64,000 nucleotides of DNA from Candidatus Saccharimonadota bacterium (lineage in GTDB: Bacteria > Patescibacteriota > Saccharimonadia > Saccharimonadales > UBA4665): positions 62,001 through 126,000 of the forward strand of contig DAIDIO010000001.1 in the NCBI GenBank assembly GCA_027459325.1, read 5' to 3'. Below, piece after piece: positions 1 to 64,000 of this stretch. The notes beneath the pieces are model-generated. The model was not told the origin of the DNA and did not search any database. It saw only the letters and a program-made list of their open reading frames with translations. The translations under genes were made by a program, and so were the position numbers. Within the stretch, counting starts at the first letter, position 1. Each line of letters begins with the position of its first letter.

Positions 1-116
1 ACCCCGATACTGCCACCCGCCAACAACTTAAGAATTTTGATAACTTAACGGCCGACGTGATTACAAAGGGTACAGGCATGGCACCCCAGGCTCATTTGCA
101 AAGGGAGCTACAGTAG
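1..116 (+). CDS. C-terminal fragment of an unidentified protein (partial)
   Basis: An open frame runs from the left edge of the window (codons in phase with position 3) to a TAG at 114-116. The visible tail is about 37 residues and ends in QRELQ. The next gene starts one base after the stop (ATG at 118), so the two are almost certainly in one operon with the VirB4 ATPase. In the second secretion cluster the gene before VirB4 is a TraC-like protein, so this could be its counterpart, but the tail is too short to show similarity. Function unknown. Confidence 0.55.
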   Translation, partial: PDTATRQQLKNFDNLTADVITKGTGMAPQAHLQRELQ

Positions 117-117
117 C

Positions 118-2058
118 ATGTTGGGGTTAGGAAATAAGTCTAACAACTCAACGTCAAATGATCCAGTGGCTATAGCTCAGGCTCAGAGGGCTAGGGAAGA
201 AGTAGAAGTTCAGTCCGCCTTTCAAAAAGGAATAACCGCCCTTAGAGACTTCATCGCACCAAGCTCATTAGAATTCAGTAGCACTCATTTTCAAATTGGC
301 ACTCGGTATGCGAGAACTTACTATGTCTACGGTTATCCAAGACAGGTCTATACGGGTTGGCTAAGTGGCATGGTCAACCTGGATGAGGTCATGGACATGA
401 GCATTTACATATATCCTGTTGAAAGTCAGGTGGTTCTAGAAAACCTCCGTAAGAAAGTAACTCAGCTAGAAGCGGGTATACAAATTGATAGCGAAAAAGG
501 TCGAGTCCGGGATCCTGGCAAACAGGCGGCTATTCTTGATGCAGAAGAGATGCGGGACAAATTACAGGTGGGCGAAGAGCGCTTCTTTAGATTTGGGCTT
601 TATTTCACTATTTACGGAAGCAGCATGGAAGAGTTGGAGTTTATAAGCCATAAGGTTGAGTCAATGCTTGGTCAGCAACTAGTTTACAGCAAGCCAGCCA
701 CTTCTCAGCAGGAACAAGGATTTAACAGCACGGTTCCTCAGCTAGTGGATCAGTTGCAAATAAGGCGCAATGTCAGTACCGGAGCCCTTAGCACTAGTTT
801 TCCTTTCACTAGCGCTGATCTCACCCAAGATAACGGCATCCTATACGGTATCAATATGCACAATTCTGGTTTAGTAATATTCGACCGTTTTTCTTTGGAA
901 AACAGCAACTCAGTAGTATTTGCAAAATCAGGCGCTGGTAAAAGCTTCTTGGTTAAGCTTGAAGCTTTAAGAAGTATGATGTTTGGCACAGAGATATTTA
1001 TTATTGACCCGGAAAATGAATACCAAAAAATGTGTGATGCGGCCGGTGGAGCATATGTCAGATTAAGCCTTAACTCTAATACCAGGATTAATCCTTTTGA
1101 TTTACCCCGGGTAGTTGATAGCGAAGAAGCCGATAACGCGCTTAGGTCTAACTTAATAACCCTTCATGGGTTGTTAAGACTGATGATGGGTGGAGCTCAG
1201 GCTCAAATACAGGGCGGAAACCAATACGTCATGCCGGCGCTAGCGCCCTCTGAGGAAGCCGATCTCGATGCGGCCTTGATTAATACCTATGCCAAGGCTG
1301 GAATCACTAATGATCCGCTAACTCACACTGCTGAACCGCCAACAATAACCGACCTTTACGATACCTTGCTACATATGGGAGGTACAGGGCCTCAGTTAGC
1401 TCAAAGGTTAAGAAAGTACACTTCGGGAACTTTTGCTGGCATATTCAGTCAACCAAGTAATATAGACATTAACAATCCTTTAGTTGTATTTAATGTTCGT
1501 GACCTTGAAGACGAACTCAGGCCCGTTGCTATGTATATTGTCTTAAACTATATATGGAATAAGACTAAAACGGATCAGAAGAGACGATTACTGATTGTTG
1601 ACGAGGCTTGGCAATTAATGAAGTATGAGGACTCGGCAAACTTCCTATTTTCTCTCGCTAAACGGGCGAGAAAATATAATTTGGGCATAACAACCATATC
1701 TCAAGATGTCGAAGACTTCATGGGAAGCAGAATGGGTAGGGCAATTGTAGCAAACGCCTCAATGCAGTTCCTTTTAAAGCAGTCGACTTCAGCGGTCGAT
1801 GTCCTCTCAGATGTATTTAAATTGACCAATGAGGAGAAGAAAAGGCTTAGTCAGTTTCCGGTTGGTCAAGGATTATTTTTTGCCGGTCAAAATCATGTCC
1901 ATATACAGATAATTGCCAGCCCCACCGAAACCAGCCTAATTACCACTAACCACCTAGAGACGGAAGACTCCCCTATAGCGGCCGGTAGCTTCAATCAACC
2001 GCAAGGAACTATTGATCTAGGCAACCGCCTATCTCCAGGTAACGCCGGCTTAGTTTAA
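118..2058 (+). CDS. virB4: VirB4-like type IV secretion ATPase
   Basis: 646 aa. VirB4/TraC ATPases power assembly and substrate movement in type IV secretion machines at the inner face of the membrane. The C-terminal half shows a Walker A motif (AKSGAGKS, about residues 269-276), a FIIDPENEY motif shortly after, and a Walker B motif (LLIVDEAW, D495/E496). The N-terminal 230 residues match the usual VirB4 N-domain in position and length. It is paralogous to the second VirB4 at 14816-16519, which is about 80 residues shorter. It follows a partial gene by one base and is followed by large secreted proteins. No relaxase, VirD4 or VirB8-10 gene is visible in the window, so whether the machine moves DNA or protein cannot be decided. 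Confidence 0.9.
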   Translation: MLGLGNKSNNSTSNDPVAIAQAQRAREEVEVQSAFQKGITALRDFIAPSSLEFSSTHFQIGTRYARTYYVYGYPRQVYTGWLSGMVNLDEVMDMSIYIYPVESQVVLENLRKKVTQLEAGIQIDSEKGRVRDPGKQAAILDAEEMRDKLQVGEERFFRFGLYFTIYGSSMEELEFISHKVESMLGQQLVYSKPATSQQEQGFNSTVPQLVDQLQIRRNVSTGALSTSFPFTSADLTQDNGILYGINMHNSGLVIFDRFSLENSNSVVFAKSGAGKSFLVKLEALRSMMFGTEIFIIDPENEYQKMCDAAGGAYVRLSLNSNTRINPFDLPRVVDSEEADNALRSNLITLHGLLRLMMGGAQAQIQGGNQYVMPALAPSEEADLDAALINTYAKAGITNDPLTHTAEPPTITDLYDTLLHMGGTGPQLAQRLRKYTSGTFAGIFSQPSNIDINNPLVVFNVRDLEDELRPVAMYIVLNYIWNKTKTDQKRRLLIVDEAWQLMKYEDSANFLFSLAKRARKYNLGITTISQDVEDFMGSRMGRAIVANASMQFLLKQSTSAVDVLSDVFKLTNEEKKRLSQFPVGQGLFFAGQNHVHIQIIASPTETSLITTNHLETEDSPIAAGSFNQPQGTIDLGNRLSPGNAGLV

Positions 2059-2084
2059 GATGTCCACAGTAAACACTTTTAGTC

Positions 2085-2090
2085 TATAAT
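2085..2090 (+). promoter_or_regulatory. Probable -10 element before the 1087-aa gene
   Basis: A perfect TATAAT sits 16 bp before the ATG at 2107 in the 48-bp gap after VirB4. No good -35 hexamer is seen at 17-18 bp. It would give a leader of about 10 nt and could uncouple the large secreted protein from the VirB4 transcript. Confidence 0.45.
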
Positions 2091-2106
2091 GTAGGTAGCA
2101 AATCTG

Positions 2107-5100
2107 ATGGCTAAACAAAAAATGAATCCAAGTAATGGAGTATATGATCCAGACGACCACGTTCCAGTAGATAAACCCCAGTTATCTAAGCTTGAGAACA
2201 CTAACCATAAACCGCCCCAGGAAGAAAATGAAGGTCTCTATAACCCGGGGGGTGGTAAAGAAGATGATAAGACAGCTAGTAACAAGGATCTAAATGATGC
2301 TGAGGGCTCCAGCGATAAAGTAGGAAAAGGGTTCTCTGCCGTTCCTAGCATAGCGGGCACTGCCGGGATAGGTGGAGTGCTAAGTAGTATTATAAAAAAC
2401 CCGAAAAACAGAAAGCGGGCTCTGTTTGGCGGTGGCGGTATAGCGGGTATATTAACTCTTGTAATAATATCCTTTTTTATGCTGATCCCGCTAAAAATAG
2501 AGTCTATTGTTACTAACTTACAAAATAGATTTTTCGCAACAGCTACGAACGCCGTTCAAAAAGAAACAGATACAATGATAGAAAACTATTTTAAGGGTCC
2601 TTTAGCCGATGCAATGAGACTAAAGCATACTACTTGCTCCAAAGAAGGAACGGTGGTTATAAGCAGAAATTGCACTCTGAATTTTACCGGTCAAAGCACT
2701 AATAATCCGGTTATAAATTTATACCGAACCTATTCGCAAAACAAACTTGAAACAGAGCTAGCCGATAAATATGGTATTGAACTTAAGTATGATACCAGCG
2801 GCAAAGGTACGTACTATTTAAAAGCGCCGGGCATTAACGGAGAAGCTAAGGTCGGCGATGGAGTAAACGGCATAGATAGTGAGTTTGATGCCGTCGACAA
2901 AGGCACTGTCAGGCAAGCTTTCAGAGATGCTGAAAAGAATTTAACCGGGTGGGATAAAGTAATGTTCCGATTTAAGGTTGGTAAATTACTTGAACAGAAA
3001 TACGGGATCAAGCGATGTATCGTATATTGCGGCCAAAGAGACGCTTTAAGCAATAGTGATCAGAATAAAAAGTATGCGGCCAAATTGTTCCTAATAGAAA
3101 GGGTTATTGCTCCCCATAACGCCGCTCTAGCGGCAATCATGGGTTGCATACTTAATACCAGCTCAACCGCCTGCCAAAGTCCTGCGCCTACAACTTGTGC
3201 TGACGGAAGTGATTGCAATGAACTAGCCGGGGAGCCAATGACCGGAGCAGACGCGGATGTAGAAAAAGCCGTTGGGGAAGCAACTGCCGATCTCGGATCC
3301 GAGACCGCAAAACAACTGTTAACTACTATAGGGGAAATAAAAGACGCGGGAGGTGCAAGCAACTGGGCTCTACAAAAATTGATCTCCCAGATTATAGGCC
3401 AGGATTTTGCAGATAAAACGATCCCTGTTATTGGCCAATTACAAATGATCAATCAAATAGCTGGATTTGTAGCTCTTATAGGGAAGGCTCCAGCTGTCAT
3501 CAAAGATTATTCATACCTTGCAAATGCATCGGCAGCGGTGAGTTTGTATATGATGTACCGAACCTATGCCGATGAGATACATACCGGTCATGTTGACCCT
3601 ACTGAGGTGGGTTCATTTAATAATTCTCTTGGTCCAGGAAGTCAATGCGATCCTAAACTGGAAGGCAGTTGCGGAGCACAAGCCGGCGGAACTGCTGACG
3701 CAACTAACACGCCCCTATATAATTACCTGATTAACGGCCAAACCGGCTCATCGTCGACATCCGCTTCTTCTACCTCATTTTTATCCAATATTTTTCCATC
3801 AGCTTACGCAGATTCGGGGCAGGCTTCAAGCACTTCTAATACGTATACTTGTCACGGCGGGGGCGGCGTACCGAGCGGGTCTCTGGTCTGCCCAGAAGAA
3901 AAACTAGGCCAAAGCAACAAAGCCGTAACAACCGTCAGCAATGCTTTTAACAATACCGGCTTAGTTGGTCCAGCTGAAGCGTTTCATACTGTCTGGAGTA
4001 ATCCGCTTAATCCCTTTAATTGGGTGTCTAACTTGGCGGGGTTTTTTGGCAGTGGAGTAATATCGTTTGCTGAAAGTTTTGGGCCATTAAAAGGTATTAT
4101 TAACGAAGTAAAAAACTTAGCGGGTAATTTTATAGAGTTCTTAACTCATCAATTGATACCATCTGCTATTACTCCGGATATGAGCGGTGGTAGAACGTTC
4201 GATATGATGGCGGCCGGGGCTGACGTAGCCGGAAATGACTATGCCCACACCGGAATCGGTGGACACTTGCTTAGCAACCAAACAGTAGCTGGCATTGTTG
4301 CCGAACAAGATAACCAGGAAAAACAACAATTATCGCAGCAAGGGATTTTTGCAAGATTATTTAGTACTAACAATACCTATTCGCTAATATCGAAGGTCGC
4401 ACTTGATATGCCCTTCAATATTCAGTCGGCTGGTAGTTCATTAGCTAGCCTTATCTCCGATCCGTTTACTGGACTATTTTCGAGTTTTTCATCATTATTT
4501 TCCGGGCATGCAAATGCAGCAGTAGCTCCAGTGCCTGATCCATTTGGTGTCAATCAGTATGGTTATAGTCAAGAAGATTTAAATAGTATCGGCGACCCAT
4601 CAGTGTACTGGGATAAATATTGTTCAAATAATCCCTCGCAGGCTTATCAGAGTGATCAGTACGCCTCAAATCCTAACACAAATTGGAATGATCAAGCCGC
4701 AAATTATCCTGGCACTAACGGTAGTTCAGACCCTAGCGGTAGACCTATCAATATCAACGATAACCCCTGTTTACTAATTGAAGCTACAGTTGGCAGCGCT
4801 GGCGGTATGTTTAATACCAGCCTACTAACCCAGGACGAACAGACGGATCTTAGTAGTGGATCTAGCGCCAGTACTTCATCAAATACCCCGGGCAGTTGTA
4901 GCGGCGGGGGGAAATATGCGGCACTAGTCGGGCCAGGCTCAACTTATGCAGACACCGATCAAGGTATAGACTTCATTCCTACAAGTAACGGAACGGCCTA
5001 CAATATTTGCGCACCCGCCTCTGGAACTATCACCCAAGCCGACCAAACAGGGCATCAATTCCAAAGAACACCCGGTCAGGCAGAGGTTATAGAAAAACTC

Positions 5101-5370
5101 GACCAAACCCCTAATGCTCCTAACAGTAGTCGGTACATCTATTATGCCGAGCTTGTTAATATAAACAGCCAATTGCATGTGGGATCACATGTTAATGCTG
5201 GTGACTTAATTGGTACTAATTCCCAAAGTCCTGGCATTGAAGCGGGGTGGGGTCTAAATTCTACGATAGGCTTCCTCTGTCCTATTGGAAACCCCGTCGG
5301 ACAACCGACTGCTTGTGGTAATAGTTTCAATAGTTGGGTGCAAAGTGTTTCATCCGGGGCTACACCATGA
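2107..5370 (+). CDS. Large membrane-anchored secretion-cluster protein with C-terminal degenerate M23 fold
   Basis: 1087 aa, no close family recognised for the body. A polar, charged N-terminus of about 100 residues is followed by one strong membrane segment (about residues 102-125, preceded by KNRKRA), so most of the protein should be outside the cytoplasm. A hydrophobic stretch lies near 455-475. The external part is rich in Ser, Thr, Gly and Asn and has many Cys, suggesting disulfides. Residues about 930-1075 follow the M23/lysostaphin plan (DQGIDF, then YYAEL, then GIEAGWG), but the zinc ligands are gone: the HxxxD His is Asp, the YAHL His is Glu, and the HLH motif is missing. A binding or structural role is therefore more likely than peptidase activity. 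It overlaps the next gene by ATGA and probably acts in the secretion channel or cell contact (inference). Confidence 0.75.
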   Translation: MAKQKMNPSNGVYDPDDHVPVDKPQLSKLENTNHKPPQEENEGLYNPGGGKEDDKTASNKDLNDAEGSSDKVGKGFSAVPSIAGTAGIGGVLSSIIKNPKNRKRALFGGGGIAGILTLVIISFFMLIPLKIESIVTNLQNRFFATATNAVQKETDTMIENYFKGPLADAMRLKHTTCSKEGTVVISRNCTLNFTGQSTNNPVINLYRTYSQNKLETELADKYGIELKYDTSGKGTYYLKAPGINGEAKVGDGVNGIDSEFDAVDKGTVRQAFRDAEKNLTGWDKVMFRFKVGKLLEQKYGIKRCIVYCGQRDALSNSDQNKKYAAKLFLIERVIAPHNAALAAIMGCILNTSSTACQSPAPTTCADGSDCNELAGEPMTGADADVEKAVGEATADLGSETAKQLLTTIGEIKDAGGASNWALQKLISQIIGQDFADKTIPVIGQLQMINQIAGFVALIGKAPAVIKDYSYLANASAAVSLYMMYRTYADEIHTGHVDPTEVGSFNNSLGPGSQCDPKLEGSCGAQAGGTADATNTPLYNYLINGQTGSSSTSASSTSFLSNIFPSAYADSGQASSTSNTYTCHGGGGVPSGSLVCPEEKLGQSNKAVTTVSNAFNNTGLVGPAEAFHTVWSNPLNPFNWVSNLAGFFGSGVISFAESFGPLKGIINEVKNLAGNFIEFLTHQLIPSAITPDMSGGRTFDMMAAGADVAGNDYAHTGIGGHLLSNQTVAGIVAEQDNQEKQQLSQQGIFARLFSTNNTYSLISKVALDMPFNIQSAGSSLASLISDPFTGLFSSFSSLFSGHANAAVAPVPDPFGVNQYGYSQEDLNSIGDPSVYWDKYCSNNPSQAYQSDQYASNPNTNWNDQAANYPGTNGSSDPSGRPININDNPCLLIEATVGSAGGMFNTSLLTQDEQTDLSSGSSASTSSNTPGSCSGGGKYAALVGPGSTYADTDQGIDFIPTSNGTAYNICAPASGTITQADQTGHQFQRTPGQAEVIEKLDQTPNAPNSSRYIYYAELVNINSQLHVGSHVNAGDLIGTNSQSPGIEAGWGLNSTIGFLCPIGNPVGQPTACGNSFNSWVQSVSSGATP

Positions 5371-6638
5371 AAAACAACCTTGGTTTAACAAGGTGGTTTG
5401 TTAATTTGTTTGTGCTTACTTTAAGTATATTTACTTTGCTAGGCTTTAACTACGCCTACCTATATGCCGATAGTATGTCTGCTAGCGACCAGCAGGCATT
5501 ATTTGAATACCCGAACTGGGTAGCTAATAATAGTGTCAATCAATGTGGTTCTGTTTCCGGCACGGGCGGTACGGTAACATCTACTAGCCCAGGTATACCG
5601 TCTTTAACCGGCAGCACTCCTGCTGAGCAGGCTTTTAATTACTATGTGTCGCAAGGACTGTCGGCGATGGCCGCCGCAGGATTAGTGGGTAACTTTATGC
5701 AAGAATCGGCCGGCAATACTGAAAATTTAGACCCTACGGCAACCAATAGTAATGGGGCTCATGGTATTGGTCAGTGGATGGGCGGACGACTAGCAAATCT
5801 TGTTAGCTTTGCGTCGTCCAAATCTACGCCCGAGGACAATCTGGCAACTCAGCTTGCTTTTTCATGGCAAGAATTAACAGGCTCCTATTCCTCCTCAGTA
5901 CTATCTCCTTTGAAAAACGCATCTTCAGCATCTCAGGCCGCTGATATAGTTAACACCAACTATGAGGCTTCTGGTGTTCCTTCTACTCAAAGAGAGGCAA
6001 ATGCAATAATTATATTCAATAAATACGGCGCGGGGAGTGGTGGAGTGGCGGGTAGTGTAGGTGGGGTGACTGGCTGTGCTGCAGCTACTTCGACAACCAC
6101 TTCAAGTAATATAAGCGCCTATGAAAACCCTTTAAGGGCAATAATGGCTAATCATACTATCTTTGCTAGAAGAATTGATCAAGGCGTAGATTATGGTGGG
6201 CAGGGGCCCATCTACGCTCTAGGCGACGGTACTGTTGATCAGGCATATCCGTATAATAGCAACTCCGGATGGCCAGGCATTAATGGCGCATCCAGTGCTG
6301 GTGGATATGTAAGCTACACCTTGACAGACGGTCCAGCTGCCGGAAAAATAGTTTATTTTGCTGAAAATTGCCAGCCAACAGTAACAGTTAACCAACAAGT
6401 AACTCCTAATACTGTTATATGTCAGATGCAGGGAGAGACGGCCTCTTGGATTGAAACCGGCTGGGCAGCATCCGCCAGTGGTACCGCAACAATGGCGGGC
6501 AATTGTTGGGATACTGTTTCTTCAGCCTTCGGTGTAAATTTCTCTCAACTACTCCAAAAACTTGGAGCACCACCCGGAATAACTCAAGAACCAAATCCCC
6601 CCTGTCAATTGCCGACAGGTTGGCCAACCTGGCAATAA
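5367..6638 (+). CDS. Secreted phage-tail-lysozyme domain protein with M23-like C-terminal domain
   Basis: 423 aa from the ATG at 5367, which overlaps the previous TGA and gives MKNNLGLTRWF plus a hydrophobic signal or anchor segment (about 10-31). In-frame codons continue upstream but would place a long leader inside the previous gene. Residues about 80-215 match the phage tail lysozyme fold (AEQAFNYYVSQG, GLVGNFMQESAG, GAHGIGQWMGGR); the Glu of MQESAG is the expected catalytic acid. Residues about 268-375 are M23-like (RIDQGVDYGGQGPI, VYFAENC, IETGWA) with the canonical His residues replaced, a variant also common in actinobacterial proteins. It probably cleaves or binds peptidoglycan for the secretion apparatus, as VirB1-type enzymes do. 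Confidence 0.8.
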   Translation: MKNNLGLTRWFVNLFVLTLSIFTLLGFNYAYLYADSMSASDQQALFEYPNWVANNSVNQCGSVSGTGGTVTSTSPGIPSLTGSTPAEQAFNYYVSQGLSAMAAAGLVGNFMQESAGNTENLDPTATNSNGAHGIGQWMGGRLANLVSFASSKSTPEDNLATQLAFSWQELTGSYSSSVLSPLKNASSASQAADIVNTNYEASGVPSTQREANAIIIFNKYGAGSGGVAGSVGGVTGCAAATSTTTSSNISAYENPLRAIMANHTIFARRIDQGVDYGGQGPIYALGDGTVDQAYPYNSNSGWPGINGASSAGGYVSYTLTDGPAAGKIVYFAENCQPTVTVNQQVTPNTVICQMQGETASWIETGWAASASGTATMAGNCWDTVSSAFGVNFSQLLQKLGAPPGITQEPNPPCQLPTGWPTWQ

Positions 6639-6661
6639 CTAATGAACTATAAGGAGTAGAC

Positions 6662-8107
6662 ATGCTTAGCGAACACCGGCGTCAACTATCACAAATAGCC
6701 GTATTAGTCATCGTGGTAATAATCTTAATAATAGTCGGTAACTACATTTATGAGTATTTGACAACCGGCGTTATTACTGTCTCATCAAGCAACTCGACAA
6801 ATGTAGTTAAAATTGAACAAATTGCTAGTAGCAACACAAAGAACCCGATCAGTAAACTCGCTAATGGTAAACTGACTATAAGGCTTAAGCCTGGAAAGTA
6901 TGAAATATTTGCATACAGCCATAACGACTTATACGGCGCCAGTAAACTAGTAACTTTAAAGTCTCGACAGAATCTTAAATTCACATTAAACCCGCCTACT
7001 ACTAGCTTTCCTGAACCGGTTTATGGCGGATCTGTTGACGGGCTTTATGCCGATAATAATCATTTGTTTTTTGTTCCATTATCGCCTTCCCCTATAAAAT
7101 CTACTGTTAATACCGGTTATTTATTGCAGTCTAGTCAGGGCACTGTGTCTCAACCTTTTTCTAATGTGGCATTTACAAACATTAAATGGATAAATAGTAA
7201 TACTGGTATAGGCGAAGATGTATATAATAACCTTTACCTTATAAATGGCGGTGGCTTAAGCCAAATCAATTTACCTTTTAATGCTTCTAGTAGTCAGCTC
7301 AGTGCCGATATGGAAAGTAGTGGAACCATTTATGTAAGCGACGGTCAAAACATATACAAAGGGGGTCTTTCGGGCAATTTCAGTAAAATATATTCTTCCT
7401 CGGGTGGCGTAATAAGCCAGCTGGCCAGCAATGGGTCTGGTGTTGCTGCTATTATTCATGGCGGTGAAAGTGATGTTCCTGGATCAAACCAGAGTAGTGG
7501 TGGTGACGCGCTTGTTTATGTAACAAAGGCTGGAAAAGTAATTTCTAAACAAGCGCAAAATATGACCAACGCCACATGGACCAATGACGGCAAATATTTG
7601 TTAACGGAAAGCGGTACAACCGCCTATATTTACGATAGCAGTTTGCGCCTTAGTAAAACTATAACAATTAATGGGGCCGGCAATTATACATGGCTTGATG
7701 ATAATACTGTTATATATAGTGTTGGTGAGAAAATCTGGGCGTTTAAGCTAAACTCAGGTCAGTCCACTATTATTACCAGCTTGGCTTTAAAACAAAATAT
7801 TGAAAATATTTATTTAAGTAACGACGGCGCTTATCTATACTTTACGGAAAATAATAGTCAAGGCACTCAGTTATTCAGAGTCGGCTTGAAGGGTCAACCA
7901 ACCAATCAAAGCTTATCTTCTTTAAGCGTGTTTCTGCCGACCACAGTTAGTTTATGTAGCATGAACTATATCAACTTTAACGAACCAACTATTCTTTTAA
8001 CTTATCCTCTTGCTGTAAGTCTACAAACCTGTACGTCAGTTGCTCAAACCGAATTACAAACCTTTAATATAAATCCCTCGACCTTTCAATATGTCTCCAT
8101 ACCTTAA
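6662..8107 (+). CDS. Membrane-anchored protein with PEGA-like and beta-propeller-like regions
   Basis: 481 aa, not assigned to a named family. The N-terminus has one membrane segment (about 8-30). Residues about 40-110 look like a PEGA-type beta domain (GKLTIRLKPGKYEIFAYS). The remainder consists of repeated beta strands with recurring YLINGGG, IYVSDGQ and YIYDSS motifs, as expected for a beta-propeller. AAGGAG lies about 6 bp before the ATG. It is the last gene of the left secretion cluster and probably displays a binding domain outside the membrane (inference). Confidence 0.65.
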   Translation: MLSEHRRQLSQIAVLVIVVIILIIVGNYIYEYLTTGVITVSSSNSTNVVKIEQIASSNTKNPISKLANGKLTIRLKPGKYEIFAYSHNDLYGASKLVTLKSRQNLKFTLNPPTTSFPEPVYGGSVDGLYADNNHLFFVPLSPSPIKSTVNTGYLLQSSQGTVSQPFSNVAFTNIKWINSNTGIGEDVYNNLYLINGGGLSQINLPFNASSSQLSADMESSGTIYVSDGQNIYKGGLSGNFSKIYSSSGGVISQLASNGSGVAAIIHGGESDVPGSNQSSGGDALVYVTKAGKVISKQAQNMTNATWTNDGKYLLTESGTTAYIYDSSLRLSKTITINGAGNYTWLDDNTVIYSVGEKIWAFKLNSGQSTIITSLALKQNIENIYLSNDGAYLYFTENNSQGTQLFRVGLKGQPTNQSLSSLSVFLPTTVSLCSMNYINFNEPTILLTYPLAVSLQTCTSVAQTELQTFNINPSTFQYVSIP

Positions 8108-8108
8108 A

Positions 8109-8126
8109 AAACCTAAGGTTAGGTTT
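8109..8126. terminator. Inverted repeat between convergent genes, possible terminator
   Basis: AAACCTAA and TTAGGTTT form a perfect inverted repeat (7-bp stem, 4-nt loop) between the convergent stops of the beta-propeller gene and recF. Read on the minus strand the hairpin runs into six T residues, so it fits an intrinsic terminator for recF. The stem is AT-rich and overlaps the recF stop codon. Confidence 0.5.
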
Positions 8127-9153
8127 GGATTAACTTTAATGATTTCCTATTAATCATTTTGTTATCTATATCTGTAGAGGTTATAAATATTTGGTTTTTA
8201 GATAGACTACTTGTTAATAGATTGCGCCTACTCGTATCTAGTTCACTATAGACGTCATCAAGTAGTACAATCGGGTTTTGCTGTCTTAGGTCTTGTATTA
8301 CGCTTATCTCAACAATCTTCAGGGCTAGTAGAATAGTACGTGTTTCTCCTCGGGAAGCGGTGGTCTGAGATTTATGCTTATCGAGTAGTATTTCAAAGTC
8401 TTCCCTATGTGGTCCGAGTGACGTGAACCCCCTTTGCTTGTCGGTCTCTATATTGGCTTCAAGGCCGTTTAACATCCTGGTTTCATAAATTTCAGGTGGC
8501 CAATGGTTTAAATATTTTATTTCTGTTTTTGTATTATCTCCAGATAAATCCCTATAGGTTTCTTCAAGTATTAAGTTAAACTTGCTTATTAAATCAAGCC
8601 TTTTAACTATTATTTGGCCGCCTAGTTGACTGAGTCTAACGTCCCATGGAAACATGTGTTTTTGATCCAAACGGGGTTGTTTTAAATAGTTATTTCTTTG
8701 GGCTAGCGTTCTTTGATATTGTCTCCTGATACTACTGTATCCCGGGCTAACTTGTTCAATAATATCATCGAGGTATTCCCGCCGTTTATCCGGGCCGCCG
8801 GAAAGTAGTTGTAAATGGTTTGGCTCAAATAGAACAACCGGTAGCGTCTTTTCGGACGGCAGCCGCTTATATTCCTTACCGTTAATATTAAAGCTCTTAT
8901 GGGGCTCTAATTTCACGCTACGTTGAGTATTATCTGCAAGGGTTGCAGTGATTTTCGACCAGTCTTTTTTAAACTGAATAAGTTCGGAGTCTTTAGCCCT
9001 GTAAGACTTACCCTTACAGATCATTAGTACTGCTTCAAGCAGGTTGGTTTTTCCGCTGGCGTTAGGCCCGACTATAATATTTACGTTAGGGCTGAAAGTG
9101 TATTTGGCGTCTGTATATGACCTAAAGTTCTGAAGATGTATATCGGCAAGCAT
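8119..9153 (-). CDS. recF: DNA replication and repair protein RecF
   Basis: 344 aa. RecF is an SMC-like ABC ATPase that binds gapped DNA and helps load RecA. It shows Walker A GPNASGKT (29-36), the signature SRGETRTILLALK and Walker B IVLLDDVYSELD. Length is close to the usual 360. It lies 15 bp after dnaN in the common dnaA-dnaN-recF order, so the three are likely cotranscribed away from the origin. Confidence 0.95.
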   Translation of the reverse strand: MLADIHLQNFRSYTDAKYTFSPNVNIIVGPNASGKTNLLEAVLMICKGKSYRAKDSELIQFKKDWSKITATLADNTQRSVKLEPHKSFNINGKEYKRLPSEKTLPVVLFEPNHLQLLSGGPDKRREYLDDIIEQVSPGYSSIRRQYQRTLAQRNNYLKQPRLDQKHMFPWDVRLSQLGGQIIVKRLDLISKFNLILEETYRDLSGDNTKTEIKYLNHWPPEIYETRMLNGLEANIETDKQRGFTSLGPHREDFEILLDKHKSQTTASRGETRTILLALKIVEISVIQDLRQQNPIVLLDDVYSELDTSRRNLLTSSLSKNQIFITSTDIDNKMINRKSLKLIQT

Positions 9154-9168
9154 GCCTATAATTTTACC

Positions 9169-10260
9169 TTAGCTTTTTAGGGGCATGACTATGTGTTTGT
9201 AGTCGGCGTTATTGGGATCAGTTAGTAGTGTTGGTTCAAGTTTCCCATTAAAACCAAATTCGACCTCATCACCTGTTAGTGCGTTAAGGGCATCAAGTAA
9301 ATAGCGGGAGTTAAGAGTGATACTGCCGGTGCCTTTAATTTTAGCTTCAGCTGAGGCTGTATTCTCACCTAATTGAGAAGCTACTGATTTAATACTCAGG
9401 GTCTGATTTGACTCATCAACAACTATGGTTACACTGCCGGCACTTTCTCTGGCAAATAAACTGGAAACTTTAGTAACACTAACGAGGTCAGCCTTCTTTA
9501 GTCTGGCACTGACTGCGAAACTGCTGGGAATTAGTTTTTCGTACTCAGGATATTTACCGTCGACCTGCCTTGTTACTAGCTCAATATCGCTAAGCTTAAA
9601 CAAAACCTGCTGGCCGTCGTGGGTTATTTGTATTTCCTCATCATCATCACCGATAACTCTCAGTAAGTCCTGAAGGGCGCTGGCTGGAACAAGCATTTCT
9701 ACATCTTCTTTAACCTTACCTAATTGTTTCTCGGCTAACCTGTAGCTGTCTGTGGCAGCCATGGCTAAATTCTTATCGGTTGTTTTCAGTAAAACACCTG
9801 TTAAAACCGGTCTGGTTTCATCACTAGATGCGGCAAACACTACCTGCTGCATAGCTTTTTTAAAAGCTACAGCATTAACACTCCAGGATTTTCCGGCTTT
9901 AATAGCTGGCATAACCGGGAAGTCATCAGCCATCACGCCGTTTACAACTGAGTTGTATTTATTGGTACTAACATGTAGCTTATTACCGTCAAGTTCCAGG
10001 TTGATGATTTCTTCGGGCAGACTGCTGACGAATTCCTGCATAAGCCTAGCTGGCACGGTTATAGAACCTTCTTCAGCAATCTTCGCACCAATGTAGTGGG
10101 TGATAGCGATATCCAGGTTAGTCGCCGACAAACTTAACCTGTTCTTAGATGTCCTGATTAATACATTAGCAAGTATTGGTAGAGTTCCTCTACTGTTAGC
10201 AATTCTTGCAACAGACGATAAGGCTCGGTTTAGGTTTTCCTGGGTTACTTGAAGCTTCAT
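9169..10260 (-). CDS. dnaN: DNA polymerase III beta subunit (sliding clamp)
   Basis: 363 aa, the normal length for the ring-shaped processivity clamp. The start MKLQVTQENLNRALSSVARI, the internal RPVLTGVLL segment and the C-terminal VMPLKS are typical of the family, whose C-terminal MPxR/K end borders the peptide-binding pocket. It lies between dnaA and recF on the same strand, with a 271-bp gap to dnaA that holds DnaA boxes. Confidence 0.97.
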   Translation of the reverse strand: MKLQVTQENLNRALSSVARIANSRGTLPILANVLIRTSKNRLSLSATNLDIAITHYIGAKIAEEGSITVPARLMQEFVSSLPEEIINLELDGNKLHVSTNKYNSVVNGVMADDFPVMPAIKAGKSWSVNAVAFKKAMQQVVFAASSDETRPVLTGVLLKTTDKNLAMAATDSYRLAEKQLGKVKEDVEMLVPASALQDLLRVIGDDDEEIQITHDGQQVLFKLSDIELVTRQVDGKYPEYEKLIPSSFAVSARLKKADLVSVTKVSSLFARESAGSVTIVVDESNQTLSIKSVASQLGENTASAEAKIKGTGSITLNSRYLLDALNALTGDEVEFGFNGKLEPTLLTDPNNADYKHIVMPLKS

Positions 10261-10531
10261 TATTTAGTGGCCTTTCTATAACTAACAATAAAAGTATTTA
10301 ATAAAATAGTTATTGTTGTTGGTGTTTATAAAAAATGTGTAAAAGCCACCCTGGAACAGATTAATTTTAACCCAAAAGGCTGTGTAAAAGGCCTGTGCAA
10401 TGCTGGGTACAATACTGGTAAAAACCAACCTGTTTATACACGACACTATTCTACAACACGTTGGCTGTGTGTAAAAAATCTTACACTGCACACAGGATAC
10501 TGCTATCTCGTCCACAACCTTTCCCCAAGCT
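10261..10531. other. dnaA-dnaN intergenic region with DnaA boxes (part of oriC)
   Basis: This 271-bp gap has no supported gene. It contains three copies of TTTTACACA on the minus strand (10336-10344, 10381-10389, 10468-10476), each fitting TTWTNCACA, and TTATACACG on the plus strand (10434-10442, one mismatch). The dnaN-proximal part (10270-10340) is AT-rich and could serve as an unwinding element. Several TGTGTAAAA copies all in one orientation resemble an ordered DnaA-binding array. Confidence 0.7.
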
Positions 10532-11890
10532 TTACGCATACAATTGCTCTTTGATTTCGGTGATAGCAGAACGAAGTCCAGCATCAATTTGTGATTCTTG
10601 AGCTATTTTTCGAACGGAATGCATAGCGGTGGTATGGTCTTTGCGGCCTAACTCATGCGCTATTTTTGGGTAACTTAAGCGTAGTTCTTCGTGAAGTATA
10701 TACATGGCTACCTGACGAGGCACGACAATGTCTTTATCTCTTTTAGGACCAACCAAATCTTCTAGCGGTACCTGGAAATGCTTAGCGGTCCGCTCAATAA
10801 TTTGTTTGGCGCTTAAGTGTTTGGGACGACCCTTATTGACATTTAGCAGGCTGGCAGCAATGGCGACGGTTGGAGTTATGCTTCTAACGTCACACCAAGC
10901 AAGAAGCTGGTTTAAGGCGCCCTCAAGCTCTCTAACGTTAGATGTAACCAAACTGGCTAGATATTCAACTACTTCTGGTTCCAATTCAACCTGGTTGGCT
11001 TCGGCCTTGGTCTGGATAATGGCACACCTGGTTTCAAAGTCAGGAGCCTGCATATCTATACTCATGCCGCCGGCAAAGCGGGATTTCAATCTGTTTTCGA
11101 GCATAGCTATGTCTTTTGGCGGCTTATCTGAACTTATAATGATTTGCTTGTTGGCTTGATGAAGAGTGTTAAAGGTGTGGAAGAATTCTTCCTGAATCTT
11201 ATCTTTGCCAGCTAGGAACTGCACATCATCAACAATAAGAACGTCAGCCGATCGGTAGTGATTAGCGAAAGTTGCGGTAGTCCGGGCACGAAGGGCTATA
11301 ACAAACTCTCGGACAAATTGTTCGGTAGCGATATAGAGAACTTTGGCATCCGGGTTACGGGCTTGCAAACCGTTACCGACAGCTTGAATAAGGTGGGTTT
11401 TGCCAATCCCTACACCACCGTAAAGATATAGCGGATTATATTTAAGACCGGGCTGGGCAGCCACAGCCTGACAGGCGGCAAAGGCCAGTTCGTTGCCATC
11501 ACCGACCACAAAATTATCGAAGGTATATCGCTCGTTAAGAGTTGGCCGGCCGGAGGTTGTTTGGGTGGTTATCCGTGGTTCAGGTCGTTCTTCTTCCTGG
11601 TCATCGGTTTCGCTGAATTCTTCTTCAGGCGCCTTCTGCATTTTTGAAGGAATCATCTTATAGACAACTTCTTTTACCTCTATACCCTGTTTTTTAAGGG
11701 TTGATAGGACCAGATCATTGAACTTTTTCTCAATAGTTTCTTTAACGAAGACGTTTGTAACACCAATGATTACTTGACCGTCTTCAGCTTTTAGTAAGGC
11801 AGTATTTTTAAAATAAGTTAAATACGCCGGTCTTGTTACAGATATCTCTAGCTCGCCTAGTACTGCTTGCCAGACATCGTCTTGCACCAC
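10532..11890 (-). CDS. dnaA: Chromosomal replication initiator protein DnaA
   Basis: About 452 aa starting at GTG 11890 (next codon also GTG). An in-frame ATG at 11947 lies inside a DnaA box and would add a non-conserved leader, while AGAGG sits just before the GTG pair; the GTG start gives VVQDDVWQAVLGELE, the normal domain I start. DnaA opens the origin. Seen are the AAA+ Walker A GGVGIGKTHL, Walker B VLIVDDVQFL, and the domain IV helix-turn-helix signature RKDHTTAMHSVRKI. The acidic stretch EEEFSETDDQEEE marks the domain II linker. Its promoter region carries DnaA boxes, so autoregulation is likely. Confidence 0.96.
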   Translation of the reverse strand: MVQDDVWQAVLGELEISVTRPAYLTYFKNTALLKAEDGQVIIGVTNVFVKETIEKKFNDLVLSTLKKQGIEVKEVVYKMIPSKMQKAPEEEFSETDDQEEERPEPRITTQTTSGRPTLNERYTFDNFVVGDGNELAFAACQAVAAQPGLKYNPLYLYGGVGIGKTHLIQAVGNGLQARNPDAKVLYIATEQFVREFVIALRARTTATFANHYRSADVLIVDDVQFLAGKDKIQEEFFHTFNTLHQANKQIIISSDKPPKDIAMLENRLKSRFAGGMSIDMQAPDFETRCAIIQTKAEANQVELEPEVVEYLASLVTSNVRELEGALNQLLAWCDVRSITPTVAIAASLLNVNKGRPKHLSAKQIIERTAKHFQVPLEDLVGPKRDKDIVVPRQVAMYILHEELRLSYPKIAHELGRKDHTTAMHSVRKIAQESQIDAGLRSAITEIKEQLYA

Positions 11891-12176
11891 TTTGTTACCT
11901 CTTCTTTGTAATAGACTACTATAACTAAAATAGCAGAAGTTTTCCACATATTAATATAGGCTTGTGTAAGTTTTTTAACTTTATTTTTAGCACCAGCCCC
12001 AAAAGAGTGGAATTGTACACAGCTAGGGTCCACCCCAGTTATATTTGTGGATAATAGCCACCCCATAGTGGATAAAACAGCCAGATGCGAGGTAAATTAT
12101 TGTTAAATCTACTCTGTTTTTTACCAGTTCATTAAAAATTCATTAATTAAATAGCTAAACTTTTGACCACTAATTA
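11891..12176. other. dnaA upstream region with DnaA boxes (probable oriC core)
   Basis: A gene-free stretch between divergent dnaA and the pilin gene. DnaA boxes: TTTTCCACA at 11940-11948 (plus), TTGTACACA at 12013-12021 (plus, one mismatch), perfect TTATCCACA at 12046-12054 (minus), and TTATCCACT at 12067-12075 (minus, one mismatch); the last two are 21 bp apart, two helical turns. An AT-rich block at about 12100-12160 could be the unwinding element. Together with the dnaA-dnaN gap this forms a bipartite origin around dnaA. Confidence 0.7.
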
Positions 12177-12192
12177 CCTCCTCTTGTAAAAC
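12163..12192 (+). promoter_or_regulatory. Possible promoter of the second secretion operon
   Basis: TTGACC (12163-12168) is followed after 18 bp by TAAAAC (12187-12192). The -35 is good and the -10 weak. If this is the promoter, transcription would start near 12199, inside the inverted repeat described next. Confidence 0.35.
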
Positions 12193-12206
12193 CAAACCAG
12201 AGGAGG
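12177..12206 (+). promoter_or_regulatory. Inverted repeat that pairs with the pilin ribosome binding site
   Basis: CCTCCTCT (12177-12184) is the exact reverse complement of AGAGGAGG (12199-12206), which is the very strong Shine-Dalgarno sequence of the pilin gene (ATG at 12213). The arms are separated by 14 nt. If the transcript starts upstream of 12177, the 8-bp stem would hide the ribosome binding site. It could also be a protein operator. Confidence 0.5.
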
Positions 12207-12212
12207 GATTTA

Positions 12213-12542
12213 ATGAAAACAATAACAAAGAGTCTTAGTACAGGTATTCTGTTGCCGCTATTTTTTTATGGACAAGCGTTTGCTGCAACTGCCGGCATAG
12301 CGCAGGTTCAAAGCTTTTTACAAAACGTTATTACCACTATAGCCGGATTGGCCGGCTTAATTGCAACCGGCTTTTTTGTAGTTGGAGGACTTCGCTATAT
12401 TACTAGCTCAGGCAACCCGCAGCATCTGGAAAGGGCCAAAAGAACCATCTTCTTCTCCGCAGCCGGGCTGGCTATTACGATTGCCGCTTTTGTTCTCAGT
12501 AACATTGTGTCCGGTCTAGCAACTAACGCCTTTGGAGCCTAA
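12213..12542 (+). CDS. VirB2/TrbC-like pilin subunit
   Basis: 109 aa. It has a signal peptide (about 1-24, ending AFA-AT), then two hydrophobic segments (about 35-60 and 77-103) separated by a short polar loop GLRYITSSGNPQHLERAKRT. This two-helix hairpin layout is that of VirB2/TrbC pilins, which form conjugative or secretion pili; the YxTSSGNP...A(K/R) loop is also repeated in the next gene. A perfect AGGAGG precedes the ATG. First gene of the secretion operon 12213-17031. Confidence 0.8.
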   Translation: MKTITKSLSTGILLPLFFYGQAFAATAGIAQVQSFLQNVITTIAGLAGLIATGFFVVGGLRYITSSGNPQHLERAKRTIFFSAAGLAITIAAFVLSNIVSGLATNAFGA

Positions 12543-12554
12543 AAGGACCACTCA

Positions 12555-13739
12555 ATGACTCTATCGCTTTTAGCCAACTCAACTTCATCGGCAATGGCTT
12601 CATATGTCAGCCCGATAGTCACGAGTATGAGCATACTTGCCGGTCTGGTTTGTGTGACATTGCTAGTAAACGCCGGCCTTCACTACACAACCAGCACAGG
12701 CAATCCGGAAAAGTTAGCACACGCCAAAAAGATCATAAAAGACGCGCTTATTGGTCTAATAATCGTTATAGGCGCAGCAACCTTTACGGCTATTCTTACC
12801 CATGCTTACGGCAGCCCGACCGCACATATTAGTGAGCATTTACCGAGTTTCGGTAGCGTAAAACCTACTTCTGCCTCCTTTAGCCTCGTAGACGTCATCA
12901 TTAAAGCTATTACCGGTGTGCTTAATTATTTAATACAGTCTATTGGTAAACCAATTATTAATGCACTTAGCTACTTCACTAAAGGCACTCCCTTAATGGT
13001 CAGCAGTCCTGGAGTTTTTAAAATGTGGCTTGGTGTTTTAGGTATATCTGACGCGTTGTTTGTCCTGGTGCTGGCTATGGTTGGTTTTCATGTAATGAGC
13101 GCCAGCAGCTTAGGCCTAGACGAAATAAGTCTTAGGCATCTGACGCCACGCATTGGACTAACATTTGTATTAATTAACAGTTCGATCTTCGCGGTTGATG
13201 CGGTCATAGGGTTATCTAATGCCATGATCAGCGCACTTTATGCTGGCTTCGGTAGTCTTAACGTTTGGAGTGTTCTCAGTGCAATCGCAGATCAGTCGGG
13301 GATTATGAGCCTTGCGGCCTTATTAATTATGATGGTTTTTATAGTTATCGCCTTTATTTTGCTCGTGTATTACGTCGGCCGGTTAGTCACCCTATATTTA
13401 GGGGCGGTGCTAGCGCCGCTGGTGATATTACTATGGCTACTGCCAAGCTTTACGGATTTTGCGACGTCGGCTATTAAGAGTTATATCACAACCGTATTTG
13501 TTTTATTTATACACGTAATAATCCTGCTGCTGGCCGGATCAATACTGTCATCGCTGATTGCTGGCTCCACCAACCCCGACCCAATTATGTCGCTGGTAGT
13601 TGGTATTTCTACACTTGTAGCACTTCTTAAAACCCAGGGTGTCATGACCCAGTATAACTATGCCAGTATTGGGCCTAAGTCCCTCAAACGGTTGAGCAGC
13701 CAACTAATGAACAGCATCAGTCATGCGGCAAGGGCCTAA
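12555..13739 (+). CDS. VirB6-like polytopic membrane protein with pilin-like N-terminal module
   Basis: 394 aa. Residues about 15-80 repeat the two-helix pilin pattern of the preceding gene (LHYTTSTGNPEKLAHAKKII against LRYITSSGNPQHLERAKRTI). The rest has several long hydrophobic segments, including LLIMMVFIVIAFILLVYYVGRLVTLYL and a segment near IKSYITTVFVLFIHVIILLLA, as in VirB6/TrbL inner-membrane channel proteins. It lies 12 bp after the pilin gene and 5 bp before prgI. It should form the membrane core of the secretion channel; the family call rests on topology and context. Confidence 0.7.
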   Translation: MTLSLLANSTSSAMASYVSPIVTSMSILAGLVCVTLLVNAGLHYTTSTGNPEKLAHAKKIIKDALIGLIIVIGAATFTAILTHAYGSPTAHISEHLPSFGSVKPTSASFSLVDVIIKAITGVLNYLIQSIGKPIINALSYFTKGTPLMVSSPGVFKMWLGVLGISDALFVLVLAMVGFHVMSASSLGLDEISLRHLTPRIGLTFVLINSSIFAVDAVIGLSNAMISALYAGFGSLNVWSVLSAIADQSGIMSLAALLIMMVFIVIAFILLVYYVGRLVTLYLGAVLAPLVILLWLLPSFTDFATSAIKSYITTVFVLFIHVIILLLAGSILSSLIAGSTNPDPIMSLVVGISTLVALLKTQGVMTQYNYASIGPKSLKRLSSQLMNSISHAARA

Positions 13740-13744
13740 AAGCA

Positions 13745-14227
13745 GTGAAAACTGTAAGCATACCAGCCCAAATAACCAGCGTGGAGGACCGGATTGTCGG
13801 CGGCCTGACACTAGCGCAACTCGGCTTAATTGCGGCGCCCGTATTTATCGACTTCGCTATTTATGTGGCGCTTCCTAGGCCCATGAAATTAAATATCTAT
13901 AAAATCTGTTTAATTTTTCTAATCTCATCATTTCTTCTAATCCTAGCTTTACGCCTTAAAGGCAAGCTGGTGCTTTTTTGGCTTTTAACTCTTATTTCTT
14001 TTCGTGTGCGGCCTAAACTTTTTGTTTACGACAAGAATACACTTGCCTACAGAACAGCCCTTACATCAGAAAGTCGGGGCGAGAGTGCTACCTCAACCCT
14101 ACAAGAAGCTAAGGGACCGGAACCTGTTAAGCAGGATAAGTATTACCAACCGAAATCCAGTCACAAGATTAGTTTTATAGAAGAAAGGAAGGGTAAACTC
14201 CATGTTTACGTTGGTGAAACCATCTAG
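13745..14227 (+). CDS. PrgI family protein (VirB3-like)
   Basis: 160 aa, starting at GTG 13745. The N-terminus (VSIPAQITSVEDRIVGGLTLAQ) followed by two membrane segments (about 25-45 and 51-71) is typical of PrgI, the Gram-positive counterpart of VirB3 that partners VirB4. The C-terminal 60 residues are polar and likely cytoplasmic. Its end overlaps the next gene by 26 bp, which points to translational coupling. Confidence 0.85.
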   Translation: MKTVSIPAQITSVEDRIVGGLTLAQLGLIAAPVFIDFAIYVALPRPMKLNIYKICLIFLISSFLLILALRLKGKLVLFWLLTLISFRVRPKLFVYDKNTLAYRTALTSESRGESATSTLQEAKGPEPVKQDKYYQPKSSHKISFIEERKGKLHVYVGETI

Positions 14228-14816
14228 CCATCTGTCTTCAAGGGAGCAAATTGGCCTTAAGGGCGTCAGAAATGACATTCTCTTGCTGCCCAATAACAAA
14301 TACCGGCTAGTTTTAGAAGTCAGCTCAGTCAATTTTGAACTTAAAAGTGAAGCCGAACAAGACCATATAATTGAAAACTACCAGAATTTCTTAAATGCTC
14401 TGCCTTGTTCGCTGCAAATACTGTTTAGAACCCGGGCGATGGATTTAGATAACTACTTGGCTTCTTTTGAAGACAGAGCCCTGAGAGCAGCATCTAAAAT
14501 ACAGTCTGAAAATCTAAGTAATTACTGTAAATTTGTTAAAACTCTGGTGTCTGACAACAAGATTCTTAGCCGTAGTTTTTATATAGTTGTGCCAATAGAT
14601 ACCGACGATAGCACGGATATTGAATCAATCAGTAATCAACTCAAGCTACTGGAAGACATCATTAAAAAGGGCCTGGAAAGACTAGGCATGCAAACCCGGC
14701 GGCTGTCGGGTCTGGAAATTCTAGATCTTTTTTACAGCTTCTATAATCCGGAAAAATCCAAGAGCCAATCTATAACCAATCAGGTACTCAGCCTAATTAA
14801 TGGAGCGTACGTTTAA
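14202..14816 (+). CDS. TraC-like domain protein of the secretion operon
   Basis: 204 aa, soluble. The segment YRLVLEVSSVNFELKSEAEQ followed by FLNALPCSLQILFRTR is characteristic of the TraC-like domain encoded between PrgI and VirB4 in Gram-positive and Patescibacteria type IV secretion loci, where it may stand in for a VirB4 N-terminal region. It overlaps prgI and shares TAATG with VirB4, so the three products are made together. Exact biochemical role unknown. Confidence 0.7.
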   Translation: MFTLVKPSSHLSSREQIGLKGVRNDILLLPNNKYRLVLEVSSVNFELKSEAEQDHIIENYQNFLNALPCSLQILFRTRAMDLDNYLASFEDRALRAASKIQSENLSNYCKFVKTLVSDNKILSRSFYIVVPIDTDDSTDIESISNQLKLLEDIIKKGLERLGMQTRRLSGLEILDLFYSFYNPEKSKSQSITNQVLSLINGAYV

Positions 14817-16519
14817 TGTTGGGCCTAAATAGATCGCCAGCCAAAGTTCGTTTAATTGAGCACGGCGAGCAGGACAGCATAGACCTTATTTCCTACGAAG
14901 CCTTACGAGAAGATTCGTCTTACATTGAACTCGATGGAAAACTTGTTAGGTCACTATTCATTTCCGGCTACCCCTATACCGCCTCATCCGGCTGGCTAAA
15001 TAGTTTGATTAACTTTAATAATAATATTGATGTCAGCTATCACCTGGATATAGTTGACGCAAATTTATCGTTACCGAAACTCAACCGAAAGATAACCGAA
15101 TTTGAATCAACCAAACGATCGATGGTACGCAGTGGTCAATTGGTTGGCCCGGAGGTGACTGACCCTCTGGACTCGGCCATAAGCCTTCGTAATAAGATTA
15201 TGCGCGGCCAGGAAAAACTCTTTCAAGTTTCAATTTACATGCTGGTGAGCGGTAATACTATTGAGGAGCTGGATAAGGTAACAAAATTACTAGAGACTAC
15301 GCTCGCGGCCCGCATGTTTTACACTAAAGTCGCTCGCTACCAACAGCTCGATTCCATGCAATCGGTATTACCTAGAGCCGAGGATTTGTTATCGCAAAAA
15401 CGTAACCTCGACAGTAGTTCGGCGGCTTTAACATTTCCATTTATGTCGTCTGAGCTGGTTCAGGAAAACGGCATTTTATACGGCGTTAATAAATCCAATA
15501 ACTCTTTAGTAATCCTAGACCGCTTCAGCTTAAATAATGCAAACAGTATTGTCTTTGCTGAATCCGGCAGCGGTAAAAGTTATGCCACTAAAGTCGAGAT
15601 ACTCAGGCAACTTTTGAGCGGCACCAAAGTTATAGTTATAGACCCGGAAAGGGAATACAAACTGTTATGTAAGTCGGTCAAAGGTAGCTATATTAAGTTG
15701 TCGGCCAAGTCGGCACAGAAGATTAACCCATTTGATCTAGCTACCACCGAACGCACGCGCAGGGATTTAGCTGAACATACCCAGGATTTAATTGAACTAC
15801 TGTCATTAATGTGTGAGGGCGTGTCTCCCAGAGAAAAAGCTGGCCTAGACAAAGCAATACTAAGCATTTATAAGAAACATCCTAAAACCGCCCCGCTACT
15901 GGAAAATCTTTATGAAGAATTGCACCACTTAGGCCAACTAAAGCTCTGTGAACGGCTGGAAAAATATATTAGTGGTAGCTTAGCTGAAGTATTTAACGCA
16001 CCCACCAACATCAAGTTAAGCAACGATTTAGTGGTTTTTGATATTAAGGATATGCCAGACAGTTTGCGGCAAATTATGATGATGATAATCTCGAACTTTG
16101 TATCTAACCAGGTAAAACTTAAACCCCAGAAAAGGTTACTGGTAATCGATGAAGCCTGGACGCTGCTTGAACATGAACAAAGCGCCAGGTTTATTACCGG
16201 ACTGGTTAGGCGGGCCCGCAAGTATTATCTTGGCGTATCAATAATATCCCAAGCCGCCAACGATTTTCTCTCTAATGATTATGGACGCGCCATTGCCTCT
16301 CAAAGTAGTCTCCGGATACTAATGCGACAGGACAGTACGACTATTAGTAATATAGTGTCCCAGTTTGGCTTAAGTGAATATGAAAGGAACTATTTACTGA
16401 TCAGCGGAAAAGGGGAAGCTTTATTGATTGCCGATCAAAACCATGTAGCCGTAAAAGTAATTGCTTCTACTCAGGAACATCCGCTAATAACCACCAACCC
16501 GGCAGAAATATATTTATGA
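14816..16519 (+). CDS. virB4: VirB4-like type IV secretion ATPase (second copy)
   Basis: 567 aa. Walker A ESGSGKS (about 249-255), VIDPEREY shortly after, and Walker B LLVIDEAW (D445/E446). The N-terminal part (LFISGYPYTASSGWLNSLINF) matches the first VirB4 (YYVYGYPRQVYTGWLSGMVNL). It powers the machine encoded by this operon. It starts within the previous stop (TAATG) and ends overlapping the next start (ATGA). The two VirB4 copies differ enough to suggest separate machines and not a recent duplication. Confidence 0.92.
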   Translation: MLGLNRSPAKVRLIEHGEQDSIDLISYEALREDSSYIELDGKLVRSLFISGYPYTASSGWLNSLINFNNNIDVSYHLDIVDANLSLPKLNRKITEFESTKRSMVRSGQLVGPEVTDPLDSAISLRNKIMRGQEKLFQVSIYMLVSGNTIEELDKVTKLLETTLAARMFYTKVARYQQLDSMQSVLPRAEDLLSQKRNLDSSSAALTFPFMSSELVQENGILYGVNKSNNSLVILDRFSLNNANSIVFAESGSGKSYATKVEILRQLLSGTKVIVIDPEREYKLLCKSVKGSYIKLSAKSAQKINPFDLATTERTRRDLAEHTQDLIELLSLMCEGVSPREKAGLDKAILSIYKKHPKTAPLLENLYEELHHLGQLKLCERLEKYISGSLAEVFNAPTNIKLSNDLVVFDIKDMPDSLRQIMMMIISNFVSNQVKLKPQKRLLVIDEAWTLLEHEQSARFITGLVRRARKYYLGVSIISQAANDFLSNDYGRAIASQSSLRILMRQDSTTISNIVSQFGLSEYERNYLLISGKGEALLIADQNHVAVKVIASTQEHPLITTNPAEIYL

Positions 16520-17031
16520 ATCCAATATTTCTTATTGTTAGCCTTCGAGGGTTAAGGAAAGAAATTCTTTTTACTGCTTTATTTTTGGTATTTATGCTTA
16601 GCGCGCCGGTTGTTAGCGTATTTGCTCTCACTCACGTCAGTAACAGCGCCCAGGCCGGGCAGGTATATAACGCCTCAAGTTATCCGGGCGATTACTATGC
16701 TTGGGGTAACTGCACTTGGTGGGTTTCAATCAGGCGGAGCCAGATCAACGAACCAATACCTAATACTTGGGGTAATGCTGCAACCTGGGCCTACTATGCG
16801 GCACAGCAAGGTTATTTAGTTGATCACACCCCATCGTACGGCTCTATAATGCAGATACCCAATGTCGATAACGGTCTTGGGCATGTAGCGTTTGTAGAAA
16901 GTGTAGACCCGGACGGCACCTGGCATATATCGGAAATGAATGTCCTCGGCCTTGATGCGGTCGATTATAAGGCAATGCCACCGTCAGCGGCGGCTGACTA
17001 TAACTTTATACACCAGAAGGCATTACCATAA
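16516..17031 (+). CDS. Secreted CHAP-domain peptidoglycan hydrolase
   Basis: 171 aa. A hydrophobic signal segment (about 12-36) precedes a CHAP domain. The catalytic Cys is in GNCTWW (C66), and the catalytic His is in LGHVAFVE (H123), followed by WHISEMN. CHAP enzymes are amidases or endopeptidases that cut peptidoglycan; here the enzyme probably opens the wall for the secretion channel, a VirB1-like role. It overlaps VirB4 by ATGA and closes the operon. Confidence 0.9.
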   Translation: MNPIFLIVSLRGLRKEILFTALFLVFMLSAPVVSVFALTHVSNSAQAGQVYNASSYPGDYYAWGNCTWWVSIRRSQINEPIPNTWGNAATWAYYAAQQGYLVDHTPSYGSIMQIPNVDNGLGHVAFVESVDPDGTWHISEMNVLGLDAVDYKAMPPSAAADYNFIHQKALP

Positions 17032-17035
17032 GACA

Positions 17036-17072
17036 TGTACTTAAGTTGACAATGTAAGTACAGGTAAGTACA
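17036..17072. promoter_or_regulatory. Repeat cluster, probable antitoxin operator
   Basis: GTAAGTACA occurs twice as direct repeats (17054-17062 and 17064-17072), 10 bp apart so on the same DNA face, and an inverted copy TGTACTTA lies at 17036-17043. The repeats cover the promoter spacer and -10 box, the expected place for autorepression by an AbrB/MazE-fold antitoxin. Confidence 0.6.
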
Positions 17073-17074
17073 AT
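17046..17074 (+). promoter_or_regulatory. Sigma70-type promoter of the toxin-antitoxin pair
   Basis: TTGACA (17046-17051), exact consensus, and TACAAT (17069-17074) with a 17-bp spacer. Transcription should begin near 17081, so the message would be leaderless from the second in-frame ATG at 17082. Confidence 0.8.
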
Positions 17075-17075
17075 T

Positions 17076-17339
17076 ATGAATATGACTAAAGCCATCGTAA
17101 CCAAAACCGGCAATTCCTATGCCCTTAGAGTGCCTAAAAAATATATTACCGATAATGAACTAAAACTGGGGGACGTTGTAGACATTGAGAATCCCCTGCA
17201 AAAACAGCGACAAGCCCTGGATGCGCTTCTAGAATACGGTAAAAAGCGCGGGCCTCTAAGCGACAGTGAAGAGCTAGTTACTTGGCAGCGGAAAGAACGA
17301 TCTGATTGGGGCGGGCGCCTAAAGAAACAAAGAGCATGA
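17076..17339 (+). CDS. AbrB/MazE-fold antitoxin (VapB-like)
   Basis: 87 aa from ATG 17076, or 85 aa from ATG 17082, which fits the promoter position better. TKAIVTKTGNSYALRVPKKYI is a SpoVT/AbrB swapped-hairpin DNA-binding domain; the C-terminal half is charged and should bind the toxin. It overlaps the PIN toxin gene by ATGA, the normal layout of vapBC, and probably represses its own promoter through the adjacent repeats. Confidence 0.85.
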   Translation: MNMTKAIVTKTGNSYALRVPKKYITDNELKLGDVVDIENPLQKQRQALDALLEYGKKRGPLSDSEELVTWQRKERSDWGGRLKKQRA

Positions 17340-17713
17340 TATTACTAGATACGAACATAGTGTTATATTTGCCCGGGCACTTACTTAGTGAAAGCGACCT
17401 GGCTAAACTTAGAGAATCTACCCTAGATACCTGTAATATTATAATTGCCGAAGTGCTGGGCTACGCTTCGGTGAGTTCTGAAGACGAAACCTATTTTAAA
17501 GAGTTGTTTAAGCATATGAAAAACTATGTTTTTGACAAAATAGTTACCGATAAGGTTATAGAACTTAGAAAATCCGTAAACTTAAAACTACCGGATGCAA
17601 TTATAGCTGCAACAGCAATGGTTAATGATTTGACGCTCTGGACCCACAATTCAAAGGATTTTAAAAATATTGATGGTATAAAACTTTACGATCCATTAAA
17701 ACAAACACCGTAA
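17336..17713 (+). CDS. PIN-domain toxin (VapC-like ribonuclease)
   Basis: 125 aa from the ATG at 17336 that overlaps the antitoxin stop; a longer in-frame start at 17306 would add residues not found in PIN domains. Acidic PIN residues are visible: D5 in ILLDTN, a Glu in IIAEVLGY, Asp in LPDAIIAATA, and Asp in THNSKDF. VapC toxins are Mg-dependent RNases that cleave tRNA or rRNA until bound by VapB. The pair lies between the secretion operon and rpmH. Confidence 0.85.
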   Translation: MILLDTNIVLYLPGHLLSESDLAKLRESTLDTCNIIIAEVLGYASVSSEDETYFKELFKHMKNYVFDKIVTDKVIELRKSVNLKLPDAIIAATAMVNDLTLWTHNSKDFKNIDGIKLYDPLKQTP

Positions 17714-17728
17714 AACCTAGCCCTTCCC

Positions 17729-17757
17729 TTTACTTTGTATTCCTTAACAGATATAGT
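17729..17757 (+). promoter_or_regulatory. Possible promoter of the rpmH-rnpA operon
   Basis: TTTACT (17729-17734), 17 bp, TATAGT (17752-17757). It lies about 47 bp before the rpmH start and leaves room for the AAGGA ribosome site near 17792. Confidence 0.45.
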
Positions 17758-17803
17758 ACTAGAGAATATTTATATTAATTTCTAATATTTCAAGGACTAA
17801 TCA

Positions 17804-17941
17804 ATGCCTAAGCAAACTCACCAACCAAAGAAAAGATCACGAGCCCGCGAACACGGCTTTTTAAAGCGAATGTCTACAAAAGGCGGCCGCAGAGTACTAA
17901 AAGCCCGAAGATTAAAAGGTCGAGCTAAGCTTTCCGCTTAA
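17804..17941 (+). CDS. rpmH: Ribosomal protein bL34
   Basis: 45 aa, highly basic. After a short N-terminal extension ([18 protein letters not shown]) it has the L34 core [22 protein letters not shown] and ends AKLSA. It is a structural protein of the large subunit. AAGGA precedes the ATG. It sits 28 bp before rnpA in the conserved rpmH-rnpA-yidC-jag order. Confidence 0.96.
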
Positions 17942-17969
17942 AACCTCTAAATATATAAGAAGGGCCACT

Positions 17970-18299
17970 ATGCTGGATCGCAAGCATCGTTTTCACGGTT
18001 ACAGCAGCCTTAAAAAAGTCTACCCAAAAACTACTAGCGTCAGAGGTAGTTTTATAAGCCTTCGGTACTTAAGAACTAACAGACCTTACCGCGTAGCCGT
18101 AGTTGTTGGTAAAAAAGTCCATAAATCTGCCGTAAAAAGAAACCGGATTAGACGGAGAGTATATGAAGCTATAAGGCTATCCAATCAACTGCCGGAGTCA
18201 ACCGACCTCATCTTTAATGTTTATAGCGATCAGGTTATAGATCTAGACTTTGCTAAACTTCGGGAACAAATTGATGAACTACTTGCTAAAGTAGCATAA
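17970..18299 (+). CDS. rnpA: Ribonuclease P protein component
   Basis: 109 aa. RnpA assists the catalytic RNase P RNA in maturing tRNA 5' ends. The RNR signature is clear (KRNRIRRRVYEAIR), preceded by VAVVVGKKVHKSAV, and the N-terminus LDRKHRFHGYSSLKKVY is typical. The RNA partner is not in this window. Confidence 0.95.
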   Translation: MLDRKHRFHGYSSLKKVYPKTTSVRGSFISLRYLRTNRPYRVAVVVGKKVHKSAVKRNRIRRRVYEAIRLSNQLPESTDLIFNVYSDQVIDLDFAKLREQIDELLAKVA

Positions 18300-18326
18300 A
18301 CATTCACGCTACCCACCTCTTTTACA

Positions 18327-18335
18327 TGATATAGT
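18327..18335 (+). promoter_or_regulatory. Extended -10 promoter before yidC
   Basis: TGATATAGT contains an extended TGn motif and TATAGT (18330-18335), 11 bp before the yidC ATG. It implies a leader of only about 4 nt. Confidence 0.45.
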
Positions 18336-18346
18336 ATTAACAATAT

Positions 18347-19273
18347 ATGTTTACTGCCATAATTGTTAAACCAATCTTCAATTTATTGGTGCTAATTTAT
18401 GCCCTGCTTCCAGGACATAACTTTGGCCTGGCTTTAATTATCTTTACAATAATTATTCGTTTACTACTTTGGCCGCTGGTGAGAAAGCAACTTCACCAGG
18501 CTAAGGCCATGAGTAAACTCCAGCCGGAAATTAAGCGGATTAAGAAAGAAGCCAAGAAGGACCGAGCTAAAGAGTCACAGATGCTGATGGAGCTTTATAA
18601 GGAGCGCGGCATTAATCCGCTGTCGACCTTCCCAATCCTTATTATTCAGCTAATTATTCTTTTTGGTCTCTACAGTGGCCTTCGAAAGGTCATAAGTAAC
18701 CCGAACGCCATTGTCACTTTTGCTTATCCTGTACTGCAGCATCTTTCATGGCTAAAAAGTTTGTCTCACAACATTCACCTATTTGACGACACTTTATTTG
18801 GCATAGTTAACTTAAACCGCTCGGCTTTAAGTCATGGAATCTACTGGCCGGCCATGCTAATTGTTGCCGGCAGCGCCGTCGCTCAATTCTTCCAAAGTAA
18901 ACAGCTGATGCCACAAGTTCAAGACCAACGGTCGCTAAAGCAGATTCTTCGTGAAGCAGGCAAGGGTAAGGAGGCTGATCAGGCTGAAGTTAATGCAGCC
19001 GTCGGCCAAAGCACCCGTTACTTCCTGCCGGTCATGATCTTTCTGTTTACTGTTAATATTGCGTCAGCCCTTAGCCTATATTGGTTAACCGGCGGCGTGG
19101 TTGCCTACATCCAACAAAGATATATCCTGAACAAGGATGAAGCTGAAATGGAAGCCATCGCCGATAAACCCTCCAAAGATGTCGATAAGATCCCTGAAGC
19201 CGAAGTAGTTAAAAGCAAACCAAAAACCTCTTCCTCCAACTCTAAAAAAGCTAAGCGGAGGAAAAAGAAATGA
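18347..19273 (+). CDS. yidC: YidC/Oxa1 membrane protein insertase
   Basis: 308 aa, the short Gram-positive-type form without the large periplasmic domain. It inserts and folds membrane proteins. The start (MFTAIIVKPIFNLLVLIYALLPGHNFGLAL), the cytosolic coiled-coil loop (QAKAMSKLQPEIKRIKKEAKKD), four later hydrophobic segments and a lysine-rich tail (KKAKRRKKK) are typical. It overlaps jag by ATGA. Confidence 0.95.
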   Translation: MFTAIIVKPIFNLLVLIYALLPGHNFGLALIIFTIIIRLLLWPLVRKQLHQAKAMSKLQPEIKRIKKEAKKDRAKESQMLMELYKERGINPLSTFPILIIQLIILFGLYSGLRKVISNPNAIVTFAYPVLQHLSWLKSLSHNIHLFDDTLFGIVNLNRSALSHGIYWPAMLIVAGSAVAQFFQSKQLMPQVQDQRSLKQILREAGKGKEADQAEVNAAVGQSTRYFLPVMIFLFTVNIASALSLYWLTGGVVAYIQQRYILNKDEAEMEAIADKPSKDVDKIPEAEVVKSKPKTSSSNSKKAKRRKKK

Positions 19274-19734
19274 ACGATTCAATGGAAGAAGCAATTGTTT
19301 ACGCCAAGAAATACATAGAGGACTTACTGTCCTTTTTTGGTTTAAATACCGACGTTTATGCCACCAGTGACGAAGAGGTTATCCAGCTAAGCGTTCCTAG
19401 CACCCATCTTAATGGGTTTTTAATAGGCCAGCACGGCGAAAACATGAGAAGCCTACAGTACCTAACCAGTACTGCCCTTAAAAATAATAACTTTGCTCAC
19501 ACCAGAGTAAACGTCGACATAGCTGATTATAAGAAGCAGAGAGCCGACCGCTTAAAAGAAAGAGCAGAAGAATGGGTTAAACAGGTAAGGGATACTAAAA
19601 CCCCAATGGATCTAAAACCCATGAATGCCGCCGATAGACGCATCATCCACCAACTAGCAGCAGAATACGGTGTATCCAGTGAATCCGAAGGTGAAGGTCG
19701 GGAACGCCACATAGTTCTCCGAGCTGAAGATTAA
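19270..19734 (+). CDS. jag: Jag/KhpB RNA-binding protein (KH and R3H domains)
   Basis: 154 aa. Residues about 35-90 form a KH-type domain with GQHGENMRSLQYL (GxxGxxL-like loop), and the C-terminal R3H domain has MNAADRRIIHQLAAEYG and SEGEGRERHIVL. Jag/KhpB binds RNA and affects cell wall synthesis and division in Gram-positives. The usual N-terminal Jag-N domain is absent. Its stop overlaps that of the convergent glycosyltransferase. Confidence 0.93.
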   Translation: MNDSMEEAIVYAKKYIEDLLSFFGLNTDVYATSDEEVIQLSVPSTHLNGFLIGQHGENMRSLQYLTSTALKNNNFAHTRVNVDIADYKKQRADRLKERAEEWVKQVRDTKTPMDLKPMNAADRRIIHQLAAEYGVSSESEGEGRERHIVLRAED

Positions 19735-20822
19735 TTAAGGGCTCTCTTATATACTTCTAAAGTTTGCTTTGCCGTAGTCTCCCAGGAGTATTCCTGTGCG
19801 CGCTTTTTACCCTCAGTTATTAACCTGTTTCTAATATTCTTATCTCTTAATAATTCGTCTATAGACTCTGCAATGTCATTAACATTTTTAGGGTCAAAGT
19901 ACTTAGCGGCTTTACCGTATATTTCCGGTAAGCAGGTGGCATTACTGCTAGCAACTGGTGCGCCGTGAACCATAGCCTCAAGTCCTGGCAAACCAAAACC
20001 CTCACTAAGTGAAGGGAAGACGTAAGCCTGGCAGTTCTCATACATCCATTTGAGTTGTCCATCACTAATAAAGTCAGTAAACACTACGCCACCAATTCCT
20101 TTATCTTTAACCTTTTGTTCAATCTGCAAGTAGTTAAAATCCTTCTTCCCGGCCAGCGCTAACTTCAGCTTTGGGTGTTTTTTCTTTAGCTCAGCGTAAG
20201 CCTCAATAAGCCGCCATAGATTCTTGTGAGGTGTAGGACGACCGACGTACATTAAGAACTCACTGCCTCCTAGTTCTAAAACCGGCTCGCTAGTCTCAGC
20301 TATATAGTCAGCGGCTTCATAAGTCACCACTATCTTGGACGCATCTATGTGTGTATAGTCCAGCAAATCTTCCTTTACGAAAATAGAGGGGGTTAAAACA
20401 AACTTAGACTTATGAGCAGCCTTTTTAATTACATAAGCGTAAACCTGCTGCTTAATTTTAAAAACAATAGGGTTTTTAGCGGGGTTAACAAATCTAAGAG
20501 TTGTTAAGTCATGAATAGTTGTTACTACCGGTCCTTTATACATAATTGGCTGCTGAACAATAGAGAAGTGAACTAGATCGGGGTGTAAATCTTCAATCTG
20601 CTTTTTTAGTTTCGTTTGTTCTGCAAAAGTAAACTCCTTAACTGAGCAGGCAATTTTAGTAAAGTTAGGGTTACCAGGACTCCAGCCCTCGATATCCTCA
20701 GGCTTTAATAAAACTTTATATTTATTCCTATGATCGATCTCCTGAAGATTGAAAAGCAACCGCTCAACATAGCGCCCGGTACTGGTTCTAAGCTCCCTAG
20801 CATCGATAACTATATTACTCAT
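19731..20822 (-). CDS. GT4-family glycosyltransferase
   Basis: 363 aa, GT-B fold. The nucleotide-sugar half shows FLMYVGRPTPHKNLWRLIEAY and the EX7E-type region PSLSEGFGLPGLEAMVHGAPVASSN, as in mannosyl- and rhamnosyltransferases. It likely adds a sugar to a surface glycan in the cytoplasm. It overlaps the upstream GT2 gene by 8 bp (same strand), so the two act in one operon. Donor and acceptor unknown. Confidence 0.88.
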   Translation of the reverse strand: MSNIVIDARELRTSTGRYVERLLFNLQEIDHRNKYKVLLKPEDIEGWSPGNPNFTKIACSVKEFTFAEQTKLKKQIEDLHPDLVHFSIVQQPIMYKGPVVTTIHDLTTLRFVNPAKNPIVFKIKQQVYAYVIKKAAHKSKFVLTPSIFVKEDLLDYTHIDASKIVVTYEAADYIAETSEPVLELGGSEFLMYVGRPTPHKNLWRLIEAYAELKKKHPKLKLALAGKKDFNYLQIEQKVKDKGIGGVVFTDFISDGQLKWMYENCQAYVFPSLSEGFGLPGLEAMVHGAPVASSNATCLPEIYGKAAKYFDPKNVNDIAESIDELLRDKNIRNRLITEGKKRAQEYSWETTAKQTLEVYKRALN

Positions 20823-21825
20823 GTTTGCCTCTCAAAGCCCACCACTTGGACCGTAGTAGCCTTAAGCTATGAGCGTTAGGAGGGAGATCATGAACTATGT
20901 TGGCCCAAATATATTCGTCAGGAACTACCCGGGTAGTCTGGATACGCCTTCGCTCCCCCACAGCCTTAGGAAGTAGAAGTATAGCCATAGCCACCCCTTT
21001 GAAAACAGGAACAAATTGAAGTCTGCTAACTGAGCGCAGGATAAACATTAAATAAGCCAACTTGAATCTAATAGCTACCTTAAAAAAGTATTTACTAGGC
21101 ACGTTCTTGCTTAACAGCAAGGGTAAATTCTTAAGTGTTTGGTATGTCGTGAATCCTTTCACCTTACTACTTGTTGCACCAATTTGATGGTGAACTATAG
21201 CAGTTGGTACATACTTAACTTTCCAGCCGGCCAGCTGAGCTCTAAAGCTTAAGTCAACATCCTCATAGTAAGCGAAGAAATCCTCATCAAACAATCCTAT
21301 CTGCTTTAGCATACCTACTCTAAACAAACTGGCACCACCGCTAGCGGCAAATATATTTGTCTTGTGATCATACTTATTAATATCTTCCTCACCCCTGCCC
21401 CTAGGATATGGCAAACCCCAAACTGTGTAATAATCGCCGGTGCTATCTAGTTTGTCGCCCTCTTCATTAAGGATCTTTGAAGTAGCTATCCCAACGTCGA
21501 CATTTCTATCCAAGCAATTGATAAGTTCTTCTAGCCAAGACCGATCAGCAACCGCATCGTTATTAAAGGCCGCTACATAGTCATAGTTGTTTTCTATAGC
21601 AAATTTAAATCCAGGATTTACCCCACCGGCATAACCTTTATTTACATCATGCTGAATAAGTTCTAAATATTTATACTTTCTGATTATTGAAAGGGAATTA
21701 TCTGAAGAACCGTTATCTACAACTATTAGTAAAGGTTTAACCGATTGAGAAGTTAAAGAATCGAGGCACTTGGTTAAACTGTTTGCACCATTCCAATTAG
21801 GTATAACAACCGCTACTTTAGACAT
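20815..21825 (-). CDS. GT2-family glycosyltransferase (rhamnosyltransferase-like)
   Basis: 336 aa from the ATG at 21825; a TTG four codons upstream is less likely. GT-A motifs: VAVVIPNWNGANSLTKCLDSL, VVDNGSSDNS, AFNNDAV (DxD-like NDA) and FFAYYEDVDLSFRAQLAGW. The ED-VDLS-R region is typical of rhamnosyltransferases related to WbbL, which suits the rml genes nearby. Divergent from the ABC exporter genes with a 40-bp gap. Confidence 0.87.
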   Translation of the reverse strand: MSKVAVVIPNWNGANSLTKCLDSLTSQSVKPLLIVVDNGSSDNSLSIIRKYKYLELIQHDVNKGYAGGVNPGFKFAIENNYDYVAAFNNDAVADRSWLEELINCLDRNVDVGIATSKILNEEGDKLDSTGDYYTVWGLPYPRGRGEEDINKYDHKTNIFAASGGASLFRVGMLKQIGLFDEDFFAYYEDVDLSFRAQLAGWKVKYVPTAIVHHQIGATSSKVKGFTTYQTLKNLPLLLSKNVPSKYFFKVAIRFKLAYLMFILRSVSRLQFVPVFKGVAMAILLLPKAVGERRRIQTTRVVPDEYIWANIVHDLPPNAHSLRLLRSKWWALRGKHE

Positions 21826-21853
21826 CGACGAAACCAATCATTTACTCTATAAT
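21825..21853 (+). promoter_or_regulatory. Promoter of the ABC exporter operon
   Basis: TCGACG (21825-21830), 17 bp, perfect TATAAT (21848-21853). It overlaps the start codon of the divergent GT2 gene, so the two may compete. Expected leader about 5 nt. Confidence 0.55.
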
Positions 21854-21865
21854 AACCCATTAAGA

Positions 21866-22675
21866 ATGAATCGAATAAAAACTGTTTTTTCAAAGCAGAA
21901 CCATGCACTTCTGGGTGAGCTTGTCCGGACTGATTTCAAATTAAGATACCAAGGTTCAATACTTGGCTACGCATGGTCTTTATTAAGACCACTATTTATT
22001 TTCGCTATACTTTATGTTGTTTTTGTTAAATTCTTAAAACTAGGCAATGGAATTCCGCACTACCCAGTCTATCTATTGTTCGGCATTGTAGTGTGGAATT
22101 TCTTTGCTGAAATGACGGTTCAGAGTCTTGGTTCAATTGTGGGCAGAGGTGATTTAATCCGAAAAGTAAAAATACCTAGGTGGATTATTGTGATAAGCAC
22201 GAGTATTTCTGCCCTCATAAACTTGATGCTAAACATGATTGTAATAGCCATCTTCATGATTTTTGGACATGTTGCAGTGTCGTTAAGCATAATTTACCTA
22301 CCGTTAATAATCATCGAGGTATATTTATTGGCCTTAGGAATAGCACTTTTCTTGTCCGCAGCGTTTGTTAAATATAGAGATATAAATTATATCTGGGAAG
22401 TTGTATTGCAAGCGGGATTTTACGCAACCCCAATAATTTACCCACTCTCACGCATAACGAGCATTACTTTACAAAAGATTATTTTACTCAACCCAATGGC
22501 GCAAGCTCTACAAGACGCAAGGTATAGTCTGATTACTCACGCCACCATAACACCCCAGAAAATTTTTAAAGGAGGCCCGTACGATTACATCCCGTATTTA
22601 GTTGTAGGCATAATACTAATTGTCGGTACGGTATATTTTAACAGCCAGGCTAAATCATTTGCGGAGAATATTTAA
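21866..22675 (+). CDS. Polysaccharide ABC transporter permease (Wzm-type)
   Basis: 269 aa from ATG 21866, the usual Wzm length; in-frame codons upstream lie inside the divergent gene. Typical ABC-2 features: FKLRYQGSILGYAWSLLRPLFIFAILYVVFVKF near the N-terminus, six hydrophobic segments, and FYATPIIYPLS near the C-terminus. With the following ATPase it exports lipid-linked polysaccharide across the cytoplasmic membrane. Confidence 0.92.
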   Translation: MNRIKTVFSKQNHALLGELVRTDFKLRYQGSILGYAWSLLRPLFIFAILYVVFVKFLKLGNGIPHYPVYLLFGIVVWNFFAEMTVQSLGSIVGRGDLIRKVKIPRWIIVISTSISALINLMLNMIVIAIFMIFGHVAVSLSIIYLPLIIIEVYLLALGIALFLSAAFVKYRDINYIWEVVLQAGFYATPIIYPLSRITSITLQKIILLNPMAQALQDARYSLITHATITPQKIFKGGPYDYIPYLVVGIILIVGTVYFNSQAKSFAENI

Positions 22676-22677
22676 AA

Positions 22678-23892
22678 ATGAAAGAAAAAGCAGTGATTTA
22701 TGTTGGTAATGTAAGCAAAGCATTTAAGTTGCCTCATGAAAAACAAGGCTCATTAAAAAGTGTTATTGTAAACTTTTGGCGGCACAAAAAAGGATACGAA
22801 ATTCAGGACGTACTCAAAGATGTGTCTTTTGAAGTCAAAGAAGGAGAATTTTTAGGCATTGTTGGACGTAATGGAAGCGGCAAGAGCACCCTACTAAAAA
22901 TATTATCAGGTATATATAGTCCAACCTCCGGCGATGTGAGAATAGAGGGAAGGCTGACGCCCTTTATCGAACTAGGAGTAGGGTTCAGTCCCGAGCTTAC
23001 CGGTAGAGAGAATATTTATCTCAACGGATCTCTTCTAGGGTTTACACGTAAACAAATGCAAAATATGTATGATGATATTGTTGAATTTGCAGAACTGGAG
23101 CGTTTTATGGATCAAAAATTAAAAAATTATTCATCAGGCATGCAGGTGCGTTTGGCTTTTTCAATAGCAATTCGAGCACAAAGCGACATCCTTGTACTAG
23201 ATGAAGTTCTTGCGGTGGGTGATGAGGCATTTCAGAGAAAATGTTACGACTATTTTTATAGTTTGAAACGGAATAACAAAACGGTAATTATAGTTACGCA
23301 TGATATGGCGGCAGTGGAAAACTTTTGCACGAGAGCAATTTTGATTGAAGGCGGCAAAATTTTAAAAGCCGGGGATCCTAGAAATGTGGCACAATCTTAC
23401 AAAGAACTTTTCTTGCCACCAGAACAAGAGCAACCAGAAGAAGTTTTTGAAGAACCCCCCGTACTTGAAACACCAAAGCGCTGGGGAACTAAAAAAATAA
23501 TATTCAAAAAGGTAAAAGTAACTAAGAACCAAAAGAACATAACAATCCATCTGCAGATGGACACCAAAGAGCAAGTAAAAAGCCAAACCACCCTTGCATA
23601 TACAGTAAAAAGCGCCGATGGAAGCAGCCTATTTGGCGATAGTTTTGAGATAGGTAACGATATATCAGATGGGACTGAAATAGATGCCGCCATCACTTTT
23701 TCTAACATATTAAGCAAAGGAGAGTACTATATTGATATTAGTGTTAGGGATGTCCTGTCAGGTATTTATTATGATTTCTGGTCTGACTGCACAAGCTTCG
23801 ATGTTATCCACGCACCTGAAAACGCATTACATATATTAACCAATAGCAAAATTACAATTGAAACGCAGGCAATACCTGCTACTAGTAAATGA
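22678..23892 (+). CDS. Polysaccharide ABC transporter ATPase with C-terminal glycan-binding domain (Wzt-type)
   Basis: 404 aa, two bases after the permease. Walker A GRNGSGKST (about 63-71), signature YSSGMQVRL, Walker B ILVLDE (D175/E176). Residues about 265-404 form the extra beta-rich Wzt C-terminal domain, which in O-antigen exporters recognises the modified glycan end. This implies substrate-selective export. Ends overlapping the next gene by ATGA. Confidence 0.93.
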   Translation: MKEKAVIYVGNVSKAFKLPHEKQGSLKSVIVNFWRHKKGYEIQDVLKDVSFEVKEGEFLGIVGRNGSGKSTLLKILSGIYSPTSGDVRIEGRLTPFIELGVGFSPELTGRENIYLNGSLLGFTRKQMQNMYDDIVEFAELERFMDQKLKNYSSGMQVRLAFSIAIRAQSDILVLDEVLAVGDEAFQRKCYDYFYSLKRNNKTVIIVTHDMAAVENFCTRAILIEGGKILKAGDPRNVAQSYKELFLPPEQEQPEEVFEEPPVLETPKRWGTKKIIFKKVKVTKNQKNITIHLQMDTKEQVKSQTTLAYTVKSADGSSLFGDSFEIGNDISDGTEIDAAITFSNILSKGEYYIDISVRDVLSGIYYDFWSDCTSFDVIHAPENALHILTNSKITIETQAIPATSK

Positions 23893-24776
23893 AAAGTCCA
23901 AAACCCGAACTGGTTGTTGTGTGTAAAACCTACAATAAAGACTTTAAGTCGTTTTGCCATTTCTATGAAAGTTTTAATAAACATAATGCAGATAAACTGA
24001 AGCTTTACGTTAGTGTTCCTAAAGTTGATTTCGAATTATTCTCCGACTTTGTAAAAGGCGACGTTATCGTAATTACAGATGAGAGTTACGCAAATAAATA
24101 TCTCGCTAGTGATAACAAGGCATTAATCGGATTAAGCGTTGGTTATATTAATCAAGAGATATGTAAACTTAGCTTTTGGGAAAATGACATAGCCCATAAC
24201 TACTTATTTGTGGATTCTGACAGCTATTTTATAAGAGATTTTTTCTTCGACGACTTTATGGCCGATAAACAAACCCCTTACTCCGTGTTAGTTATGGACA
24301 AAGATTTAAAAACAGAGTTGGATTATAGAGAATTTAGCAAGTATAGAGATTCACAAATACGAAAAATTTTTGAACTTGTTGAACTAAAAGATAATAGATT
24401 TTTAACTTGTCACGGCATGACAGTGTTGAGCGAAAAGGTATTAAAAGACTTCAAGGAAAGATTCATGCACACTAACAAGTTTGCCTACAAGGACCTTATC
24501 GAGATGGCGCCCTACGAATATACATGGTACAATGCCTGGTTGCAAAAAAGTAATGTCATAAATATTCTTCCAGTTGAGCCGTTTTTTAAAACCTTTCACA
24601 CAAGAAAAGAGTATTCAATAGCAAGGAGTATGTTAATTAAAGAGGACGTACTTGCCGAGCAGTACTTAGGCATTGTTTTGAACTCAAACTGGAAGACTAA
24701 AACTGCAATATATGAGTATGAGAATCCGAAACTACAACACAGAGTAATTAATCTACTCCTGGAGAAAATCGGATGA
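23889..24776 (+). CDS. Putative glycosyltransferase-like protein (DUF6492-like)
   Basis: 295 aa. The pattern PELVVVCKTYNKDF, then LFVDSDSYF (DxD-like), then CHGMTVLSEKVLKDF and YEYTWYNAWLQ resembles GT-A-like proteins of the DUF6492 group in capsule loci. No signal peptide or membrane segment. Coupled on both sides by ATGA overlaps to the exporter ATPase and the methyltransferase, so it should act on the same glycan. Assignment is by pattern only. Confidence 0.6.
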   Translation: MKSPKPELVVVCKTYNKDFKSFCHFYESFNKHNADKLKLYVSVPKVDFELFSDFVKGDVIVITDESYANKYLASDNKALIGLSVGYINQEICKLSFWENDIAHNYLFVDSDSYFIRDFFFDDFMADKQTPYSVLVMDKDLKTELDYREFSKYRDSQIRKIFELVELKDNRFLTCHGMTVLSEKVLKDFKERFMHTNKFAYKDLIEMAPYEYTWYNAWLQKSNVINILPVEPFFKTFHTRKEYSIARSMLIKEDVLAEQYLGIVLNSNWKTKTAIYEYENPKLQHRVINLLLEKIG

Positions 24777-25522
24777 TATATAAAAGAATAGATAATCCTT
24801 TTAAAAGATTGCCCGAATCAAGAAAGCAGGCTATTCCCCAAAGATTAGGTTATAATATGACGCCAGCGTCATCGGGTGATTCTATGAGTACTTTTATTGA
24901 ATGGATTAATAAGTACTCAACACTTAGGCCTCAGAATGTGTTTGAAATTGGTGCAAATATGGCGCAAGATGCTGAAGCTTTACAAAGAGGGTTTGGGATT
25001 AAAAATAAGAATGTTTGGGTATTCGAACCCCACCCTGATTTATTTAATTATATTAAATCGCACTATTCATACAACACTTTTCAGGAGGCAGTTTTAGACC
25101 GGAATACTGATGTTGTTATAAACGCGATAGATCTTAAGAAAAACACTAACAGTGGTATATCTTCAATAAGAAAGCATTTAAATGTGCCCGAGAGTAACTT
25201 CAAAAAAATTAAAGTCAAAGGCGTCAGAATGGATAAGTTCGTTCAGGAACATAAAATAAAAAGCATAGATTTTTTGAAGCTTGACGTTGAAGGAGCGAAT
25301 TACGAAGTGCTTGTAGGGTTTGGCAAGGAATTACATAAGGTTAAATCACTTCACGTAGAATCTGAGCATGTACAAAGCTGGCAAAACGAGAAACTATGGG
25401 AAGATATTAGGCCGATTCTTGAAAAACACTTCGAACTAGTTTTTTTTCAAAGGTACTATACTCAATCCGATTCGTTTTGGGTAAGGCGAGAGTATCTGAA
25501 GGGAGAGCCAAACACTAAATGA
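24773..25522 (+). CDS. FkbM-family methyltransferase
   Basis: 249 aa. SAM-binding motif I is VFEIGANMAQDAEAL, with VWVFEPHPDLF as the acidic loop; RMDKFVQEHKIKSIDFLKLDVEGANYEVLVGF is the FkbM signature. FkbM enzymes O-methylate sugars. A terminal methyl cap recognised by the Wzt C-terminal domain is an attractive hypothesis given the operon. Confidence 0.88.
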   Translation: MIYKRIDNPFKRLPESRKQAIPQRLGYNMTPASSGDSMSTFIEWINKYSTLRPQNVFEIGANMAQDAEALQRGFGIKNKNVWVFEPHPDLFNYIKSHYSYNTFQEAVLDRNTDVVINAIDLKKNTNSGISSIRKHLNVPESNFKKIKVKGVRMDKFVQEHKIKSIDFLKLDVEGANYEVLVGFGKELHKVKSLHVESEHVQSWQNEKLWEDIRPILEKHFELVFFQRYYTQSDSFWVRREYLKGEPNTK

Positions 25523-28500
25523 AAAACAACAATAGTCAATCCAGTCAACCAGTGGTTTTGCTTGTTGAGCCTAATCCTTATCACGGAGAAATTTTACCTG
25601 GATTTACTTACTTATTTCAAAAACTAGGATACAAAGTACATATTTTAATGAGAAAAGAACTAGCAAGGCTAGATCCATTTGCAATATATCCTGCAGACAA
25701 GGTACCAATAATCCACGCTGGAACAGCACAATGGATGAAGGAATTTCTTTATAAGCTACCAAGTGAAACATACGAAATTATTTTTTATACAACTAATGTA
25801 TTTTGGGAAAAGGATAAAAATAATACAAGTTATCTGCGATATCTAAAATTCATGCCAAGATCTAAACACGGCAGCTTATATATGGAGCATAATTTATGGT
25901 CAATCAAGCAAGACGATAGTGAGCAACTTTATAGTTTAGGTAGAGTTTTTACCTTGCTTGAACACTCATACAATGAGGGAAGAACTAAGATGATTAACCC
26001 CCACTATTTTGGAAAGACGTTTGAGCCACCCATTAAAATCGATGACGTGACCACGATACTTTTAGTCGGCTCTTCAAGTTATACGCCTTACTCCTTAGAT
26101 CTCTTGTTCAACTCATTAAGAGATTTAAAAAAGTTAAATATACACATTAAAGTTTTAATAACCGCTACAGATATTACAATCCCTAAGGATTTAAATGGTC
26201 AACTAATAGTGAAGGGTCACCTAGGTTTTAAAGATTATTATCAGATAGTACAAGCAAGCAAATATCTACTAACAATATTTGACCTTGATTCAAAAAATAT
26301 AGAACAAATAAAATATCGCGAAGGAACATCAAGTGGTACTGTTCAATTGAGCCTGGGTTTTAAAAAGCCCGTAATAATGAATGAAAAATTTGCTAAAACA
26401 TATGGCTTTAACAATAAAAATGCAATAACATATCAGGGAGCTGGGCTAACTGAATGTCTAATTGAAGCAGTAAAAATTAATAAAAAAAGCTATAACGATA
26501 AGATAGATAATTTGTCTAAAATGGCAAATAATATTGAAAAAACTTCACTTAAAAACTTATCTGAAGCCATTGCTCATCTAAAAAAATCGAACGATATCGA
26601 TTTGCTAAACATTCTTGACACCAACTCAGTAGAAGTTCTAACAACTTATGAAAGATATAATGCTTTAAGGGCCGAGAATAAACAGCTTGAAAAAGAGTTG
26701 ATTCTACGAAGAGCACAAGTGCTAGATCTTGATTGCAAAAATTCTCAAATAGCTACGGACTTAGCAGGATTAAGAAGTCAACTTAGAGTTTATAAGCAAT
26801 CGAAAACCCAAAATTTATCGAATATTTTATCTAATAATAACGGAGTTAAAAGTTATCTAAGCTTAGCGCCTAAATCTCTATTGATCAAGCAAGCAAACGC
26901 CAGACAACACAGCGAATTCCTTAAACAAGTAAGCGAGATAAAAAATTCAGGATTTTTCGATAAAGAATTTTATTTATCTAATAACCCGGACGTTGAACAT
27001 AGTGGAATGGATGCAGTAGAGCACTACGTAAGACACGGTTCTGAAGAGGGAAGGCAACCCAGTCTGGACTTCGACCAAGATTATTACCTCTCTCGCTATC
27101 TAGACGTTAGGTATAGTCAAATGAATCCACTGCTCCACTATATTAGGTTTGGAAAATCTGAAGGGAGGACTGCAAGATTAGATATACATACTGATTTATA
27201 TGAAACAAGACCTTCAATTGTTTTTCAGTTAGATAGTTTTGATAAAGGCGGACTCGAAGAGGTGGTCTTTATGCTAGCTGCAAATCCTACTATCAACCTT
27301 AAATATAAAGTATATATATTTGTAACAGGTAGTAATCAAGGATACTTAGCTGAGAAGGCCGAACAAAAAGGTCTAAAAGTAATTGGATTAGAGCATAATA
27401 ACTACTATCTCGAGTTCTTAATAAAAAAGTTAAATGTTAAGTTGTGTAACTTGCATTACTCGATTTTCGGCATAGGTACATACAAAAAACATAACACTAA
27501 GCTCGTTTATACAATTCACAATAACTACATATGGGCTAACAAAGATTTTGTTAATGAAAGGTTGTTACCCTACGGTGTAATAGATAAATTTATCCCAGTT
27601 TCTAAACAGGTAGGAGATTTCTTTTCTAAAAAATTCTATATTCCGAAGAAAAAATTGCACGTAATTACAAACGGTATTGATGTAAGTACTGAGCTTGTAA
27701 AACCCCAACACAGAGCGACCTATGGATTCAAGGCCTCAGACTACCTATTTATCAATGTTGCTTCGTTTACTCCTGCTAAATTTCATGTAGACACCGTTGT
27801 TGCGTTCGCTAAGGTCGTTCAACAGCACCCTCAAGCGAGATTAATTTTAGTCGGCAATATTTTAGACGGTGCATACTTTAACGCGATTAACGAAATTATA
27901 GATAAGTACAATATTAAAAAATATATTACCATTATTGACTATATACCTAAAGAAGAATTACTTGGTCTGCTCGAAATGGCTGATTGCTTCATCCTTGCTT
28001 CGCTTACAGAAGGCTTTAGTATAGCCAGCATTGAAGCTCTATATCATAATCTACCATTAATACTAACTGACGTAGGTGGCGCAAGGCATCTTATAGATAA
28101 AAATGACGTAGGTATTATAGTAAAGAATGCCTATGATGATATTAACTCTCTTACGACTGATTTAGTTAACTCCCGCTTTTTAGATGATAGTCACTTAAAT
28201 AACCTAAATGATCTTGCCCACGCTATGTCGGAGATGCTTAGAAATAAGGATTTGTGGGCTAAAAAAGCCAAAATAGGGAAGAATAAAGTAAAGAAGCGCT
28301 TCCTTACAGAACAAGTCATAGATAAATATATACGAGAATTTGATAAATGCATTTACGAAAGGCAAGATTTTGGAAGCGAGCTTACGAAAATAGCCAAAAA
28401 AATTAACATCGCCTTTTTTGCACCATTTCCTTCGCCAGAGCGAATAACTGAAGGCTGGATGAGCCGCATCAGGACCATAGACTCAATAATCGGTAACACT

Positions 28501-29460
28501 GGGAAAATATATATAAATGTTTCACAGGATGATAAAGACCCAGAAATAAAAAAATATTCGCAAAACAGCTGGGAGGTAAATGTTGGAATTAACTCAACTT
28601 ACTATAAACAGTCAGTCGATATAATTATCGAGAAAGTAAACATTGCATACGCTCACACATTGCATTTAGCCGAATTTGCAATTCCTTGGCTAGGCAGCAA
28701 TAAGATTATTGTAGATTTTCATGGCATAACCCCGGAGGAGGAAGTTATGATGGGTAGGCCTTACTTAGCGAGTAAATATGAAGAAATTGAAAAAAAAGTT
28801 CTTTCGGATGCACGAGTTTGTGTTATGGTTTCATACTCTATGCGCGATCATTATAAAAACAAATATGACATAAAAACAAACAAAACCATCATCTTGCCCA
28901 TAGTGGAGAGCATCAATGTTTACCGGAAAGTGTTCAATCACATACCTAACACGAAGTACCAAACTGTATATAGCGGTGGTACGCAGGAATGGCAAAATGT
29001 TCATGATATGTTAAGTCTTGCGAAAACAACCTCCAAAACCGTAAGAACTAGTTTTCTTTCACACGATTGGGAATATTTATCTAAGCTAGGAAAAGAACAT
29101 AATTTACCCAATGAAACAGTATATGAATTTTGTAATAAAAAGGATTTATTTTCAGAGTATAAAAAGTATGATTTCGGGTTTGTAATAAGAGATGATACTC
29201 CTGTTAATAGAGTAGCATGCCCAACTAAACTTTATGAATATATGACCGCTGGGATTATACCAATCGTTAGACTCCAAGAGTTGGGTGATTTTAAGAGATT
29301 CGGATATAAATATATAACCGAGGATGATTATCAAAATGCAAGATTACCAGATAATGATAAAATGCAGAGAATGATAAATGATAATTATGAAGTGGTCGAT
29401 AAAATGAAAAAAACATTCAACCAAGGAAGTGCAGACTTAATGAAGGAGGCTAGATGTTAA
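25519..29460 (+). CDS. Giant multidomain glycosyltransferase (three GT-B-like modules)
   Basis: 1313 aa. Residues 1-345: GT-B-like module (VVLLVEPNPYHG, REGTSSGTVQLSLGFKKPVI). About 374-430: coiled coil (YNALRAENKQLEKELILRR). About 479-554: two copies of the FxxxYLxxNPDV...HYVRHGSEEGRxPS repeat seen in capsule glycosyltransferases. About 564-950: GT4 enzyme (SFDKGGLEEVV, SLTEGFSIASIEALYHNLPLI). About 960-1313: another GT-B module (FAPFPSPERITEGW, VDFHGITPEEE, YSGGTQEWQN, NRVACPTKLYEYM). The last module is paralogous to the separate gene at 30573-31754. One chain could add several sugars in sequence. Overlaps wecB by 7 bp. Confidence 0.85.
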   Translation: MKNNNSQSSQPVVLLVEPNPYHGEILPGFTYLFQKLGYKVHILMRKELARLDPFAIYPADKVPIIHAGTAQWMKEFLYKLPSETYEIIFYTTNVFWEKDKNNTSYLRYLKFMPRSKHGSLYMEHNLWSIKQDDSEQLYSLGRVFTLLEHSYNEGRTKMINPHYFGKTFEPPIKIDDVTTILLVGSSSYTPYSLDLLFNSLRDLKKLNIHIKVLITATDITIPKDLNGQLIVKGHLGFKDYYQIVQASKYLLTIFDLDSKNIEQIKYREGTSSGTVQLSLGFKKPVIMNEKFAKTYGFNNKNAITYQGAGLTECLIEAVKINKKSYNDKIDNLSKMANNIEKTSLKNLSEAIAHLKKSNDIDLLNILDTNSVEVLTTYERYNALRAENKQLEKELILRRAQVLDLDCKNSQIATDLAGLRSQLRVYKQSKTQNLSNILSNNNGVKSYLSLAPKSLLIKQANARQHSEFLKQVSEIKNSGFFDKEFYLSNNPDVEHSGMDAVEHYVRHGSEEGRQPSLDFDQDYYLSRYLDVRYSQMNPLLHYIRFGKSEGRTARLDIHTDLYETRPSIVFQLDSFDKGGLEEVVFMLAANPTINLKYKVYIFVTGSNQGYLAEKAEQKGLKVIGLEHNNYYLEFLIKKLNVKLCNLHYSIFGIGTYKKHNTKLVYTIHNNYIWANKDFVNERLLPYGVIDKFIPVSKQVGDFFSKKFYIPKKKLHVITNGIDVSTELVKPQHRATYGFKASDYLFINVASFTPAKFHVDTVVAFAKVVQQHPQARLILVGNILDGAYFNAINEIIDKYNIKKYITIIDYIPKEELLGLLEMADCFILASLTEGFSIASIEALYHNLPLILTDVGGARHLIDKNDVGIIVKNAYDDINSLTTDLVNSRFLDDSHLNNLNDLAHAMSEMLRNKDLWAKKAKIGKNKVKKRFLTEQVIDKYIREFDKCIYERQDFGSELTKIAKKINIAFFAPFPSPERITEGWMSRIRTIDSIIGNTGKIYINVSQDDKDPEIKKYSQNSWEVNVGINSTYYKQSVDIIIEKVNIAYAHTLHLAEFAIPWLGSNKIIVDFHGITPEEEVMMGRPYLASKYEEIEKKVLSDARVCVMVSYSMRDHYKNKYDIKTNKTIILPIVESINVYRKVFNHIPNTKYQTVYSGGTQEWQNVHDMLSLAKTTSKTVRTSFLSHDWEYLSKLGKEHNLPNETVYEFCNKKDLFSEYKKYDFGFVIRDDTPVNRVACPTKLYEYMTAGIIPIVRLQELGDFKRFGYKYITEDDYQNARLPDNDKMQRMINDNYEVVDKMKKTFNQGSADLMKEARC

Positions 29461-30572
29461 AGGTCTTGTTTATATTTGGCACGCGACCAGAAGCTATTAA
29501 AATGGCACCCTTGATCAAGGAACTTAAAAAGAGGACAGATAAATTTGAGACTAGGGTGTGTGTAACGGCCCAGCATAGAGAAATGCTTGACCAAGTGTTG
29601 AGTTTCTTCTCGATCACACCAGATTACGACCTAGATATCATGTCAGCTGACCAGACACTATTTAGGCTAACGGCAAATATATTAACTAAACTTGAAAAGC
29701 CAATTGATGATTTTCAACCCGATATTATATTAGTTCAAGGGGATACCACCACTGCATTTATAGGCGCACTTGCCGCATATTATAAGCATATCGACGTAGC
29801 GCACATAGAAGCGGGACTTAGAAGCGGCGATATTTATTCTCCATTTCCAGAAGAAGCCAACAGGGCATTGATCTCTAAGTTAGCTAAATATAACTTTACC
29901 CCAACACAAAGGGCCTCTAGCGCATTGTTAAATGAAGGAGTCAACAAAAGATATATTTTTCAGGTAGGTAATACAGTAATTGACGCTTTACTTTTAGGTC
30001 TCAAAATCATCAAAAATACAGATGATACTAAATATTCTGAAAATTTAAACTTTCTGGATAGTTCCAAGAAAACAATTCTCGTCACAGGTCATAGACGAGA
30101 AAGTTTTGGAAGAGGCTTTGAGAACATGTGTAATGCTATTAAAAACCTCGCCTTCAATAACCCAGATATAGATTTAGTATATCCAGTTCACTTAAACCCA
30201 AATGTACAAGAGCCGGTTAAAAGGATTCTTCGAAACTTATCAAATGTCCACCTTATCAAGCCACTGGATTACCCAGAGCTTATATGGCTAATGGAAAAAT
30301 CTTATTTTGTAATTACTGACTCCGGCGGAATACAAGAGGAGGCGCCAAGTCTTGGTAAGCCAGTTTTAGTTATGAGAGAAGTAACAGAGAGGCAAGAAGG
30401 AATAGAGGCTGGTACGGCAAAATTGGTAGGAGTTGATGAAAAGACTATTTATACAGAGGCTCAAAAATTGTTAGATAACAGGGGGTACTATAATAAGATG
30501 GCTAACTCAATAAACCCATACGGTGACGGCACCGCTTCTGTACAAATTGCAAAAATTTTAGAGAAAACTTAA
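29454..30572 (+). CDS. wecB: UDP-N-acetylglucosamine 2-epimerase (non-hydrolysing)
   Basis: 372 aa, normal length. It interconverts UDP-GlcNAc and UDP-ManNAc. Motifs: FGTRPEAIKMAPL, QGDTTTAF, HIEAGLRSGD, TGHRRESFG and TDSGGIQEEAPSLGKPVLVMREVTERQEG. It is flanked by two genes carrying the same glycosyltransferase module, which makes ManNAc a candidate donor sugar for that module (inference). Confidence 0.96.
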   Translation: MLKVLFIFGTRPEAIKMAPLIKELKKRTDKFETRVCVTAQHREMLDQVLSFFSITPDYDLDIMSADQTLFRLTANILTKLEKPIDDFQPDIILVQGDTTTAFIGALAAYYKHIDVAHIEAGLRSGDIYSPFPEEANRALISKLAKYNFTPTQRASSALLNEGVNKRYIFQVGNTVIDALLLGLKIIKNTDDTKYSENLNFLDSSKKTILVTGHRRESFGRGFENMCNAIKNLAFNNPDIDLVYPVHLNPNVQEPVKRILRNLSNVHLIKPLDYPELIWLMEKSYFVITDSGGIQEEAPSLGKPVLVMREVTERQEGIEAGTAKLVGVDEKTIYTEAQKLLDNRGYYNKMANSINPYGDGTASVQIAKILEKT

Positions 30573-31754
30573 ATGATACTGTTTATCGCTCCTAATCCGC
30601 ATAAAATAGAAGAGCGTGAAGGCTTTTTGCAAAGAGTTCGGGCTATTGATAGCCTTTTCCCAAGCGAGGAGAAGATATACTTCGATGATTTACATGAAGA
30701 AATCGACCAGGCCAAAGCTGTGATGGAAGCTCGAGTCATCTACGTGCACAGCATTTATAATGCAAATAAAATATTAAAAATTTATTCTAGATTTTCAGAG
30801 AAGATAATTACGGACTTGCACGGCGTAGTTCCGGAAGAAGAAGAGTATGCAAATAATATGGAAATGGTTTCCATTATGAAAGTAACCGAAGAAGAGGTAT
30901 TCAAGGTAGGAAGAAACTTTGTCGCGGTTACCAATTCTATGGTCAGGCACTTCGACAAAAAGTATCCAACGAATGAACGAATCTGGATAGTTCTTCCAAT
31001 ATTTGAAAATATAGCCATCTCAAAAGGAGTACAAACTAAAAATACCGGTAAGCGAGTGGTTATTTATGCCGGCGGAACACAGCCTTGGCAAAATATATCT
31101 GATATGAAAGAGGCAATAAAACAAAAAGAAGCAAAATATAATTTTGTTATTTTAACGCATAACAAAAAAGAGTTCTCTGACCTAAGCGGTCAGCAGAACA
31201 TCACTGTTAAGACAGTGCCATCGGCTGACATAGCCAATTATTACAAAGAGGCGAGTCTGGGGTTTGTTTTACGAAAAAAAAACTTGGTTAATCGTGTGGC
31301 CTGTCCCACAAAACTTGTAGAGTATTTAGCTTACGGAGTCTTACCGATAGTTAGTTTCGAGAGCATAGGAGATTTTAATGAAATGGGCTACAGCTTCATA
31401 AGATTAGATGATTTTATAAAACAGGATCTTTCCGAGTCAGACATTAACAAAGGCGTTGAAAATAACTTTAGGGTTTACGAAACTCTAATAATGCAAGTAG
31501 AAGCCGCACGCGAGAAACTTATAGACTTAGTAAACTCAATTAAACAAACCCAGAGCAACCACACGCTTGAATTAATAGCATTAGAAATTCAGTATCAAAG
31601 GGATATTAACCAAATTCTTAGATATGAATATCAAATTGAACAATATAAGGCAAAGATTAACGAATATGCAAAATCCGTTGAGTATTACAAAGAAATTGCC
31701 GAAAACAAACACTCAAAAATAACAATTTTCAAAAAAGGTTTATTAAAAAGATAG
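30573..31754 (+). CDS. GT-B glycosyltransferase paralogous to the end of the 1313-aa protein
   Basis: 393 aa, starting directly after the wecB stop. Shared motifs with the C-terminal module of the giant enzyme include FLQRVRAIDSLF, DLHGVVPEEEEY, YAGGTQPWQNISDM, NRVACPTKLVEYL and IGDFNEMGYSF. The last 60 residues form a helical, coiled-coil-like tail. Cytoplasmic. Exact sugar unknown. Confidence 0.8.
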   Translation: MILFIAPNPHKIEEREGFLQRVRAIDSLFPSEEKIYFDDLHEEIDQAKAVMEARVIYVHSIYNANKILKIYSRFSEKIITDLHGVVPEEEEYANNMEMVSIMKVTEEEVFKVGRNFVAVTNSMVRHFDKKYPTNERIWIVLPIFENIAISKGVQTKNTGKRVVIYAGGTQPWQNISDMKEAIKQKEAKYNFVILTHNKKEFSDLSGQQNITVKTVPSADIANYYKEASLGFVLRKKNLVNRVACPTKLVEYLAYGVLPIVSFESIGDFNEMGYSFIRLDDFIKQDLSESDINKGVENNFRVYETLIMQVEAAREKLIDLVNSIKQTQSNHTLELIALEIQYQRDINQILRYEYQIEQYKAKINEYAKSVEYYKEIAENKHSKITIFKKGLLKR

Positions 31755-31774
31755 ATTAATTTAATAATTAATCT
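31753..31774. repeat. Perfect 9-bp inverted repeat after the glycosyltransferase stop
   Basis: AGATTAATT, a 4-nt loop TAAT, AATTAATCT. It overlaps the TAG stop. The stem is AT-rich and has no T tract after it, so it is a weak terminator candidate at most; it separates the preceding operon from the next promoter. Confidence 0.4.
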
Positions 31775-31787
31775 CGGCTAAATGTAT

Positions 31788-31793
31788 TACAAT
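31788..31793 (+). promoter_or_regulatory. -10 box just before the GT2 gene
   Basis: TACAAT lies 8 bp before the GTG at 31802, predicting a transcript that starts at or next to the start codon. No good -35 is visible. Confidence 0.35.
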
Positions 31794-31801
31794 ATAAGGA
31801 A

Positions 31802-33649
31802 GTGAAGAAACTACAAAAACATGTGGTGAAGTACGGGGTTTATGGTACAAGAAAATTTCTTGCAAAATACCCGCGGGTAAAAAATGCAGTTAAAAGAATT
31901 GCACATACTCAGCTGGGTATACCTACAATAAGCGATCAAATATATGCGAAATGGGTCCAAAATAGCTTCCCTGATTTTATTGAAATAGCAAAACTCCGTC
32001 AACAATTACCTAAACTAAAGCTTCAACCATTAATTTCAATTGTTGTGCCCACCTACAATACTAATATAGTGTTCTTAAGAGACTGTATTGACTCTGTTTT
32101 AGGGCAAGTTTATGAAAATTGGGAACTATGCATAGTTGATGACTGCTCAACTGACAATAGAGTCAGAAAAGTAATTGAAGAATACGCCAAAAACGATAGA
32201 AGAGTTAATGCTAAATTTCTTAGCAGCAATAAGCATATAGCCGGGGCTACAAATGAAGCGATAAAGTTAGCTAGCGGTGAGTTTATTGGTTTATTAGATC
32301 ATGACGATCTTTTGTGGCCTAATGCATTATTCGAAGTAGTGAAGGCAATAAATAAATACCCTAAAGCAGACTTTATTTATACTGACGAAGATAAAATAAC
32401 AGAAGACAGATATCAACATCTGGGACCATTTTTTAAACCGGACTGGAACCCCGACTTCTTGCTAAGCGTAAACTATATTACTCACTTTTCAGTAGTGCGT
32501 AAGACGCTCATTAATAAGATAGGTGGCTTAAGGGCTGAATATAATGGAGCTCAAGACTGGGACTTGTTTTTTAGGATAACTAGTGCAACTCCCAATATTT
32601 ATCACATACCAAAAATTCTTTATAGTTGGCGGATACATGATCTTTCAACTGCAAAGACAACTCAAGCTAAACCTTACGTAGTAGAGGCACAAAGGCGCGC
32701 TATTAGTAGTGGCCTCAAAGGCCGAGGATACGAAGACGTATTGATACGCCAAGATCACAAAAATCAAGGTTATTGGGAAGTCCAATTTGAGCTAAAAAAT
32801 AAACCCTTGGTGTCGATCGTTATACCTAGTAAAAATCAATATAAAATAGTTAAGAGATGCATCGATTCTATTTACAATAAATCTACATATGAGAATTTTG
32901 AAATCATTCTGGTAGACACGGGGAGTACAGAAAAAAGAGTGTTAAGCCTTTATAAAAAATTAGAGAATAAACATAGCAATTTTCATCTCATTGATTGGCC
33001 AGAACGGCCTTTTAGCTATAGCAGAAGCTGTAATAAGGGTGCTGAATCCGCAAATGGTGAAGTACTAATTATGCTTAACAATGATACTGAAGTTATAACA
33101 CCAAATTGGATTGAGCTTTTAGCTGGAGATGCTTTACGAAAAGAAATAGGCGCGGTAGGTTGCTTGCTATTCTATCCCGATAAACACCACATACAGCATG
33201 CTGGGGTCGGAGTAGGTTTAGGTGGAGTGGCTGCCAATTCGTTTTCTATGATGACACTTAATCAACTAATGAATCAGACCCAACACCTAATGATAAACAC
33301 TAAGCATAATATGACCGCTGTTACAGCTGCTTGTTTAGCAATAAGAAAACAAGTATTTAATGAAGTAGGGGGCTTTGATGATGCCTTTAGTGTCACATAT
33401 AATGATGTTGATCTGTGTTTAAGACTACTCGAAAGAGGGTATATTAATCTTTACACCCCGTACGTAAGGCTATTACACTATGAGTCAGTAAGCCTGGGCG
33501 CTCCTGATGAAATAATGAAACGAGACACAAAAGAGTTCAAATCAGCTCAAGAATTGTTTAAGAAAAAATGGTCAAAATATATAAAGCACGACCCTAATCT
33601 TAACCCAAACTTAGATAAAACAAACGCATTTTATGAAGTTAAATTTTGA
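31802..33649 (+). CDS. Double-domain GT2 glycosyltransferase
   Basis: 615 aa from GTG 31802. Two GT-A domains: the first (about 75-310) has ISIVVPTYNTN, IVDDCSTDN, LLDHDDLLWP and YTDEDKI; the second (about 335-600) has VSIVIPSKNQ, LVDTGSTE, MLNNDTEV and FSVTYNDVDLCLRLLERG. The order matches WbbL/RgpF-like bifunctional polymerising enzymes. It overlaps the following membrane protein gene by 17 bp. Probable role: elongation of the surface glycan. Confidence 0.88.
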   Translation: MKKLQKHVVKYGVYGTRKFLAKYPRVKNAVKRIAHTQLGIPTISDQIYAKWVQNSFPDFIEIAKLRQQLPKLKLQPLISIVVPTYNTNIVFLRDCIDSVLGQVYENWELCIVDDCSTDNRVRKVIEEYAKNDRRVNAKFLSSNKHIAGATNEAIKLASGEFIGLLDHDDLLWPNALFEVVKAINKYPKADFIYTDEDKITEDRYQHLGPFFKPDWNPDFLLSVNYITHFSVVRKTLINKIGGLRAEYNGAQDWDLFFRITSATPNIYHIPKILYSWRIHDLSTAKTTQAKPYVVEAQRRAISSGLKGRGYEDVLIRQDHKNQGYWEVQFELKNKPLVSIVIPSKNQYKIVKRCIDSIYNKSTYENFEIILVDTGSTEKRVLSLYKKLENKHSNFHLIDWPERPFSYSRSCNKGAESANGEVLIMLNNDTEVITPNWIELLAGDALRKEIGAVGCLLFYPDKHHIQHAGVGVGLGGVAANSFSMMTLNQLMNQTQHLMINTKHNMTAVTAACLAIRKQVFNEVGGFDDAFSVTYNDVDLCLRLLERGYINLYTPYVRLLHYESVSLGAPDEIMKRDTKEFKSAQELFKKKWSKYIKHDPNLNPNLDKTNAFYEVKF

Positions 33650-35132
33650 CACGATAAAAATACGTCATGTTTTAATCAAGGTGTTTAGTTATATTAGGTT
33701 GGGTATAACAAAACCGCATGTAGTATTTTTGGTTATCGGAGGACTATTTGGAATAATTTATATATTTTTGGTACCACCTTTTTATCAACCAGATGAGATT
33801 GCACACTTTAACAGAATTTATCAAATATCACACGGTAACCTAGGCGAACAAAAAATTCCCGGACCTGGATACTTCGGTGACTATATACCGATCAAAATAA
33901 TCAATTTTGAGAATTATTATTACGAATCATTAATACATGGAAATAATAATCAAGTAACTTTGTCTACGATAGTACACGAGTTTTCAGGGAATAGTGCAAC
34001 AATTAATACAAACACCTCCAGGCGTCCATTAGAATTTTCAAACACCGAACAGTACAGTCCCATGCTATACATTCCACAAGTATTTGGAATGCTGATTTCT
34101 AAAATTATTAATTTGACCATTCCAGACACTTTTTATTTAGTACGTATGTTCGGATTTCTCGCTTGGCTAATTATTTGCACTTTTGCGATTAAAAGGATGA
34201 AAATTGTTGGGTGGGCAATTGCTATTTTACTGCTAACCCCTTTAAGTATTTCTGTAGCTACATCAATATCTGCTGATCCGATGACGATAGCGTATTCATC
34301 GCTTTTTATTGCACTTGTATTCGAGGCTGTAACCACTAAACACTTAAACAAAAACAGAATATTGCTTTTTATGGTAACGGCAATATTACTCGCATCAACA
34401 AAAATTCCTTATGTCTTAATTTTATTAACCACACTTCTTATTCCATCGTCTAGCTTTATTAAGGGTACGAAACAAAAAGTTCAATTCTTAACAGCATTAG
34501 CATGCATTGTAATAGCGTTTACCGGCTCGTGGTTGTTGATAACACGTGTAAATCATGTTTCATACCGAACAATTAGTGGAGGTGCAAATATAGACGAGAA
34601 TATTAATGAGTCTTTTTTGCTTGATCACCCGCTTACGTTTGGACATAAGCTTTACGACACCTATTTAAGAGTAACTCCATATTCTTCTTCGGATCCTGAA
34701 TGGGGTTTCGTAGGGGTATTGACTGCTACCGGTATGAGCATTCCTGCATGGGCTGTAGGGCTTTATTTTGCTACTCTTGGTGGAGTGTTTGTCAAATTAA
34801 GAGAAGGCGCAGTAAAAAGAGAATATTTGAGTATTGCTAAAAGAGGCTACATCTTCGGAATCACGTTAGTGTTATTCATGGCTGTTAATGCAGCAGTTTT
34901 CGTGAGTTGGTCTCGTGAAAAGGTGCAAATCATAGAAGGTATTCAGTCTAGATATTTCATCCCTATTTCACTATTGGCGGTTTTTTTCATGATACCCATA
35001 TACAGAAGTAATGTAAAACTTTCCAATACCTTCTTTTATTTTTATGTATTAGCTATTGCCATAATTCAACTGTCAGCTATACTTGCAATCTATTATCAAT
35101 TTTATACAAACCCTATGCCAGTTTTTAACTGA
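33633..35132 (+). CDS. Polytopic membrane protein, DUF2142-like
   Basis: 499 aa with about 10-12 hydrophobic segments. After the first segment comes PPFYQPDEIAHFNRIYQISHG, the hallmark of DUF2142 proteins, where the acidic PDE motif in the first external loop resembles that of GT-C lipid-linked glycosyltransferases. The later SRYFIPISLLAVFFMIP segment also fits. It probably transfers or modifies sugars on the outer face of the membrane (inference). Confidence 0.8.
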   Translation: MKLNFDTIKIRHVLIKVFSYIRLGITKPHVVFLVIGGLFGIIYIFLVPPFYQPDEIAHFNRIYQISHGNLGEQKIPGPGYFGDYIPIKIINFENYYYESLIHGNNNQVTLSTIVHEFSGNSATINTNTSRRPLEFSNTEQYSPMLYIPQVFGMLISKIINLTIPDTFYLVRMFGFLAWLIICTFAIKRMKIVGWAIAILLLTPLSISVATSISADPMTIAYSSLFIALVFEAVTTKHLNKNRILLFMVTAILLASTKIPYVLILLTTLLIPSSSFIKGTKQKVQFLTALACIVIAFTGSWLLITRVNHVSYRTISGGANIDENINESFLLDHPLTFGHKLYDTYLRVTPYSSSDPEWGFVGVLTATGMSIPAWAVGLYFATLGGVFVKLREGAVKREYLSIAKRGYIFGITLVLFMAVNAAVFVSWSREKVQIIEGIQSRYFIPISLLAVFFMIPIYRSNVKLSNTFFYFYVLAIAIIQLSAILAIYYQFYTNPMPVFN

Positions 35133-35147
35133 AATCATCTACTGCTA

Positions 35148-36737
35148 TTATTTAGTTTCATGGTAGTCTTGTTCAGCATTCACATTCCAGACATTTTCTT
35201 TATCTAGCCTTCCATCCTTTATGTTTTTAACTGCTTCAATTGCTGTGAGCATAGAATGATCCTGATTGTTATAATGGTGCTGACCATTCCTGCCTAACAA
35301 GAATAGGTTTTCAAACTTATCCGTAAATGCTCGTATTTCATTAAATCTATCGTAAGTGCCAAAATACGCAGGGTACGTTTTTTTAACATGAATTACTACA
35401 CTATCAATAACATCGTCTTTTTCAATAATACCAATACTACATAACTCATCTATACCGAACTTGGCCATTTCTTTGTCGTTCATATTCCACAAGAAGTCAC
35501 CTTCATTTACAAAGTACTCCATACCAATCCATATATTATCTTCATCTTTAACAAGGTACGGACTCCAGTTGTTAAAGATCTGTAGACGCCCAACTTTCAC
35601 GCCCGGCTCTTGAATGTATATCCAGTTGTCGGGCACAATGTTATTCTTTGTTTTACGCTCAGTTTGATTTGTTATAAGCAATTTTTTCATTAAAAGTCCG
35701 ACGGTAATAAAATCTCTGTACGGTAGTCCTTCGGCAACTTCACGAACATTCTTTGGCGGCCTTACACCCTCGAATGACTCAATTAATTCCTTTACTGGCA
35801 TAGTCGAAAAGAAATAGTCGGCTTTCAATTTTCGAACTCTTTTCGTTCTTGTATTCATTATATCCACGGCGATAATTTTGTTTTTTTCGGCGTAAAGCTT
35901 AGTTATTACCGAATTTTTGTGAACTTCGCCACCGGTGTTTGTTACAATCTTAGCAACAGTTTCCCACATATGGCCCGGCCCGAGCTTAGGATATAGAAAA
36001 TACTCGATTAAACTGGTCTCAGTATTCTTCTGAGATATATCTTTTGGCTTGTTTTTTATCAGTTGTTTTTTTGCTGCATGGGCAATTGCTGTACTAACAG
36101 ACAAGCCTTTTACGCGCTGCGCTCCCCAATCTGGTGCAATTTCCGAGCATGGTACACCCCAAACCTTCTCAGTATAATCTCTAAAGAATGTGTTATATAA
36201 TTCTCTTCCAAAACGGTTCACATAGAAATCCTCTAAGGACTTTTCCGGAATAGGGCGGATTCTAGCTTTTACATAACTTGCCCCCATTTTTGTCATTTTT
36301 GCAAGTCCCAGATTTTTTATAGTAGAAGACTCTAAAGTTACGGGATAGTTATAAAACTTACCACCATAGAAAATTCGGCTGAGTCTAGACCGAACGAGCA
36401 TAACATCGTCTGTTTCCGAGGGATCAGCCTGTTTGCCCTTTTTAAGTTTCCGGCTCTTTCCTTGGTATTTTAGGTTAATGTCCTGGGTCATGCCAGTCTT
36501 TTCAGTGGGCAATATGTTATTCCACCACTGCATGACAATATCAGACTTACTAAAAAATCGGTGACCGCCAATATCTATTCTATTACCTTTATATTTTACA
36601 GTTTTAGATATGCCGCCGATATCATCTGAGCCCTCAAATACGAGCGGCTTAACATCGGTGTTTTTAAGCATCTCGTATGCCGCAGTTAATCCAGCTGGCC
36701 CTGCTCCAATAATAATTGCCGTTTTTTGTCTTTTCAT
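35148..36737 (-). CDS. FAD-dependent oxidoreductase of a glycan cluster (amine-oxidase/mutase-like)
   Basis: 529 aa. N-terminal Rossmann motif [15 protein letters not shown] followed by [30 protein letters not shown], as in protoporphyrinogen-oxidase-like and UDP-galactopyranose-mutase-like flavoproteins. The C-terminal [16 protein letters not shown] closes the FAD site. Such genes are frequent in polysaccharide loci next to GtrA, as here (10 bp downstream of gtrA on the same strand). The substrate is not known; a redox-neutral sugar rearrangement is possible. Confidence 0.75.
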
Positions 36738-36746
36738 GCCTCTCCC

Positions 36747-37163
36747 TTAATGAAATATAAATTTTTTTCGTGAACCAAAATTCCAAAAATAAACTATAAC
36801 CGTTGCTATTATTTTCGAGAAAATATAGTAAAGGCCGAGGCCGGTTGTTAAAGCCAATAAAATTAAATCAGTTAACACTAAGCCAATTAAGCCAGTAACT
36901 ATAAAAACTAGAATTTCATGCCTTTTCTTCAGTTTTGAACTATGAAAAACCCAAAAAGCACTTAAAAGGTAATTAACTATTAAGCCAATAGTAAAAGATA
37001 CAGTTGCAGCTACTAAGTAATTTAAGCCAAAATTTTGTTTTAAAACAATCAAACCGCCAAAATCAAAAATGAGAGCTATCGTTGCAGCAAAAAGGTAACG
37101 TAAAAATTGTAAATAAGTATTATGGGTTTTGCGTACGAAAACCCTTTTGAAAAGGAGCTCCAT
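36747..37163 (-). CDS. GtrA-family membrane protein
   Basis: 138 aa with four membrane segments: LRYLFAATIALIFDFGGLIVL, NYLVAATVSFTIGLIVNYLLSAFWVF, ILVFIVTGLIGLVLTDLILLAL and YIFSKIIATVIVYFWNFGSRKKFIF. The final NFGSRKKFIF motif is typical of GtrA, proposed to flip or position polyprenyl-phosphate-linked sugars. It pairs with the FAD enzyme. A second GtrA lies at 54151-54558. Confidence 0.88.
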   Translation of the reverse strand: MELLFKRVFVRKTHNTYLQFLRYLFAATIALIFDFGGLIVLKQNFGLNYLVAATVSFTIGLIVNYLLSAFWVFHSSKLKKRHEILVFIVTGLIGLVLTDLILLALTTGLGLYYIFSKIIATVIVYFWNFGSRKKFIFH

Positions 37164-37223
37164 TTAAGAACTATTGTATCAAGTTTATGGGTGCGCTGCT
37201 ACTATGACACAAGGCTCAGAATA

Positions 37224-38558
37224 TTATTGCCCATTCCAATACTGGGCAATCATACCTATGCCCGCAACTTCATTTGTATCCCAGGTTCCGCCAGTAGGTA
37301 AACCAGAAACCGTCCCGTTTATTGTAAAGTTGGCACCATTTTGTGACTGGCCATTCGTGTTGTTGGCGGTTAGCCCGTAGAAATTAAATGATGACGTATT
37401 CCAAGAACCGTTAAGTCCACAATATGTTGGGCATGTATCGCCAACAGATATTTGGGTATTGGTTATTGTATCATTCACAGTATCGCCATTGATCCTAGCA
37501 TTTCCTTCCACATTGAAGAATAATCTAGGATTTAGAGACAATGATATGTCTGCAAGTGGCGTAGAGCCGGCATAGAAAACCGCTGTACTATCATATGGCC
37601 ACCATTTTAATGTTACTGGTTCGTCTGTATAGCTAGCTGCGAGGCTTAGGTAGTCATAGGTGAAGACACCATTTTGTACCCTCTCCCAGGCATAATACGG
37701 CTGTCCATTACTTTCTGGTGATGTGCTGTCTGTTTGAATTCCAACAGATAAAGCATCATTAGTTGCATCGTGGGCATTAATATAGGCGGAATAACCAGTG
37801 CCAGAACCGCCTTCATTTAAAGTTGCGCTATAGCTTAAATAAGGGGTACCCGAGGGTATAACGATCGGTTGAGCGACTATTGCTCCTGGCGAAAAAGAAA
37901 TATCACTAAAAGTTGTATCACTAATGTCACCTGTATCTCTACCTGCAGCTAAAAAAGAAATAGAGGGGCTAGACTCAGTTACCGGATAAGGCCCTAGTGT
38001 TACCTGATTATCGATAGTCACACTTATGCCGTAAGCAGTCCAATCAAATGTAAAAAGATGGGAAGTGCCTGTTATAGCATTACCTGGCCAATATCCTCCT
38101 ACGGGTCGGCCGTTAGCCGCACCTTCTACCATCAGCGTAGTACCCGTTGGGGATACTCCAGGATCGTGTATTAGTCCAAATGCTATGTAATTGTTAGGAT
38201 CATTCCAGAATTGGACTAACCCTTTGTATCCTGTGCCAGCTCCATAACTACAGCTACCGTTCGGACAATAGGTGCCATTTAAAACAACACTGAGTGTTCC
38301 GGAAGACGAACCCCTGTTAACAGTTGTTGGACCGGACTGATAATTAACAGCACCTGTGCCCCATGCGCCTGTTGTTGCTCTTCTGCCCCATGCATGAGCA
38401 GAGTCGTTATAGGTAGAGGTTGTAGAGTATAGGCCTGGATCCCAACTATAATTAGATAACTGAGTTTGTTCTGCGAATACTTGTCCGTGTGTAAAAAGTA
38501 GGGTAAATCCTGTAGAAAAAACGCTAATTAGTGTAATTTTTATATTGAATTTTGTCAT
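37224..38558 (-). CDS. Secreted beta-rich protein, possible lectin/glucanase-like fold
   Basis: 444 aa. Signal peptide about 1-29 (ends GQVFA-EQ). The mature part is rich in Gly, Ser, Thr, Asn and Trp. Residues about 90-250 (YKGLVQFWNDPNNYIAFGLIHD, HLFTFDWTAYGISVTIDNQ) look like a concanavalin A-type jelly roll, and a similar arrangement may repeat after 255. Family unknown. It shares ATGA with the transglycosylase-like gene upstream, so the three proteins from 41024 to 37224 are one operon, probably cell-surface carbohydrate binders. Confidence 0.65.
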   Translation of the reverse strand: MTKFNIKITLISVFSTGFTLLFTHGQVFAEQTQLSNYSWDPGLYSTTSTYNDSAHAWGRRATTGAWGTGAVNYQSGPTTVNRGSSSGTLSVVLNGTYCPNGSCSYGAGTGYKGLVQFWNDPNNYIAFGLIHDPGVSPTGTTLMVEGAANGRPVGGYWPGNAITGTSHLFTFDWTAYGISVTIDNQVTLGPYPVTESSPSISFLAAGRDTGDISDTTFSDISFSPGAIVAQPIVIPSGTPYLSYSATLNEGGSGTGYSAYINAHDATNDALSVGIQTDSTSPESNGQPYYAWERVQNGVFTYDYLSLAASYTDEPVTLKWWPYDSTAVFYAGSTPLADISLSLNPRLFFNVEGNARINGDTVNDTITNTQISVGDTCPTYCGLNGSWNTSSFNFYGLTANNTNGQSQNGANFTINGTVSGLPTGGTWDTNEVAGIGMIAQYWNGQ

Positions 38559-40447
38559 GGTATGTAAAACGCAACCCCTTCGTTATTCCAGCCTCCTTGC
38601 GCAAGTAGGGTTGAGTATTCATTAGCATCATCTGTTAACAGGTGCACTCCTAGTGAAGGAGCGTATAGCCTATATACAGGACTTGAGTTTGGAGAATTAG
38701 ACATGTACATTGATATTCCTTCTCCGTTCCACCCCCCTGAAGCAATAAGTGTGTTGTATTCGTTCAGACTTGATGTAAAAAGATGTTGTCTTATTGATGG
38801 CGCATATAATCGGTAAACAGGTGTCAAAGAGTTGTCAGTTGAGCTATCCCATGCAACACCCTCATAATCGTAGCCAGCACTTATCATACTATCTCTTTCT
38901 GATAGATCCGTAGTCCAGAAGTGTTCATAAGTTTGAGGTATATAGAAACGGTACACAAGATCCATGCCGGCTGGAGGCGGAGTCTCTTGTCTGATGGTGT
39001 CTATAGAATTGAAGGGTATTCCTTCAAGTGTCCAGCCATCATTCAGAAGAGTTCCTTCTTCTTGAATGTTTCCTGTCCAGTAGTGTTGACCGGTATTAGA
39101 ATTGTATAGCCTAAAGACAGGAAATCCGTCATTGCTTCCTGGCGGGTCCGCATAGAAATCTATACCGTCGCCGGTGTACCCAGCTGCTATTAAACTATTA
39201 TATTCGGTCTGGCTGGTGGTTAAAAAGCTTCCTCCGCCGTCAACAGACGCCCTATATACAGGTATGTTACCGGGCTCCTCTATAACATTGCCGTAAAATT
39301 CCACACCATTATATTGATAGTTCTGGGTGGTAAAAAGCTCGTCCCTAACGTCATTTGAACTAGTAAGGTATTGATCGTTGTTGATTGGGTTAGAAAGGTT
39401 CCATACACACGTTAAGCTAGTGTTTGTGGCTGGGATACAACCAGGTAACCCAGCATCTATGGAACTTCCAAACCAGGTATTAAAATACCACCAAAAATTT
39501 CTATTGCCGTAAGCCGGATCGGAACAAGAGTCACCTGAAGCTGCTCCTGGGCCACTCGGTGAACCGGTAGGATTCGTATTAGAGAGTACGTTTGAGTCAG
39601 GTTGGTATGGAGTGTAATCATATAGCGCAGCAGTTGCTGTATTTTGAATGTCTACAACAGAAGATCCACAGTTAGCAGGAGAATAGAGTATCGTATTGTT
39701 ACCGACGGTGTAATTAAAGCTTTCTGTATTATCTAGGTAGTTACGGAACTGAGCTGCAGCTGAAGACACTTGCTGATAAAAACCCGCATATCCGCTACAA
39801 CCACCAGTGTCGGGGCAGTTGAATCCCATAGCTTCAGTATATTCATTGAGCCAAGGCCAATTGTCAGTAACTAATCCTTGTTCTTTTTGCAATGTAGCAA
39901 GGATAACCTCGGGGTTAATCTGATTAGCAATAGCAGCATTATAAATAATTTCAGCTGAACTTTCCCCTCCGCTAATAGATGCACCGGGATTCTGCAGATT
40001 ATTCTGACCCGTAGAAGGATTCTCAACGTATTGACTCAAACAAACATATGGGGCTGCGCCAATATTTGTATTATTGAAGATATCATAGTTCTGTCCGTAG
40101 ACAGCGCGGCTTGTAGTTACGTATGTCGATCCGCTAAAGCTGTAAGACTCAACCTCGTGAGTGCTTGAGTTGTAGTAATAAGAAATAGTTTGTGAGCCAT
40201 TGGTATCACATGATGGATCTTCTGTATTAAGGAAGGTTTGGATTTGTGATATTGACATAGTTGTATCATTTGTAAAAACTGAGTTATCAATAATTCTTCC
40301 CGCTTCGAAGCTGGTACCGCTTTGTGCGCTGACTTTTGTAGAGGAAGTAAATGCAAAAAATACCGAAAACAACATAGTAAAGGCAAAGAATAGCATTAAA
40401 AACCTATTTAAATAAAAGTTAATAATATTATCTGTCATCTTATGCAT
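38555..40447 (-). CDS. Secreted lytic-transglycosylase-like protein with DUF5648-type repeats
   Basis: 630 aa. A membrane or signal segment (about 13-36) is followed by a domain (about 45-330) common in actinobacterial secreted proteins: GRIIDNSVFTND, INPEVILATLQKEQGLVT (a plausible catalytic Glu), TEAMGFNCPD and CGSSVVDIQNTATAALYDYTPYQP, ending FWWYFNTWFGSS. Residues about 360-630 hold about six beta repeats of the DUF5648 type (VYRLYAPS...HLFTSSLNEYNTLI..GGWNGEGISMY). The layout suggests a wall-cleaving head with a binding tail. It has paired cysteines, suited to the DsbA-like protein nearby. Confidence 0.8.
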   Translation of the reverse strand: MHKMTDNIINFYLNRFLMLFFAFTMLFSVFFAFTSSTKVSAQSGTSFEAGRIIDNSVFTNDTTMSISQIQTFLNTEDPSCDTNGSQTISYYYNSSTHEVESYSFSGSTYVTTSRAVYGQNYDIFNNTNIGAAPYVCLSQYVENPSTGQNNLQNPGASISGGESSAEIIYNAAIANQINPEVILATLQKEQGLVTDNWPWLNEYTEAMGFNCPDTGGCSGYAGFYQQVSSAAAQFRNYLDNTESFNYTVGNNTILYSPANCGSSVVDIQNTATAALYDYTPYQPDSNVLSNTNPTGSPSGPGAASGDSCSDPAYGNRNFWWYFNTWFGSSIDAGLPGCIPATNTSLTCVWNLSNPINNDQYLTSSNDVRDELFTTQNYQYNGVEFYGNVIEEPGNIPVYRASVDGGGSFLTTSQTEYNSLIAAGYTGDGIDFYADPPGSNDGFPVFRLYNSNTGQHYWTGNIQEEGTLLNDGWTLEGIPFNSIDTIRQETPPPAGMDLVYRFYIPQTYEHFWTTDLSERDSMISAGYDYEGVAWDSSTDNSLTPVYRLYAPSIRQHLFTSSLNEYNTLIASGGWNGEGISMYMSNSPNSSPVYRLYAPSLGVHLLTDDANEYSTLLAQGGWNNEGVAFYIP

Positions 40448-40448
40448 A

Positions 40449-41024
40449 TCATATATTCACCGTTACGCTTTTCGAAGCAGAGGTACCATTTTCGGTAACG
40501 CTTAAAACTATTGTCCACGCACCCGATGTAGGAAATCTGCTAGTAGAAATATTAAATACTCCACAATCATAATCATTGACATCCTGCCTAACAGGGCTTG
40601 TAGCTAGTTGTAGCGTTGACTGGCCAGCTTGACTTGCAGTTAAGGTGCATTCCCCTTGAGTAGTGCCACTAACAACATCACCTATATGCAAATTACCATT
40701 ATTAACGGAACTACTTACTATTTGAACTTGAAAATTACCACTTGTGATTTGTTTGCCAGATACAGAAGAAGTATTGGTATTTCCACTGCTATTATTAGAA
40801 CCGTTTCCGTTATCTAGTGTACTGGAAGGTGTAGAGCTTTCTTTACGATTAATGTTGGGTGTATTTACGGAAGCAGTTTGAGTTTTGCGGGCAACATTAG
40901 CACTATTTTTACTTGAATAAGCGATGATTCCTGCCGCAAGAAGAAGTATTAAAACAACTACAAAAATAGTTTTAGTCCAGATGTTTTTTTTAGATGCATT
41001 TTTATTTGTACTTACCATAACCAA
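40449..41024 (-). CDS. Membrane-anchored protein with extracellular beta domain
   Basis: 191 aa. An N-terminal membrane segment (TIFVVVLILLLAAGIIAY, about 19-36) is followed by a Ser/Asn/Thr-rich linker (about 50-90) and a C-terminal Ig-like beta domain (about 93-191) with two cysteines (GECTLTA, YDCGVF). Unknown family. First gene of the three-gene secreted-protein operon, one base before the 630-aa gene. A start at the third codon (ATG 41018) is equally possible. Confidence 0.65.
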   Translation of the reverse strand: MVMVSTNKNASKKNIWTKTIFVVVLILLLAAGIIAYSSKNSANVARKTQTASVNTPNINRKESSTPSSTLDNGNGSNNSSGNTNTSSVSGKQITSGNFQVQIVSSSVNNGNLHIGDVVSGTTQGECTLTASQAGQSTLQLATSPVRQDVNDYDCGVFNISTSRFPTSGAWTIVLSVTENGTSASKSVTVNI

Positions 41025-41082
41025 TAATCTTATTTTAGTATATTTTAAAATACATTTGAAGTCAAAATTCTATCTCTCTTGA

Positions 41083-41940
41083 CTATATGATGCTTAATAA
41101 ATACTTGCCGTATCCACTTTTTACCAGCGGCTCCGCAATCTTTATTAGCACATCCTTACTTATAAATCCCTCCCTGTAGGCTATCTCTTCAATGCAGCCA
41201 ATTTTGATGCCTGTTCTTTTTTCTATAACTCTTATGTACTCAGAAGCGTCATTCATAGATTCGAAAGTACCCGTATCTAACCATGCCGTGCCCCTGTCAA
41301 ATAGACTCACCTTTAATTTGCCTCGTTGCAAGTATGCATCTAACACGGATGTTATTTCAATTTCGCCTCGAGGACTTGGCTTTACGTTTTTTGCAATCTC
41401 AATAACGTCATTATCGCAGAAATACAGCCCGGCATTGGCATAATTAGATTTTGGGGATTCTGGTTTCTCTACAATTGATAGAACATTCATCTGGTCATCA
41501 AACTCATAAACTCCGTAGCGCTCAGGATCTTTTACCTGAGCGGCAAAACCAACAGCACCCTCAACATCTGTAAGTTTGCGGAGTTTAGATTCCAAGCCTG
41601 AGCCATAGAAAATATTGTCTCCCAATATCATGGCTACTTTATCTCTTCCTATAAAATTTGCACCCACTATGAAAGCATCCGCCAAACCTCTGGGCTTTTC
41701 CTGAACCGCATATGTAAAGACGCAGCCAATGCGTGAGCCATCACCGAGTAGTTGCTCGAATCTGGGTAAATCATTTGGCGTAGATATTACTAGTATTTCT
41801 TTAATACCAGCGCTCAAAAGGGTGCTCAAAGGATAGTAAATCATTGGCTTGTCATATATAGGAACAAGCTGTTTACTGATACCAAGTGTAATAGGATAAA
41901 GTCTTGTGCCAGATCCGCCTGCTAGAATAATACCTTTCAT
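41083..41940 (-). CDS. rmlA: Glucose-1-phosphate thymidylyltransferase
   Basis: 285 aa, the family length. It makes dTDP-glucose, the first step to dTDP-rhamnose. Signature [41 protein letters not shown] holds the metal-binding Asp, and [18 protein letters not shown] follows. Last gene of the rmlB-C-D-A run on the minus strand, overlapping rmlD by ATGA. Confidence 0.97.
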
Positions 41941-42794
41941 GCATTCTTCTCCTTTTCTATATAATTCTTTAAATCATCTCTCCAATCACTTGAGGTAAAG
42001 CCTGTTTTGTGGATTTTATCTAATGATAAAGTACTGTTTAAAGGTCTTGGTGCAACCCCTTCTTTATTGGCAAAATATTCTGCAGTTGTGGTGTTGGTAA
42101 CTTTAAGGTCGTAATTGGCTGACTTAAAAATTTCTCTAGTGATATCCGCCCAACTAACCGGATTACCTTCATTGGTGAGGTTATAGGTGTCATAACTTAC
42201 ATGGTTACTCAGAAGGTGATCTATTCCTCTCACTAACTCGGATGTAAAAGTTAGCCGGCCTATTTGATCGTTAACTACATTAGGCTCGGTACCTTTTTCT
42301 CCCAGTGAGAGCATTGTTCTTACAAAGTTTTTACCTTCACCGATTACCCACGAAGTTCTAATTAAATAATGTTTTGGAAGAAGCTGTACTAATAAATCAC
42401 CTGCGGCTTTTGTATGGCCATAGACACCTAGCGGAGATAAAGGCTCATCTTCCGTGTGGGGATTTTGTCTTCCGTCGAAAACATATTCAGAAGATACATG
42501 AACAAGTGTAATATCATTTTTAATTGCTACCTTAACTAAATTTTGTACACCTACGGCATTAACTTTCCAGGCGGTTAGTCGGCCTTCAGTAGTTTCAGCT
42601 CCGTCAACATTCGTGTATGCTGCTGCATTAAGTATTACTTCAATACCACCCCAATCAAAGTTATCAACCGAGTCCTTATTTATTATGTCTAATTGTGTAG
42701 TGTTTGTACTTTTGGCTGTTGGATATTTTTCCCTTAAGGCGATTCCCAATTGACCATTTGCGCCAATAATAAGCATTTTAGATTCGTCCATCAC
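41937..42794 (-). CDS. rmlD: dTDP-4-dehydrorhamnose reductase
   Basis: 285 aa, extended SDR. It reduces dTDP-4-keto-rhamnose to dTDP-rhamnose. NADPH motif [12 protein letters not shown], active site YVFDG...YGHTKAAGD (Tyr and Lys of YxxxK). Shares TAATG with rmlC and ATGA with rmlA. Confidence 0.95.
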
Positions 42795-43354
42795 TAAAAT
42801 TCCATCGGCGTTATGTCTTTAATCATCGGGTTGTTATTGTCCTTTTCGGATGTTATCGCTTGGTCTTTGCCAATTGGCCAATCTATATTTAGTTCCGGAT
42901 CAAATAGGTTAACGGCTGCATACTTGGCGTCTGCTGACCAGTGAGCGTTAACCAGGTATGTATATGTGACATTATCTTCTAAAGTTTGGTAACCGTTAGC
43001 TACACCTCGCGGTACAAACACTGCATTACTGGGAGTTAGTTCTAAAGTTAAGGTTTGTCCAAAACTATCGCCTAACCTTAGGTCAACCCAAGCCCCAAAA
43101 ACCTTGCCGTTAGCAAGCGATATAAATTTTTCCCAAGGCTCGGCGTGTAGTCCGCGTGTAGCGCCCCTTTGTTCGTTATATGAAAAGTTGTTTTGAACGA
43201 TTTCAAATTCAGGTAGCCCTAGAGCTTCAAGTTTCTCCTTCTGATAATTCTCTTTAAACCAGCCACGGTTATCTCCATAAACAACTAAATCTATTTCATA
43301 AAATCCTGGGATATTAGTTTCTCTAACCGCTAAGTCTCTAGATTCAAAGGCCAT
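42794..43354 (-). CDS. rmlC: dTDP-4-dehydrorhamnose 3,5-epimerase
   Basis: 186 aa from ATG 43354, preceded by GGGAGA; an in-frame upstream ATG would lie inside rmlB. A cupin epimerase. Motifs RGWFKENYQKEKLEALG, QNNFSYNEQRGATRGLHAEPWEKFISLANGKVFGAWVDLR. The His of RGLH is the expected catalytic base. The GLHAEP..EKF variant differs from the common GLHYQ but is a known subgroup. Confidence 0.92.
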   Translation of the reverse strand: MAFESRDLAVRETNIPGFYEIDLVVYGDNRGWFKENYQKEKLEALGLPEFEIVQNNFSYNEQRGATRGLHAEPWEKFISLANGKVFGAWVDLRLGDSFGQTLTLELTPSNAVFVPRGVANGYQTLEDNVTYTYLVNAHWSADAKYAAVNLFDPELNIDWPIGKDQAITSEKDNNNPMIKDITPMEF

Positions 43355-43355
43355 A

Positions 43356-44371
<1,016 letters not shown>

Positions 44372-44386
44372 AGTTTTGCTAACCAA

Positions 44387-45397
44387 TCAGACTAAAGTTT
44401 GTTGCCAGCGCCAGGCGTCTTTTAGTGCATCTGCCAGGCTTTTTTGTGATGTCCAACCAAGAAGATCCTTGGCTTTGTTGACTGCCGCATAAGTGCTGAT
44501 GATATCTCCGGATCGTCTCGGGCCTATTTCATAATTCAACTTCTTTCCTGTAACTTCCTCAAACAATTTAATCAATTCAAGAACGCTAGTAGATCTGCCG
44601 GTACCTATGTTTACAACGTCATAGATTCGTGGTTTATTTGTTTCTAAGTAAGACAATGCCTTTACGTGTGCTTTGGCTAGATCAATAACATGGATATAGT
44701 CTCTCTCGCAACTTCCATCTTTTGTAGGGTAATCATTACCATATACAACAAGCTTGTTCCTTAGGCCGGCAGCGGTTTGTGTAACAAAGGGAACAAGATT
44801 AGCGGGCACCCCATTTGGTAATTCTCCTATTAGTGCCGATGGATGTGCTCCGATTGGATTGAAGTATCTCAGAGATAATGCATTCATAGAATTACTAGCT
44901 TTAACTACATCTTTTAATATATTCTCGCCCATTTGTTTAGTTGAGCCATAAGGTGATTCGGGTGGCTTTACTACACTATCTTCTGTCACTGGTAATTGAT
45001 CCGGATTGCCGTAGATTGTACAGGACGAAGAAAATACAAAATTACGCACCCGTTTATTATTAGCTAATTTCAAGATATCAATTAGACCGCTAACATTATT
45101 TGAGTAATACTTCAGCGGATAACTCACTGACTCTTCAACCTGCTTATACGCTGCAAAATGAACTATACCGGTAATATTCTCAGTATCAATTACGTCTGAT
45201 AGTTTTTCGATGTCTTGACAGTCTTGCTCGTAATTAGCTATTGGCGTACCGGCTAATTTTTCTAACCGCTTGATAACTTTTCTGTCTGAGTTAGTAAAGT
45301 TATCTATTATTACGGGTATATAGGCAGCATTAATAAGCTCAATAACGGTGTGAGAGCCAATAAACCCAGCCCCACCAGTAACTAAAATTTTCTTCAT
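44387..45397 (-). CDS. galE: UDP-glucose 4-epimerase
   Basis: 336 aa. NAD motif [41 protein letters not shown] and YGSTKQMGE (YxxxK), then LRYFNPIGAHPSALIGE. It interconverts UDP-glucose and UDP-galactose for the glycan. It lies 32 bp upstream of rmlB on the same strand but has its own TATAAT. Confidence 0.95.
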   Translation of the reverse strand: MKKILVTGGAGFIGSHTVIELINAAYIPVIIDNFTNSDRKVIKRLEKLAGTPIANYEQDCQDIEKLSDVIDTENITGIVHFAAYKQVEESVSYPLKYYSNNVSGLIDILKLANNKRVRNFVFSSSCTIYGNPDQLPVTEDSVVKPPESPYGSTKQMGENILKDVVKASNSMNALSLRYFNPIGAHPSALIGELPNGVPANLVPFVTQTAAGLRNKLVVYGNDYPTKDGSCERDYIHVIDLAKAHVKALSYLETNKPRIYDVVNIGTGRSTSVLELIKLFEEVTGKKLNYEIGPRRSGDIISTYAAVNKAKDLLGWTSQKSLADALKDAWRWQQTLV

Positions 45398-45405
45398 TAC
45401 GACCT

Positions 45406-45411
45406 ATTATA
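45406..45411 (-). promoter_or_regulatory. -10 box of galE
   Basis: Perfect TATAAT on the minus strand with 8 bp between it and the galE ATG (45397), predicting a leaderless message. It is only about 30 bp from the divergent -10 of the cytidylyltransferase-like gene. Confidence 0.55.
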
Positions 45412-45438
45412 ATGACTAGGTTACTATTCTAAAAAAAT

Positions 45439-45447
45439 TGTTATACT
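45439..45447 (+). promoter_or_regulatory. Extended -10 promoter of the nucleotidyltransferase gene
   Basis: TGT followed by TATACT (45442-45447), 7 bp before the GTG at 45455. It predicts a leaderless transcript starting on the GTG. Confidence 0.55.
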
Positions 45448-45454
45448 ATTCGCA

Positions 45455-45952
45455 GTGAGCAAAACCTGGGGAGCACCGATTATATCCTTTGAAGAGTTTA
45501 ATAAACTTAGACCCAGGCTGGGCAAAGTAGTTGCTACCAGTGGTGGGTTTGACCCAATCCACCCCGGTCATATAAGTTGCATCATTGAGAGTAAAAAATA
45601 CGGAGATACATTAGCGGTTATAGTGAACGGTGATCCGTTCTTGACGGCTAAGAAGGGAAAGCCGTTTCAGAATCTTAAGACCAGATGTGAAATTGTAAGT
45701 GGTATCGCAAATGTAGATTATGTGCTGCCTTTTGAAATCTATAATGACCAGACAGTATCTAAGGCTCTGGAAGCCATAAAGCCGGATATATTTACTAAGG
45801 GAGGAGACCGGATTGACGCTTCAACTATTCCGGAATGGGAAACCTGTCAGAAGTATGGCATTGAAGTAGTATCGGGAGTGGGCGAGGACAAGCAGTGGTC
45901 ATCCAGCCAGTTCCTTCACGAATGGAGCCAGTATAAAAACGCTAACTCTTAA
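45455..45952 (+). CDS. Cytidylyltransferase-fold nucleotidyltransferase (RfaE domain II-like)
   Basis: 165 aa from GTG 45455. SGGFDPIHPGHISCI carries the HxGH motif, and FTKGGDRIDASTIPE followed by SSSQFL completes the fold. Members adenylate or cytidylate sugar or polyol phosphates (heptose-1-P, glycerol-3-P). No kinase partner is seen, so the substrate is open. Its stop overlaps manB convergently by 4 bp. Confidence 0.8.
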   Translation: MSKTWGAPIISFEEFNKLRPRLGKVVATSGGFDPIHPGHISCIIESKKYGDTLAVIVNGDPFLTAKKGKPFQNLKTRCEIVSGIANVDYVLPFEIYNDQTVSKALEAIKPDIFTKGGDRIDASTIPEWETCQKYGIEVVSGVGEDKQWSSSQFLHEWSQYKNANS

Positions 45953-47292
45953 GACTGTATTAAATCACTTACTTCATTAATAATATCGTCTAATTGTTTC
46001 TCGGTTTTTGCTTCCGCATTAAGTCTTAGAAGAGGTTCGGTATTGCTTGGCCGGACATTAAACCAGCCACCATTTAGTCTAACGGTTAAACCATCGAGTT
46101 TGTCTATTTCCTTACTCGAATAGGTTTCTTCAATTAATCTTAATACAGCATCCTTGTCTTTAACTTCAAAGTTTATTTCAGGCCTCGCTACATATGCTTC
46201 GCGGAAGGGCTTAACTAACTCAGATAGTTTTTTACCACTTAGACTAAGAATGTATAGTCCCACTACTGCAGCTATCAGGCCGCTATCGGCCCTATAGTTA
46301 TCTCTGAAATAATAGTGCCCGCTATGCTCGCCGGCAAAAACCGCGTTAGATTTCCTCATTTCGTTTTTTATAAATGAATGACCAACCCGTGATCGTATAA
46401 CCTTGCCTTTATTTTTTTCTATTGTATCTACGGCTGCTTGGCCACAGATAGCATTTAAAATGATGCTTGAGCCAGGATTCAGTTTTAAGAAGTATTCGGC
46501 CAGCAAGGCACTCAGCACGGTGCCGCTTAATTGATCTCCGTTTTCATCTAGCAATACGGCACGGTCACCGTCACCATCAAAAGCGACTCCTACATCGGCA
46601 GACATTTCTTTAATTTTAGCTTTAACATCTACCAGGTTTTTTTCTTCGAGAGGGTTAGCGATGTGATTGGGAAAGGTACCGTCTAGTTCAAAAAACAATT
46701 CTTGTGCGTCAAAAGGCACATAAGGCTCAAGTTCTGTAAATATCTTGCCGGCCATCCCGTTGCCAGCATCAACCACAACTTTAAAAGGCTTAAGTTTATC
46801 TACATTAACAAAAGTTAGGACATGTTTGATCCAATCTTCGGTAATATCTTTTTCTATTATTTTTCCTGCATTTTTGGACTGGTTAAACTTATTTGCTGCA
46901 GCATTATCGCGTATATCAAATAAACCGGTATTCTCAGCTACACCTTGAGCTTCATCTTTACAAAACTTAATGCCGTTATATTCTCCAGGGTTGTGACTGG
47001 CTGTAACCACCACACCGCCGGCTAGCTTATTTGCTCCGACTGCGAAATAAATCATATCGCTGGTGATTTCCCCTATATCCCATACATCTCGTCCTTGGCT
47101 GGTTAAGCCTTTTATTAAAGCATCAGCCAGCTCTTTTGAATCGGGTCGCATGTCTCTTCCGACCGCCACTGGTCCTTCTTTTGGCAGCCATTCGGCAAAG
47201 GCTCGTCCAATCCTCTGGGCTACATCAGCGTTGAGTTCACTACCGACTTTGCCTCTGACGTCATAAGCTTTGAAGATCGATTTTAAGTCCAT
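45949..47292 (-). CDS. manB: Phosphomannomutase/phosphoglucomutase
   Basis: 447 aa alpha-D-phosphohexomutase. Catalytic Ser loop TASHNPGEYNG, metal loop DGDGDR, sugar-binding GEHSGHYYF and phosphate loop RPSNTEPLLR. It converts mannose-6-P or glucose-6-P to the 1-phosphate for nucleotide-sugar synthesis. A strong AGGAGGA stands just before the ATG, unlike the nearby leaderless genes. Confidence 0.93.
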   Translation of the reverse strand: MDLKSIFKAYDVRGKVGSELNADVAQRIGRAFAEWLPKEGPVAVGRDMRPDSKELADALIKGLTSQGRDVWDIGEITSDMIYFAVGANKLAGGVVVTASHNPGEYNGIKFCKDEAQGVAENTGLFDIRDNAAANKFNQSKNAGKIIEKDITEDWIKHVLTFVNVDKLKPFKVVVDAGNGMAGKIFTELEPYVPFDAQELFFELDGTFPNHIANPLEEKNLVDVKAKIKEMSADVGVAFDGDGDRAVLLDENGDQLSGTVLSALLAEYFLKLNPGSSIILNAICGQAAVDTIEKNKGKVIRSRVGHSFIKNEMRKSNAVFAGEHSGHYYFRDNYRADSGLIAAVVGLYILSLSGKKLSELVKPFREAYVARPEINFEVKDKDAVLRLIEETYSSKEIDKLDGLTVRLNGGWFNVRPSNTEPLLRLNAEAKTEKQLDDIINEVSDLIQS

Positions 47293-47424
47293 GAGAGTCC
47301 TCCTAGTAATAGTCTGATGAACTTATTGTACCTGACGCTGACTACAAATTGGCTTTAATTTTTATGAGATTGTAGATTGATTTATTTATTCACCGCGTAA
47401 TGATTAATTGATAAAGTATTTGTT

Positions 47425-48429
47425 ATGTCTAATTTTGAACCACATTTAGCTCTTATTGGCGGCGGTACCGGTAGCTTTACTCTGCTACAAGAGCTTAAGA
47501 ACTTCACTCCTAATATTTCAGCAATCGTTAATATGTCTGATGACGGTGGATCGACCGGTGTGCTAAGAGATGAACTTGGCGTATTACCACCCGGGGACGT
47601 TAGACAATGCCTGGTTGCACTTAGCAATCTGCCGGATATTAGGAATATTTTTAATCATCGGTTTAATGCTGGCATGCTTGCTGGCCACTCACTTGGCAAT
47701 ATTATTTTATCTGGCTTAGAGCAACAATATGATGGAGATTTTGAAAAAGCAGTTGAAACGGCTAGCCGGATGTTAAATATTACAGGTGAGGTTATACCTG
47801 TTACTTTACAAAACCATACACTTGTAATGGAGGACAACGGGAAGACTGTAAAAGGCCAGTATGAAATTGAAAAAAGTAAAATAAGCCACCAGGCAACACA
47901 TATAAATCATGATCCTGTTGCAAATATAAACCCACGTGCAGAACAAGCCATAAAAGCTGCGGAACTTCTAGTTATTGCTCCCGGCAATTTGTACGCCAGT
48001 ATAATTCCTGCCTTAGCGGTTAACGGCATGGCTTCGTCTATAAAACAATCTCAAGCTAAAAAGATTTTTGTTTCCAACCTTGTTAATAAACCTGATCAAA
48101 CAGATGAATGGCATGTCGTAGATTATGTTAAAGAGATTGAAAACTATATCGGCGAAGGCCAAATCGACTACATATTGTACAATAACGAGCCTCCCTCACA
48201 CGACCTTCTTGAAAAGTATGCTCAAGATGGCGAGTTTCCTACCAAAACTGAGGCTAAACGATTTAATGAGGTTAAGGCGAAGGCTCTAGGATCTTCGTTG
48301 GTTTCAAAAACAGTTCACTCTCAGGATAAGAGCGATTCGCTGCGCAGAACATTAATCAGACATGATGCTGTGCAGGTTAGACAGTTGCTTGAAGAAATTT
48401 ATGGGCCTACTCAACGGTCACCGATTTAG
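47425..48429 (+). CDS. YvcK-family protein (CofD-like, gluconeogenesis factor)
   Basis: 334 aa. ALIGGGTGSFTLLQELK, NMSDDGGSTGVLRDELGVLPPGDVRQCLVALS and GHSLGNIILSGLEQ are the YvcK signature, and APGNLYASIIPAL follows. YvcK/GlmR binds UDP-GlcNAc and in Firmicutes stimulates GlmS to feed wall precursors. Here it is convergent with and overlaps glmS by 23 bp, a striking pairing with its known partner enzyme. Confidence 0.92.
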   Translation: MSNFEPHLALIGGGTGSFTLLQELKNFTPNISAIVNMSDDGGSTGVLRDELGVLPPGDVRQCLVALSNLPDIRNIFNHRFNAGMLAGHSLGNIILSGLEQQYDGDFEKAVETASRMLNITGEVIPVTLQNHTLVMEDNGKTVKGQYEIEKSKISHQATHINHDPVANINPRAEQAIKAAELLVIAPGNLYASIIPALAVNGMASSIKQSQAKKIFVSNLVNKPDQTDEWHVVDYVKEIENYIGEGQIDYILYNNEPPSHDLLEKYAQDGEFPTKTEAKRFNEVKAKALGSSLVSKTVHSQDKSDSLRRTLIRHDAVQVRQLLEEIYGPTQRSPI

Positions 48430-50233
48430 CTAGATTTCTGGGGCGGTCAACGTTATAACCTTTGGCTTCCGCAATATAGTAAGCGAACAGCTGCATAACT
48501 ATGGCTTCGAGTATGGGCTTTGTTTGCTCTAAAGTTTCAGGAATGTATAACACGTCATCAACTAGTTTATTTATATCTTTATTAGAATTATTAGCTATCG
48601 CTAAAACCGGTCCTTTTCGGGCTTTTATTTCTTCAATATTAGAATAGGTTTTTTCGAGCAGATGGTTGCTGGTAGCAATCGCGAAGGTTGGAAACTTGTC
48701 ATCAATCATAGCCAGTGGCCCATGTTTCATTTCGCCGGCAGCATAACCCTCGGCATGTATATAGGAAATCTCCTTAAGTTTAAGAGCACCCTCCAGAGCC
48801 ACAGGATATGCAATATGGCGACCGATAAATAAGAAATCCTTGTAATCCTTATATTTCAGTGCAACTTTTTTAATGGCTTCAGCGCTTTCCAGTACTGTCT
48901 TAGCCTTTTCCGGCAGAGCCTCTAACTCCATTAAAAGTGGTTTAAATTGCTTAGTGCGGCCATTGCTAAGCAGTAAAGCAATTAGGTTAAGTACTGTTAC
49001 TTGGGCTATAAAAGCTTTAGTACTGGCCACTGCTTGCTCAGGGCCGGCATGGCAATATACGCCGGCATCCGTCATGCGGGCTATTGTACTGCCTACGGCG
49101 TTGACAACACCTAATCGTAAGACACCGTAAGACTCGACCTTTTTAAGCGCCGCTATTGTATCAGCGGTTTCCCCTGACTGAGATATAGCAATAATAGCTG
49201 TACTCCTAGAGAAAGGTTCGTCGCGGTATTTGAATTCGCTAGCCAGCTGTACTTCAACCGGAATTCCTGCTATTTCCTCAATTAAATATTCGCCAACCAA
49301 GCCGGCATAATAGGAGGTTCCACAAGCAACAATTACGATCCTGTCGATGTATTTGAGCTGTTGTTCTACGTTTTCTAAACCGCCTAATTTTATTAAGTTT
49401 TGGCTTGACAACACTCTTCCGGTCGTCGCAGTTTTTATTGTTGCCGGTGCTTCATTAATTTCTTTTAGCATAAAGTTCGGATAATCTCCGAGTAAGACGA
49501 CGTTATTGTCGTAATCAAGAAGCTCAGGCTCCTGTATGCCTTCCTTAGTCTTCTTTAAATTGTGTATGTAACAATTATTTTTAGATATTTTTGCCACATC
49601 ATAATCTTCCAAAAATATGACTTTTTTAGTGTGCGGCATGATAGCTGTAGGATCGGAAGCGAGGATGTACTCGTCAGTCCCGACGCCAATAACTAATGGG
49701 CTAGACAGCCTCGCAGCGTAGATGGTGTTTTTTGCATGAGTGGATATGGCGGCAATCGCGTAAGCTCCTGTTAAGTCTTTTAGAGCTTTATAAAAGGCTT
49801 TATCGAAGTCTCCCAAGTTTTTCCAGTAGTAATCAATTAAATGCGGAATCACTTCTGTATCGGTATCAGATATGAATACATAGCCTTTAGAGATTAATTT
49901 AGTTTTGATCTCTGTATAATTCTCTATAATTCCGTTATGGACGACGTATATAGTTTCATCTTTATTTGTATGAGGATGGGCATTAAGTATTGAAGGAGCG
50001 CCGTGAGTCGCCCAGCGGGTATGTCCAATTGCTAAATTTCCCTTAGGTTTTGTTTTATTAACTTTCTTTATTAATCCTTTAACTTGGCCTACCTGTTTAA
50101 TTAAGGTGCCATCTCCTCCTTCAATAAGTGCAATGCCGGCTGAGTCGTATCCCCGATATTCTAAAGAAGATAAACCATCAAGTACTATGCCTCTCGATTC
50201 CCGCTTTCCTATATAGCCGACGATACCGCACAT
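48407..50233 (-). CDS. glmS: Glutamine--fructose-6-phosphate aminotransferase (isomerising)
   Basis: 608 aa, full length. MCGIVGYIG supplies the N-terminal Cys glutaminase nucleophile, with HTRWATHG and NGIIENY; two SIS domains follow (CGTSYYAG, SQSGETADT, FIGRH) and the end DRPRNLAKSVTVE is canonical. It makes glucosamine-6-P, entry to UDP-GlcNAc. It follows a GT4 gene by one base, so it belongs to the glycan operon 52783-48407. Confidence 0.98.
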   Translation of the reverse strand: MCGIVGYIGKRESRGIVLDGLSSLEYRGYDSAGIALIEGGDGTLIKQVGQVKGLIKKVNKTKPKGNLAIGHTRWATHGAPSILNAHPHTNKDETIYVVHNGIIENYTEIKTKLISKGYVFISDTDTEVIPHLIDYYWKNLGDFDKAFYKALKDLTGAYAIAAISTHAKNTIYAARLSSPLVIGVGTDEYILASDPTAIMPHTKKVIFLEDYDVAKISKNNCYIHNLKKTKEGIQEPELLDYDNNVVLLGDYPNFMLKEINEAPATIKTATTGRVLSSQNLIKLGGLENVEQQLKYIDRIVIVACGTSYYAGLVGEYLIEEIAGIPVEVQLASEFKYRDEPFSRSTAIIAISQSGETADTIAALKKVESYGVLRLGVVNAVGSTIARMTDAGVYCHAGPEQAVASTKAFIAQVTVLNLIALLLSNGRTKQFKPLLMELEALPEKAKTVLESAEAIKKVALKYKDYKDFLFIGRHIAYPVALEGALKLKEISYIHAEGYAAGEMKHGPLAMIDDKFPTFAIATSNHLLEKTYSNIEEIKARKGPVLAIANNSNKDINKLVDDVLYIPETLEQTKPILEAIVMQLFAYYIAEAKGYNVDRPRNLAKSVTVE

Positions 50234-50234
50234 A

Positions 50235-51347
50235 TTAACTTTTACTCTTGTTTTCCTGAATGCAGTCGTTTACAAACTGTTTAAAGTTCTTTCTGAACTT
50301 ATCAGTTGAATAGTTACTAGCGTGTTCAGAGATTGCTTCATGGTTAAAGTTTCTATTCATAAACTTTTCGATTGCAGTAGTTAAAGACTTTATAGTTTGG
50401 CGCTCAAAGAGTAGGCCGGTTTTATTAGGGATCATATAATCCTGCGATCCGCCTTTAGAGTAGGCAATTACCGGTGTGCCGGCCGACATGGCCTCAACCG
50501 CTACGATGCCAAAGTCGTCAGCATTGGGCATAATAAAGCCGATTGATGACTGGAAATGAAGAGCCATATCGTGATCATTTACGTTTGTAAGATACGTAGT
50601 GCTGCGTCCGCCTAGTTTTTCTAACCTTTTATGATCAGGCCCGTCACCAATAACAACCAGCGGCACCTTAAGTTCTTTGCAGGCTTCAATTGCTAGATCA
50701 AACCGCTTATACGGTGTTTGGCGGCCGGCTACTACTAAGCCATGTCTAAGCGGCGGAGTGCCTTTAATCTTAAAGCGCTCTGTGTCGACGGGTGGGTATA
50801 TAACAGCCGCCTCTCGTTTATAGACTTTTTTGATGTTTTCTTTGCTGTAGCTTGAGTTAGTAACAATATAGTCAGGGTGCTTAGCGGCTTGTTTGTCCCA
50901 GCTTTTCATTGGTCCGATCATCAGCTTAAGCCCCAGTTTAGCTAGCCAGTTGAAGCCTCTTGGAAAGCCCGGGTGCTGTAAATATTCTTGTGTTCTGATC
51001 CAATAGTAATGGGTCGGTGAGTGCATATAGCAGATGTGTATAGTCTTAGGGCCGGTTTTAATGCCTTTAGCTTCCGCACTGCTGGATGAAATCACGACGT
51101 CATATTCGCTTAAATCCAAACGGCTGAACGCAAATGCTCGCAGTGTTGGTAAGAACTTCTTAAGACCAGCCGGCAGGGTCTGCAGCCAGGTGGTTCTAAT
51201 GTCGGCATCTTCAAACCAGTCTATTGAGCCAGGGTCATACTGGGAAGTATAAATTGGCGCCTTTGGGTAGAGTTTATGTAGTTCATATACCACCCTCTCC
51301 GCTCCACCGATGCCAGTTAACCAGTCGCAAACTATTGCTACCTTCAT
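50235..51347 (-). CDS. GT4-family glycosyltransferase (mannosyltransferase-like)
   Basis: 370 aa. N-terminal VAIVCDWLTGIGGAERVVYELH (acceptor loop), CYMHSPTHYYW, donor half GLVVAGRQTPYKRFDLAIEAC and FIMPNADDFGIVAVEAMSAGTPVIAY (EX7E). Typical of lipid- or polysaccharide-linked mannosyl transfer. Overlaps the upstream sugar-transferase gene by ATGA and is followed by glmS. Confidence 0.9.
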   Translation of the reverse strand: MKVAIVCDWLTGIGGAERVVYELHKLYPKAPIYTSQYDPGSIDWFEDADIRTTWLQTLPAGLKKFLPTLRAFAFSRLDLSEYDVVISSSSAEAKGIKTGPKTIHICYMHSPTHYYWIRTQEYLQHPGFPRGFNWLAKLGLKLMIGPMKSWDKQAAKHPDYIVTNSSYSKENIKKVYKREAAVIYPPVDTERFKIKGTPPLRHGLVVAGRQTPYKRFDLAIEACKELKVPLVVIGDGPDHKRLEKLGGRSTTYLTNVNDHDMALHFQSSIGFIMPNADDFGIVAVEAMSAGTPVIAYSKGGSQDYMIPNKTGLLFERQTIKSLTTAIEKFMNRNFNHEAISEHASNYSTDKFRKNFKQFVNDCIQENKSKS

Positions 51348-52783
51348 GAGCGGGTGCCTTTATGCCACAACACCACCCAAAATGTTTTTATCATGATGAC
51401 TAAATCTCCTCTAAAACTCCAGTTTTCAACGTAATATAGATCAAGCTTGCGCCTCTCTTCAAAACTAAGATCGCTTACTCCAGATATTTGGGCCAGTCCG
51501 GTTAAGCCGGATTTTACACTAAGTATAAGGTTCTTCTGGGCGTATTGGTTGAGTTCATAAGGCACCAGCGCTCTAGGGCCAACCAGACTAATATCTCCCT
51601 TAACGACATTAAACAGCTGAGGCAGTTCATCTAAACTATACTTACGGATAAAGCGGCCGACCTTAGTGATTCTGGGATCGTTAGGCAGCATATCACCTGA
51701 AGTCCTATATTCGCTAATTAAATCTTCCCGGCCTAATTTTTTAAAAGCCTCTTCTGGCTCCAGGCCGCTTAAGCCTAGTTTGTGCGAACGGAACTTAAAG
51801 ACTTTGACCCTTTTGTTAAAGCGGCTTAGCCGCTCATGCCTAAACACTATCGGGCCGCCATCGGTTAGCTTGATGGCAATGGCAATCGCAAACATAAATG
51901 GCAAGGAAACAATAAGCAGAATAGTGCCAAAGAATAGGTCGCTTAAGCGCTTTACAACCCTACCCCAGCCAATTAAGGCAGTTTGGTGAACGGCAATGAT
52001 GGGAATCGAATGCAGCAGATCAACCTCGATGTTACCAAAGAATAGCTCGCTGTTACCGGGCACAAAGCCGTAAGCTATATGATGCTGCTGGGCATAGTTA
52101 AGAACTTCGTCGTTCTGCTCAGTCTCGCTATAAAGTTCTGTCTGAATAATGCTATGGATTTTACCTTTGAGATTCTTAACGGCTTCATCGAAGCTAGTAA
52201 AGGTCTTGCAGAAATTATCGGCGCGCTTAGAGTGTTTAAGGCCGCCTACCACTCCAACGACACGTTGTCCGGTAATATCGACGTTGCGCATGGCCTCAAT
52301 CAGCCTCATGGTTGCTTTTGTATCCCCAACCAGCAGAACATTATTGACTCCGTAACCGTAGCGGAATAATTCCCGTCTTACTTCCCTAATTAAGGTTCTA
52401 AACATGACAATAAAGACTACCACGAAAATAAAGGCGTATATTGTCACTAGCCGGGCTGGAAAGATCGGGATATTAAACATATAGCTGTAGCTAATAATTG
52501 ATAGAATGCCGACCAGCGAGCCGATTATTAAGCGCCCTGCTTCATTAAAACGTCTTTCATAAACCCGACTGGTATAGAGTCCTAGCAGAGAGAAAATTAT
52601 TAGCCAGAACGGTAAAAGTGAAGCAAGTATTGTAATATAGGTAAGAGCGTGAATATGGGCGCTTAGGACGCGGTGGTTAATAGACACTCTAAGAATGTAG
52701 GCAACAGTGAACGCCGCTATAACAGCAATAGCGTCACTTACTACAAGAGAGACATTATAAGTCAGTGAAGAACTATTTTTCAT
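51344..52783 (-). CDS. Polyprenyl-phosphate sugar phosphotransferase (WcaJ/CpsE type)
   Basis: 479 aa from ATG 52783; an in-frame ATG at 52888 would overlap the divergent gene and add a non-membrane leader. Four to five membrane segments, a Rossmann-like middle domain (NNVLLVGDTKATMRLIEAM), then the bacterial sugar transferase domain (KRLSDLFFGTILLIVSLP, FRHERLSRFNKRVKVFKFRSH, SLDELPQLFNVVKGDISLVGPR). It starts glycan synthesis by moving a sugar-1-phosphate to undecaprenyl phosphate. Confidence 0.95.
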   Translation of the reverse strand: MKNSSSLTYNVSLVVSDAIAVIAAFTVAYILRVSINHRVLSAHIHALTYITILASLLPFWLIIFSLLGLYTSRVYERRFNEAGRLIIGSLVGILSIISYSYMFNIPIFPARLVTIYAFIFVVVFIVMFRTLIREVRRELFRYGYGVNNVLLVGDTKATMRLIEAMRNVDITGQRVVGVVGGLKHSKRADNFCKTFTSFDEAVKNLKGKIHSIIQTELYSETEQNDEVLNYAQQHHIAYGFVPGNSELFFGNIEVDLLHSIPIIAVHQTALIGWGRVVKRLSDLFFGTILLIVSLPFMFAIAIAIKLTDGGPIVFRHERLSRFNKRVKVFKFRSHKLGLSGLEPEEAFKKLGREDLISEYRTSGDMLPNDPRITKVGRFIRKYSLDELPQLFNVVKGDISLVGPRALVPYELNQYAQKNLILSVKSGLTGLAQISGVSDLSFEERRKLDLYYVENWSFRGDLVIMIKTFWVVLWHKGTRS

Positions 52784-52832
52784 ATCAAATTTTGCGTTCA
52801 AACTACAAATATTGTAACACTTGTAGCAATCT

Positions 52833-54176
52833 ATGAAGTTGCCATCACTCAAGTATCCAGTCCTGACCTGGTCCAGCATCCTGGCCATGGTTCTAATTAT
52901 TGGTGTTAGCTTTCAAGGCTTTCTGACAGTTTTCGGAGCTCATTTAATCGGTCATTATACGGCGCTTAGGCTATGGGACGAGGTGCTGTTATTACTGTGC
53001 AGCCTGGGTAGTATCTATCTGATCTTCGCTGACCGTACCATTCGCTTTAATACCTTATACCGTCGCCTGGTTTGGCTAATTCTCGGCTATATCGCTCTTA
53101 ACGTTGTCTTAGGCCTCATTGCCTATGAAGATCATCATGTTACCCTCAAAGCCCTAGGCTATGGTTTAGTTGTTAACTTGCGCTATTTAGTCTTCTTTTT
53201 AGTCACTTGGTCGCTATCGCTAAGGCTAAGTAAACTGCGGAACTCCTGGCAGAAAATGATTCTCTGGCCGGCCGGTATTGTAATTCTATTCGGGCTGCTT
53301 CAAATACTGGTTTTCCCCCATGATTTTCTTAAACATTTCGGTTATGGCAGTAATACTATTCCACCATTCGAAACCATTAACAGTAATTCTAACTATATTC
53401 GGATACAGTCAACGCTGCGCGGCGCTAACCCGCTCGGCGCTTATATGATACTGCCGCTGAGCTTAGCTTTCTTACTCATTCTTAAAGCTAAGCGTTTGGA
53501 CTGGAAGCCGATAGCCTTTTTTCTACTAGGACTGCTAGTACTTTTATTTACATTTTCCAGAAGTGCCTGGATAGGAGTTTTTCTTAGTTTAGTTTTCCTG
53601 CTGGTAACTTCCAATTTTGCCCGTAAGTACAAGAAGTATTTGCTAACTGCCTTAGGTGTTTTAGTGGTAGTTCTGGCCGGCTTATTTATTGGACTCCACA
53701 ACAATCCGACTTTCCAAAACTACGTCTTTCATACCCAAACTAATTCTAAGATTAAAACTACTTCCGACCAGCAGCATTCAACGGCTCTTAAAACCGGCCT
53801 AAATGATGTTATTAATCAGCCGTTAGGCCGTGGCCCGGGTACTTCAGGTCCGGCTAGTTTGTATAACAACCAAGAGCGTAATCCTGAGGATTACTATATC
53901 CAAATAGCTGAGGAAGATGGCTGGCTGGGAATTGTGTTGTTTGCCCTGATTATTATCGGGGTTGGCTACATACTTTATCTAAGGCGTGAAGATCCATTAA
54001 GTATGTTTTTGCTAGCCTGTTTAATAGGCATAAGTTTTACAAATCTGCTGATGTACGCCTGGTCCGATGATAGCTTGTCATATATTTGGTGGGGTCTGGC
54101 CGGTATCGCCATGACTGGCGATAAAAGAGCTAAAGAAACCAAGGTCGACAATGGCAAAAAAACCGAAGGAGTTTAA
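52833..54176 (+). CDS. O-antigen ligase/polymerase family membrane protein
   Basis: 447 aa with about 11-12 membrane segments. The large external loop and following region (IRIQSTLRGANPLGAYMILPLSLAF, LLFTFSRSAWIGVFLSLVFL) match the Wzy_C/WaaL domain, with an Arg in the STLRG motif typical of ligases. A later loop with LGRGPGTSGPASLYNN and IAEEDGWLGIVLF also fits. It polymerises or ligates the lipid-linked glycan on the outer membrane face. Overlaps gtrA by 26 bp. Confidence 0.9.
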   Translation: MKLPSLKYPVLTWSSILAMVLIIGVSFQGFLTVFGAHLIGHYTALRLWDEVLLLLCSLGSIYLIFADRTIRFNTLYRRLVWLILGYIALNVVLGLIAYEDHHVTLKALGYGLVVNLRYLVFFLVTWSLSLRLSKLRNSWQKMILWPAGIVILFGLLQILVFPHDFLKHFGYGSNTIPPFETINSNSNYIRIQSTLRGANPLGAYMILPLSLAFLLILKAKRLDWKPIAFFLLGLLVLLFTFSRSAWIGVFLSLVFLLVTSNFARKYKKYLLTALGVLVVVLAGLFIGLHNNPTFQNYVFHTQTNSKIKTTSDQQHSTALKTGLNDVINQPLGRGPGTSGPASLYNNQERNPEDYYIQIAEEDGWLGIVLFALIIIGVGYILYLRREDPLSMFLLACLIGISFTNLLMYAWSDDSLSYIWWGLAGIAMTGDKRAKETKVDNGKKTEGV

Positions 54177-54558
54177 CCGCTTTATAAAATATTGGCTTGG
54201 TGGGGGCGTTTATTTCTGGCTTGGTTATGCCGTTTTCGCAATTGGTTATAGCGGGCTCAACTGGTCCTGGCTGCCGGCTAAAATACTAGCGGATTTAGTT
54301 GGCTGGACCAGTAATTACGTTATCCAGCGGTTTTGGGCATTCTCAGACAGGGCTCATCTGAGTGAAATGCAACATGCCGGCCGGTATATTTTTATAGAAT
54401 CAATTGGTTTTGTTATGGATTATTTAATGATTTGGGGACTTAAATCCATCGGCATAACTCCCTACATTGGCTTCTTTATCTCCTCTGCGTTTTTCACTGT
54501 CTGGAGCTGGTTTTGGTATAAATACTGGGTTTTCCCAGAGAAGAAAAAACTTGCATAG
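54151..54558 (+). CDS. GtrA-family membrane protein (second copy)
   Basis: 135 aa, four membrane segments; ILADLVGWTSNYVIQRFWAFSD and SAFFTVWSWFWYKYWVF correspond to the two motif regions of GtrA. It is coupled by overlap to the ligase-like gene, so it probably serves lipid-linked sugar flipping in the same pathway. It differs clearly from the 36747 copy. Confidence 0.85.
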   Translation: MAKKPKEFNRFIKYWLGGGVYFWLGYAVFAIGYSGLNWSWLPAKILADLVGWTSNYVIQRFWAFSDRAHLSEMQHAGRYIFIESIGFVMDYLMIWGLKSIGITPYIGFFISSAFFTVWSWFWYKYWVFPEKKKLA

Positions 54559-54585
54559 ATAAGCTAAAAGTTATATCGTAGCTCA

Positions 54586-55578
54586 ATGTTAGAAATTGAG
54601 AGACTCTCAGCTTATTATCCATTTGACGAAGATGTTTTGCAGGCAGTTAGTGATGTTGCCGAGCATCAAAGAAAGTTAGACTGGCAGTCTATTGCCGGCA
54701 AATTGCCGGAACCGATCATTTTCAGTCCAGAGAACGGCAATCCAGTCGAAATATTAGATATTGCTCCTAAAGACTATGATTCGCAACAGGTCTACCATCT
54801 GCCAATGGGCTGTGGGCTCGATGCCAGTATGACTATGCGGGTAGCAACTTTGGCTAGTGCCCAACCGAGTAAAAGAATAATTGCAATTGCTAACCCGGGC
54901 GGCCCAGGGGCAGCTTTCGGTAGCTTATCGAAGGAAGACCGACGAAGCTTAAGTAAAGGTGACATGCGACCAGTTGTAGGGCCTGTGTTCAAGTATTTAA
55001 ACAGTCAAAAATTAAGTGAGGTTGTTCAGGTGGGCTATTCTTATGGCGCTGATAAAGCGGCAGCCGCAGCCTTTTACGCTCCTGATTATAATCAGGTCGT
55101 ACCTAAAGGTATTTTTATGGAACCGGCTTCAGTGATTCCTAGGAGTATTATTGATTTAGCCTTAGCTTTTAATGCTAGTGCCGATGGACTTGATGACTAT
55201 ATTGAAGCGACCGCTAGCCCTGTTTACCTTGAAGCCAGGAAGTTAGCCGAGAAGTCAGGCCACGGCTTCGCCGGCTATGTGATGGGGCTTATGAGACTTA
55301 GTAATATTGCTATCGCGAAGGCACTTTGTTATCCATGTTTCTGGACGCACTTGTCGGGTAGCCTGGAGCAAAACAAAGATATGAAAGCCGACCTAGTCTG
55401 GGGGAGTGACAGTACAATATCCCCAGATAAATCCATAAGGTATCAATTTAAAAAACCAAATAAATTTTATGACCATCTGGAAAGAGTCCGAACGCTGGTG
55501 ATAGAAGACGGTAAACACGCCATGGGTGACGATATCTACCTGCTATCGGCCATGGTTTTGCAATGCTCTAAAGATTAA
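54586..55578 (+). CDS. Alpha/beta-hydrolase-like protein
   Basis: 330 aa, no signal peptide. The nucleophile elbow is QVGYSYGADKAAAAA (GxSxG); a preceding PGGPGAAFG could form the oxyanion loop, an Asp in VWGSDSTISP and a His in EDGKHAMGDD could complete the triad. Substrate unknown. It stands alone between the glycan genes and the LexA-like gene. Confidence 0.7.
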   Translation: MLEIERLSAYYPFDEDVLQAVSDVAEHQRKLDWQSIAGKLPEPIIFSPENGNPVEILDIAPKDYDSQQVYHLPMGCGLDASMTMRVATLASAQPSKRIIAIANPGGPGAAFGSLSKEDRRSLSKGDMRPVVGPVFKYLNSQKLSEVVQVGYSYGADKAAAAAFYAPDYNQVVPKGIFMEPASVIPRSIIDLALAFNASADGLDDYIEATASPVYLEARKLAEKSGHGFAGYVMGLMRLSNIAIAKALCYPCFWTHLSGSLEQNKDMKADLVWGSDSTISPDKSIRYQFKKPNKFYDHLERVRTLVIEDGKHAMGDDIYLLSAMVLQCSKD

Positions 55579-55583
55579 AAATA

Positions 55584-55612
55584 TTCAAAAATTGTACAGT
55601 AAGTGTCATAAT
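55584..55612 (+). promoter_or_regulatory. Probable promoter of the LexA-like gene
   Basis: TTCAAA (55584-55589), 17 bp, CATAAT (55607-55612). The -10 ends 6 bp before the GTG at 55619, again predicting a leaderless message. Confidence 0.45.
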
Positions 55613-55618
55613 ATTAAT

Positions 55619-56101
55619 GTGAATGAAAACCAAACAATAAAACCGATTAGACCAACCAGAAAGCAGAAGGCGCTGCTGGATTTCATAGCCGAATTTATTG
55701 CTGAGAACGGCTACAGTCCGAGCTATAGGGAAATTCAGGACGGGATGGGTTATGGATCTATTGCTACGGTTGCTATACACGTAAATAACCTCATAAAACG
55801 TGGACATTTAATTAAGCGCAGCCGTTATGCTAGGTCACTCGAACTAACCGCTAGTAGTCAGCCTACGAAGATAACTACCAATGAAGTAGCGCCCAGCGAA
55901 GAAAAATGGCTGGTAGAAAAAATAGAGCATGCTTTTAAAGAAGTAGAACTTAATGCCACCGATCTAACCCTCAATAGTCTTGACCATCTATATGTTCTAA
56001 TCGGTGCCCTCAAAGTTTTAGGCATGGAAGGTGCCGCTCAGAGTTTTATGCCACGTCTGACCGCCTTAAAGCAGAAACAGGCAGCTACGAGGACGGTTTA
56101 A
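55619..56101 (+). CDS. LexA-like winged-helix DNA-binding protein without protease domain
   Basis: 160 aa from GTG 55619; earlier in-frame ATGs lie inside the hydrolase gene. PTRKQKALLDFIAEFIAENGYSPSYREIQDGMGYGSIATVAIHVNNLIKRGHL is the LexA N-terminal DNA-binding domain. The C-terminal 80 residues (EEKWLVEKIEHAFKEVELNA...) are helical and contain no Ser-Lys S24 protease or Ala-Gly cleavage site. So it can bind DNA like LexA but should not self-cleave. Directly upstream of a B12 riboswitch. Target unknown. Confidence 0.8.
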   Translation: MNENQTIKPIRPTRKQKALLDFIAEFIAENGYSPSYREIQDGMGYGSIATVAIHVNNLIKRGHLIKRSRYARSLELTASSQPTKITTNEVAPSEEKWLVEKIEHAFKEVELNATDLTLNSLDHLYVLIGALKVLGMEGAAQSFMPRLTALKQKQAATRTV

Positions 56102-56183
56102 AAGCACCGTTTATCTGCGGTAATTAATACTATATCTAGCGCTTTATCTGAGTGCTAAACTACTAAATACATTTAACAAAATA

Positions 56184-56260
56184 TGCTGGAAATAGGTGAG
56201 AATCCTATACTGTGCCGCAACTGTGAAGTAAGGTTAATAACTTGCAAGTCAGATACAGCA
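56184..56260 (+). ncRNA. Cobalamin (B12) riboswitch aptamer
   Basis: The conserved core is readable: GGAAAT then AGGTGAGAATCCT (P3-like stem TAGG/CCTA around TGAGAA), TACTGTGCCGCAACTGTGAAG, and the B12-box-like AAGTCAGATAC. An outer stem TGCTG (56184-56188) pairs with CAGCA (56256-56260). These blocks occur in the order and spacing of the cobalamin riboswitch family (adenosyl- or related cobalamins). The B12 box has one base fewer than the usual GTCAGGATAC. Confidence 0.87.
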
Positions 56261-56306
56261 AATAAAGAAAAGTCTCTCGAGCAGGAGCAAAGATTACAAA
56301 AGCTTA

Positions 56307-56335
56307 GCCCCTGTCCGATCACAGAGGGTGTTTTT
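56307..56335 (+). terminator. Riboswitch expression platform: terminator hairpin covering the ribosome site
   Basis: CCCCTGT (56308-56314) can pair with ACAG-A-GGG (56321-56328, one bulged A), and the stem is followed by TGTTTTT running straight into the ATG at 56336. The 3' arm contains AGAGGG, the only Shine-Dalgarno candidate. The hairpin can therefore block both transcription and translation. CAGG at 56282-56285 could pair with CCTG (56310-56313) as a competing structure. Confidence 0.7.
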
Positions 56336-57751
56336 ATGTTAGCTATTGAATCGGTAGGTATTTATGAACGTCAACCGCAGTCGGAAATCTACGGGCGGTC
56401 TTTAAGCAGCATATATCGGCTCGGTAGATTCATGGTCAATAAAGCCATTACTGAAGTCATTGATAGCCCGGAGGCGTGGCAAGCCAAAGCTGAATTTTAT
56501 ACATCCGTAGAAGAAGGCTTTGGCACCGACAGCGAGCTAGGTGGCGGCTTAGAGGTTCGTAAATTTGATTATTATCCGGTCCGTGATGGAAAGGTAATGG
56601 CAGCCGATTTAAAGACTGCTATTTCCGATACGACTAAAGCCGGACTAATCTGCGCCGAGGACAAGGCTGAGACAGAAGAAGCCAAAGGCGACACCAGGTT
56701 TTTACCGCAGCTCGTACGGTCTAGATGGGATCATTACAATGCGCTTGAGACCGACAAGATGGTAAGGGGCGAAACCGATTACAACACAAGAATTGTCATT
56801 TCTCCATTTCCAGAAGAAGCCGCCGCAATCAGTGGCGATGCCTATTGGCGGGGCATTGGTTACGTGCCGAGTCTAAGACGAGGCTTTGTTCAACTGTACT
56901 ACGCTGGTGATCAATTTCTAGCCGGTTCTTTGTCTTTTGATGGCAGCGATAAAAGCCGCATAAGAGAAGTGTCTGCAGAACATAATGTAGATATACCCGT
57001 GGATGAATCGACGGATAATTGGCTGCAGTATGCCATTACCGGTAACTATAGCGAAGAGGAGGCAAGGCAACTAGGGCTTTTAATCGCCGATAGCTGCGCG
57101 GACCCTAAGTACCAGAAAAGTACTAACACGGTCGAAGTTACGGCCTCACATCGGGCGGTTATGGAAGAAGCCTTTAATAACTCATATATTCACATTTGCG
57201 AATCTTTGTTTAAAGGTTACCAAACGCCGGCAGCTAGAAGTCTTATCAGGCAGTTTAGCCTTAAGGCGGCGCAATTTAATGATCGATACAAAACAGCCTT
57301 AAAAGAAATGGCTACAGATAAAACCCGCTTTTCCGATAAAGAGGCGATTATTCTCCACGAGTTATTAGTTTATTCAACAATTGAAATGATGCGCGCCCTT
57401 CATTTAAGAAGCAGCCACTATTCCGTTGACCGTTCGTACGTGCCGCCCTATGAGTACATGCGTATGCAGGCGCTCAGCACTGAATCATTTCAGTCGATGT
57501 TGACAGAGTATGGCGCTGAAGGAGCAAGAAATAACCGTAGCTATTCTGCCTGTGGTTTGGAAATATCTTTAGGAAGAGAAGGTGGTATATTCGATAAACC
57601 GGGTCAGGTTTTCGGAGGGCTGTCTTCAAGCGAGGATCGCTATGGGAGTCGTTACTTCAAATGCTCTAATGGCCACTGGAACTATAGGCCACAGAATAAA
57701 TTAATAGATAAATGCCAACACCAAAATTGTAAGGCTAAAGTTAAGTGTTAG
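56336..57751 (+). CDS. Unknown protein under cobalamin riboswitch control, C-terminal zinc-finger-like
   Basis: 471 aa from ATG 56336; an in-frame ATG at 56183 would translate through the riboswitch and is rejected. No family recognised, no signal peptide or membrane segment. No B12-binding DxHxxG motif and no ribonucleotide reductase or transporter motif were seen. The C-terminus (FKCSNGHWN ... KCQHQNCKAKVKC) has Cys/His spacing of a small zinc ribbon. The middle is acidic and helical. Regulation by B12 suggests an isozyme or stand-in for a B12-dependent function, or a B12-uptake factor; both are inference. Confidence 0.7.
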   Translation: MLAIESVGIYERQPQSEIYGRSLSSIYRLGRFMVNKAITEVIDSPEAWQAKAEFYTSVEEGFGTDSELGGGLEVRKFDYYPVRDGKVMAADLKTAISDTTKAGLICAEDKAETEEAKGDTRFLPQLVRSRWDHYNALETDKMVRGETDYNTRIVISPFPEEAAAISGDAYWRGIGYVPSLRRGFVQLYYAGDQFLAGSLSFDGSDKSRIREVSAEHNVDIPVDESTDNWLQYAITGNYSEEEARQLGLLIADSCADPKYQKSTNTVEVTASHRAVMEEAFNNSYIHICESLFKGYQTPAARSLIRQFSLKAAQFNDRYKTALKEMATDKTRFSDKEAIILHELLVYSTIEMMRALHLRSSHYSVDRSYVPPYEYMRMQALSTESFQSMLTEYGAEGARNNRSYSACGLEISLGREGGIFDKPGQVFGGLSSSEDRYGSRYFKCSNGHWNYRPQNKLIDKCQHQNCKAKVKC

Positions 57752-57814
57752 CACAGCATCAGAAGGTATAATTATTGACATGCATTACGTTCATATAATA
57801 GTTAGAACGGACTG

Positions 57815-58405
57815 ATGATGGCCCGTATCGGTATATATTCTGGCAGCTTCAACCCGGTTCATTCAGGGCATATTGCCTTTGCTCTTCAGGCTCTGCAAAC
57901 AGCTAATTTAGATAAAGTTTACTTTTTGCCGGAGCGACGACCTAAAGCCAAGCAGGTAGAACATTTCGGTCATCGGGTGGCTATGATAAAGCAGGCTATT
58001 AAGCCTCACCCTAAGTTTAAGGTTATAGAACTGACGGATATTAGCTTTAGTATTGAGCGAACGCTGCCCAAACTACAAACCTTATTTATGGGTGACGAAT
58101 TAGTTTTTCTGGCCGGCTCAGATGTTGCTCAGCAAATGATCACTTGGCCCAAAATTGACAGACTTTTAGCCAGCAGTGAACTGGTCATTGGCATGCGCTA
58201 TGGACAAGATAAGTTTGAACTAGCCGAGTTTATTTCCGACTGGCAACCAGTTCCTAAAAAGGTAACTATTCTTGATGCCTGGGCGCCCAAGGTATCGTCA
58301 AGTAAAGTTCGGGAAGCTCTCAGAAATAACCGCTCTGAGTCGGGAATATTAGCTAGCGTAGAGAGATATAGCAACAAGAACTGGCTGTACGTATCGTTAG
58401 CTTGA
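57815..58405 (+). CDS. nadD: Nicotinate-nucleotide adenylyltransferase
   Basis: 196 aa. GIYSGSFNPVHSGHIAFALQAL carries the GSFNPxHxGH motif, followed by KVYFLPERRPKAK and FLAGSDVAQQM, with SSSKVREALRN as the ISSTxIR motif. It makes NaAD from nicotinate mononucleotide for NAD synthesis. A start one codon later (ATG 57818) is possible. Two TATAAT boxes lie upstream at 57767 and 57794. Confidence 0.88.
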   Translation: MMARIGIYSGSFNPVHSGHIAFALQALQTANLDKVYFLPERRPKAKQVEHFGHRVAMIKQAIKPHPKFKVIELTDISFSIERTLPKLQTLFMGDELVFLAGSDVAQQMITWPKIDRLLASSELVIGMRYGQDKFELAEFISDWQPVPKKVTILDAWAPKVSSSKVREALRNNRSESGILASVERYSNKNWLYVSLA

Positions 58406-58566
58406 CAGCCCATATCTCGTTTGTTAGGATAAGCACTATCGTTTGAAACTTCATGCGTAAGTTTTAAAGAGACAAAAAATAAAATCAGCTTAAATCAACT
58501 AACTTTAACTACTAGTAGTGTTGTTAGTCGATAGGCTTGTTAAAAACAAAAGGGTGAGTTTTTAAA
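58406..58566. other. Intergenic region after nadD
   Basis: 161 bp, AT-rich, no gene, RNA signature or strong hairpin recognised. Its right end holds GGGTGA (58552-58557), the likely ribosome site for the small frame that follows. Confidence 0.4.
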
Positions 58567-58659
58567 GTGTCCGTCAAAATCAAAGTAGTTAGCAGCACGT
58601 CCACTAAAATTAAAGTCAGGATTAAAAAACCTAACTGGCAAGAGTATTTATACTACTAG
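58567..58659 (+). CDS. Possible 30-aa basic small protein
   Basis: A GTG-started frame of 30 codons with GGGTGA 9 bp before it. The product starts MSVKIKVVSSTSTKIKVRIKK and ends WQEYLYY, is strongly basic, and contains the repeat VKIKV / TKIKVRIK. The stop overlaps that of the convergent thioredoxin gene by two bases. No family recognised; it may be chance, but the ribosome site and biased composition favour a real gene. Confidence 0.45.
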   Translation: MSVKIKVVSSTSTKIKVRIKKPNWQEYLYY

Positions 58660-59330
58660 CTTTTAGTATTTGTAGTTTTGGCTTTAGAAGCGAGAGCGGC
58701 GTTAATGAATTTCTGGAATGAGGCCAGACTTTCGGTTGGCTGGATTTGTTTACCGTCAAGGTAAAAAGTTGGCGTAGCATTGATACCGAGTTTATTGCCG
58801 TAGGCGAGGTCGGCATCCACCAGGTTATTAACTTTGGATGAGGCATAGTCAGAGTTAAACTTTGAGACATTTAAGCCAAGCTGTTTAGCGAATTGATCAA
58901 AATATGGTAAGGGATCAGACGCGCCAATCCATGAACTGACTGTTTCGTTACTGTCGTAGTACTGAATGTTCGATTGGTAAAGTAAGTCGTGCATTTGCCA
59001 GTACTTATTCTGCAGCCCGGCAGCTTCTGCAGCTCGTGCCCCGGCAAAGGCATTAGGGTGAATGCTGGTCAGTGGAAAGTTTACAAATTGGAAAGTGATC
59101 TGAGAGCCGTACTGCTGCATTACCTGGTTTAGTATCGGGTAGTATTGACCACAGTATGGACATTGGTAATCACCGTATTCAACGAGAGTTACTCCGGCTT
59201 TGCCTTGACCTTCTACGTGATGGGTTAAGGTTGCGCTGCTACCGCCAGAATTACTGTGGTTAGTTATTAAAATAATTCCTATAAAGACGATAACCAAACC
59301 GGCCAGGACTGCTAAAAATCGTTTTGACAC
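58656..59330 (-). CDS. Membrane-anchored DsbA-family thioredoxin
   Basis: 224 aa. An N-terminal anchor (FLAVLAGLVIVFIGIILI, about 4-21) precedes a DsbA-type thioredoxin fold with the CPYC active site in VEYGDYQCPYCGQYY, and the cis-Pro loop GINATPTFYLDGKQI. It acts outside the membrane to form disulfides. The secretion-cluster and surface proteins here are cysteine-rich and are plausible substrates. Confidence 0.92.
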   Translation of the reverse strand: MSKRFLAVLAGLVIVFIGIILITNHSNSGGSSATLTHHVEGQGKAGVTLVEYGDYQCPYCGQYYPILNQVMQQYGSQITFQFVNFPLTSIHPNAFAGARAAEAAGLQNKYWQMHDLLYQSNIQYYDSNETVSSWIGASDPLPYFDQFAKQLGLNVSKFNSDYASSKVNNLVDADLAYGNKLGINATPTFYLDGKQIQPTESLASFQKFINAALASKAKTTNTKS

Positions 59331-59399
59331 CTACTTAATCTCCCAAACTTAAATCTGTTAATTTCAAGTATAACTCAAGGCAACTATTCGGGCTAGATA

Positions 59400-59405
59400 T
59401 ATAAT
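59400..59405 (+). promoter_or_regulatory. -10 box of the CBS-domain gene
   Basis: Perfect TATAAT with 7 bp to the ATG at 59413; no Shine-Dalgarno between them, so a leaderless message is expected. Confidence 0.5.
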
Positions 59406-59412
59406 GTAGTTT

Positions 59413-60375
59413 ATGAGCAGTAATTTTATCTTAAGCATTATATTTTTTGGCCTAACTGGACTGGTGGTTGTTATCCGAAAGACCTACTTTGAAATACCAC
59501 TAACTGAACTTAAAAAACGCAGGGATTTAGGTGAGGGAAGTAACGATTCTTTAATTAACCTACTTAAAAACGCAACCGCTCTTAGAACTCTTTTATGGAT
59601 AAAAATTGCCGGCACTTTTTCGCTTGGCGCAGTTCTTTTAGCCCGCTCTATTTCCTTTTGGCTGACGTTTGTTGTTATTAGTTTACTAACTTATTACTTC
59701 TTTTCATTCCTGCCTCACACTAAAATAAGCCGGTTTGACCGGCGTCTCAGTCAGCTATTTATTCCGGCTCTTGATTGGTTCTTATCCAGATATGCCAGCC
59801 AAGTTAACCGCTTGAGCCGGCCGTTATCTAGGCACTACAGACAGGCGGATCTGCCCATTTATGATCAGCAGGATTTATTGCAGCTTTTAAAGGATTTATC
59901 CAGAAGAACTGATCAGAGGATTGGACCCGAACTGTTGCTTAGCCTGCAGCGGACTTTTAGCTTAAACGACCGGTTTGTTAAGGATTTCATGATACCGGCT
60001 AAAAAAGTCAAAAAGTTGCTGGCAAGCGACGTCATTGGTCCGGTTCTTATTAATGATTTGCATGAAAGTAACGAAGGTCTGGCTGTTGTCCGGGAAGAAC
60101 CGAAGGGTGAGATCGTGGGCACGCTGTCTATTGCTGATTTAAGCATCAGGAGCCAAGGTGTTGTTGCTTCACATATGCAAAAAGACCTCTACTACTTAAA
60201 CGAGTCAGCAGTAGTTTTAGAAGTTATAAAAGCCTACTACGAGACCAAAAGTACTTTCTTTATTGTTCAGGATGCCAGCGGTAAGTTCGTTGGCCTGGTT
60301 ACGCTTAGTAGTGCGCTCAAGCAGTTAACAGGCCCGATAGAACAGCTCAATAATCAGGAATATAGTAAGAGGTGA
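59413..60375 (+). CDS. Membrane protein with CBS-domain pair (CorC/hemolysin-like)
   Basis: 320 aa. Membrane segments about 4-22 and 61-100 precede a cytosolic part with RFVKDFMIPAKKVKKL, which resembles the start of CBS pairs in CNNM/CorC proteins, and a second CBS motif (FFIVQDASGKFVGLVTLSSAL). CBS pairs sense adenylates. The N-terminus lacks a full DUF21 domain. Possible ion transport or regulatory role. Confidence 0.7.
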   Translation: MSSNFILSIIFFGLTGLVVVIRKTYFEIPLTELKKRRDLGEGSNDSLINLLKNATALRTLLWIKIAGTFSLGAVLLARSISFWLTFVVISLLTYYFFSFLPHTKISRFDRRLSQLFIPALDWFLSRYASQVNRLSRPLSRHYRQADLPIYDQQDLLQLLKDLSRRTDQRIGPELLLSLQRTFSLNDRFVKDFMIPAKKVKKLLASDVIGPVLINDLHESNEGLAVVREEPKGEIVGTLSIADLSIRSQGVVASHMQKDLYYLNESAVVLEVIKAYYETKSTFFIVQDASGKFVGLVTLSSALKQLTGPIEQLNNQEYSKR

Positions 60376-60401
60376 AGTGATAGCCAAAACAGATGGCTAG
60401 A

Positions 60402-60410
60402 TGATAGAAT
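60402..60410 (+). promoter_or_regulatory. Extended -10 promoter of aspS
   Basis: TGA followed by TAGAAT (60405-60410), ten bases before the ATG at 60421; very short leader expected. Confidence 0.45.
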
Positions 60411-60420
60411 AGCCTTAATC

Positions 60421-61731
60421 ATGAGAATACTAAGCAACCAGGTTAAAGACCATATTGGCGAGTCCATATTTATTGAGGGCTGGCTGCATAAAAAGCGCAT
60501 ACTTGGTGGTCTGACATTTATTAATGTGCGCGACCGGAAAGGGTTGACGCAGGTGGTGCTGGATAGTAAAGAAGAAGTTGAGAAATTACGTGGTCTGCAA
60601 ATCGGAACGGTTCTAAAGGTTGACGGTAAGGTTGTTGAGGAGCCGCGGGCGCCGGGCGGAGCCGAACTACACGAGGCTAAACTTGAGGTGCTGGTGCCGG
60701 TCACCAGTGAGCCGCCAATTGAAATAGATAAACCGATCCCTCACAAATCGGACAATCTCGATACTCTGTTTGAGTACCGGGTACTTAATGTTCGAAACCT
60801 TCAGGAACAAAAGATCTTTAAAATTAGAGCTAATCTTCTTAAGAATTTAAGAGACTATTTAAACGGTAATGACTTTATAGAGATCCAGACTCCGAAAATT
60901 CTGGCTGAAGCAACCGAAGGTGGGGCCGAGGTTTTTAAGCTTGATTATTTCGGACAAGTTGCGACGCTTGCCCAAAGTCCGCAGCTGTATAAGCAGATAA
61001 TGGTCGGGGCGTATGAGCGGGTCTATGAAATTGCTCCAGCTTTTAGGGCCGAACCGAGCGCTACAACCAGGCATATGAGTGAAGTTATGATGCTCGACAT
61101 TGAAATGGGTTTTGTGTCTTCGCACGACGAGGTGCTCGATATGGTTGGCGGTATGACCAGTTATGCCCTTAAAAAGACCTATGAAACTATGGCTGACGAC
61201 CTAAAGTCTTTAAATGCTCCGGACTTAGTTTTAGCTGACAAAGTACCGCGTGTAACCGTAAAAGAAATTCATGAGCTTTACTCTAAAGCCAACAAAACTG
61301 ACACAACTAGCGAAAAAGATTTGATTCCGGACGAAGAGCGCTGGATATGTGATTACGCTAAGAAGAATTTAGGCTCTGAACTGGTTTTTGCTACCGAGTT
61401 TCCGGTAGAGGCAATGAAGTTTTATCATCAGATTAATCCGGCCGATGAATCAACCGTTTTGTGGGGCGATCTGTTGTTCCGCGGACTGGAAATTGCTACC
61501 GTACCGCTTCGGGAATATCATCATGACAAGCTGATAAAACAAATGCAGGCCGCTGGGTTAGACGTATCTCATCCCGGTTATAAATACTACCTGCAAGCTT
61601 TTGAGTTCGGCCTGCCTAACCACGGCGGATGCGGCTTCGGAGTTGATCGTTTGGTTGAAAAAACTATTGGTTTAAATAACGTTAAAGAAGCTACCATCTT
61701 CCCGAGAGACATTAATCGTCTAGCGCCTTAA
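60421..61731 (+). CDS. aspS: Aspartyl-tRNA synthetase, archaeal/eukaryal type (probably non-discriminating)
   Basis: 436 aa, far shorter than the bacterial type (about 590) because the GAD insertion domain is absent. N-terminal OB-fold anticodon domain (IFIEGWLHKKRILGGLTFINVRDRKG), class II motif 2 FRAEPSATTRHMSE, QSPQLYKQIM for Asp recognition, and motif 3 GCGFGVDRLVEK. Such enzymes often charge tRNA-Asn with Asp too, for amidation by GatCAB; no gat genes are in the window. Confidence 0.92.
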   Translation: MRILSNQVKDHIGESIFIEGWLHKKRILGGLTFINVRDRKGLTQVVLDSKEEVEKLRGLQIGTVLKVDGKVVEEPRAPGGAELHEAKLEVLVPVTSEPPIEIDKPIPHKSDNLDTLFEYRVLNVRNLQEQKIFKIRANLLKNLRDYLNGNDFIEIQTPKILAEATEGGAEVFKLDYFGQVATLAQSPQLYKQIMVGAYERVYEIAPAFRAEPSATTRHMSEVMMLDIEMGFVSSHDEVLDMVGGMTSYALKKTYETMADDLKSLNAPDLVLADKVPRVTVKEIHELYSKANKTDTTSEKDLIPDEERWICDYAKKNLGSELVFATEFPVEAMKFYHQINPADESTVLWGDLLFRGLEIATVPLREYHHDKLIKQMQAAGLDVSHPGYKYYLQAFEFGLPNHGGCGFGVDRLVEKTIGLNNVKEATIFPRDINRLAP

Positions 61732-61777
61732 GCCAAAATTTCTACCAAAATACTTACAGTTATTAAACAGGCTGAGC

Positions 61778-61786
61778 TGGTACAAT
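61778..61786 (+). promoter_or_regulatory. Extended -10 promoter of the aldo-keto reductase gene
   Basis: TGG followed by TACAAT (61781-61786), with AGAGGAGGG near 61803-61811 before the ATG at 61816. Unlike several neighbours this gene keeps a strong ribosome binding site. Confidence 0.5.
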
Positions 61787-61815
61787 TAAGCGGAAATTTA
61801 AAAGAGGAGGGTAGT

Positions 61816-62793
61816 ATGGACATGCGAACTCTTGGCGGTGAGCTGCAGGTGTCGTCAATTGGCCTTGGCTGCATGGGTATGAGTGATTTCTACGGTACAG
61901 CCACTGAGGACGAAGCCATAAAGGTTATTCACTATGCGCTGGATAACGGCATTAATTTTCTCGATACCGCCGATATGTACGGGCCGTTTACTAACGAGCA
62001 GTTAGTCGGCAAGGCAATTAAAGACCGGCGCGATTCCGTCATTTTAGCCACTAAGTTTGGTAACGAACGAAGTCCTGACGGTAAGTTTTTGGGTGTTAAC
62101 GGTAAACCGGAATACGTCAAAAAGGCTTGCGAGGCTAGCTTGAAGCGATTAGGCGTTGATCATATCGATCTTTATTACCAACACCGGGTAGATACGACAG
62201 TACCGATTGAAGACACTATTGGTGCAATGGCTGACTTAGTTAAAGAGGGCAAGGTCAGATATCTTGGCATGAGTGAAGCTGCCGCCGAGACCATCAGACG
62301 AGCCGCTAAGGTTCATAAAATTACTGCGCTGCAAACCGAATATTCACTATGGACGCGTGACCCAGAAGAAGAGATCCTGGAAACCGTTCGGGAGCTTAAC
62401 ATCGGCTTTGTCGCCTATAGCCCACTAGGCAGAGGCTTTTTAACGGGTCGCTGGAAAACCCCCGAAGACCTGCCTGCTAACGACTGGCGGCGTAATCAGC
62501 CCCGCTTCCAGGGCGATAACTTCACCAAGAACCTAGAGTTAGTAGAAAAAGTGCGTGAAATAGCCGGTGAAAAGCACGTTGAACCGGGTCAGTTAGCGCT
62601 TGCTTGGGTACTAGCTCAAGGCCAGGATATTGTGCCGATACCGGGTACAAAACATATTGAATACTTAAAGCAAAATATTGAAGCCACCAAGATCAAGCTA
62701 TCCGAAGAAGATATGGAGCGGCTCAATGAGGCGGCACCGGCTGGTTTTGCCAGCGGCGATCGTTATCCGGATATGTCAACAGTTAATCGTTAA
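61816..62793 (+). CDS. Aldo/keto reductase
   Basis: 325 aa TIM-barrel NADPH oxidoreductase. [12 protein letters not shown] at the start, catalytic tetrad in LDTADMYG (Asp, Tyr), LATKFG (Lys) and YYQHRVD (His), and NADPH-binding [15 protein letters not shown] near the end. Typical of the group related to YhdN and plant auxin-induced AKRs. Substrate unknown. Ends overlapping the convergent LssY_C gene by 11 bp. Confidence 0.95.
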
Positions 62794-63616
62794 GGTGAAT
62801 GACTTTCATAATACCGTCTGTATGTAACTCGCCCCGCCAAGTCCGATTAACTAATTTATAGGGGTTATCCAGTTTAATTTCGTCGATTTTTTTAACTTTG
62901 GTGACTTTACTGATACCGTCTATGATTAGCTCACGTTCCTTATTAGTGTCAGGATCAACCATATGCGTAAGTTGCCAATTGTGCTTAATAGGCACCAGTC
63001 CGATGTCTAGCGAGGCAGCCCCGACCCACAGAAGTTTATCGCCAAAAACGTGAGCTTTTCGGTTATGCCAATGAATGCTGTGTGGAGTCAGCGGGTGTTT
63101 AGCATCAAAGGTGGTTGCCCAGAACCGGACATGATGCCGGTTAAAATTAGTTTTTCTGACTGGCATGCTAAAAGAAATATCCTGACGTCGGCCAAATAAA
63201 TATAAGTAGCTCATTGGTGAATGAAGATATCGTCTGTTGAGAACGATGCTTAAGATTTGTTTAATAACCGAGCTAGCATTAGTCGGATCAGATTTATTCC
63301 AGCCGGCTTTTTCCATAGTCATAATTAGTTCACGCCTAGTACAGATGATGCCAATGTTGAGCGGGTCAGAAGCAAAGCCGTCTGGGGTAACGCAGTATAG
63401 CGGTAGATGTTTTGGCGGGAGTATTATCCGCCAAATTCTGATTAAAGCCGGTATTAATACGTAAGCTGCCACGCCGTAAGTGAGCAATAATGCGATCAGA
63501 TAGGGTAAGTGTTTGTTAAAAAAGGGCAGAGTGTATTGCCAGGAGACTACAGCAATAACAATGCCGGGTATGAACACTGCCAGTCGCTTTAAGAATTTAA
63601 CGAGAATTTGTACCAT
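62783..63616 (-). CDS. LssY_C-domain membrane protein
   Basis: 277 aa. Two N-terminal membrane segments (about 9-29 and 35-60) precede an LssY C-terminal domain: [56 protein letters not shown] and [11 protein letters not shown], then [11 protein letters not shown]. The domain occurs alone or fused to PAP2 phosphatases and DedA proteins; function unclear. Confidence 0.85.
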
Positions 63617-63702
63617 CTAACAGATTATATATTACACGATTGGTGGGCATTATATCATCGTTAAAATTACTGCGGCAAAAACGTTTATGCTAAAATATCT
63701 TC

Positions 63703-63972
63703 ATGCAACCTGAAACTTCTCCTGTTGAGCAACCACCGGTTGAGAGTCCGGTCCCGGATCCGGCTGCCCAACCAATGCCTGCCGAAGCATTGCTTCCAGC
63801 TACTCAACCGGCCCCTGATAAACCAGCGCCAATCGATAACCTGGCGCCCCAAAAAGCTAATGTTTCTAAATCTGCGAAAAGTTCTAATCATGTGACTACG
63901 GCCATTATTGCTACCGTCATTATTGTGATAGTTCTAGCCGTCCTTGCGGTTTATGCCTACACAAAAAAATAG
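63703..63972 (+). CDS. Small proline-rich tail-anchored membrane protein
   Basis: 89 aa. Residues 1-58 are Pro/Ala/Glu-rich and disordered; a single membrane segment (about 63-85, TTAIIATVIIVIVLAVLAVYAY) ends in TKK, so the protein is likely tail-anchored with the N-terminus in the cytoplasm, or the reverse. No family recognised. The next 28 bases to the window edge show no gene. Confidence 0.65.
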   Translation: MQPETSPVEQPPVESPVPDPAAQPMPAEALLPATQPAPDKPAPIDNLAPQKANVSKSAKSSNHVTTAIIATVIIVIVLAVLAVYAYTKK

Positions 63973-64000
63973 TTAAGGTCTAAAATAGTAGCCGATGTTT

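Follow-up and report, generated by a model that had tools for sequence, protein, structure and literature searches.

A predicted repressing cobalamin riboswitch with a fused terminator-like and Shine-Dalgarno hairpin precedes an orphan gene family in one order of Saccharibacteria

The stretch of 64,000 nucleotides analysed here (the window) carries a cobalamin riboswitch in front of an orphan gene. It is best read as a repressing switch with a short aptamer and a kissing-loop platform, whose target would act in cobalamin acquisition or handling for the class II ribonucleotide reductase (RNR); we put the probability of this reading at roughly 0.7. Including stem P13, the riboswitch spans positions 56132-56287. 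The aptamer, P13, the Shine-Dalgarno (SD) hairpin and the T tract were all recovered by sequence comparison, as were the family of target genes and its association with the switch.

The window was searched with Rfam covariance models. RF00174 (Cobalamin) scored 33.4 bits (gathering score 31.5; E 9.4e-5 for the 64-kb window) at 56132-56276 on the forward strand. It was the sole Rfam family above its gathering score in the window, and this was its only match in the genome (0.82 Mb). Because the score was marginal, a second covariance model, R1, was built from 31 relatives with the window sequence left out. R1 matched 56177-56287 with 91.4 bits (E 4.9e-19), again the only match in 64 kb, and the aligned copy had no non-standard pairs and a complete set of core positions. 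A first-pass annotation, made from the letters of the window, had placed a B12 riboswitch at 56184-56335, which both models bore out. Its start agrees with that of P3, one position further on; the Rfam match reaches further in the 5' direction.

The aptamer core lies at 56185-56259 (+) and consists of P3 (56185-56188/56256-56259), P4 (56192-56196/56204-56208), P5 (56211-56212/56218-56219) closed by loop L5 UGCCG (56213-56217), and P6 (56221-56223/56250-56252). The aptamer is short, and no P8-P12 extension was seen. Aptamers of 44 relatives were aligned to the named structure, which was paired in 96.5% of cells; structures slid along the alignment as a control were paired in 30-51%. Double-change cells numbered 135, compared with 36 in shuffles, and compensatory changes were found in each of P3, P4, P5, P6 and P13. 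Judged by this covariation and by the two models, the cobalamin riboswitch is real and intact.

Between the aptamer and the SD hairpin, a conserved P13/L13 hairpin was found at 56274-56287 (+), which the first-pass annotation had overlooked. Its stem (CUCU/GGAG) carries the loop L13 CGAGCA (56278-56283), the putative kissing partner of L5. Stem variants covary among relatives (CTCT/AGAG, CTCC/GGAG, TTCC/GGAA, CTTC/GAAG and ATCT/AGAT). L13, of the form CG-N-GCA, is complementary to L5 once loop position 3 is bulged out, and this is the variable position (A 47, C 2, G 2, T 1). Five complementary pairs and one bulge were present in 44/44 aligned relatives. These pairs are invariant and show no covariation, and the rows had been picked by their L13 motif; it is complementarity, together with the known mechanism, that supports the kissing loop.

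Relatives were taken from 60 Saccharibacterial genomes. RF00174 was matched at E ≤1e-3 in 42 of them, in 16 above the gathering score. A search with an alignment of 24 of the orphan proteins yielded 54 genes of the family (~470 aa) in 53 of the 60 genomes. The DNA upstream of these genes was searched for the core motif, and the aptamer was present in all but two cases; these two (G007 and G051), together with others that have odd platforms, matched families of clan CL00101 or R1. An aptamer thus stands upstream of 54/54 orphan-family genes or of their operons, and in G011 and G028 it precedes the operon that the orphan gene closes. The predicted riboswitch is widespread in one order of Saccharibacteria. 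No paper treating Saccharibacteria and cobalamin riboswitches together was found in the open-licence literature, the part that was searchable.

A promoter-like element, TACTATATCTAGCG, was found upstream of the aptamer at 56128-56141 (+). It matched once in the window and recurs, with variation, at a similar distance 5' of the aptamer in most relatives, where it may act as a promoter. The element is followed by a TAGCGC...GTGCTA hairpin (56128-56157 in all), also in most relatives, and a promoter or operator is suspected.

The SD hairpin occupies 56307-56329 (+), with A56325 bulged. The SD sequence GAGGG (56324-56328) lies in its 3' arm, and a T tract, TTTTT (56331-56335), fills the space to the start codon (ATG, 56336-56338), the arrangement that had been described in the first-pass annotation. 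The window stem (56307-56314 with 56321-56329) was folded at -9.7 kcal/mol, with just a modest margin over shuffles (z -1.45). Equivalent hairpins in 46 relatives gave a mean z of -3.0 against mononucleotide shuffles, and in most relatives the SD sequence, typically GAGGGTATTTTTATG, lies in a 3' arm between P13 and the start codon. On the 3' side of the window hairpin the bulged stem is followed by GU and five U. A generic consensus terminator scan of the + strand did not report this hairpin, for which the bulged A may be the cause. The T run is conserved: within the 12 nt that precede the start codon, 34/42 relatives have one of at least 4, compared with 3/49 other ORF starts of the window; for a run of at least 5 the counts are 27 of the 42 and 0 of the 49.

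Conservation thus gives good support to the earlier proposal of a single hairpin that is terminator-like and also hides the ribosome site, since both features recur in relatives; termination itself is what we infer from them. About 8 of the 42 relatives lack a T run, and termination would therefore not be universal. The switch could instead be purely translational, with a hairpin that merely hides the SD sequence and a U tract that plays no terminating part. The hairpin is indeed retained in relatives without a T run (for example GAGGGCAAAATG in G003 and GAGGGTAGAGTG in G010), and in G001 and G057 the gene begins directly after P13, whose 3' arm serves as the SD sequence. The excess of T runs over other ORF starts, at the position of an intrinsic terminator right after the stem, argues against this reading, which we consider rather unlikely.

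The 3' side of P13 is complementary to the 5' arm of the terminator-like hairpin. Truncated transcripts were folded, and an antiterminator (56278-56316, +) was predicted, formed between 56278-56288 (L13 together with the P13 3' half) and 56307-56316, on the 5' side of the SD hairpin. In the window transcript ending before the 3' arm of the hairpin, the antiterminator formed at -13.6 kcal/mol (z -2.5) and paired 8 of 10 nt, while P13 pairing was about 0; in such ligand-free transcripts the antiterminator is thus predicted to be more stable than P13. Truncated transcripts of the relatives showed antiterminator pairing above the shuffle mean in 42/42 cases (7.6 vs 4.3 of 10 nt, Wilcoxon p 2e-13), and duplex energies were better with a species' own partner than with those of other species (cross-species permutation p 0.0005). 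When full-length leaders were folded at equilibrium, the SD hairpin dominated in most cases with or without P13, and no clear switch was seen. Because of this dominance, switching could occur only kinetically or with the help of another factor.

Under the repressing model, L13 and the P13 3' half would capture the 5' arm of the SD hairpin as the polymerase leaves the aptamer of a ligand-free transcript. The SD sequence would then stay unpaired and the orphan gene would be made. Bound cobalamin would allow the L5-L13 kissing loop to lock P13, and the 5' arm would be released. The hairpin could then close over the SD sequence with the U tract behind it, so that both termination and ribosome occlusion would be possible.

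The controlled gene (56336-57751, +) encodes 471 aa with a C-terminal Cys-rich, zinc-ribbon-like tail. An ATG at 56183, which would give a longer frame overlapping the aptamer, was considered as the start; this frame is open through the aptamer in 5/49 relatives only, and ATG 56183 is probably not the real start. The protein had no match in Pfam, NCBIfam or PHROG. Two AlphaFold models, obtained from five sequences, had pLDDT values of 78 and 76; neither had a PDB fold match at E ≤1e-3, and the first also had none in BFVD. One scan of genome contigs and one of viral contigs found no relatives, and among 287 genomes of the phylum from outside the order there was one match to the family, confined to the C-terminal tail. 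The possibility that the tail is a sorting tag borne by many proteins was rejected, as no second convincing copy was present in the genome. In the window protein (57595-57748) and its relatives (alignment A1), several distinct types of Cys-rich C-terminal tail were seen, apparently exchanged between orphan subfamilies. Upstream of the riboswitch, 55526-56101 encodes a LexA-like DNA-binding protein in which no peptidase domain was detected and which is syntenic in many relatives. A 330-aa ORF without a family match (54586-55578) lies immediately upstream of the LexA-like gene.

The first-pass annotation had considered a B12 riboswitch unexpected in such a genome and had seen no B12 genes. Neither view held, as the riboswitch occurs widely in the order and the adenosylcobalamin-dependent ribonucleotide reductase NrdJ is encoded in the same genome (NF005122, 1357.9 bits, cut-off 859) and in most relatives (above cut-off in 55/60). 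A genome lacking B12 enzymes was thereby ruled out. The nrdJ gene lies on a contig (C26) other than that of the window, and the gene upstream of it reads as nrdR. Since NrdJ is the B12 enzyme that was found, adenosylcobalamin is the expected ligand. The B12-binding domain PF02310 was absent from the window's genome and had no hit over cut-off in 30 relatives; the PduO-type adenosyltransferase PF01923 was absent too, with none in 40 relatives. B12 auxotrophy of the organism is plausible.

DUF4430 is the type of domain found at the C-terminus of transcobalamins (PMC4350170). It co-occurs with DUF6580 in six relatives, in genes that are probably for B12 uptake; neither domain is in the window's genome. 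In five relatives (G001, G008, G011, G028 and G031) the DUF4430-DUF6580 pair is led by a riboswitch, and the DUF4430 locus of G047 (L142) had a weak R1 match (25.5 bits, E 7e-4). In family f26, the sampled genomes without the switch or the orphan gene have RNRs of ~800 aa (two verified as class I) or none, and G234, the sole sampled genome with the orphan gene, has a class II NrdJ and the riboswitch. In G027 (L137:137-2763) a B12 riboswitch stands before a class I nrdA, which is followed by an nrdB-like frame. Between the riboswitch and nrdA, a GC-rich hairpin and a T run were noted.

This G027 locus is a B12-independent backup under a related riboswitch, and the orphan protein might likewise be such a backup, for instance in deoxynucleotide supply, shut off when B12 is present, rather than an uptake protein. 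G003 and G055 would fit, since they have the switch and the orphan gene and an RNR large subunit was not found in either (G055 is 98% complete). Against this stand G008, where DUF4430-DUF6580 fills the usual slot of the orphan gene between the LexA-like gene and nadD, and G011 and G028, where an operon with DUF4430-DUF6580 has the orphan gene in third place; the protein also had no similarity to any enzyme in the searches made. The context as a whole (DUF4430-DUF6580, the G027 nrdA and the RNRs of f26) points to a role of the orphan protein in B12 supply and makes the replacement of B12 less likely, so that a backup function is doubtful. From its genomic associations, the orphan protein probably serves to acquire or handle B12. 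The chances are about even that the orphan proteins found a new cobalamin-related family, in uptake, binding or delivery to the class II RNR, limited to one order of Saccharibacteria.

An Rfam score just 2 bits over the cut-off might suggest that the window copy is a remnant in decay or one unable to bind; this is very improbable given 91.4 bits with the order's own model, its standard pairs and its intact core, and the R1 result ruled out a vestigial or chance match. An activating switch, with the gene turned on by bound B12, has one known corrinoid precedent, A. halodurans cobT, in which the 3' side of P13 is itself the 5' side of the terminator (PMC10653944), and is still more remote here: P13 can coexist with the SD hairpin, which is a stem of its own, and the 3' half of P13 pairs with the 5' arm of that stem, as in a repressing design.

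The repressing reading indicates that many Saccharibacteria, usually regarded as stripped-down parasites, apparently sense B12 through RNA. This sensing is tied to an adenosylcobalamin-dependent ribonucleotide reductase, with possible dependence on host B12. The riboswitch suggests that these ultrasmall cells manage B12 for a B12-dependent DNA-precursor enzyme and that the orphan protein is part of the task. Riboswitches have been named as candidates for inducible control of expression where such control is lacking (PMC11665869), and a natural ligand-responsive element from this lineage could serve the purpose. The main interest lies in the B12 dependence and in the orphan family, on which a functional handle is gained across the order.

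In the shortness of its aptamer the window's switch resembles Rfam RF01689 (AdoCbl-II), which shares clan CL00101 with RF00174; three relatives (L107, L110 and L152) exceed the RF01689 gathering score, whereas RF00174 gives the window copy its best score. In Streptomyces, the B12-independent nrdAB genes are under B12-riboswitch control. The G027 riboswitch is similarly linked to whether a B12-dependent or a B12-independent RNR is used, whereas the window's target belongs to an orphan family. As in the translational switches env8HyCbl and Escherichia coli btuB, a kissing loop (bulged in env8HyCbl also) would control a hairpin with the ribosome site (PMC10653944); unlike in those two, the SD sequence is on a separate downstream hairpin that ends in a T tract. 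The closest wiring is that of Priestia megaterium metE, tested there by mutagenesis, in which the L5-L13 kissing loop stabilises P13 and the P13 3' side otherwise captures the 5' side of the terminator to form the antiterminator (PMC10653944). The window differs from metE in its short aptamer, in an L13 of the form CG-N-GCA with one bulged position, in its orphan target, and in a terminator-like stem that also holds the SD sequence and abuts the start codon. On wiring of the metE type, the window's switch would have terminator and ribosome site fused.
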